Source: Bacteroidales bacterium (GTDB lineage Bacteria; Bacteroidota; Bacteroidia; Bacteroidales; WCHB1-69). From it: DNA of 34,983 nt. Under the pieces are notes generated by a model. It had not been told where the DNA came from, ran no database searches, and worked only from the letters and a program-made list of their open reading frames with translations. The stretch is from contig JAISUP010000009.1 in NCBI GenBank assembly GCA_031272025.1, positions 1 to 34,983 of the forward strand, written 5' to 3'. A program made the position numbers and the translations under genes. Below, piece by piece: positions 1-34,983 of this stretch (its first letter is position 1; the number at the start of each line of letters is the position of its first letter).

Positions 1-211
1 CGACCGCGGGAACGTACAAGGACACGCTACTGTCCATGTCGGGCTGCGATTCGGTCATCACGCTGACATTGACCGTCAAACCCGTGCTGCAAGCGACTTT
101 AAATCAAGAAATTTGCGAGGGAAGTGCTTACTTCTTCACGAGCAAGTACCCTGACCTCGCGACCGCGGGAACGTACAAGGACACGCTAACGTCCATGTCG
201 GGCTGCGATTC
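1..211 (+). repeat. Near-identical 52-bp direct repeat, 159-bp period, inside the adhesin gene
   Basis: Bases 1-52 and 160-211 agree at 50 of 52 positions; the two differences are at 30/189 and 31/190. The offset of 159 bases is exactly 53 codons, so the repeat is in phase with the protein repeat. Such high nucleotide identity suggests recent duplication or gene conversion of the unit. Copy 1 may extend beyond the window edge. Confidence 0.9.
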
Positions 212-1058
212 TATCGTGATGCTGCAACTTGCAGTAACGGAAGCCCCCGACACCACGAAGATTCTTGCAAACATCTGCTTGGGTAGTACCTATCGCGAAC
301 ACGGTTTTAACCTCACACCTACGAGGGCAGGACTTGTTACGGAATGCTTGTCCATAAGTAGAGGGTCAGGCTGTGATTCCACGGTAATGTTACTTTTGAC
401 CGTGATAAAGGTCCCGGACACCATTCGCTTGTTTGACAAAATTTGTCTGGGAAATACTTATACCAATCATGGGTTTAACATTACTCCTCTCTCTGCGGGC
501 ATCATTACGGAATACTTGTACTTGATGGCTTTATCAGGATGTGACAGTGTGGTGTGCATGGTACTACATGTGCCGGAGGTAAAAGTAGAGATTGTACCTT
601 CGACCTTTGATTTTTGCGATGACCACCATCTCACGCTCACCGCTGTTTCTCCCCAAACAGAATTCCGTTGGAATACCGGCGAGCAAGAATCCGTCATAAC
701 CGTTAGTAATAGTGGGACTTATAGTGTTACTGCTTTTGCCGGAGGATGTACTGCCACGGATCATTACACCATCGAACCGTGTTCCGATTTCGTTGTTTTT
801 CCTAATGCCATTACCCCCGGTAACGGAGACGGGCTAAACGACTATTTCTATTTACCCAACACTTCGGACGTGAACAAATTGAGTATTTTCATTTATGACC
901 GTTATGGAAAATTGGTTTTCTCTTCACACGACAAGCATTTTCAATGGGACGGGCGCAATCAGGGCAAACTTTTGCAAGGGGTTTATAGTTACGTGGCATT
1001 CATCATTCTTAACGATGGCACAGAAAAGCGTTTCACGGGAAGCGTTACGGTATTGTAA
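1..1058 (+). CDS. Repeat-rich surface adhesin, 3' end, with T9SS type B C-terminal domain
   Basis: The 5' end is cut by the window: the reading frame is open from base 3, and the first ATG in the window (36) lies inside a repeat, so it is not the start. Four copies of a roughly 53-residue unit are visible. Each has a pattern like IC.G..Y, then AG, then SGCDS followed by an alternating hydrophobic strand; the first two are nearly identical and the later ones diverged. Such CDS repeats are common in large Bacteroidetes surface proteins. The last ~90 residues (from FPNAITPGNGDGLND) match the gliding motility-associated C-terminal domain (CHU_C, TIGR04131 type), a T9SS sorting signal, so the protein is expected to be exported to the cell surface. 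It converges with lptD, the two stop codons lying 9 bases apart. The ligand is unknown. Confidence 0.85.
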   Translation, partial: TAGTYKDTLLSMSGCDSVITLTLTVKPVLQATLNQEICEGSAYFFTSKYPDLATAGTYKDTLTSMSGCDSIVMLQLAVTEAPDTTKILANICLGSTYREHGFNLTPTRAGLVTECLSISRGSGCDSTVMLLLTVIKVPDTIRLFDKICLGNTYTNHGFNITPLSAGIITEYLYLMALSGCDSVVCMVLHVPEVKVEIVPSTFDFCDDHHLTLTAVSPQTEFRWNTGEQESVITVSNSGTYSVTAFAGGCTATDHYTIEPCSDFVVFPNAITPGNGDGLNDYFYLPNTSDVNKLSIFIYDRYGKLVFSSHDKHFQWDGRNQGKLLQGVYSYVAFIILNDGTEKRFTGSVTVL

Positions 1059-1067
1059 AAAGACGAC

Positions 1068-3803
1068 TTACATATAATCTCTGAAATCTTTCTTTAAGTT
1101 ATATTTGAGGTCTTGCAATACAGATGCTTTCACGTTAATCGTGAAACTCCAACCTTTTTGAAAACCAAAAGGCACCCATTCGAAGTGCATTTCCCAACAA
1201 TGCAAATCTCTATAAATATCTAATTTTGTATATGTTAATTCTTTTCCAACGATGTCATAGCCGGTAGTTACGCCTACTTTCCATTTGCGGGTAATGTTAA
1301 AATCGCCCATGATGTTCACGGTATGAATCATGGCATTCGTGTACTTTTTGGGTGACAGTCCCCGATAATAAGCATAGTCATCGCGAAGATTATAGTCGAA
1401 AGAATAATTGAAAGTAAAAGACCACGGGTTACTAAAATCGGCATGGGTAGTAGAACCAAGCACGGCAGAGTTCAACGAGCGTTGGGACAAATTTCCCATG
1501 TTTTGTTGATTTGCCGGACGCTTTTTGTCGGATTTACCATTAAACGTGTTCCCGTCCAAAGTCCACGTTACTCCTAAATTGAAACTCGTGGACGAGAGCC
1601 TGAATAACTGCTTGTTTTCATTGATTTCCAATTTATTAACACGTTGTCCTTGTTCGTTAATACAATAAGGATCAAAGTTTACATTGGCAGTGATGTTAAT
1701 TTGCTTAAAAAGGACCGTGCGGGCACTAATCACGAGCGGTTGCCATTGTAGCGAATCGGCAGCAAAATCATATTGCGTACTAATACTTAAATTATCCAAT
1801 ATCACAATTTTTTTAGAGCCTGTAATGGTATCTTTTTTGGATTTTATTTTCATTTCCACGTTATTACTCAAACTAATAGAAGCCAAAGCCTGCGTGCGTA
1901 ACGAGGGAACTCCATAAGGGGTATTTTGGAAAAACGAATAAGGAATATCGGCATCGTTAATATAGTCATGATAGTAGCCTTGTAGAACCGATTCTTTATT
2001 TAGTCCGGGACGATAAGTGAAACTAATATTAGGGGTCATCACGTGACGAATACCCAGAAGTGCCCCTTGCTTAAACAAATACATGAAATAGACTTTGGTA
2101 CTAAACGCCGAAGACAAACTGAGATCATGTAGGGGATAAAAACCTCGACTAAAAATATCGGTTACCACGGGAATTAAGAGATTGTTCACGGTATCTTCGT
2201 TGACGGAAAATTCTTTTCGCGTATTTTGCAAATAAAAAATTTCATTAAAGTTCACACTGGTATTCCAGTTAAATTTGCCTAACTTTATAGGAATAGAAAG
2301 CGGGATATTGTGTTTCATGCCAATATTGGTTTGCCGCCACGTTTCAATCCGTTTAAGATTAGAATCTATGGTATTCATTTGATTACTCATACTCGAACGC
2401 CATTGCAAGGCAATATTATCCCACCATTTAAGGGTGCCTGTTTTATTTTTTTTTCTAAAAGGATAAAATTGATTCACGTACATATTCACATCGGGCAATG
2501 AAACCGTGGCATTATGTGTTTGTGTATTTTGGTCGTAAGAAAATGCCGCGTCTAAGAAAAAGACTCCTCCCGCGTTGGTGGAAAACGATATCTTCGAGGC
2601 ATATTGATTCGACAAGTAATCCATTGCAGAACTGGGGTTGTATTTGTTGTAATTGCTGGTAACAAAATTAACATGAGCCGAAAAACGGGTCGTGGGGTGA
2701 GACTTTGCATCTTGCTGATGTGTCCAATACACTTTAAAGTCGCTTGAAGGTGAAAAAGAAGATGTATAACGCTCGCCAAGCAACGTACGGGCATAACTCA
2801 TCTCTACCCTACCATTGCATTTATAGCGAAAAACGTAATTAGAATTTGCCCTTACAGCCCAACTGCCTCTCGTGAATATATCTGCTGTGAGCGCGAGGTC
2901 AATGTTGTCACTAAAACCAAAATAAAAACCAATCCCTTCAAAGCCAAACCCCATGTTCGCGGTTTCTCCAAATTTGGGCATGAGAAAACCCGAAGCCCGC
3001 CCTTTCTGATTAGGAAAAAACCCAAAAGGAATGGCTAAAAAAGTAGGCACATCACCAAAACTAAGATAGGCAGGACCGGTAATAATCTTGTCGTTAGGGA
3101 TAACCTTGGCTTTGGTAAAGGCTATTTCAAAATGAGGATGTTCTAATTCGCAAGTCGTGTATTTCCCCGACTTAATGTAACTGTAATCTTCCAATTTCTT
3201 GATTTGTTCTCCATGAATATATCCTTCGCCTTCGGTAGTAATCACGTGCGAAATTTTTCCTTTTTTGGTGGTAAAGTTATATTTGATTTCACGGGCGTGG
3301 TATTCTCCCACGTCTTGTTTAAAAACAGGATGTCCCCATATTTTTCCTACCGTATCGGCTATGCCACTGGCATATAATTCGTTTTGCTGAAAGTCAATCT
3401 CTATATATTGGGCATCTAATTCCATGTCCTCGTATTTGGTTACGGCTTCCGTGTAGAGATATACTTTTTTACGTTTCACATCTATTAAGATAGAATCTTC
3501 GGAATGATAATCCACAATCTTTTCCAATCCTTTTTTCGATATTTTTAGTGAAGGGATAGAATCTTTCGTTTTGTTCATCGTGTCAGGCGAGATCGTGGTA
3601 AGGGATACGGTATCCATTCGCGGGGCAATCGTGTCTTGCACCTTTAGAAGCGAATCGGGGGGCGGTGCCCACGACCAAAGAATTACTCCCGCGCGTACCG
3701 GCATGGAATAGAAAGAAACCAGCAAACATAAGGTATTGAAAAATAATACTATCCAATACCAGCAAAAAGAGGTCCGGGCTTTATGTAACCATTTCTTTTT
3801 CAA
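1068..3803 (-). CDS. lptD: LptD-like (OstA family) LPS assembly outer-membrane protein
   Basis: 911 residues, in the usual range for Bacteroidetes LptD homologues. Residues 1-12 are basic and 13-34 hydrophobic, which fits a signal peptide. Roughly residues 95-230 resemble the periplasmic OstA/LptA-like domain (repeated short strands with a DAQYIEID-like pattern). The rest is rich in alternating aromatic strands, as expected of a large outer-membrane beta barrel that inserts lipopolysaccharide into the outer leaflet with LptE. The start is TTG at 3803: no in-frame ATG fits before residue 34, and the TTG gives a good basic, hydrophobic leader. An AAAAAGG stretch lies upstream. It follows the nucleoside kinase gene by 14 bases and is probably the last gene of the ffh-dut-rhaT-kinase-lptD run. 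The family is clear; the LPS role is inferred from the family. Confidence 0.85.
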   Translation of the reverse strand: MKKKWLHKARTSFCWYWIVLFFNTLCLLVSFYSMPVRAGVILWSWAPPPDSLLKVQDTIAPRMDTVSLTTISPDTMNKTKDSIPSLKISKKGLEKIVDYHSEDSILIDVKRKKVYLYTEAVTKYEDMELDAQYIEIDFQQNELYASGIADTVGKIWGHPVFKQDVGEYHAREIKYNFTTKKGKISHVITTEGEGYIHGEQIKKLEDYSYIKSGKYTTCELEHPHFEIAFTKAKVIPNDKIITGPAYLSFGDVPTFLAIPFGFFPNQKGRASGFLMPKFGETANMGFGFEGIGFYFGFSDNIDLALTADIFTRGSWAVRANSNYVFRYKCNGRVEMSYARTLLGERYTSSFSPSSDFKVYWTHQQDAKSHPTTRFSAHVNFVTSNYNKYNPSSAMDYLSNQYASKISFSTNAGGVFFLDAAFSYDQNTQTHNATVSLPDVNMYVNQFYPFRKKNKTGTLKWWDNIALQWRSSMSNQMNTIDSNLKRIETWRQTNIGMKHNIPLSIPIKLGKFNWNTSVNFNEIFYLQNTRKEFSVNEDTVNNLLIPVVTDIFSRGFYPLHDLSLSSAFSTKVYFMYLFKQGALLGIRHVMTPNISFTYRPGLNKESVLQGYYHDYINDADIPYSFFQNTPYGVPSLRTQALASISLSNNVEMKIKSKKDTITGSKKIVILDNLSISTQYDFAADSLQWQPLVISARTVLFKQINITANVNFDPYCINEQGQRVNKLEINENKQLFRLSSTSFNLGVTWTLDGNTFNGKSDKKRPANQQNMGNLSQRSLNSAVLGSTTHADFSNPWSFTFNYSFDYNLRDDYAYYRGLSPKKYTNAMIHTVNIMGDFNITRKWKVGVTTGYDIVGKELTYTKLDIYRDLHCWEMHFEWVPFGFQKGWSFTINVKASVLQDLKYNLKKDFRDYM

Positions 3804-3817
3804 TTCAATATGCCTTT

Positions 3818-5473
3818 TTAATATCTGAACAAACTTCCCCCAACAAATTCTCGCAAGATGGAGCCGGAAGGTACCGATTGTTCGGGAATGGTTTTGAAAA
3901 AAGCGAGAAACTTAAGCAGTCGCCGTGCCTCCGCGTATTCGGGTGCTGTTTCCGGAATATCTCGCAAAAGAGGTATCGCCTGCTGTTTGAGTACCCCCAA
4001 TTCGCAAATCAAAGAAGTATTGAACATCGCGTCTGCCTGTTCCTGATACGGGAAAATGTATTTTGCCTCCCCTGAGCGCACGCTCGCCCAACGCCGAATC
4101 GTGTCCAACGCCGAATAGCCTCTAAATTGATAATCTCGTATCATTCTCCTGATAAGACGGTTATCTGTCGTTGGAATAGGATTTTGAGAATCAATAGAAA
4201 CAGGAATCAGTGCCGAGATGAAAATCTTGTACTTCACGGCATCATCTACTTGTGCCGTCAATCGCGGGTTCAAACAATGAATACCTTCAATTACCAATAT
4301 AGAGCGGGGTTCCATTCTTATTTTTTTTCCATGCCATTCTTTTTTTCCTGTCGTGAAATTAAAGGTTGGCAACTCCACCTCTTCTCCCTGAATCAAATGA
4401 TTGAGTGTTATATTAAATAATTGTAAATCAATAGCATCTATGGTTTCAAAATTATAATTTCCATGCTCGTCTTTGGGGGTATCTTCCCGTTCCACGAAAA
4501 AGTTATCCACGGATATTTGCACGGGACGGTACCCCAATACGCCTAACTGTACCGACAACCGTCTGCAAGTCGTTGTTTTTCCGGAACTTGAAGGACCACT
4601 CATTAACACCATCTTTATCGTTGTTTTCCGGTGTATTTCATCGGCAAGGTTGGCAATCTGCTTTTCGTGAAAAGCCTCCGATATTTGTATAAACTCTTCT
4701 ATTTCACCGTTTTCTATTTTCCTGTTGATATCCCTGATGTAAGGAACGCCAATGTCGGAAACCCATTTTTTATACGATTGATAGACAGAAAACAACTTGG
4801 GCGACTTACGCGTGATCCCTACTTGTAACGGGTTATACCTTGAAGGCAATTTGAGCAAAATCCCATTTTCGTATAACTCTAATTTATATACATTTACATA
4901 ATTTGTGGAGGGGACAAGAAAACCATAATAATAATTGACGGCATCCTGCAAACGATAAACGGAGGTAAAGATTTTGCCCCTGTCTTGAAAGAGATCTATT
5001 TTTTCGTATAATTGATGTTGTTCAAAAATCTGCATTGCCTCTCCGGTGAGCAATTCTTCTCGTTCAAAAGGGAGGTCTGCCGCGGTTAATGTTCTCATTC
5101 GCTCTTCTAAGCGACTAACAATCTTCTCATTTAATGGTTCTTGGCAGTTTTCTAACTCACAATATTTGCCCCCGGAGATAGAGTGCATAATTTTTAGATT
5201 TGCTCCCGGCATGAGGTCTCTCACTGCTTTATATAGCATAAAATACGCGGAACGACTATACATTCCCATGCCATATTCTGAGGTAATATCAAAAAAACGA
5301 ATCGTTACAGGCTTATGAATCCGGTAACTCATGTCGCGAACTTTATTGCTTACCAACGCTCCTAAAATAGAATATTCGGTAGGCACATTCTCTTGCTCGG
5401 CAATCTCCCGCAAAGAAGTCCCATACGGATATTCTCGCTTAGTTTCAATATTTTGCAAATAAATAGAAATCAT
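3818..5473 (-). CDS. Nucleoside (uridine) kinase with N-terminal TGS/tRNA-synthetase-like region
   Basis: 551 residues from the ATG at 5473. A longer frame upstream would start at a poor site and overlap rhaT, so I rejected it. The N-terminal ~60 residues look like a TGS domain, followed by a region resembling the second additional domain of threonyl/alanyl-tRNA synthetases. The C-terminal half is a uridine kinase/phosphoribulokinase-type P-loop domain with the Walker A motif GPSSSGKTT at residues 293-301. Bacteroidetes commonly carry this architecture, annotated as nucleoside kinase. It presumably phosphorylates a nucleoside such as uridine with ATP or GTP in pyrimidine salvage, though substrate specificity cannot be read from sequence. 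The gene follows rhaT by 28 bases on the same strand. Confidence 0.85.
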   Translation of the reverse strand: MISIYLQNIETKREYPYGTSLREIAEQENVPTEYSILGALVSNKVRDMSYRIHKPVTIRFFDITSEYGMGMYSRSAYFMLYKAVRDLMPGANLKIMHSISGGKYCELENCQEPLNEKIVSRLEERMRTLTAADLPFEREELLTGEAMQIFEQHQLYEKIDLFQDRGKIFTSVYRLQDAVNYYYGFLVPSTNYVNVYKLELYENGILLKLPSRYNPLQVGITRKSPKLFSVYQSYKKWVSDIGVPYIRDINRKIENGEIEEFIQISEAFHEKQIANLADEIHRKTTIKMVLMSGPSSSGKTTTCRRLSVQLGVLGYRPVQISVDNFFVEREDTPKDEHGNYNFETIDAIDLQLFNITLNHLIQGEEVELPTFNFTTGKKEWHGKKIRMEPRSILVIEGIHCLNPRLTAQVDDAVKYKIFISALIPVSIDSQNPIPTTDNRLIRRMIRDYQFRGYSALDTIRRWASVRSGEAKYIFPYQEQADAMFNTSLICELGVLKQQAIPLLRDIPETAPEYAEARRLLKFLAFFKTIPEQSVPSGSILREFVGGSLFRY

Positions 5474-5501
5474 CTTAATTTTTTTATTAGAAAAAACAAA
5501 A

Positions 5502-6545
5502 CTATGAAACCATACCACCTACCACAAGAACAGATGCGATGAGTACCGCGAGACCGACAATGAGCACAATAATGGTCTTTTGCCCCGCACCTTTCCATTC
5601 TTTGAGAATAATTCCCCAAACATTGCTAAACAAAACATTGAGCGACATAAGAATACACCAAGAAAAGGCAAGCAACACGGGGCTGCCGGTCAAGAAACTC
5701 TTGCCTATTTCGAGCCCAAAAAACTGTGAATACCAAAGTAATCCTGCCAAGGCACAGAATATGAAATTGTTAACAAAAATCCCGCTCGACACGGTTGCAT
5801 AATCTTTGAAAGTTTTGTGGGCAATATTTTGTTGAATGCAATAAGTGGCATTCGTGATAAAGCCGCCAATGGTAACGAGTAGCACGGACGGGAGCCCTGC
5901 AAAGAGTGGGGCAACACCTTGTTTGATGAGTTCATTTTTCACGGCTACCCCCGACTCGAGTCCCAGCGCGAAGCACGCGCTCATAATGCCAGCCAATAAG
6001 GCAATCAATAACCCTTTCTTTAAGGCAAAATCTTTTACTGCTTCCCGTTTCGCGTCTTCACTCATGTTGGCAGATTTCAAAGCCCCCGCGTAACCGATAA
6101 TCGCGATGCCGGCAATGGCAACTGCAACCCCAATAAGCAATATAAGTCCCTCGTCATGAAACAAATCTTTTCCATTGAGTAGCGCGGGAATTAAAGTGCC
6201 GAAAGCCGAGCAGGTACCCAACGCGAGCGATTGTCCGAGCGCGACTCCAAGATAACGCATACTTAGCCCGAAAGTAAGTCCCCCAATGCCCCAAAGTATC
6301 CCAAAACCAATGGCTTTCCATGCCGCCGCGTTGCCACCCGCCAACAAAACGTCTGATAACGTAGCCCCATCAGGAATAGCCAATAAAGCCCCAATTACGG
6401 GAAATACCAACCACGCGAAAATACCTTGAAACAACCAAAACGATTCCCACGACCACTGTTTTACTTTGCGAATAGGAACATAAGAACTCGATTGCCCAAA
6501 ACTGCCCAACGCGATAATTAACAAACCTAAAATAACATTTTCCAT
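5502..6545 (-). CDS. rhaT: L-rhamnose/H+ symporter family protein (RhaT)
   Basis: 347 residues from the ATG at 6545; a TTG five codons upstream (6560) is a weaker alternative. About ten hydrophobic segments span the protein, with the early signature GSFGQSSSYVPI followed by KQWSWESFW, which fits the RhaT branch of drug/metabolite transporters. The family imports L-rhamnose with a proton through the inner membrane. No rhamnose isomerase, kinase or aldolase gene lies nearby; instead it sits between dut and a nucleoside kinase gene. Transport of rhamnose is therefore a family inference, and another sugar or metabolite is possible. Confidence 0.85.
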   Translation of the reverse strand: MENVILGLLIIALGSFGQSSSYVPIRKVKQWSWESFWLFQGIFAWLVFPVIGALLAIPDGATLSDVLLAGGNAAAWKAIGFGILWGIGGLTFGLSMRYLGVALGQSLALGTCSAFGTLIPALLNGKDLFHDEGLILLIGVAVAIAGIAIIGYAGALKSANMSEDAKREAVKDFALKKGLLIALLAGIMSACFALGLESGVAVKNELIKQGVAPLFAGLPSVLLVTIGGFITNATYCIQQNIAHKTFKDYATVSSGIFVNNFIFCALAGLLWYSQFFGLEIGKSFLTGSPVLLAFSWCILMSLNVLFSNVWGIILKEWKGAGQKTIIVLIVGLAVLIASVLVVGGMVS

Positions 6546-6581
6546 GACAAAAATTTTCAAAAAAATAATAAAAAAACTGTT

Positions 6582-7016
6582 TTATGATGTTCCACTATGA
6601 CCAAATCCCCCTTCCCCGCGGTCGCTTTCAGAGAGTTCCTCCACGGGGAGCCACTCTATTCTTTCGTGTTTGGCGATAACCATTTGAGCAACGCGGTCCC
6701 CATCTTTGACCTCGAAAGGCACCGCGGACAAGTTGCACAAAATAACTTTAATTTCCCCGCGATAATCTGCATCAATAGTTCCGGGGGCATTTAAAATCGT
6801 GATCCCGTGTTTGGCAGCCAAGCCACTGCGGGGACGAATTTGTGCCTCGTAGCCTTCCGGCAACTCCATAAAAAGACCTGTCGATATCAACGACCGTCCC
6901 ATAGGAGATAAAACCACCGGCTCTATCAAATCGGCACGCAAATCCATGCCCGCCGAATAAAGAGTTGCATATTCCGGTAACGCGTGCTTCGACCGATTTA
7001 TAATTTTACACTTCAT
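6582..7016 (-). CDS. dut: Deoxyuridine 5'-triphosphate nucleotidohydrolase (dUTPase)
   Basis: 144 residues, normal for the trimeric dUTPase family. The conserved motifs are in order: AGMDLRA (motif 1), RPRSGLA (motif 2), the uracil-binding and catalytic stretch [11 protein letters not shown] (motif 3), GDRVAQMVI (motif 4), and the glycine-rich C-terminal [10 protein letters not shown] (motif 5). It hydrolyses dUTP to dUMP and pyrophosphate, keeping uracil out of DNA and feeding thymidylate synthesis. The start is the ATG at 7016. It lies 24 bases downstream of ffh and 36 upstream of rhaT, so it is probably co-transcribed. Uracil-DNA glycosylase, with a linked role, is encoded in the same window. 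Confidence 0.96.
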
Positions 7017-7040
7017 TTTATATCAATATTTAATTATCTT

Positions 7041-8375
7041 TTATTTTCGCCCGGGAGCATTCAACGCGTGTAACAAATTTTTGGCTTTACCACTGTTAAC
7101 CATACGCATCATTTTGCGGGTTTCGTCAAATTGTTTGAGCAGTTTGTTTACTTCTTGAATGTTGCTACCACTACCCATCGCGATTCTTTTTTTGCGACTG
7201 CCATTGAGCAAATCGGGGTTCGCGCGTTCCGTTGGGGTCATTGAACGAATAATGGCTTCCACACTCTTGAACGCGGTTTCATCAATATCCATATTTTTAA
7301 TCGCTTTACCCATTCCGGGAATCATGCTCATCAGGTCTTTAATGTTTCCCATTTTTTTAATTTGTTGTATTTGAGCAAGAAAATCATTAAAGTCGAACTG
7401 ATTTTTGGCTATTTTCTTTTGCAGTTTGGCTGCTTCTTCTTCGTCAAACTGAGATTGAGCACGTTCTACGAAAGAGCGAATGTCGCCCATTCCCAATATT
7501 CGCTCCGCGAGGCGGTCGGGGTGGAATACATCTAACGCCTCCATTTTTTCACCGGTACCCACGAACTTAATGGGCTTATTTACCACGGCTTTAATGGTTA
7601 AGGCTGCCCCCCCGCGGGTATCACCATCCATTTTAGTCAGTATAACACCATCAAAATTAAGTTTGTCGTTGAATGCCTTCGCAGTATTTACCGCGTCCTG
7701 TCCGGTCATGGCATCTACAACAAAGAGAATTTCTTGCGGGTTCACGGCTTCTTTGATATTCCCTATCTCGGTCATCATCTCTTCGTCCACGGCTAACCGC
7801 CCGGCAGTATCCACGATAACCACGTTAAAACCCCATTCTTTCGCGTATTTTATCGCCTCTTTGGCTATTTTTACCGGTTCTTTGGAATCCGGATTGCTAA
7901 ATACTTCTACATCTATTTGTTGTCCCAATACTTTCAATTGGTCAATGGCAGCAGGTCGGTACACGTCTCCGGCAACCAAAAGTGGTTTTTTCCCGCGCTT
8001 ATTTTTAAGCAAATACGCCAATTTCGCCGCGTGCGTAGTCTTCCCCGAACCCTGTAATCCTGCCATTAAAATTACAGACGGACTCCCCGTCAGTCGAATA
8101 TCCGCGGCTTCACGACCCATCAATTGAACCATTTCATCGTAAGTAATCTTAACCATGAGTTGACTCGGGGACACCGCTTTGAGCACGTTCATACCTAACG
8201 CCTTCTTCTTAATGTCATCAGTAAAATCCTTGGCAATCTTAAAACTCACATCTGCATCTAAAAGGGCTTTCCTTACCTCTTTCATCGTCTCTGCAATGTT
8301 TATTTCCGTAATATAACCCTGCCCCTTAATGATTTTAAATGCCTTTTCTAACCGGTCTGTTAAATTTTCAAACAT
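7041..8375 (-). CDS. ffh: Signal recognition particle GTPase Ffh (SRP54)
   Basis: 444 residues. Residues 1-90 form the helical N domain. The GTPase G domain follows, with GLQGSGKT at 106-113, a DTAGR motif and a TKMDGD motif. From about 310 comes the methionine-rich M domain, which binds SRP RNA and signal peptides; it contains MSMIPGMGK and the SGSNIQEVNKLL helix. Ffh with 4.5S RNA delivers nascent membrane proteins to FtsY and the Sec translocon. It is the first gene of the minus-strand run, with a -7 box about 105 bases upstream, divergent from lpxC. Confidence 0.97.
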   Translation of the reverse strand: MFENLTDRLEKAFKIIKGQGYITEINIAETMKEVRKALLDADVSFKIAKDFTDDIKKKALGMNVLKAVSPSQLMVKITYDEMVQLMGREAADIRLTGSPSVILMAGLQGSGKTTHAAKLAYLLKNKRGKKPLLVAGDVYRPAAIDQLKVLGQQIDVEVFSNPDSKEPVKIAKEAIKYAKEWGFNVVIVDTAGRLAVDEEMMTEIGNIKEAVNPQEILFVVDAMTGQDAVNTAKAFNDKLNFDGVILTKMDGDTRGGAALTIKAVVNKPIKFVGTGEKMEALDVFHPDRLAERILGMGDIRSFVERAQSQFDEEEAAKLQKKIAKNQFDFNDFLAQIQQIKKMGNIKDLMSMIPGMGKAIKNMDIDETAFKSVEAIIRSMTPTERANPDLLNGSRKKRIAMGSGSNIQEVNKLLKQFDETRKMMRMVNSGKAKNLLHALNAPGRK

Positions 8376-8480
8376 TATATTTTATTTATTATCAGTATTA
8401 TAAATTTTAATTATGACGCTTATTTGTCATTTTTTCATGAAAAGGGTTTCCTTAGTATCCATCTTCATCAAAAAACATTG

Positions 8481-8488
8481 CAAAAGTA
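8481..8488 (-). promoter_or_regulatory. Bacteroidetes -7 box for ffh operon
   Basis: Reading the minus strand, TACTTTTG matches the TAnnTTTG consensus in all six fixed positions. It predicts a transcript start near 8477 and a leader of about 100 bases before the ffh ATG. I did not see a clear -33 element. Confidence 0.55.
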
Positions 8489-8530
8489 CGCTTTTTTTCG
8501 TAACATATCATTTTCTCGAAAAAATCATGT

Positions 8531-8538
8531 ATCTTTGC
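8531..8538 (+). promoter_or_regulatory. Bacteroidetes -7 box for lpxC
   Basis: TATCTTTG is a full match to TAnnTTTG and lies 25 bases before the lpxC ATG, giving a short leader of about 22 bases. It is divergent from, and 43 bases away from, the ffh -7 box. Confidence 0.65.
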
Positions 8539-8563
8539 ACCCCATTATTTATCATGTATTTGA

Positions 8564-9478
8564 ATGGAAAAACAAAAAACGATTTGTAAATCAGTGTCTA
8601 TTACCGGTCGGGGCTTACATTCGGGCAAAGACGTGCAAGTATTATTTCACCCGGCTTCCGAAGACAGCGGGATTACTTTCCGGCGAGTAGACATACCGGG
8701 TTGTCCAACCGTACGGGCACTTGTTTCCCGGGTGCACGACACCTCGCGAGGCACCTCGCTTCGCGAAGGAGACGCGGACGTGATGACCGTGGAACATCTT
8801 ATGGCTGCCCTCGCCGGATTAGAAATAGACAACCTTCGCGTAGACATCAACGACCGCGAATTACCTATCATGGACGGGAGCGCACAACCCTATACTCACT
8901 TGCTACAAACCGCGGGAATCCTCGAACAAAATCGCGAAAAAAACTACCTCGTCATCGACAGGGACATATCATTTACCCTGCCCGAAAAAGAAATATCCTT
9001 ATCTATTAGTCCTTACAACGGGTTTAAAGTAGAAGTAGAAGTAGATTATGGCACGAGCGTGCTCGACAAACAAGAAGCCGTGATGGAAGACATCTCAGAA
9101 TTTATACCTCACATTCACGATGCGCGTACTTTCGTGTTCTTGCACGAATTGCTGTTTTTAGTCAACCACGGTTTGGTAAAAGGGGGAGACTTAGATAACG
9201 CGGTAGTTTTTGTGGACAAGATGCCTTCGCGAGAAGATTTAGAACAATTGGCTATCTTCTTCAATAAAAAATCTATAGACATTACCTCTTGTGGTACGTT
9301 GAATCACACCCCCGTGAGGTATCCTAACGAACCGGCAAAGCACAAACTGCTCGACCTCGTGGGCGACTTGTATTTGTTGGGGCGCCCGATTAAAGGAATT
9401 GTACGCGCCAAAAAAACAGGACATTGGGCAAATACAGAATTTGGAAAAAAAATAAACGAAATTTATCACCTTTTTTAA
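8564..9478 (+). CDS. lpxC: UDP-3-O-acyl-N-acetylglucosamine deacetylase LpxC, stand-alone
   Basis: 304 residues. LpxC is the zinc amidase that makes the committed step of lipid A synthesis, removing acetate from UDP-3-O-acyl-GlcNAc in the cytoplasm. Visible zinc ligands and catalytic residues are His78 in MTVEHLMAALAG, His260 and Asp264 in KHKLLDLVGD, and the general-acid His287 in KKTGHW. The protein stops just after the LpxC domain. In Bacteroidetes LpxC is usually fused to FabZ (about 460 residues), but here no FabZ dehydratase sequence follows, and neither lpxA nor lpxD is adjacent. Three ompH genes follow on the same strand. Confidence 0.95.
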   Translation: MEKQKTICKSVSITGRGLHSGKDVQVLFHPASEDSGITFRRVDIPGCPTVRALVSRVHDTSRGTSLREGDADVMTVEHLMAALAGLEIDNLRVDINDRELPIMDGSAQPYTHLLQTAGILEQNREKNYLVIDRDISFTLPEKEISLSISPYNGFKVEVEVDYGTSVLDKQEAVMEDISEFIPHIHDARTFVFLHELLFLVNHGLVKGGDLDNAVVFVDKMPSREDLEQLAIFFNKKSIDITSCGTLNHTPVRYPNEPAKHKLLDLVGDLYLLGRPIKGIVRAKKTGHWANTEFGKKINEIYHLF

Positions 9479-9553
9479 AATAAAATAAACATTCTCACGT
9501 TTTATCAGTCTATAAAAAGAATTATTAAGTTAAAAAGTAAAAAATAGAAAGTC

Positions 9554-10093
9554 ATGACGAAGAAATTTTTTATCGTGCTGGCAATTTCATTGATAGCCAT
9601 GCCGTTGTTTGGACAAAAATATGCCTATATTGATTCGGAATATATTTTAGGCAACATGCCGGACTACACCGAGGCGCAAGCCGAATTAGATCGTGTAGCA
9701 GCAGTTTGGCAAAAAGAAATTGAAGCGCGTTTTAAAAGCATCGACTCTATGTATAAAAAATATCAAGTAGAAGCGATCACGTTGCCCGACAAGATGAAAA
9801 AAAGTCGCGAAGATGCCATTATCACGGCAGAAAAAGAAGCCAAAGATTTACAAAAGAAACGTTTTGGGCAAGATGGCGATTTATTTAAGAAACGCGAAGA
9901 ATTGGTAAAACCCATACAAGACAGGGTGTTTACCGCCATAGAAGAGTATGCCCGCGAAAAAGCATACGCCTTTGTCTTTGACGTTGCCGGCTCCATGACC
10001 ATCGTCTACGCCGACCCTAAATGGGACATCAACGACCAAGTCATGCAAAAATTGGGAATCTCCGCGAAAAATAAAACCAATAATGATGATTAA
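9554..10093 (+). CDS. OmpH/Skp family periplasmic chaperone (copy 1)
   Basis: 179 residues starting MTKKFFIVLAISLIAMPLFG, a clear signal peptide with likely cleavage before residue 22. The mature part begins with the family pattern KYAYIDSEYILGNMPDY and continues as a charged, Lys/Glu-rich coiled coil (about residues 45-125). It returns to the beta core with YAFVFDVAGSMTIVYADP. Skp/OmpH trimers hold unfolded outer-membrane proteins in the periplasm. This copy is the most diverged of the three here and has an extra C-terminal tail. It starts 75 bases after lpxC; no good promoter is visible between them, so read-through from lpxC is likely. Confidence 0.9.
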   Translation: MTKKFFIVLAISLIAMPLFGQKYAYIDSEYILGNMPDYTEAQAELDRVAAVWQKEIEARFKSIDSMYKKYQVEAITLPDKMKKSREDAIITAEKEAKDLQKKRFGQDGDLFKKREELVKPIQDRVFTAIEEYAREKAYAFVFDVAGSMTIVYADPKWDINDQVMQKLGISAKNKTNNDD

Positions 10094-10146
10094 ATAATTG
10101 ATTTATAAAAAATAAAATGATTTATAAAAAAACAGTAAAAAGACAG

Positions 10147-10653
10147 ATGAAGAAAATTGTAGTTTTAGGATTCGTTGCGTGTTTGGGACTGCTAACCACG
10201 GGGTTTGCTCAATCACAAAAATTTGCACATGTCAATTCTCAGGAAGTTTTGCAATCTATGCCCGGCGTAGACTCTATAAACATTAAATTACAGGCTTTTC
10301 AACAAGAATTGCGTTCGGCATACGAAGAGATGATGAATGATTATCAAGCAAAAAGAGAAAAATTTGATAAAGAAGCAGGTACCATGTCTCAAAGTGTTAG
10401 GCAAATGAGAGAAAAAGAAATTACAGACCTCGAAAGACGAATTCAGGAATTTCAATCCAGCGTGCAAGTAGACCTCGAACAAAAACAATACGACCTCGCC
10501 AAACCTTTTCAAGACAAAATACAAAACGCCATCTCCGAAGTCGCCAAAGACGGAAACTATACCTATATCTTCGATAAAGCCATTCTTTTATATTCCGATG
10601 GAGGCGTGGACATCACCCCTATGGTTAAGAAAAAACTGGGTATCAAACTATAA
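10147..10653 (+). CDS. OmpH/Skp family periplasmic chaperone (copy 2)
   Basis: 168 residues from the ATG at 10147, which gives a clean signal peptide (MKKIVVLGFVACLGLLTTGF, cleavage near AQS). An ATG at 10117 would add ten mostly basic and polar residues and is less likely. The mature start KFAHVNSQEVLQSMPGVDS, the central coiled coil and the ending YTYIFDKAILLYSDGGVDI are typical of Skp/OmpH chaperones. It is closer to copy 3 than to copy 1; both end in KKLGIK- or REKLGIK-like tails. It probably shares a transcript with its neighbours. Confidence 0.92.
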   Translation: MKKIVVLGFVACLGLLTTGFAQSQKFAHVNSQEVLQSMPGVDSINIKLQAFQQELRSAYEEMMNDYQAKREKFDKEAGTMSQSVRQMREKEITDLERRIQEFQSSVQVDLEQKQYDLAKPFQDKIQNAISEVAKDGNYTYIFDKAILLYSDGGVDITPMVKKKLGIKL

Positions 10654-10659
10654 TATTTA

Positions 10660-11166
10660 ATGACGATGAAAAAAATCCGGAAAATATGCCTCTTCGTACT
10701 CGTGCTCTTTCCCGCGGCATTATCGGCACAAGTAAAATTTGGACACGTCATGCCCGAAGACATCATGGGACAAATGCCCGGCTTTGATACGGCTCAAACT
10801 CAAATGAGCCAATATCAAGACGAACTACAACAAGAATATCAAACCATGATGCAGGAATTTCAAGAAAAAGTACAGGCATACCAACAGCAAATGTCAGCCT
10901 ATTCCGATGCCGTTCGTAAAATAAAAGAAGAAGAGTTGGCAGCCATGCAAAGTCGTATTCAAGAATTTTCTGCCTCCGTGGAAATGTCTTTGCAAAAAAA
11001 GAAAACCGAATTGCTTACCCCTTTTCAAGATAAAATTCTCGAAGCCATTAGTGCTGTGGCAAAAGAAGAACATTTTACATACATCTTCAATAAAAGCATC
11101 CTCTCGTTTAGCGATGCCGGGATAGATATTTCGGGAAAAGTACGAGAAAAATTAGGGATTAAATAA
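10660..11166 (+). CDS. OmpH/Skp family periplasmic chaperone (copy 3)
   Basis: 168 residues; an ATG two codons on (10666) is an equally good start. A signal peptide covers about residues 1-24, ending near LSAQ. The mature protein has the family opening KFGHVMPEDIMGQMPG, a Gln-rich coiled coil and the ending FTYIFNKSILSFSDAGIDI. It starts 6 bases after copy 2, so the two are almost certainly co-transcribed. It converges with the lipid kinase gene with only 3 bases between stop codons. Bacteroidetes often carry two ompH genes downstream of bamA; here there are three and no bamA. Confidence 0.92.
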   Translation: MTMKKIRKICLFVLVLFPAALSAQVKFGHVMPEDIMGQMPGFDTAQTQMSQYQDELQQEYQTMMQEFQEKVQAYQQQMSAYSDAVRKIKEEELAAMQSRIQEFSASVEMSLQKKKTELLTPFQDKILEAISAVAKEEHFTYIFNKSILSFSDAGIDISGKVREKLGIK

Positions 11167-11169
11167 CCC

Positions 11170-12126
11170 TTATTCTCTCACTAACGCGTGTAAGACGGCA
11201 GGCAATACCGATACGCGGTATTGCCCTATGGGGAGTATCTCTCCTTCTACCTCGCCCGCGGTATATGGTGTGGCTTTAATGCTTACCCCTGCCGTGCGGT
11301 AAACCGACACTTCGTCTAATTTCAAATGTTTGCCGGAGAAAAGATTTTTCACGTTGGCGATAATTTTGCAAATGCTTATTTTAGAAATAACTACAACATC
11401 CAATAACCCGTCAAAAGGATTCGCGGGGGGTACTTGCATCATGCCGTGCCCGTTGTATTTGCAAATGCCTACCGTAACCGAGAACACGGGGCTGTCAATA
11501 TGAAAATTATCACTATCAACGCGCATGTTTCTTGTACGATAGGTAAAAAGCGTTTTTGCCAGATTCCATAAATACGTAGCCTTTCCCAACCATGCTTTCC
11601 CGTTGACGGTACGCGCGATAACAGCGGCATCAAACCCAAACCCTGCAATGTTAATAAAATATCGCCCTGTTGTAGGTGTCCCCTGACGTTCAACTTCTAC
11701 AAACCCTATGTCGTGAAGTTTGAATTTGCCCCGGGAGAATATCTCTAAAATGTCTTCAATACGCTCAGGATACTCATGCGTGCGCACCCAATCGTTGCCC
11801 GTGCCCACGGGAAAAGGAACAAGAAAAGTCTCGCCCTTACATAAATTCCCCCGCGCGATGCCATTCACAACTTCATTTACCGTGCCGTCGCCTCCTACCA
11901 CCATAAAATAACGACTGCCTTCTTTGCACAATTTTTCTACCAATTCCGTACCCATGCCCGCGTGAGACGCTATATGTTCGCGAAAATTAACCGACATCTC
12001 GCGCAAGGGTGTCGCTATTTTTTCCCAATGCTTGTAACCTTGCCCCGATGTCGCGTTAGGATTAACAATAACCTCCCAACAGCAAGATTTGACATCCACG
12101 ACTACCGTATTTCCTTTCTCTTGCAT
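11170..12126 (-). CDS. Diacylglycerol kinase family lipid kinase (YegS/DagK/LCB5 type)
   Basis: 318 residues from the ATG at 12126. A GTG at 12207 overlaps the stop of the upstream gene, but the extra residues are unlike the family and a -7 box lies between the two starts, so I chose the ATG. The N-terminus has the family strand WEVIVNPNATSGQG, and the nucleotide-binding motif GGDGTVNE sits at residues 78-85, followed by PVGTGNDW. These features define the DAGK catalytic domain, which phosphorylates diacylglycerol or a sphingoid-like lipid with ATP at the membrane. The C-terminal beta domain holds NPFDGLLDVVVI. Substrate is not determinable; sphingolipid-making Bacteroidales could use it on sphingoid bases. 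Confidence 0.88.
   Translation of the reverse strand: MQEKGNTVVVDVKSCCWEVIVNPNATSGQGYKHWEKIATPLREMSVNFREHIASHAGMGTELVEKLCKEGSRYFMVVGGDGTVNEVVNGIARGNLCKGETFLVPFPVGTGNDWVRTHEYPERIEDILEIFSRGKFKLHDIGFVEVERQGTPTTGRYFINIAGFGFDAAVIARTVNGKAWLGKATYLWNLAKTLFTYRTRNMRVDSDNFHIDSPVFSVTVGICKYNGHGMMQVPPANPFDGLLDVVVISKISICKIIANVKNLFSGKHLKLDEVSVYRTAGVSIKATPYTAGEVEGEILPIGQYRVSVLPAVLHALVRE
11201..11225. terminator. Perfect 10-bp hairpin at a convergent gene junction (possible transcript end)
   Basis: GGCAATACCG (11201-11210) and CGGTATTGCC (11216-11225) are exact reverse complements around a 5-base loop, ATACG. It lies 35 bases past the stop of ompH copy 3, inside the coding end of the lipid kinase gene. No T-run follows on either strand, so it is not a classical intrinsic terminator, but it could protect or define mRNA 3' ends. 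Confidence 0.4.
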
Positions 12127-12147
12127 AAAATCATAAAATTTAAACGG

Positions 12148-12155
12148 CAAATATA
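12148..12155 (-). promoter_or_regulatory. Bacteroidetes -7 box for lipid kinase gene
   Basis: On the minus strand TATATTTG is a full match to TAnnTTTG. It lies 21 bases before the ATG at 12126, predicts a short leader, and supports that start over the GTG at 12207. Confidence 0.6.
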
Positions 12156-12203
12156 ATACTTTTCCGCGAATAAAGAAAAAAAAAGAAAAAGACCTTGGCA
12201 AAA

Positions 12204-13202
12204 TCACCGGTAAAGGACGAGCGTGCCTTTGCCCTCTCGTTTTATCCCGTCTTGATTTCTATAAGTAATCGTGTAGAAATAGTTTCCGGAAGGGGCATCT
12301 ACCCCTTTGATAGAGCCGTCCCAACCAATGGTGTGATTTTGTGTCTGAAAAACGGGATTGCCGGTTTTATCAAATACGCGAAAATCTAAGTGGGATATAC
12401 TCTGCGCGGGATATACCATAAGGATATCGTTTTTCCCGTCTCCATTCGGGGTAAATGCCGAGGGGATACTTATTTCATTGGTTGGCATTTTCGAGCGGGC
12501 AGTAGAGGTGGGATCGGGGGTGTTGACGGCAACTTCATTTTTTTGTTTCGCGGGTGCCGGAGAAGAAGGCGTAACCGGAAGGGGTGTCCCGGTCGTTTTC
12601 GAAGAATCCACATGCAAAAGTTCCGGCGGCGTCAAAACAAGAACAGGAGTTTTCACGGGATCTGAAAGAAGCGGGGTAACATTATCCAAATTCGTTACCC
12701 CCGCGGGTAGCCCTTGCCTTTCTGTTCTCAATTCTAACGAAAGGGTATCAGGGTTTGGGAGTACCGAAGAAGATGTTTCCAATGTCCGGTTATCCGAAAA
12801 ACTCTTCGCGAACTTGTCATCATGCTCTGTCCGTGTATATTGTAATATACTCCATTCTCCTACCTTTTTATTTTCCACAAAAATCAATCGCGAATCAAAA
12901 GTCATGGAGGGCATTTTATTCGTATCTTGCACGGGGACAACGGAAGCAGGTAGCGGCATGGGGGTGGGAGCCGGTTCGTTAGAAGTTCCTTTGAGTAAGA
13001 AAAAGGTCATCGTGGCAACGACAATCGCCGCCGCCGCGGAAATCACTATGGCACGGACTTTCCAACGACATGCTTTTCTATACGCGCACAAACGAACATC
13101 GGCATCAATTCTATTCCACACCCGGCTTTGCGGACGAGAAATATATCGCTTAAAATGCCCCTTAAAATACCTGCCAATATCTTCTTCTACATGTTGGTCC
13201 AT
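12204..13202 (-). CDS. Single-pass anti-sigma-like membrane protein with gliding-type (CHU_C) C-terminal domain
   Basis: 332 residues from the ATG at 13202; the longer frame adds an unlikely basic leader. Residues 1-48 are charged and cytoplasmic in appearance and carry the RPQSRVWNRID pattern. It resembles the P...VW..I motif at the N-terminus of many Bacteroidetes proteins encoded next to ECF sigma factors. Residues about 50-71 are a transmembrane helix. A long Pro/Ser/Thr-rich linker follows, then from residue 243 a gliding motility-associated C-terminal domain (SAFTPNGDGKND, then DKTGNPVF, GWDG and a final GTLVLYR). No sigma factor gene is adjacent. The protein may be an anchored envelope protein or a signalling component; the function is not established. 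Confidence 0.75.
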   Translation of the reverse strand: MDQHVEEDIGRYFKGHFKRYISRPQSRVWNRIDADVRLCAYRKACRWKVRAIVISAAAAIVVATMTFFLLKGTSNEPAPTPMPLPASVVPVQDTNKMPSMTFDSRLIFVENKKVGEWSILQYTRTEHDDKFAKSFSDNRTLETSSSVLPNPDTLSLELRTERQGLPAGVTNLDNVTPLLSDPVKTPVLVLTPPELLHVDSSKTTGTPLPVTPSSPAPAKQKNEVAVNTPDPTSTARSKMPTNEISIPSAFTPNGDGKNDILMVYPAQSISHLDFRVFDKTGNPVFQTQNHTIGWDGSIKGVDAPSGNYFYTITYRNQDGIKREGKGTLVLYR

Positions 13203-13300
13203 CTTTCCTTTGTTTTTGTGAGTATTTAATTTTAATAAAAAAACACGGATATAAAACAAGACTTATTTTCTGCAATTTTGTTGCCTGCAAAAAGATAAGA

Positions 13301-13330
13301 AAAAAAGGGCAGTCTCAAGAAGAGACTGCC
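13301..13330 (-). terminator. Intrinsic terminator of gap
   Basis: A 9-bp perfect stem, GGCAGTCTC (13308-13316) and GAGACTGCC (13322-13330), encloses a 5-base loop. Read on the minus strand it is followed by CTTTTTTCTT, a U-tract. It lies about 40 bases past the stop codon of gap. The opposite flank also has a short T-run (TCTTTT), so it may work weakly in both directions. Confidence 0.85.
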
Positions 13331-13370
13331 TCTTTTCATTTAAAATTAACATTATGAAATAGGTTTATCT

Positions 13371-14375
<1,005 letters not shown>

Positions 14376-14425
14376 TTAAAAAATTTATTGTTAATTAACA
14401 AAATACACTCTATGAATAAGCGTTG

Positions 14426-14433
14426 CAAAGATA
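14426..14433 (-). promoter_or_regulatory. Bacteroidetes -7 box for gap
   Basis: TATCTTTG on the minus strand is a full match to TAnnTTTG and is followed by GCAACG. The predicted leader to the gap ATG is about 50 bases, in an otherwise non-coding gap. Confidence 0.65.
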
Positions 14434-14483
14434 CAAAAAAAAACTTATCCGTGTGCGAAAAAAAACTTATATCCGCGAACGTC

Positions 14484-15476
14484 TTAGTTTATTACTATTT
14501 TTTTAATATCTCGTGTTTGGGCGGTGTGGATACGAACAATATACATGCCTTTTGCCCAATGAGATACCGGTATCGCGCAGGTGCCGGCGGCAACATGCTG
14601 TTGATGGACCAGATTGCCGGCGAGATTGTATACCGCGATTTCAGATGCTTCGGTAAGATTGACCTGCAAAAAGTCGGTTACCGGATTGGGATATAGCGAT
14701 ACGCTACCCTTTTGTGTTGACAAATTTCGAATGTCGGTCTCGTCCTCTAACGGGATAAACGCGTAATCGAATTTGAGAAAACCCGGTTTGCCATTTTCAA
14801 CAAATTGTTTTAAAAAAATCTTCACATATTTTCCTGTCGTTGTTTTTAGGACGACAATCATGGGATTTTCTATTGAACCGCCCGACATGGACAGGGTCGC
14901 GAAGTCTGCCGAGGCTCCTTTGACGGTATCGGCACGGGTCGCTTTACAAAGCGACAAGGTCGTTGCCCTTTGGGGGGGCATTTGCGCGAGAGAAAGATAG
15001 AAAGTGCCACTAACAAGGGTGTCGGCGGGATAGGATACATCCGGGGCGGCTGTCAAGCGGTCGTAGATTTGCTCTAACGTGCTCGAAGTCGCCGCCGCGG
15101 ACAAAGAATCGGCGATAAAAATAGCCCCCGCGTTGCCCAATCCGGCAAGCCCACTGTTCGTGCGCGTGTCGTAAGCGTGAAACGCGATGTCCCAATCCTC
15201 GCGCAACTGCCACGTGCTGTCTATTTTTTCCGTGCCTACTTTCCCCGGATTGAGATTTTCAAGCACGAAATCGGAAGTGCCTCTGACAATCACACCCTCG
15301 TTCTCGTCAAAAGAAAAATAATGCCACCTCGCGAAATCGGGCAATTCCATGTCCGCGTTTACTACTTTGACAGTGCCTGCATACAGACTGTCGTAACTAA
15401 ATGATTGCGCGTGAGCAACCATTCCAAAGGCTAATCCAAAGCCCAAAAACAGAGAAGAAAAAAATTTCGTGTTCAT
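14484..15476 (-). CDS. HmuY-like protein with T9SS type A (Por) sorting tail
   Basis: 330 residues. A signal peptide covers 1-23 (ending AHAQ). The central domain contains WDIAFHAYDTRTNSG (residues 95-109), then GLGNAGAIF; this pattern resembles the HmuY family, whose Porphyromonas gingivalis founder is a haem-binding hemophore. From about residue 257 a Por secretion tail follows: SLYPNPVTDFL, an NLAG turn, GMYIVRI and a final KKIVIN. It is therefore expected to cross the outer membrane by T9SS and be attached to, or released from, the surface. HmuY itself is a lipoprotein; this one has no lipobox. No TonB receptor (hmuR) is adjacent. Haem binding is unproven; His52 and His100 are the only histidines I see in the N-terminal 110 residues. 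Confidence 0.72.
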   Translation of the reverse strand: MNTKFFSSLFLGFGLAFGMVAHAQSFSYDSLYAGTVKVVNADMELPDFARWHYFSFDENEGVIVRGTSDFVLENLNPGKVGTEKIDSTWQLREDWDIAFHAYDTRTNSGLAGLGNAGAIFIADSLSAAATSSTLEQIYDRLTAAPDVSYPADTLVSGTFYLSLAQMPPQRATTLSLCKATRADTVKGASADFATLSMSGGSIENPMIVVLKTTTGKYVKIFLKQFVENGKPGFLKFDYAFIPLEDETDIRNLSTQKGSVSLYPNPVTDFLQVNLTEASEIAVYNLAGNLVHQQHVAAGTCAIPVSHWAKGMYIVRIHTAQTRDIKKIVIN

Positions 15477-15513
15477 GATACATGATTTTTTAATGATAAA
15501 TAAATTTTAAATG

Positions 15514-15521
15514 CAAAAGTC
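15514..15521 (-). promoter_or_regulatory. Possible -7 box for the HmuY-like gene
   Basis: On the minus strand GACTTTTG matches TAnnTTTG except at the first base. It lies 37 bases before the ATG at 15476, in a 135-base non-coding gap that otherwise holds only A/T-rich sequence and a weak inverted repeat (15545-15553 with 15566-15574). Confidence 0.3.
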
Positions 15522-15611
15522 CTGCTTTTTTCAATATTCTCAACTCCTTTTTTTTGGGGATTTTCAAAAAAGGATATCATTACTAAAAGGGATGAAACAA
15601 GGACATTCTAT

Positions 15612-16289
15612 CTAGTCTAATTGCCAATCCACGGGTTCTTGTCCTCGACTTTGAAGCCATTGATTGGCTTTAGAAAAATGTCGGCAACCCAAGAATCCCC
15701 GGTACGCCGACAACGGGGATGGGTGGACGGTTTTAAGTATCAGGTGTTTGGATGTGTCTATCAATTCCGCTTTTTTTTGAGCGAAACTACCCCATAGCAA
15801 AAAAACGATGTTTTCGCGAAGAGACGAGAGGGTACGAATGGCTTCGTTGGTGAAGGTCTCCCACCCCTTTCCTTGGTGCGAGCCTGCCATATTTTGTCTA
15901 ACCGTGAGAGTGGCATTAAGCAGCAAAACCCCTTGTCGTGCCCATTTTTCTAAATTGCCTGACCGCGGGAAAGGACAACCCACATCTTCACACAATTCCT
16001 TGAAGATATTAACCAACGATGGGGGCAAAGCCACCCCTTCGCGTACCGAGAAACAAAGCCCATGCGCCTGCCCCAACCCATGATAGGGATCCTGCCCTAA
16101 CAAAACCACTTTAACTCGATTGAAAGGGGTGTATTTGAAGGCATTGAAAATATCACCTCCGGCAGGAAATATCGTGAATTGTTTTTTCTCTTCTATCAAA
16201 AACTGCTTCAATTCATGAAAATACGGTAAATTAAATTGATCGTGAAGAACCGTTTTCCACGAGGCTTCTATAACAGGGTCGATGGTCAT
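15612..16289 (-). CDS. ung: Uracil-DNA glycosylase, family 1
   Basis: 225 residues. The water-activating loop GQDPYHG is at residues 65-71, and the leucine/minor-groove loop HPSPLSAYRGF starts at His189. AHGLCFSV and LLLNATLTV, both typical of family 1, are present. It cuts uracil from DNA to start base-excision repair and complements dUTPase, encoded elsewhere in this window. It follows nspC by 31 bases on the same strand and may be co-transcribed with it. Confidence 0.97.
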   Translation of the reverse strand: MTIDPVIEASWKTVLHDQFNLPYFHELKQFLIEEKKQFTIFPAGGDIFNAFKYTPFNRVKVVLLGQDPYHGLGQAHGLCFSVREGVALPPSLVNIFKELCEDVGCPFPRSGNLEKWARQGVLLLNATLTVRQNMAGSHQGKGWETFTNEAIRTLSSLRENIVFLLWGSFAQKKAELIDTSKHLILKTVHPSPLSAYRGFLGCRHFSKANQWLQSRGQEPVDWQLD

Positions 16290-16320
16290 TTTTTATACTT
16301 GAAATTTTTTAAAAATCTAT

Positions 16321-17496
16321 TTATCCCAATTTTGCCTTATAATCTTCATATTTTCCGGGGTGATTGAGCAAAACGGGTTCTCCTTCTTTGGTAATCATGG
16401 CAATCGCGGGGTGTTTAAGTCCGTTAAAGAAGGTAGTTTTGACCATAGTATAGTGAATCATGTCGTCAAAGATAATCATGTCTCCAATCTCTAAGGGTTC
16501 ATTAAAGGCGTAGTCTCCCATGCCCATGAAATCTCCCGCGAGGCAAGAAGCGCCGCCTAAGCGGTAAACATGGGCACTGTCCGTAGTAGGATCGCTTGCC
16601 CCCAACAGGGTTGGTTTGTAAGGCATTTCAAGACAATCGGGCAAATGGCACGAGAAAGAAATGTCAAGCATGGCAACTTTAACACCCTGATTTTCCACGA
16701 TGTCTTGTACGGTAGAAACAAGCACGCCGGTTTGCCAGCCTACGGCTTCCCCCGGTTCTAAAATAATATCTTCTATCGCGGGATGTCGTTCTTTAAAAGA
16801 TTTCAATACGTTGATAAGATGAACAATGTCGTAGCCTTCGCGGGTAATATGATGCCCCCCCCCAAAGTTAACCCACCGGCAATGGTCTATCCACGGGGCA
16901 AATTGCTGTTCAAAATGTTCGAGCACGTGTTCGAGCGCGTAACTGTCGTTCTCACATAAAGCATGAAAATGCAACCCTTCGATATTTTCCGGCAAAGAGA
17001 GAGGCATGTCTTTGGCAAGTATACCCAGCCTCGAACCGGGTTGCGCGGGATTATACAAAGCACATTCTATTTCCGAATACCCGGGGTTGACCCTAAGCCC
17101 CAAACTCACTTTTTTGGAAAATGATTTTACTGCCGGTAAAAAACGGGCATATTGAGAAAGCGAGTTGAAAGTTAGATGACTGCTATATTTTAAGATTTCA
17201 GGAAATTCATCTTCGACATATACAGGGGCACAACAATGGGCTTCAACCCCCATTTCTTCGGCAATAAGTCGTGCTTCGTTGAGCGAACTTGCCGTGCCAC
17301 CCTTTAAATAATGTCCTACAAGAGAAAAAACACGCCAAAAAGCAAACCCTTTTAAAGCACAAATAATAGAAACTCCTGCCTCTTTTTGCACGAGATCTAA
17401 TATTTGCAAATTGGCTTCCAATGCCGTCTCGTGCAACACATAACATGGAGACGGAAATTGTTCGTATATATTTGTGTCTAAATTACTCCCCGACAT
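16321..17496 (-). CDS. nspC: Carboxynorspermidine/carboxyspermidine decarboxylase
   Basis: 391 residues from the ATG at 17496. An in-frame ATG at 17517 and TTG at 17541 would add a hydrophobic leader that makes no sense for a cytoplasmic enzyme. It is a PLP enzyme of the alanine racemase-like fold III group. The PLP lysine is Lys49 in CALKGFAFW; FGGGHHITREGYD and the EPGEAVG loop bind the cofactor phosphate, and GASCLAGD holds the substrate-side cysteine. In Bacteroidetes this enzyme completes spermidine synthesis by decarboxylating carboxyspermidine. The partner dehydrogenase gene is not in the window. Confidence 0.92.
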   Translation of the reverse strand: MSGSNLDTNIYEQFPSPCYVLHETALEANLQILDLVQKEAGVSIICALKGFAFWRVFSLVGHYLKGGTASSLNEARLIAEEMGVEAHCCAPVYVEDEFPEILKYSSHLTFNSLSQYARFLPAVKSFSKKVSLGLRVNPGYSEIECALYNPAQPGSRLGILAKDMPLSLPENIEGLHFHALCENDSYALEHVLEHFEQQFAPWIDHCRWVNFGGGHHITREGYDIVHLINVLKSFKERHPAIEDIILEPGEAVGWQTGVLVSTVQDIVENQGVKVAMLDISFSCHLPDCLEMPYKPTLLGASDPTTDSAHVYRLGGASCLAGDFMGMGDYAFNEPLEIGDMIIFDDMIHYTMVKTTFFNGLKHPAIAMITKEGEPVLLNHPGKYEDYKAKLG

Positions 17497-17601
17497 AGAT
17501 AGATTCAAAGCAAGCATAAAAAGCACGAAAAAATACCACAAAATATTTTGGAGTACATTAGAACTGCTTTTTTAGTCTGCATTTTTTTTTACCACTTTTC
17601 G

Positions 17602-17688
17602 CGGAAAGTGAGGGATTCGAACCCCCGGAACCCCGAAGGGTTCAACAGATTTCGAGTCTGCCCCGATCGACCACTCCGGCAACTTTCC
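17602..17688 (-). tRNA. tRNA-Ser(CGA)
   Basis: The minus strand folds as a class II tRNA of 87 bases with discriminator G. The acceptor stem pairs GGAAAGT with ACTTTCC. The anticodon stem GCAGA/TCTGT holds loop CTCGAAA, giving anticodon CGA (codon UCG). A long variable arm (AACCC/GGGTT around TTCG) marks it as serine. The T-loop GTTCGAATC is intact. The 3' CCA is not encoded. It lies between nspC and the batBC fusion, all on the minus strand. Confidence 0.95.
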
Positions 17689-17790
17689 GCCGCGAAATTA
17701 CAAAAAAATAACGACTTGGGGAACTCTTATTTTTTATTTTTTCAAAAAAATCATTTTTTTCAAAAAAATAATACCAAAGAGCCACTTAGT

Positions 17791-19725
17791 CTACCAGTCT
17801 TTTTCCTGTTTCTTTTTCTCTCCGCGCTGAGTTTGCATTTGCTGAACCTTTTGTTGCGTTTGTTTTTCATTTTGCTGCAACGCATCCAATTGCCGTTTGT
17901 TCTGTTCTTCTTTTTGTTTTCGAGCCCGGTCTTCTTTTTCTTTCTGTGCCTGTTCCTCTTTCTTGTCTTTTTTATCTTTTTCTTTCCCGTTAGTGTCTCC
18001 TTGCTGCTGCTGCTGTTGTTGTTGCTGTTGTTGTTGCTGTTGCTGCTGCTGTTGTTGTTGTTGCTGTTGCTGCTGCTGTTGTTGTTGTTGCTGTTGTTGC
18101 TGTTGTTGCTGCTGTTGTTGCTGGATTAGTTTTTTCTTCGCGTACTCTAAATTATATTTGGCATCCATATCGGAGGGGTTGATTTTGAGTGCATTTTTAT
18201 AAGATTGAATACTTTCCGCGTATTTTTCGGATTTGAGCAGGGCATTTCCGAGATTATGAAATGATTTTGCTTTGAGGTCGTTACTAACTTTCGGCATTTG
18301 GGTTACGGTTTGAAATTGTTTCGCGGCTTCTTCGTATTTTTCTTGTCGATAAAGAGCCGAGCCGAGGTTATAATTTGCCTTGTCATAGTCGCGTGTGGTT
18401 TGCATGGCTTTGGTATAATCAATTTCGGCTTGACGGTAGAGTTCTCCGGCGGCTTTCATTTTTTCTGCACTTTGTCGGCGGTCGAGTTCGCTACCCTTCG
18501 TTTGCAGTTGTATGGCTTCGGAACGCAATTGCTCCGCGGATTTGTATTTGGCATTCCCCGCGCGAATGGCACTTAATTCTTCTTTTGTTTGTGCCTGCAC
18601 GTAGTTGTTGCACACCGTCAACAAAATACCCACCGCGAAAGTTTTAAGTAAAAATCCTGCTTGTTTTTCTTTTAGCCATTTCAGCCAGCGTGATTTCACG
18701 GCAAAAAGCAAGCCCTCTATCATGAGCAAAAATAGCCCGATAGCGAGCGGTATTTGATACCGGCTATCGTATTTTGCAAAAGTAATTTCCTTAATATCAG
18801 ATTTAAACATTTTATTAATTTCTTCAAGGATATTTTCAAAACCCATATTTCCCGATGATGCGTGCGTGTAAATGCCGCCACCACTTTGGGCAATATCTTT
18901 AAGTTCGGCTTCGTTGAGATGGGTAGTAACGGTATTACCTTCACTATCTTTGCGGTATCCCATGAGACGCCCGTGGGCATCGCGCATGGGGATAGTTTCT
19001 CCGCGCACGGAGCCAATCCCTATGGTATGAATTACAAAGCCCATGTCGTGCACGCGGGCGGCAATTTCGCGGGCTTCATCAAAATGGTCTTCCCCGTCAG
19101 AAACTACCACGATAACCTTAGAGCACGAATGATTGATGCGCGAAATATCAGCGTCCTTGTCGAGTGAACCCGGTAACATGGATACGGTAGCCAAATCAAG
19201 AGCGGCAGCAATATCTGTTCCTTGCGTGTTTATCATTCCCGGACTAACTTGACTTACAAACATTTTGGCGGCGGCATAGTCGCTTGTAACCGGCAGTTGC
19301 ACGAAAGCCTTGCCCGCGAAAATAACCAAGCCAATCCGGTCGCCTTGCAGTTTTTCGATAAAGCGGGTGATTGCCATTTTTGCTGCCTCAAGGCGATTGG
19401 GCTGCACATCTTCTGCCAACATGCTATTTGAAATGTCCACACAAAGCATGATATCTACCCCTTTTCGGGTACCTTTTTCGAGACTACTACCCACTTGTGG
19501 ATTAGCAAAAGCAAGGATAAAACAGGCAAGGGCAACCATGAGTAAAGCAAATTTCAGGGCTTTCATGGTCGGGGAATAATCCGGCACGAGCCGTAACCAC
19601 CGAGAAGCATCGGCATAACGAGCCGTTTTTTCGCGAACCCCGCGCTGAAGCCACACATACCCTAACACAAACAACGGGATAAGTAAAAGCCCGTACAACA
19701 AGTATTCATGTTCAAATCTAAACAT
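17791..19725 (-). CDS. BatB-BatC fusion: von Willebrand A membrane protein joined to TPR protein with 41-Gln tract
   Basis: 644 residues in one frame. Residues 1-345 match BatB: two helices (about 8-27, 57-75), a VWA domain with metal-binding DISNS at 97-101, and a helix at about 324-343. Then comes a basic patch (KSRWLKWLKEK) and a second hydrophobic stretch ending YVQAQ (358-379). This looks like the BatC signal peptide without its own Met. Residues 385-530 hold TPR-like repeats (NYNLGSALYRQEKYEEAAKQ; NLGNALLKSEKYAESIQSY). Residues 535-575 are 41 consecutive glutamines, followed by a Lys/Glu/Gln-rich tail. By the positive-inside rule the VWA and TPR parts are periplasmic. BatB and BatC are usually separate genes. 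BatD and BatE do not follow; tRNA-Ser does. Confidence 0.88.
   Translation of the reverse strand: MFRFEHEYLLYGLLLIPLFVLGYVWLQRGVREKTARYADASRWLRLVPDYSPTMKALKFALLMVALACFILAFANPQVGSSLEKGTRKGVDIMLCVDISNSMLAEDVQPNRLEAAKMAITRFIEKLQGDRIGLVIFAGKAFVQLPVTSDYAAAKMFVSQVSPGMINTQGTDIAAALDLATVSMLPGSLDKDADISRINHSCSKVIVVVSDGEDHFDEAREIAARVHDMGFVIHTIGIGSVRGETIPMRDAHGRLMGYRKDSEGNTVTTHLNEAELKDIAQSGGGIYTHASSGNMGFENILEEINKMFKSDIKEITFAKYDSRYQIPLAIGLFLLMIEGLLFAVKSRWLKWLKEKQAGFLLKTFAVGILLTVCNNYVQAQTKEELSAIRAGNAKYKSAEQLRSEAIQLQTKGSELDRRQSAEKMKAAGELYRQAEIDYTKAMQTTRDYDKANYNLGSALYRQEKYEEAAKQFQTVTQMPKVSNDLKAKSFHNLGNALLKSEKYAESIQSYKNALKINPSDMDAKYNLEYAKKKLIQQQQQQQQQQQQQQQQQQQQQQQQQQQQQQQQQQQQQQQQQGDTNGKEKDKKDKKEEQAQKEKEDRARKQKEEQNKRQLDALQQNEKQTQQKVQQMQTQRGEKKKQEKDW
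18001..18123 (-). repeat. 123-bp CAA/CAG tract encoding 41 glutamines, with an exact 27-bp tandem duplication
   Basis: Every codon from 18123 down to 18001 is CAA or CAG. The order is mixed, not a pure triplet run. Bases 18037-18063 and 18064-18090 are identical nine-codon blocks in tandem, which shows that part of the tract grew by duplication rather than by single-triplet slippage. It sits between the TPR region and the charged tail of the BatB-BatC protein. Confidence 0.95.
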
Positions 19726-19729
19726 AGTT

Positions 19730-20749
19730 TTATGGATTTATTCTGAAAATGAAATATTTACTTATTAAAAATAAAATAAAGAAAAATAGTCCCCAAACCA
19801 AAAAAGGAGAAAATTCGTCTGCTTTATGTTCGAAGACTTTCTCGTTGATGATTGTTTTTTCCATTTGGTCTATTTCCTTATAAATATCTTCGAGTTTTTT
19901 GGCATTGTTTGCCCTAAAATACAGACCGCCGGTTTCGGTGGCGATGGTTTTAAGGAGTGCTTCGTCTATTTCGGTTTCCATGTAGACAGGACCTACGGGT
20001 GTGGGATAGGGTGCTTGCCCGTTGCTGCCGCAGCCTATCGTGTAGACTTTTATTTTCATGTCTTTGGCAATTTCGGCGGCGGCACGCGGATCAATGTAGC
20101 CCATGTTGTTTACCCCATCGGAAAGCAAAATGATGATTTTACTTTTGGCTTCACTGTCGCGCAGGCGATTGATGGCGGTGCCCAACCCGTCTCCAATGGC
20201 AGTGCCGTCTTCTATCTTGTCAAAAGCAACCTTGTCCAATAGTCCCAACAATGTAGCGTGGTCGCTCGTTACGGGGCATTGCGTGTAAGCCTCTCCCGCG
20301 TATACCACCAACCCGATACGGTCAGTAGGGCGACCTTCGATAAAATTAGCGGCTACTTTTTTGGTAACTCCCAACCGATTGGGTTTGAAATCCATTGCCT
20401 TCATACTTCCCGAAATGTCGAGCGCGAGCACGATATCTACCCCTTCTATTTCTACATCGTGTTGCCGAAAAGCAGACTGCGGGCGGGCAAGTGCTCCTAC
20501 CAAAAATAAGACTGCCATACATTCGCAGCATAAAGGGGCAAAAAAGAAACGTCTTCTCCACCCGCGTGGCAACTTATTTAAGGGAACTGCGGTGGAAACA
20601 CGAACAGTAGCCTGCATCTTATGCCGTTTCCAAATTTGCCACGCTACCACTAACGCGAAAGGTATCAGTAATAAAAACCAATAAGGATTGGCAAATTTTA
20701 CATCTTGTATAATGTGAAAAAAATCGGAGAAAAATTTCAAAATACTCAT
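19730..20749 (-). CDS. batA: BatA, von Willebrand A domain membrane protein
   Basis: 339 residues. Two hydrophobic segments (about 23-40 and 68-88) precede a VWA domain whose MIDAS motif DISGS is at residues 111-115, with a Thr-containing SDHAT loop and LLSDG later. A third helix lies near the C-terminus (about 315-337). BatA is a core protein of the Bat operon, linked in Bacteroides to oxygen tolerance and in other bacteria to envelope stress; its molecular activity is unknown. It ends 4 bases before batBC and starts 12 bases after the BatD-like gene, so the three form one operon. Confidence 0.93.
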   Translation of the reverse strand: MSILKFFSDFFHIIQDVKFANPYWFLLLIPFALVVAWQIWKRHKMQATVRVSTAVPLNKLPRGWRRRFFFAPLCCECMAVLFLVGALARPQSAFRQHDVEIEGVDIVLALDISGSMKAMDFKPNRLGVTKKVAANFIEGRPTDRIGLVVYAGEAYTQCPVTSDHATLLGLLDKVAFDKIEDGTAIGDGLGTAINRLRDSEAKSKIIILLSDGVNNMGYIDPRAAAEIAKDMKIKVYTIGCGSNGQAPYPTPVGPVYMETEIDEALLKTIATETGGLYFRANNAKKLEDIYKEIDQMEKTIINEKVFEHKADEFSPFLVWGLFFFILFLISKYFIFRINP

Positions 20750-20761
20750 CAGTTTCTATTT

Positions 20762-21727
20762 TTAAGATTTTTCTTTCATATTGAGTTCGGTATTTTCTGT
20801 GGAGGCGGTCATTGTTACAAAATCACGGGCATCTTTGTAGCACTTTTCGTGCGCGTTGGGTTGAGGGTTCCATTTCGCGAACTTCACCAAATCGGCATTG
20901 TACAAGATGTCTCGCAATTTTGCCAACGCGACGGCATCCGCGACCTCTTCTTTTTCTACTTCTCGCAAAATGTCGTTGGAAACCATTTCCATGGCATAAA
21001 TATCGAACCTGTCTTCAAGATAAACCCGCAAAATTTCCGTCAATTCGGAATAATAGGGTTTTAGTAATCCCTCTTGCCATAATTTTTTGTGCCAAAGGGC
21101 ATCCAGCGCGTTCAGAGCCACAACATCGGCACGTGCTCGATTTTTAGGTTTCTTTGTCTCCGGTTTGTTACTTTTTTTCTTAACACCATATTTCACGATA
21201 AGAAAAATAAGGGCAAGCACGATTGCCGCGCCGCCAAGTACGATGAGCGCGTAGGGTAATATCTCCTTAAAAGTAATGGGTACGCGGGCAATAGGCTTAA
21301 TGTCGCGTATTGCTGCGGTAGTATCCACGGCAATCGATTGCACGTGAAACGCGAGAGAATCTGAATATCCCAAAATGAGAGAATCTGACCCACACACCGG
21401 CAAAGAAGGAAAATAATAGTCGCCCTCGTCAAAAGAGGTAACCGTGAATATCTGTCTGTAAGTAACATTTTCCCCATCGTTGAGCGTGTCTACCGGAGAG
21501 TTTTTTACCCATTCAATATTGCTCCCCGCGAATAGTTGCTCCGAACATACCGGCAGACGGATCTCTTGACCATTTTTCACGGTAACGCTCAATTTCACAG
21601 ATAGATAATCCCCAATGAGTCCCCGATTCGTAGAATCAAATCGAGCCGTGATAACAGCCTCTTGCGCGAATAATGAACAACCTATTCCTAACGCTATACA
21701 AATAACAAAAAGACTGCGTTTGCACAT
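20762..21727 (-). CDS. Bat-operon membrane protein with periplasmic beta domain (BatD-like)
   Basis: 321 residues. A signal peptide covers 1-21 (ending FAQ). Residues 22-150 look like a beta sandwich resembling the repeat domain of BatD/oxygen-tolerance proteins. There is one transmembrane helix at about 157-180, then a basic stop-transfer and a helical cytoplasmic domain (LDALWHKKLW, then YYSELTEILRVYLEDRFDIYAMEM). A protein of this layout normally lies just upstream of batA in Bacteroidetes. Here it is the first gene: MoxR ATPase and DUF58 genes, usual upstream members, are missing, and a divergent gene begins 84 bases away. The role is inferred only from context. Confidence 0.75.
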   Translation of the reverse strand: MCKRSLFVICIALGIGCSLFAQEAVITARFDSTNRGLIGDYLSVKLSVTVKNGQEIRLPVCSEQLFAGSNIEWVKNSPVDTLNDGENVTYRQIFTVTSFDEGDYYFPSLPVCGSDSLILGYSDSLAFHVQSIAVDTTAAIRDIKPIARVPITFKEILPYALIVLGGAAIVLALIFLIVKYGVKKKSNKPETKKPKNRARADVVALNALDALWHKKLWQEGLLKPYYSELTEILRVYLEDRFDIYAMEMVSNDILREVEKEEVADAVALAKLRDILYNADLVKFAKWNPQPNAHEKCYKDARDFVTMTASTENTELNMKEKS

Positions 21728-21799
21728 ATTTTTTACATATTAGTTCAATAAAAACTCGAATTTGACTTATTAACGAAGAAAGTTTAAAAATATTATTTA

Positions 21800-21807
21800 T
21801 ATCTTTG
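21800..21807 (+). promoter_or_regulatory. Bacteroidetes -7 box immediately before the 21812 gene
   Basis: TATCTTTG is a full match to TAnnTTTG and ends only 4 bases before the ATG at 21812. The predicted transcript start falls on or next to that ATG. Confidence 0.6.
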
Positions 21808-21811
21808 CAGC

Positions 21812-22612
21812 ATGAAAAAAAGATGGGTAATTTTTTTCCTGATTTGTTTCCACACGGGCATCTTTGCTCAAAGAGTAAATTATAAATCAGTAATTTATGA
21901 TGGAATAACGTATGTTCCCGTGGAGGGGGCTAACATTTACAATTGCAACACGAAACAATATGTTTTTAGCGATAGCCAAGGGGCTTTTGTCATTCCCGTG
22001 CAAGCAAATGACACGCTCATTATCTCTAAGTCTATTTATCGACAGCAAGTTGTAGCGGTGAGTGCCCAAGATATTTCTTTGGGTATCAAAGAATACTATC
22101 TTTTTTATAAATCTATCTTATTGAAAGAGGTTAACGTGTATTATCTCAACCCGTCTTATGAAGGATTTAAACGGGAAATCAGTCATTTAAAACTTCCTGA
22201 CGCGTATCGGAAAATAGATGGAATATCTATATCGGCGGAGGATAAGATGAACGCGGAAATGCTGTCAAAAGGTCCTAATGTACTCCGGAATACTCCTTTA
22301 GCCTCTCCCATTACGGCATTATACAATCGGTTTAGTTCAAAAGTAAAAATGCAGAAACTCTACTATGAGATGATGCAATACGAGTCGGAAATAGAGAAAG
22401 TGCCACACAAGTACAACAAAGAATTGGTTTCCGACCTCACGGGATTAGAGGGTACCCCCTTAATGGAATTCATGGTCTTTTGTCGCTTTAGTTATTACGA
22501 CCTGATCCGGTGGAGCGAAACCGAAATCGCATCTGCGGTCAAATACAAGTTTAACGAATATCAATATTATAAAATGACGAACACAAACGTAAAAGATACG
22601 AAAAATGAGTAA
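21812..22612 (+). CDS. CarboxypepD_reg-like domain exported protein
   Basis: 266 residues. A signal peptide covers 1-20 (ending FAQ). Residues about 25-110 look like a carboxypeptidase regulatory-like beta sandwich: YVPVEGANIYNCNTKQYVFSD, then a GAFVIPV strand and a DTLIIS strand. This domain is also found at the start of SusC-type receptors. The remaining ~150 residues are helical and unassigned. Proteins like this are widespread hypothetical envelope proteins in Bacteroidetes. Its last 8 bases overlap the PASTA gene (ATGAGTAA), suggesting translational coupling. The promoter predicts a leaderless transcript. Confidence 0.75.
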   Translation: MKKRWVIFFLICFHTGIFAQRVNYKSVIYDGITYVPVEGANIYNCNTKQYVFSDSQGAFVIPVQANDTLIISKSIYRQQVVAVSAQDISLGIKEYYLFYKSILLKEVNVYYLNPSYEGFKREISHLKLPDAYRKIDGISISAEDKMNAEMLSKGPNVLRNTPLASPITALYNRFSSKVKMQKLYYEMMQYESEIEKVPHKYNKELVSDLTGLEGTPLMEFMVFCRFSYYDLIRWSETEIASAVKYKFNEYQYYKMTNTNVKDTKNE

Positions 22613-23216
22613 GATAGTCGATTTTTTCAGACCGCGCAGGTTGGGTTTTCATTTGGTATTAGCCTTTTTGGTTACGATAGGTTTAATTTTCGCGGGCACA
22701 TTATTTTTGAGGATATATACCCATCATGGGCAAGAATACGCGTTGCCTGATTTCGCGGGTCAAAAAGCAGAAGATTTATTGCAAAACGACACTAATCTTT
22801 TTATTTTTGAGGTAAATGAATACGTGTATGATTTTCGCAATGAGTCGGGGGTAGTCTTAAAGCAAAGTCCTCTCGCGGGCGAAATGGTCAAAGCGGGACG
22901 AAAAGTTTACCTGACAGTTTCGTCGAAGGAGCCGCCTATGTTAAAAATGCCCGAGTTGAGAGACGTGTCTCACCAACAAGCCGAGATAATGCTCAAAGCC
23001 ATCGGGTTGGAGGTGGGAACAGTCATTTACAAACCCAGCCCTTACGAAGGCGTTGTTTTAGATCAATTGTATCGGGGACGAGCCATCGGGGCAAACACGG
23101 AAATCAAATACGGAGAAAAAATTACCTTAGTTGTAGGACGCGACATGGGCGTTGACTCTCCCGAACCCGCTACCTCAGACGAGCCCCCGGTAAACCCTGA
23201 CCCAGAACAGTTTTAA
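22605..23216 (+). CDS. Membrane-anchored PASTA domain protein
   Basis: 203 residues: a short basic N-terminus, a transmembrane helix at about 14-36, then two PASTA domains (about 42-107 and 110-181). These are recognisable by VVLKQSPLAGEMVKAGRKVYLTVS and MPELRDVSHQQAEIMLKAIGL. A Pro/Glu-rich tail ends the protein. PASTA domains bind peptidoglycan or related muropeptides in kinases and penicillin-binding proteins; here no kinase or enzyme domain is attached. In Bacteroidetes a similar protein often neighbours rluD or ddl, which are not present. It overlaps the upstream gene by 8 bases and precedes glyS by 23. Confidence 0.88.
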   Translation: MSKIVDFFRPRRLGFHLVLAFLVTIGLIFAGTLFLRIYTHHGQEYALPDFAGQKAEDLLQNDTNLFIFEVNEYVYDFRNESGVVLKQSPLAGEMVKAGRKVYLTVSSKEPPMLKMPELRDVSHQQAEIMLKAIGLEVGTVIYKPSPYEGVVLDQLYRGRAIGANTEIKYGEKITLVVGRDMGVDSPEPATSDEPPVNPDPEQF

Positions 23217-23239
23217 TCTTAATTTTTAACATTTTTTTT

Positions 23240-24751
23240 ATGGCAAATAACGAAGATCTTTTCAAACAAATTATTTCACACGCCAAAGAATATGGCTATA
23301 TTTTCCCGTCGAGCGAGATATACGACGGGCTGAGTGCGGTGTATGACTACGCCCAATATGGGGTAGAACTCAAAAATAACATCAAACAATATTGGTGGAA
23401 GTCGATGGTGCAAATGCACGAGAATATCGTGGGAATTGATAGTGCTATTTTCATGCACCCCTCGATATGGAAGGCTTCGGGACACGTGGATGCTTTTAAC
23501 GACCCGCTCATCGACAACAAAGATTCTAAAAAACGCTATCGTGCCGATGTCCTTATCGAAGACCATATCGCCAAGATAGAAGAAAAGATAGAAAAAGAAG
23601 TAGAAAAAGCCCGCAAAAAATTCAATCCTTTTGACGAGGTACTATTTAGAGAAACTAATGGCAGGGTAAAAGAATACACGGAGAAAAAGGCGGGCATAGA
23701 GCGGCGTTTTGCCCAAATGATGACCGACAATGACCTCGCGGGGTTGAAAACACTCATAGAAGAGTTGGGCATCGTTTGTCCCGTGTCAGGCAGTCGTAAT
23801 TGGACAGACGTGAGACAATTTAATCTTATGTTTTCCACGAAGATAGGTTCGCTTTCCGATGGAGCGGATACCATTTACCTGCGTCCGGAAACCGCCCAAG
23901 GCATTTTTGTCAATTTTCTTAATGTCTATAAAACCGGACGCGTAAAAGTGCCCTTTGGCATCGCCCAAATAGGTAAGGCTTTCCGAAACGAAATCGTGGC
24001 ACGACAGTTTATTTTTCGCATGAGAGAATTTGAACAAATGGAAATGCAGTTCTTTGTAAGACCGGGAGAAGAACTGAAATGGTTCAATTATTGGAAAGAG
24101 GAGCGCATGAAATGGCATTTGTCGTTGGGCATGGAACCTCGCGATTACCGTTTTCACGACCACGACAAATTGGCTCATTATGCCAACGCCGCTACCGACA
24201 TTGAATTTATGTTTCCTTTCGGGTTCAAAGAATTAGAGGGCATACATTCGCGTACAGACTACGACCTCAAACAGCATGAACAATATTCGGGTAAAAAATT
24301 GCGCTACTTTGATCCCGAAACCAACGAAACTTATATCCCTTACGTGGTAGAAACGTCTATCGGGGTAGACCGGATGTTTTTGGCGGTATTCAGTCATGCT
24401 TATGCCATGGAAAAATTAGAAGATGGCTCCGAAAGAACCGTTTTGCGACTACCGGCACGCCTTGCCCCAGTAAAGGTGGCTGTTTTGCCGCTCGTGCGCA
24501 AAGACAATCTCCCCGAAAAAGGACGGGAAATCATGGATATGCTCAAACCTAATTTCTTATGCCAATACGATGACAAAGATGCCATAGGACGACGCTACCG
24601 TCGACAAGATGCCATTGGTACTCCCTGGTGTGTTACCATTGACAATCAAACACTCGAAGACAATACCGTTACTTTGAGAGAAAGAGATTCCATGCAACAA
24701 GAAAGAGTGCCCGCGGCACAATTGAATACTATCATTGCCGTGAAACTTTGA
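23240..24751 (+). CDS. glyS: Glycyl-tRNA synthetase, dimeric single-chain type
   Basis: 503 residues, the length of the homodimeric class II enzyme rather than the alpha/beta form. Motif 2 is visible at FGIAQIGKAFRNEI followed by FIFRMREFEQMEMQFFV, and motif 3 at ETSIGVDRMFLAVF. The C-terminal anticodon-binding domain starts near LPARLAPVKVAVLPLV. It charges tRNA-Gly with glycine. Its start is the ATG at 23240, 23 bases after the PASTA gene. Confidence 0.96.
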   Translation: MANNEDLFKQIISHAKEYGYIFPSSEIYDGLSAVYDYAQYGVELKNNIKQYWWKSMVQMHENIVGIDSAIFMHPSIWKASGHVDAFNDPLIDNKDSKKRYRADVLIEDHIAKIEEKIEKEVEKARKKFNPFDEVLFRETNGRVKEYTEKKAGIERRFAQMMTDNDLAGLKTLIEELGIVCPVSGSRNWTDVRQFNLMFSTKIGSLSDGADTIYLRPETAQGIFVNFLNVYKTGRVKVPFGIAQIGKAFRNEIVARQFIFRMREFEQMEMQFFVRPGEELKWFNYWKEERMKWHLSLGMEPRDYRFHDHDKLAHYANAATDIEFMFPFGFKELEGIHSRTDYDLKQHEQYSGKKLRYFDPETNETYIPYVVETSIGVDRMFLAVFSHAYAMEKLEDGSERTVLRLPARLAPVKVAVLPLVRKDNLPEKGREIMDMLKPNFLCQYDDKDAIGRRYRRQDAIGTPWCVTIDNQTLEDNTVTLRERDSMQQERVPAAQLNTIIAVKL

Positions 24752-24789
24752 ATAATGCAAATCTTAATGTCTATTTCATTTTTTTTTCG

Positions 24790-24797
24790 TTACTTTG
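24790..24797 (+). promoter_or_regulatory. Possible -7 box for the AsmA-family gene
   Basis: TTACTTTG differs from TAnnTTTG at one base and is followed by GCAAAC. It lies 25 bases before the ATG at 24823, in a 71-base gap after glyS. Confidence 0.4.
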
Positions 24798-24822
24798 CAA
24801 ACAAATTTATAATTAAGGTAAA

Positions 24823-27657
24823 ATGGCAACAAAAGGTTTAAAGATAGCCGGGGGGTGCGTGCTCGGTCTGTTAGTTTTGCTTATTATCGTACCCATGTTT
24901 TTTCAAAAACCATTGATAACCATGGCTTTAAAACAGGCTAATCGGGTACTCAACGCGGAAATAAGCGTGGGCGATTTTCGTCTTACCCTGTTTTCGCGTT
25001 TCCCGCACCCTACCCTAAAAATAAAGCAAGTTTTGGTGTTAAACAAAGAACCGTTCGTAGGCGACACCTTGGCGGCTATTGGAGAATTTGATGCCTGTAT
25101 TGACCTTTTCAGTGTCTTTTCGGGAAAATACCATGTTAAGAAAATAAACTTGGAAAATACCTTTATCTACTTGTATACCAACGAAGACAGTTTGTCTAAT
25201 TGGGACATCGCGCGTCCCGACACGTTACAGGAAGAACAAGATACCGAAGCCTCATCCTTAGATAATCTCAATCTTAAAATAGACCGGCTAACTCTTTCAA
25301 ATATAAATATTTGCTACACGGATATCCCCGGCGACATCTGCGCGACAGTAACAGGGTTAGATTTCGATTTTTCGGGAGACTTGTCGCGCGAACTTACTGC
25401 AATCAAAATGGATTTAACCGCGAAAGCCGTTGACTTTAAGATGAATAAAATTCCTTACTTGAAAAAAACAGCCATAGGAATGAAAACCAAAGCCAAAGCC
25501 GACTTAAAAAATATGAAATTTACCATTTCTGATAACGAGATAAAAATCAATGCTTTGTTATTGCAATTGGAGGGTTGGGTTGCTTTGCCCGACAGCCTCT
25601 CAACCGAAATGGACATGCAGTTGAAACTCAAACAGAGCAGTTTTAAAGAATTACTGTCTCTTGTTCCGGCAATTTATGCCAAGAATTTCAGTGATATACA
25701 GACGAGCGGGGCGGTTGCTTTGTCGGCTTTTGCCAAAGGCACCCTCGCGGGCGAGCATTATCCGGCATTTGGGTTAGACCTGAAAGTGAGCGATGCCATG
25801 TTTAAATACCCGGCTTTGCCCGCTGCCGTGAACCATATTCAAATTCACGCGACCGTGAATAACCCCGGCGGTAGTTTAGACTATACTATTCTCGATTTGA
25901 AAGAGTTTCATCTCGAAATGATAGACAACCCGATAGACCTTGCCGCGCGGGTAAGCACCCCTATTAGCGACCCCGACATTCGCGCGAGAGTTAATGGTAC
26001 AATCCATCTTGACGATATACAAAAAGTATACCCGTTAGAAAACAAAACCCAACTAAACGGAACTTTTAAAATGAACCTCGCGGCAGAAGGGCGCCTTTCT
26101 TACTTGGAAAAACAACAGTATGATCGCTTTAAAGCCAATGGCGATCTTTTGATAGCCAATCTCGTGTTCAAAAACACGACCTTATTGAATCGCGACATGA
26201 GCATCCCCGAAGCACGTTTGGTATTCTCGCCTGCCTTTGCCGACTTGCAAAAATTCGTGCTGCAATTTGGTCGCGACGATTTGAGCATAAACGGGAAAAT
26301 AGAGAATTATTTACCCTTTATTTTTAAAGACCATGCTGTTTTGTCCGGCAACGTGAATATTACATCTAATTATTTAAATGTTAATGATTTTATGTCGCAA
26401 CCGGGGATAGTGTCTTCCTCAGACAATCAGGAACAAACCTCCCCCGAACCTACCGAGCCCTTGACCTTAATACAAGTCCCTGACAACCTGAACGTGAAGG
26501 CAACGGTAGCCGTGAAAAAACTGATTTACGACAATATAGACATGGATAATGCTTCGCTTTCGTGCTCTGTTGCCAACAAACGGTTGACTATTAGCAATTT
26601 GTCTGCGGCACTTTTCAAGGGAAATATCCGGATGAGCGGCTCTTACGAAACCCCGCGTACCGACTTGGGCACCGCGCAACTTAACGTATCCGTTAATTCG
26701 CTATCGCCAAAAGAGTTATGTAAGACTTTTGAGATGTTCAATCAATTTATGCCCATATTAAATGCCGCCGAGGGCAGGGTGTCGCTTACCCTCGCGGGCA
26801 ACACGTCCCTTAATAAGCAAATGCAGCCCGACTATAGCACCATGAACGCGAATGGCATGTTGGCATTCAGCGATTTGCATGTTAAAAATACGACAGCATT
26901 GACCCTCCTTGCCGATGCCTTCAAAATGGAGGCTTTTAAAAACCTCTCGCTTAAAGATGTGAAATTATCATATACCATTAAAGACGGCAAAATGCACACT
27001 AAGCCCTTCAATTTTAAGGTCGACCAATCAAACGTGAGCGTAGAAGAGGGAAGTATTGGATTGGATAAAACGTTGGACTATGTAGCCACGACCGAAATTC
27101 CAAGGGCTGTCATGGGTGCCGAAGCGCTAAAAGTAGTAGACGGGTTAGTGTCGAAAGCGCAGTCGTTAGGATTACCCGCGAAAACGAATGAAACCGCGAA
27201 AATAGCCGTTAAAATAAGCGGGACTTTGGATAACCCGAAATTTGATTTGGGATTAGACCAAATGAAAGACCAAATGAAAGAAACCGTGCAGGCGGTTGTG
27301 GAACAAGCCAAAGAACAAATCAAGGAAACCGTGAACACGGCATTGGACGAGGCAAAACAGAAAGCCGATGCCTTAGTCGCCGAAGCGCGAAAACAAGCCG
27401 ATGCCTTATTAGCGGCGGGACAAACGGCTGCGGATAAAATCATGGAGACAGCCCGTGCCGAAGCCAATAAGATGGTAGAGAGCGCGAAAAATCCGGTAGA
27501 AAAAGCCGCGAAAAAAGTTGCCGCCGACAAAGTATTGCAAGAAGCCCAAAAGAAAGCCGACAAAGCACAAGCCGATGCCAAGCAACAAGCCAATAAACTC
27601 GTGAGCGATGCTCAAATCAAAGGCGACAAACTGATTGAAGACGCGAAAAAGAAATAA
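24823..27657 (+). CDS. AsmA-family envelope protein with amphipathic helical C-terminus
   Basis: 944 residues. One N-terminal transmembrane helix (about 9-27) is followed by the AsmA opening (PLITMALKQANRVLNAEISVGDF, RLTLFSRFPHPTLKIK). A long series of short beta strands comes next, as in AsmA/TamB-like lipid-transfer bridges. The AsmA C-terminal region ends near residue 800. The last ~140 residues are an Ala/Lys/Glu-rich heptad-like helix with many ADAL, KADK and EQAKEQIKE units, resembling apolipoprotein or LEA-type sequence. The family helps outer-membrane assembly, probably by moving phospholipid between membranes. It ends 5 bases before the DUF3109 gene. Confidence 0.85.
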   Translation: MATKGLKIAGGCVLGLLVLLIIVPMFFQKPLITMALKQANRVLNAEISVGDFRLTLFSRFPHPTLKIKQVLVLNKEPFVGDTLAAIGEFDACIDLFSVFSGKYHVKKINLENTFIYLYTNEDSLSNWDIARPDTLQEEQDTEASSLDNLNLKIDRLTLSNINICYTDIPGDICATVTGLDFDFSGDLSRELTAIKMDLTAKAVDFKMNKIPYLKKTAIGMKTKAKADLKNMKFTISDNEIKINALLLQLEGWVALPDSLSTEMDMQLKLKQSSFKELLSLVPAIYAKNFSDIQTSGAVALSAFAKGTLAGEHYPAFGLDLKVSDAMFKYPALPAAVNHIQIHATVNNPGGSLDYTILDLKEFHLEMIDNPIDLAARVSTPISDPDIRARVNGTIHLDDIQKVYPLENKTQLNGTFKMNLAAEGRLSYLEKQQYDRFKANGDLLIANLVFKNTTLLNRDMSIPEARLVFSPAFADLQKFVLQFGRDDLSINGKIENYLPFIFKDHAVLSGNVNITSNYLNVNDFMSQPGIVSSSDNQEQTSPEPTEPLTLIQVPDNLNVKATVAVKKLIYDNIDMDNASLSCSVANKRLTISNLSAALFKGNIRMSGSYETPRTDLGTAQLNVSVNSLSPKELCKTFEMFNQFMPILNAAEGRVSLTLAGNTSLNKQMQPDYSTMNANGMLAFSDLHVKNTTALTLLADAFKMEAFKNLSLKDVKLSYTIKDGKMHTKPFNFKVDQSNVSVEEGSIGLDKTLDYVATTEIPRAVMGAEALKVVDGLVSKAQSLGLPAKTNETAKIAVKISGTLDNPKFDLGLDQMKDQMKETVQAVVEQAKEQIKETVNTALDEAKQKADALVAEARKQADALLAAGQTAADKIMETARAEANKMVESAKNPVEKAAKKVAADKVLQEAQKKADKAQADAKQQANKLVSDAQIKGDKLIEDAKKK

Positions 27658-27662
27658 CCGAC

Positions 27663-28256
27663 ATGCTCATTGTTGATAAAGTATTGGTTTCCGACGAGGT
27701 TGTTTCTACTTGCTTTTGTTGCGACCCTGCCCTTTGCCGAGGTGCGTGTTGTATAGAAGGCGATGCCGGAGCACCGCTCGACCCGTTAGAACTTGGCGAC
27801 TTGGAAGACATATACCCCCACGTGAAACCATTTCTTACTCCAGAAGGAATTAAAGAGTTGGAAACCAACGGACTTTTTACCCAAGACAGGGACGGTCGCT
27901 GGGTTACCCCTTTGCTCGAAGACGAGGCTTGTGCTTATATATGCTACAGCAAAGACGGCATTGCCCAATGTGCCATAGAAAAAGCATACCGCTTAGGAAA
28001 AATCCATTTCCCCAAACCCCTATCGTGTCACCTGTACCCTATCCGCGTAAAATCATTGCCCGACTACGATGCCCTAAACATGCACCATTGGTTTGTTTGC
28101 CAAAGTGCCTGCCAAAAAGGCGAACAATTGCATTTGCCACTCTATAAATTCTTAAAAGAACCCCTGTCGAGAGCATACGGACAAGCATGGTACGAATCTT
28201 TGGAAAAAACAATAAAACAAGAAAAAGAAAAGAAAAAACAAAATTACGAGAAATAA
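27663..28256 (+). CDS. DUF3109 family cysteine-rich protein
   Basis: 197 residues with a striking cysteine set: Cys17, 19, 20, 25, 29 and 30 in STCFCCDPALCRGACC. Later cysteines lie in ACAYICY, AQCAIE, LSCHLYP and WFVCQSACQ. The family is conserved in Bacteroidetes and resembles the YkgJ-type zinc or iron-sulphur cysteine cluster proteins. Metal binding is likely, but neither metal nor reaction is known. The gene begins 5 bases after the AsmA-family gene and is presumably co-transcribed. The C-terminal ~20 residues are Lys/Glu-rich. Confidence 0.88.
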   Translation: MLIVDKVLVSDEVVSTCFCCDPALCRGACCIEGDAGAPLDPLELGDLEDIYPHVKPFLTPEGIKELETNGLFTQDRDGRWVTPLLEDEACAYICYSKDGIAQCAIEKAYRLGKIHFPKPLSCHLYPIRVKSLPDYDALNMHHWFVCQSACQKGEQLHLPLYKFLKEPLSRAYGQAWYESLEKTIKQEKEKKKQNYEK

Positions 28257-28304
28257 ATTTGTCTCTTTTCTAAAAAAAAACATAAACTACAAGGAAAAAA
28301 GTTG

Positions 28305-28312
28305 TATTTTTG
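28305..28312 (+). promoter_or_regulatory. Bacteroidetes -7 box for yfhO-like gene
   Basis: TATTTTTG is a full match to TAnnTTTG and lies 46 bases before the ATG at 28359. It sits in a 102-base non-coding gap; nothing else was seen there. Confidence 0.55.
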
Positions 28313-28358
28313 CCATTCTTGATCATTTAGGTTAAATTATTAATATATAATCCAAAAA

Positions 28359-30812
28359 ATGAAAAATAAGGAACTTTGGAAGAAATTACTCCCTTATGGG
28401 GTCGCGTTGGTTTGTTTTACTCTTTTCGCGCTCATCTATTGTGCCCCTGTTTTTGAGGGGAAAGTCTTAAACGCGGGCGATGTTAAGACCGCCGCGGGGG
28501 AACAGCACGAAACCGCTGAATTTTACAAAGAAACCGGCATTCGCTCGTTTTGGACAAACAGCATGTTTTCAGGAATGCCTCACTTAGGCAGTCCCCCCAG
28601 TACGGATTCTCTCAAAGTCCTTGGTAGAACAATATCCTTGGGTTTTCCCTATCCTTTGTGCTATTTTATTGCCTATCTCCTTGGTTTTTTTATTTTTTTA
28701 CGGGCATTTAAGATCAACGCGTGGCTTAGTATCGCGGGCAGTATGGCGCTAACCTTGTCGTCCTATTTTTTAATCATCGTGGCGGCAGGTCATGTCAGTA
28801 AAGCCATATCTATTGCTACTACCGCACCTATCATTGCCGGATTTATTCTTATTTATCGAAAAAAATACCTCTTAGGGGTAGTCTTAACGGTGTTTTATAG
28901 CATTCACGCCTTCATGAGCCACCCACAAATGTTTTATTACTTTTCCCTATTTATAGGCTGTCTTTTCTTAGCAGAATTGTTTATTCATATCAAGGAAAGA
29001 AGATGGAGAGATCTGCTCGTTGCCACTTTGCTATTCGGATGCTCTTTGGGGGTAGGATTAGGAACCCGCTACTCGTCTATCATGCTAAACCAGGAATATG
29101 TAGTCGAGACCATGCGCGGGGGACATTCCGAATTAAGCAAAGACAAAGACTCTGACAATAAAACCGGCGGGCTTGATTTAGACTACGCTACCGCGTGGAG
29201 TTATGGCATTGACGAAACTTTTACCCTGCTTATTCCCCATTTTAAAGGGAGCAGTTCTAACTATAATGTAGGAACCGACTCGAAAGTGTATCAAACTTTG
29301 GTACAAAATAACGTGCCCCGAAAAAATGCTGCTGATTTTTGCACGAATGTTCCAACTTATTGGGGCACACAGCCCTTTACTGCCGGTCCCGTGTACGTGG
29401 GGGCGATTATCTTTTTCCTCTTCATGTTGGGGCTTTTTATCGTGAAAGGTCCTTATAAATGGGCACTGCTCGCGGCAACACTTTTTTCTATCCTGCTCTC
29501 GTGGGGGCACCATTTTATGCCGCTCACCCGTTTGTTTTTCGACTATTTTCCCTTGTATAATAAATTCCGCGCGGTATCCTCTATCTTGGTCGTTGCCGAA
29601 GTAACAATTCCCCTACTCGGGCTACTTGCCATTAAGGAAATCATGGATAAGAAAATAGCAAAAGAAGTCATTATCAAACGAATATACCTGTCCGCGGGTA
29701 TCACGGCGGGAATATGCCTCTTCTTTGCCTTATTTGGCAACTTTATTTACACTTTCACGTCCCCGAATGATGAAAGCATTTTTGCACAATTTCCCGAATG
29801 GCTTCGCGATGCCGTCATCGCGCAAAGGGCTTCCCTATTTACCGCGGACTGCTGGCGGTCGTTTTTCTTTATCATTGCCGGTGCCGCACTCCTTTGGCTC
29901 TTCGTGAAAGAAAAACTAAAACTTATCCCCTTCGTTGTTTCCTTGGGAGTTTTATTTTTAGCAGACCTTTGGACCGTAAACAGACGTTATTTCAATGACG
30001 ACAATTTCGTAACCGAGAAACAAGACAAGAACTTTTTTAAAAAACAACCTTACGAAGAGGAGATTTTACAAGATAAAGATCCTAATTTCAGGGTATTTAA
30101 TTTAGCGAGCAACACGTTTAACGAATCGCGCACCTCTTATTATTTTAAATCGCTGGGAGGCTATAGCGGCATAAAATTGCGGCGCTATCAAGATTTAATA
30201 GACAAGCATTTGTCGAAAATGAATTGGGAGGTAATCAATATGCTCAATGCTAAGTATATTATCTTTAGCACGCAAGACGGGCGCACCGTGTATCAGCAAA
30301 ACCCCGCGGCGATGGGCAACGCGTGGTTTGTTGATTCCCTGTATCTTGTAGGTACCCCCGATGCAGAAAGCGAAGCCCTTGACTCTCTTGACCTGCATTC
30401 GATAGCGGTAGTAGACACGAGCAAATTCGGCGCGTTTGTAAAAGGCATCCCCTTGTATCGCGATACCACTTCTACGGTAGAACTCTTATCTTGCAAGCCC
30501 AACGAATTAGAATACCAAACCCATAATTCGCGGGCAGGGACCATTGTTTTTTCCGAAATCTATTACCCACATGGGTGGCAGGCATTCATTGACGAGCAAC
30601 CGGTAGAGCATTTTCGGGCGAACTATGTCTTGCGGGCACTCCATGTCCCCGAAGGCGACCACCGCGTGCGCTTTTACTTCTACCCCGATTCGCTGCGTGA
30701 AACAGAACCTGTTAGTATTGCCTGTATCGCGATAACCTATATCTTGCTTGCCAGTGCTGTGGTTTACGCGATTATTCGTTGGAAACGAAAAAAAACATCG
30801 CTTAAAGCATAA
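28359..30812 (+). CDS. YfhO family polytopic membrane protein
   Basis: 817 residues. About a dozen hydrophobic segments fill the first ~560 residues. The early loop (APVFEGKVLNAGDVKT, then FWTNSMFSGMPH) is typical of YfhO/GT-C fold proteins. A soluble C-terminal domain (about 570-785) ends in a strand-rich region with YYPHGWQAFIDEQPVEHFRANY, followed by a last helix. In Gram-positives YfhO attaches sugars to wall polymers from a lipid-linked donor; in Bacteroidetes this large homologue is common but uncharacterised. It is followed 21 bases later by the DUF6029 gene. Confidence 0.85.
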   Translation: MKNKELWKKLLPYGVALVCFTLFALIYCAPVFEGKVLNAGDVKTAAGEQHETAEFYKETGIRSFWTNSMFSGMPHLGSPPSTDSLKVLGRTISLGFPYPLCYFIAYLLGFFIFLRAFKINAWLSIAGSMALTLSSYFLIIVAAGHVSKAISIATTAPIIAGFILIYRKKYLLGVVLTVFYSIHAFMSHPQMFYYFSLFIGCLFLAELFIHIKERRWRDLLVATLLFGCSLGVGLGTRYSSIMLNQEYVVETMRGGHSELSKDKDSDNKTGGLDLDYATAWSYGIDETFTLLIPHFKGSSSNYNVGTDSKVYQTLVQNNVPRKNAADFCTNVPTYWGTQPFTAGPVYVGAIIFFLFMLGLFIVKGPYKWALLAATLFSILLSWGHHFMPLTRLFFDYFPLYNKFRAVSSILVVAEVTIPLLGLLAIKEIMDKKIAKEVIIKRIYLSAGITAGICLFFALFGNFIYTFTSPNDESIFAQFPEWLRDAVIAQRASLFTADCWRSFFFIIAGAALLWLFVKEKLKLIPFVVSLGVLFLADLWTVNRRYFNDDNFVTEKQDKNFFKKQPYEEEILQDKDPNFRVFNLASNTFNESRTSYYFKSLGGYSGIKLRRYQDLIDKHLSKMNWEVINMLNAKYIIFSTQDGRTVYQQNPAAMGNAWFVDSLYLVGTPDAESEALDSLDLHSIAVVDTSKFGAFVKGIPLYRDTTSTVELLSCKPNELEYQTHNSRAGTIVFSEIYYPHGWQAFIDEQPVEHFRANYVLRALHVPEGDHRVRFYFYPDSLRETEPVSIACIAITYILLASAVVYAIIRWKRKKTSLKA

Positions 30813-30833
30813 TTCTTTTCTTTTAAGTAAAAA

Positions 30834-32576
30834 ATGATGATGATAAAATACAAATTTTCACGGGCATTATTTGGGTTTATAGTACTATGGTGCGGCATGT
30901 TGCCCGCGGTATCACAGCCGGTTATCGAAAAGGGTAAGTTTTCCGGAGATTTCGGGTTTTCCGGCATGTATTATCTCCCCGATTCTCTTATCGGGGCAGA
31001 AGAGGTAAAAAGTAAGGTGCGCGGCAACGCGTTCCTCAATCTTAATTATTCCATCGGGGGACTGTCGGTGGGCACGAGATACGAATTTTATCTTTTCCCC
31101 TTAATCGACATGGAAAAAATAGATTATAAAGGGCAGGGGTTCACGTATTATTATGCTGACTATAAGAACAGTTTTATACAAGTAACCGCCGGGACTTTTT
31201 ACGAGCAATTTGGTAGCGGGCTTGCTTTGCGTGCTTACGAAGAACGCGAATTGGGCGTGGATAACAGCCTGCTGGGCGGCAGGGTGCGAATTACCCCGTA
31301 CAAGGGCATCTACCTGAAAGGAGTATGGGGAATTGAACGTGAGAATTTTGATTTCGACTATGCCAACCGGCACGACTATATCAGGGGCTTAGATGGCGAG
31401 ATTGTCTTCGGGGAACTGTGCCCCAAAATTGCCGAAAAAGGGTTCGCGCTCAATATAGGGGCAAGCCTCGTGAGCAAATACGAAAAATCGGAAACCGACT
31501 ACTATTTCTCGCTTTACCCCGGAAGCGACAGCGCCACACAAGCCTACATCCCTAACAATAATATCCCCGCGAATGTAAGTATCTGGGCTACTCGTCTGCA
31601 ATTCGGATACAAAGGTTTTCGCGTAGAAACAGAATATGCCCGCAAAAACAACGACCCCAACCTCGGCAATAACTATATTTACAAGTCAGGAGAAGCCCTA
31701 TTCCTGTCGGCAACTTACGCCATGAAAGGATTAGGGGTGTCGGCTTCGTTCGTGCGTGCCGACAACATGGAATTTCGCTCCACTCGACAGGCAAACCGGC
31801 AAACCTCCCTGCTCATGATTAACTATATTCCCGCCATTAACCGACAATATTCTTACCCGTTGATAGGAAACTATTCTTATTCGGTACAGCCCAACGGGCA
31901 AATAGGAACGCAATTGCAAATCAATTACCAAATCCCGAAAAAGAGTAAACTGGGGGGAAAATACGGCACGGACATCGCGTTTAACTATGCCCGCATGCAC
32001 GACATTAGGCAGGATATCCTACCCCTTGCCCTCGAAAATGGAACACAAACCGGAACTAACGGCTACCAATCGTCATTTTTTGCTTTTGGCAAAAATTTGC
32101 TCTATCAAGATGTGGGCATAGAAATCAGTCGCCGTTTTACCAAATGCTGGAAATTGATATTGGCATACAACTACCTGACTTATGATTTATTTCGCTTACA
32201 AGGGCATGGGGAAATGGTGTACGCGCATCATGTCGCGGCTGACCTGACCTGCAAAATCAACGCCCGGCACGCGCTACGGTTAGAGTTACAGCATTTGACT
32301 ACCCAACAAGATTTGGGAAATTGGGTAGCCGCCACGCTCGAATACGCCATCAACCCTCATTGGATTCTTTCCGTGGGAGACCAATGGAACTACGGCAACC
32401 CCGAACCCGAGAAAAGAATACATTATTACAATGTTGCCGCCGCCTTTGTTACCGGGAGCACCCGCGTAGGACTTAATTTCGGCAAAACCCGCGAAGGACT
32501 ACTCTGTATAGGAGGGGTATGCCGCACGGTGCCCGCCTCATACGGCTGCGGACTAACCGTAACTACTTCTTTTTAA
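30834..32576 (+). CDS. DUF6029 family outer-membrane beta-barrel protein
   Basis: 580 residues. Three consecutive Met codons open the frame, so the exact start is unsure. A signal peptide ends near AVSQ (about residue 28). The rest alternates aromatic and polar residues in strands typical of an outer-membrane barrel. It includes GKFSGDFGFSGMYY near the start and FYEQFGSGLALRAYEERELG, a signature I associate with DUF6029. The gene is directly followed by an Omp28-type lipoprotein gene, a pairing seen repeatedly in Bacteroidetes. Function is unknown; T9SS or surface-protein support is a guess. Confidence 0.8.
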   Translation: MMMIKYKFSRALFGFIVLWCGMLPAVSQPVIEKGKFSGDFGFSGMYYLPDSLIGAEEVKSKVRGNAFLNLNYSIGGLSVGTRYEFYLFPLIDMEKIDYKGQGFTYYYADYKNSFIQVTAGTFYEQFGSGLALRAYEERELGVDNSLLGGRVRITPYKGIYLKGVWGIERENFDFDYANRHDYIRGLDGEIVFGELCPKIAEKGFALNIGASLVSKYEKSETDYYFSLYPGSDSATQAYIPNNNIPANVSIWATRLQFGYKGFRVETEYARKNNDPNLGNNYIYKSGEALFLSATYAMKGLGVSASFVRADNMEFRSTRQANRQTSLLMINYIPAINRQYSYPLIGNYSYSVQPNGQIGTQLQINYQIPKKSKLGGKYGTDIAFNYARMHDIRQDILPLALENGTQTGTNGYQSSFFAFGKNLLYQDVGIEISRRFTKCWKLILAYNYLTYDLFRLQGHGEMVYAHHVAADLTCKINARHALRLELQHLTTQQDLGNWVAATLEYAINPHWILSVGDQWNYGNPEPEKRIHYYNVAAAFVTGSTRVGLNFGKTREGLLCIGGVCRTVPASYGCGLTVTTSF

Positions 32577-32603
32577 AACATATAATATTTTAATCATAAA
32601 TTC

Positions 32604-33464
32604 ATGAAAAATTCTATTTTTAATTTGAAAAATTTAATCCTCTGTATCGGGATGCTATTATTCGCGGGCTGCGACAAAATTGAAGATCCTATTTATAAGA
32701 TTATCGAAGATGTCGAAGTACAAATTCCTTTTCCTGATTTGGATACCCTTAGCGTGTTTCGCAAAATTCTGATAGAAGAGTACACGGGGCACTATTGTTC
32801 CAACTGTCCCAAAGGGCATGAAAAGTTAGCAGAATTGGCAAATCGTTATGGCGACACGTTAGTCATGATAGGCATACATGCCGGTTCGTCCGCGCAAGTG
32901 CTCCCGCTCCCCGAGTTAGGCTACCCCGAAGATTTTCGCACGACCATGGGGACACAACTTGCCGAAGATTTTGGAGTTTATGGCATTCCCTCCGCGGTAA
33001 TCAATCGCGCGACTACCCCTAACATAGATGTCTCTTCTTGGGAACAGGATATTCAAAACGCGAACCGGGCAAAACCCGTTGCCGCCCTGCAACTCAACCG
33101 GCAGTGGGTAGGAGAACAAGTGGTGGTGGGCGTGAAAACAACTCTGCTGTCCCCCTACGAAAATCCCGTGCTACTTTCCCTGTTTCTTATTGAAGATTCT
33201 ATTGTTGCCCCACAACTAAACGGCTCCGTTAGAGATTCGGCATACGTGCACAAACACGTTTTGCGGGCATCCTTCTCCGAAGGCACCTACGGGAACCGCC
33301 TCTCCCAAACCGGTGTGCTCGCGAAAGACAGCAGTTATACCCGCGGGTTTACCATAACCTTTGCCGGTGAAACATGGAGACGCGAACATTGTACCGCCAT
33401 CGCTATCTTGCAAAACGAAATATCGCGAGAAGTACTGCAAACCGAAGAACTACACCTGAAATAG
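32604..33464 (+). CDS. Omp28-related lipoprotein with thioredoxin-like fold
   Basis: 286 residues. The lipobox LFAGC puts the lipidated cysteine at residue 23. Residues about 53-165 look thioredoxin-like: ILIEEYTGHYCSNCPKGHEKL has a CxxC pair at Cys65 and Cys68, and later FGVYGIPSAVINR gives the cis-proline region. The C-terminal half is a beta-rich domain. Omp28 of Porphyromonas gingivalis is an outer-membrane protein of this family, once proposed as an adhesin. The intact CxxC suggests possible thiol chemistry, not demonstrated. The gene starts 27 bases after DUF6029 and precedes namZ by 19, so the three look like one operon. Confidence 0.85.
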   Translation: MKNSIFNLKNLILCIGMLLFAGCDKIEDPIYKIIEDVEVQIPFPDLDTLSVFRKILIEEYTGHYCSNCPKGHEKLAELANRYGDTLVMIGIHAGSSAQVLPLPELGYPEDFRTTMGTQLAEDFGVYGIPSAVINRATTPNIDVSSWEQDIQNANRAKPVAALQLNRQWVGEQVVVGVKTTLLSPYENPVLLSLFLIEDSIVAPQLNGSVRDSAYVHKHVLRASFSEGTYGNRLSQTGVLAKDSSYTRGFTITFAGETWRREHCTAIAILQNEISREVLQTEELHLK

Positions 33465-33483
33465 CACTATAAAACCGGAAACA

Positions 33484-34698
33484 ATGAACGTTTTTTTTAA
33501 AATACTGTTTGCAACCATTTTTTTTTTCGCGACTACGCTCTCCGGGCAGGTTCGTTCTGAAAAGACAATTGTTACCGGAGCCGAACGCTTAGACTATTAT
33601 TTGCCTCTTCTACAGGGACAAAGGGTTGCTTTATGTGCCAATCAAACGGCAAGGGTGGGCACACGGCATCTTTTAGACACGCTCTTGCTCAGGAAAATAA
33701 ACGTGGTGAAAATATTCTCCCCCGAACATGGATTTAGAGGCAAAACAGAAGCCGGGGCTCATGTCAATTCCGGCATAGACAAGGAAACAGGAATTCCCGT
33801 TGTCTCTCTTTACGGGAGCAACAAGAAACCTACCGCCGGTCAGTTACAAAATATAGACATTATATTTTTTGACATTCAAGATGTTGGGTGTCGGTTTTAC
33901 ACCTACATTTCCACTTTGCATCACGTGATGGAGGCAGCCGCCGAGCAAGGAATTAGGGTCATTGTTGCCGACCGCCCCAATCCTAACGGGTTCTATGTAG
34001 ACGGACCGGTGCTTATTCCTTCGTGTCGTTCTTTTGTAGGGATGCACCCCGTGCCCATCGTGCATGGCATGACCATAGGAGAATATGCCCGCATGATTAA
34101 CGGGGAAAAATGGCTCTCCAACGGGAAAACATGTAACCTGCAAATTGTTGAAATGGAAAATTACACCCATTCAACCCGCTATACTTTACCGGTAGCCCCC
34201 TCGCCTAACCTGAACACGGCAGAGGCAATATTGCTTTACCCGTCGCTATGCCTGTTCGAGGGAACAGACATAAGCATAGGGCGGGGCACCCCATTGCCCT
34301 TTCAACGATACGGGCACCCCCTTTTCGAGGAGGGAGACGACATTTTTACCCCGGTTGCTACCCCGGGGGTTGCCGAGCACCCCCCGCACGAAGGCAAACG
34401 CTGCCAAGGCTACAACCTCACGAGAACAGCACAACAATGCCTGTCCCTAAAAAACGACACTGCCCAAGCCTGTAACTCCATAAACCTGAAATATCTTATC
34501 CATGCCTATCAACAATTTCCTGACAAAACCCGCTTTTTCAGCCGCCCCGACATGTTCGACAAATTGGCAGGTACCCCCGCGCTAAGACAACAAATTACCC
34601 AAAATTACACCGAAAACGACATCCGTGCCTCATGGAAAGAAGGTATCCTTAAATTTAAAAAAATAAGAGCCAAGTATTTATTGTATCCTGATTTCTGA
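33484..34698 (+). CDS. NamZ-like exo-beta-N-acetylmuramidase (DUF1343, GH171)
   Basis: 404 residues with a signal peptide (about 1-20, MNVFFKILFATIFFFATTLS). Family motifs are present: ANQTARVG, the strongly conserved FSPEHGFRG (residues 79-87), VSLYGSNKKPT, DIQDVGCRFYTYI, and VADRPNPNG. Members of this family release N-acetylmuramic acid from the non-reducing end of peptidoglycan fragments. They act in the periplasm or outside the cell in muropeptide recycling or scavenging. Length matches the family. No murQ, murK or MurNAc transporter gene is visible in the window. It is the last gene of the DUF6029-Omp28 run. Confidence 0.9.
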   Translation: MNVFFKILFATIFFFATTLSGQVRSEKTIVTGAERLDYYLPLLQGQRVALCANQTARVGTRHLLDTLLLRKINVVKIFSPEHGFRGKTEAGAHVNSGIDKETGIPVVSLYGSNKKPTAGQLQNIDIIFFDIQDVGCRFYTYISTLHHVMEAAAEQGIRVIVADRPNPNGFYVDGPVLIPSCRSFVGMHPVPIVHGMTIGEYARMINGEKWLSNGKTCNLQIVEMENYTHSTRYTLPVAPSPNLNTAEAILLYPSLCLFEGTDISIGRGTPLPFQRYGHPLFEEGDDIFTPVATPGVAEHPPHEGKRCQGYNLTRTAQQCLSLKNDTAQACNSINLKYLIHAYQQFPDKTRFFSRPDMFDKLAGTPALRQQITQNYTENDIRASWKEGILKFKKIRAKYLLYPDF

Positions 34699-34719
34699 AA
34701 AATGCTTATGCCGATTGTC

Positions 34720-34780
34720 TTTCTATTGATATGAATGCCCTACGGGCAAATAAACCGTAGGTTTTACATATCAATAGAAA
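34720..34780. repeat. Nested inverted repeat / large hairpin downstream of namZ
   Basis: The outer arms, 34720-34733 and 34767-34780, are exact 14-bp reverse complements (TTTCTATTGATATG and its complement). Inside, CCTACGG (34739-34745) pairs with CCGTAGG (34755-34761) around a 9-base loop, separated from the outer stem by 5-base internal loops. It begins 22 bases past the namZ stop. No T-run follows, so it is not a standard terminator; it could be a dispersed palindromic element or an mRNA 3' stabiliser. Confidence 0.8.
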
Positions 34781-34866
34781 AAGAATAACCTCCCGAAAAA
34801 TTCCCGTAGGAAATTCACAAATTGATTCGTTTATTTATGAACAACGCCTTAGTTGTCAGTTAGAAA

Positions 34867-34887
34867 TTTAGAATTTAGAATTTAGAA
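34867..34887 (+). repeat. TTTAGAA x3 short tandem repeat
   Basis: Three perfect 7-bp units in a row, with partial copies on each side (GAAA before, ATG after). Non-coding. Confidence 0.9.
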
Positions 34888-34963
34888 ATGGAAATCAACC
34901 CTTATTGATTAAGGAGCTCTTAGTAGCAGGGGCGGGGTATGTATTTTTATCCCTTATTGTTTT

Positions 34964-34983
34964 GACAGTAGGACAGTAGGACA
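34964..34983 (+). repeat. GACAGTAG tandem repeat, cut by the window edge
   Basis: Two full 8-bp units (34964-34971 and 34972-34979) plus GACA of a third. The true length of the array lies outside the window. Confidence 0.75.

Follow-up and report, generated by a model that had tools for sequence, protein, structure and literature searches.

The window, by which we mean the whole 34,983-nucleotide stretch of DNA analysed here, carries on its minus strand an open reading frame (14484..15476) with an ATG start and 330 codons. The encoded 330-aa protein is composed of a signal peptide, an HmuY domain and a T9SS type A sorting tail. Judged by eye, the protein begins with a plain Sec signal peptide (residues about 1-24; 15405..15476, minus strand), whose cleavage site was placed in the same way. 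The first cysteine of the protein is residue 177; the protein therefore has no lipobox. The lipobox cysteine is invariant in all 17 aligned tail-less single-domain HmuYs, a set chosen for alignment and not a survey. The HmuY domain, PF14064, occupies residues 49-238 (14763..15332, minus strand) and scores 61.2 bits in Pfam (cut-off 27, E 1.6e-16); a whole-genome search with PF14064 finds it at the same place with 62.5 bits. The sorting domain (residues 261-330; 14487..14696, minus strand) is recognized by two models, both over cut-off: Por_Secre_tail (PF18962) at residues 261-329 with 54.2 bits (Pfam, cut-off 27, E 1.9e-14) and TIGR04183 at residues 261-330 with 49.9 bits (NCBIfam, cut-off 23). 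An earlier reading, made from the sequence only, had described exactly this composition, an HmuY-like domain behind a plain signal peptide with a Por secretion tail replacing the lipid anchor, and the profile searches and the position of the first cysteine bear it out.

Assignment of the protein to the HmuY family rests on sequence comparison. Besides the Pfam match, a phmmer search connects it with the solved B. fragilis HmuY homologue 8b6a (E 4.2e-11), and a profile-profile comparison, with the window protein and its closest relative (L011) as query, matches the 17 tail-less HmuYs with probability 99.6 and E 4.9e-24. Structure prediction started from an alignment of three rows containing window and L011 sequences only, and because of this small number of rows the models are weak: mean pLDDT is 45.6 for both the full mature protein (pTM 0.38, usable in the tail only) and the HmuY core (pTM 0.50). 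Among solved C-terminal domains of T9SS proteins, the predicted tail matches 8glk_D (TMt 0.82) and 8qb1_A (TMt 0.72). For the low-confidence core model, Foldseek gave no match at E <= 0.001, its first five rows being HmuY structures, and the best seven VIA-align matches are all HmuY-family structures with Z of 4.0-4.8, the next one reaching 2.9. The weak core model agrees with the HmuY fold and is no proof of it. The low confidence of the models and the lack of a significant Foldseek match might be taken to mean that the profile hit arose by chance on an unrelated T9SS cargo. Such an explanation is scarcely credible: it is already contradicted by the sequence evidence, namely the Pfam score at more than twice the cut-off and the phmmer and profile-profile matches, and the VIA-align ranking also speaks against it.

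The gene is flanked by the genes for uracil-DNA glycosylase and GAPDH, all on the same strand, and the genes further out have housekeeping or envelope functions (BatA/BatB-like proteins, SRP54, LpxC, OmpH, LptD). No TonB receptor was found among window ORFs of at least 120 aa with a TonB-plug profile built for this analysis, and the 11 Pfam Plug matches in the genome all lie on contigs other than that of the window (C36). The GAPDH flanks were compared in six genomes from the same genus or family; within the approximately 1.5 kb searched (less in L156 and L160) they contain no HmuY. In one same-genus genome (G002), a different T9SS-tailed protein of 419 aa is encoded upstream of GAPDH, at the position of the window gene (L157, 2631-3890); it was rejected as a counterpart, the similarity being confined to the tail. 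Two other features of the window may be recorded here. Three OmpH/Skp-like genes follow in succession at 9554-11166 (plus strand), and the protein encoded at 12204-13259 (minus strand) bears a T9SS type B / CHU_C sorting tail with no N-terminal signal peptide (by eye), its charged N-terminal part being followed by one hydrophobic stretch, like in a membrane-anchored regulator.

The genome, about 91% complete, encodes one other HmuY, located on contig C30. It bears a lipobox, scores 115.6 bits, and its gene stands directly before that of a 736-aa TonB receptor with Plug and barrel domains. The best NCBIfam models for this receptor are TIGR01786 and TIGR01785 (haemoglobin/haem receptor), with scores below their cut-offs. 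The sequence-only reading had proposed a search of the genome for an hmuR-like receptor; the C30 gene is a candidate hmuR. The search for T9SS components covered SprA and PorU and found both, SprA with 2416 bits (cut-off 200) and PorU with 1261.9 bits (cut-off 420), in accord with the tail of the window protein; the tail region of this protein, and no other part of it, is matched at 33 additional places of the genome (E <= 1). The organism therefore possesses an ordinary HmuY-receptor pair together with the machine to export a second HmuY.

The only close relative that we found (genome_contigs collection) belongs to a Candidatus Symbiothrix MAG (L011, 5921-6901). It is 58% identical to the window protein overall and 69% over the mature HmuY part, with HmuY domain and T9SS tail both intact. 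Its gene is the last of a tight cluster, in the order TonB receptor (3251-5173), HmuY lipoprotein (5209-5892) and T9SS-tailed HmuY, separated by 35 and 28 bases. This receptor and the C30 receptor are 31% identical over 650 aligned positions. A paper search for Symbiothrix and heme returned nothing. Among the 103 other genomes of the family, the HmuY part of the window protein is matched in two (E <= 1e-5), by frames of 225-232 aa, too short for a tail, and a tailed counterpart is present in none at the same threshold. A plasmid search gave two tail-type matches only, neither of them reaching 80% query coverage. A T9SS-tailed protein encoded upstream of hmuY in the same-genus genome G003 (L048, 17432-18385) was considered as a second HmuY and discarded: Pfam recognizes the tail only.

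Absence from 103 family genomes indicates that relatives do not need a tailed counterpart, and the window HmuY could accordingly be seen as a duplicate of the C30 HmuY that is redundant or decaying and at present serves no function. We find this improbable. Reading frame, signal peptide and tail of the window gene are all intact, and both domains have been kept in the 58% identical protein of another organism. Moreover, similarity to the C30 HmuY is only distant (47%, over a 76-residue stretch only), so that the window gene is not a recent duplicate.

The HmuY part past the signal peptide contains just two histidines, His52 and His100. The sequence-only reading had noted their scarcity and had left the ligand open. 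We took the solved structures 3h8t, 6eu8 and 3u22 as reference for the ligand columns. According to passages of PMC6200708 and PMC7956564, positions 109 and 141 of the HmuY chain 3h8t correspond to the published His134 and His166 (offset 25 by our own count), the ligand-column residue of Tfo (6eu8) is Met149, and positions 127 and 154 of Bvu (3u22) correspond by an offset of 18 to the published Met145 and Met172. In the profile-profile alignment of the window and L011 proteins with the 17 lipoprotein HmuYs, Met197 (codon 14886..14888, minus strand) falls on the ligand-2 methionine column and Met166 (codon 14979..14981, minus strand) on the column of Bvu Met145. When all methionines of the query were masked, Met197 did not move and Met166 shifted off the ligand-1 column. 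Met197 is thus a good candidate for the second axial haem ligand, as in Tfo/Bvu-type HmuYs, and Met166 a possible, uncertain first one; a bis-methionine pair as a firm claim was given up because of the displacement of Met166 upon masking. Hence the ligand is less open than first stated as far as its second position is concerned. The alignment shows both methionines to be kept in L011. A passage of PMC12106395 describes methionine-type HmuYs as preferring haem under reducing conditions, and a preference for reduced haem would suit an anoxic gut.

The protein might also have retained the HmuY fold and changed its ligand, becoming an exported binder of a porphyrin other than haem, of a compound resembling a vitamin, or of a surface ligand. 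A changed ligand would explain both the lost receptor linkage, that is the orphan position between the uracil-DNA glycosylase and GAPDH genes, and the long inserts of the window protein: relative to lipoprotein HmuYs, one insert, of approximately 16 residues, precedes the conserved tryptophan-aspartate core, and a second precedes Met197. Haem binding without iron coordination, reported for some HmuYs in the part of PMC12106395 considered here, fits in the same direction. We nevertheless regard a changed ligand as rather unlikely, for a receptor and an HmuY lipoprotein are encoded beside the closest relative, whose HmuY part is 69% identical, and the ligand-2 methionine is kept in both T9SS-tailed proteins.

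Our best reading of the window protein is that of an accessory haemophore, exported and feeding the C30 receptor in trans. It is probable that we deal with a T9SS-exported HmuY, most likely binding haem and handing it to the C30 pair. The protein would be synthesized with its Sec signal and would cross the outer membrane by the T9SS; PorU would then sort it onto surface lipopolysaccharide, or else it may be released after PorU cleavage. Haem would be bound in the HmuY pocket away from the membrane, probably with methionine ligation favouring the reduced form, and would finally be handed over to the C30 HmuY lipoprotein and its TonB receptor. We infer the tie between window protein and C30 receptor from their shared genome and from the layout in relatives, and from nothing else.

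This layout is not confined to L011. In a sample of 395 genomes of the phylum, HmuY is present in 120 at E <= 1e-5. We scanned wide stretches with our own profiles, 20 from relatives and 60 from the phylum sample; the latter were chosen exclusively around HmuY matches (E <= 1e-5) whose frames reach at least about 245 aa, though not around every such match, and G451, G301, G406, G402 and G486 have no wide locus in the survey. Besides the window protein and L011, an HmuY stretch combined with a C-terminal T9SS tail occurs in 16 ORFs from 15 genomes. Five of them come from four relatives (L041-L045) and eleven from eleven genomes of the phylum sample (L103, L106, L107, L108, L111, L115, L134, L138, L145, L146 and L151), so that 11 of 120 HmuY-bearing genomes is a lower bound; five of the eleven loci (L103, L106, L107, L108 and L111) stem from a single family and do not count as independent cases. 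Six of the 16 ORFs were analysed with Pfam. The tail is over cut-off in five (L044, L045, L107, L115, L138) and just short of it in L134 (24.1 vs 27); HmuY is over cut-off in L044, L045 and L115, under it in L138 and unreported in L107 and L134, where the HmuY call is therefore that of our own profiles alone.

A TonB receptor lies less than 2 kb from 13 of the 16 tailed ORFs; it is 3.8 kb off in L145, and L115 and L138 have none within the stretch examined. Tail-less HmuYs are encoded in the same stretch in 13 cases as well (all except L115, L145 and L146). Several loci were fetched via a neighbouring HmuY match and these counts therefore favour clustered genes; of the nine tailed ORFs that gave a Pfam match themselves, seven have a receptor at less than 2 kb. 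As most of the tailed HmuYs surveyed are receptor-linked, the window gene and L115 represent a less usual, unlinked form, and the window copy is an orphan of a recurrent layout. The statement of the sequence-only reading that no receptor is adjacent is correct for the window locus; such a lack is untypical of the tailed HmuYs surveyed.

Two observations on the surveyed stretches are added for their own sake. Six of them encode a T9SS-tailed protein of 266-299 aa beside the TonB receptor of the HmuY locus (L103 9185-10081, L106 9292-10104, L107 2761-3609, L108 2755-3603, L111 9348-10145 and L113 9340-10149); it is situated between the receptor and the T9SS-tailed HmuY in five, the L113 stretch ending before that point, and in the two examples analysed with Pfam (L106, L111) the tail only was recognized. 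One locus, L041 9824-17432, contains three HmuY genes, two tail-less and one T9SS-tailed, and two TonB receptors.

The other 16 tailed HmuYs are longer (412-472 aa) and as a rule contain two HmuY stretches, in contrast to the window type with its single HmuY domain close to that of lipoprotein HmuYs. For this reason HmuYs may have acquired the T9SS tail on at least two occasions. We tentatively suggest, with less than even confidence, that a haem relay with two anchors is recurrent in Bacteroidota: a T9SS HmuY in the surface coat or medium and a lipid-anchored HmuY at the membrane would share one TonB receptor, and the window organism would have uncoupled its exported HmuY, which would act in trans. 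If this is true, many Bacteroidota capture haem at two positions of the cell surface, and the T9SS takes part in haem supply by other means than proteases as well. Taken alone, the window gene is of modest value: it is another T9SS-tailed HmuY, unusual in lacking an adjacent receptor.

The sequence-only reading had seen in the protein a different way of placing an HmuY module on the surface. This novelty does not hold. The HmuY of Flavobacterium columnare (C6N29_01035), an organism of a different class of Bacteroidota, has by its domain description the same two parts as the window protein, pfam14064 and Por_Secre_tail, and is called T9SS-secreted and extracellular in a passage of PMC9618737 citing Thunes et al. 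2022. This is the only paper describing a T9SS-tailed HmuY that our search of open-licence PMC articles found. According to the same passage, an hmuY deletion mutant of F. columnare grows like the wild type in iron-limited medium and keeps its virulence; T9SS HmuYs therefore need not matter for iron supply. Flavobacterium psychrophilum has the HfpR-HfpY system (PMC9331221, in part), in which a haem-binding HmuY relative is accompanied by its cognate TonB receptor, unlike the window gene. Another likeness is by description: POREN0001_0445 of Porphyromonas endodontalis is presented in the relevant part of PMC11208336 as a protein with a T9SS type A sorting domain that belongs to an hmu operon and has homologues standing as orphans elsewhere, and is described there as beta-barrel-like and not called HmuY.

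P. gingivalis HmuY, T. forsythia Tfo and B. vulgatus Bvu belong to the same family as the window protein and, as far as testable, probably share its fold; Met197 aligns with the ligand-2 column of Tfo and Bvu. These three are lipoproteins encoded as a rule in hmu operons, whereas the window protein has no lipid anchor and no linked receptor, and bears instead a T9SS tail and long inserts. The two histidines by which P. gingivalis HmuY ligates haem are not in place in it. The T9SS-tailed HmuY architecture is already in print and its kind known. For a receptor flanked by both a T9SS-tailed and a lipoprotein HmuY, our open-licence PMC search found no description, and it is this recurrent receptor-centred locus, not the window gene alone, that we consider the more interesting result.
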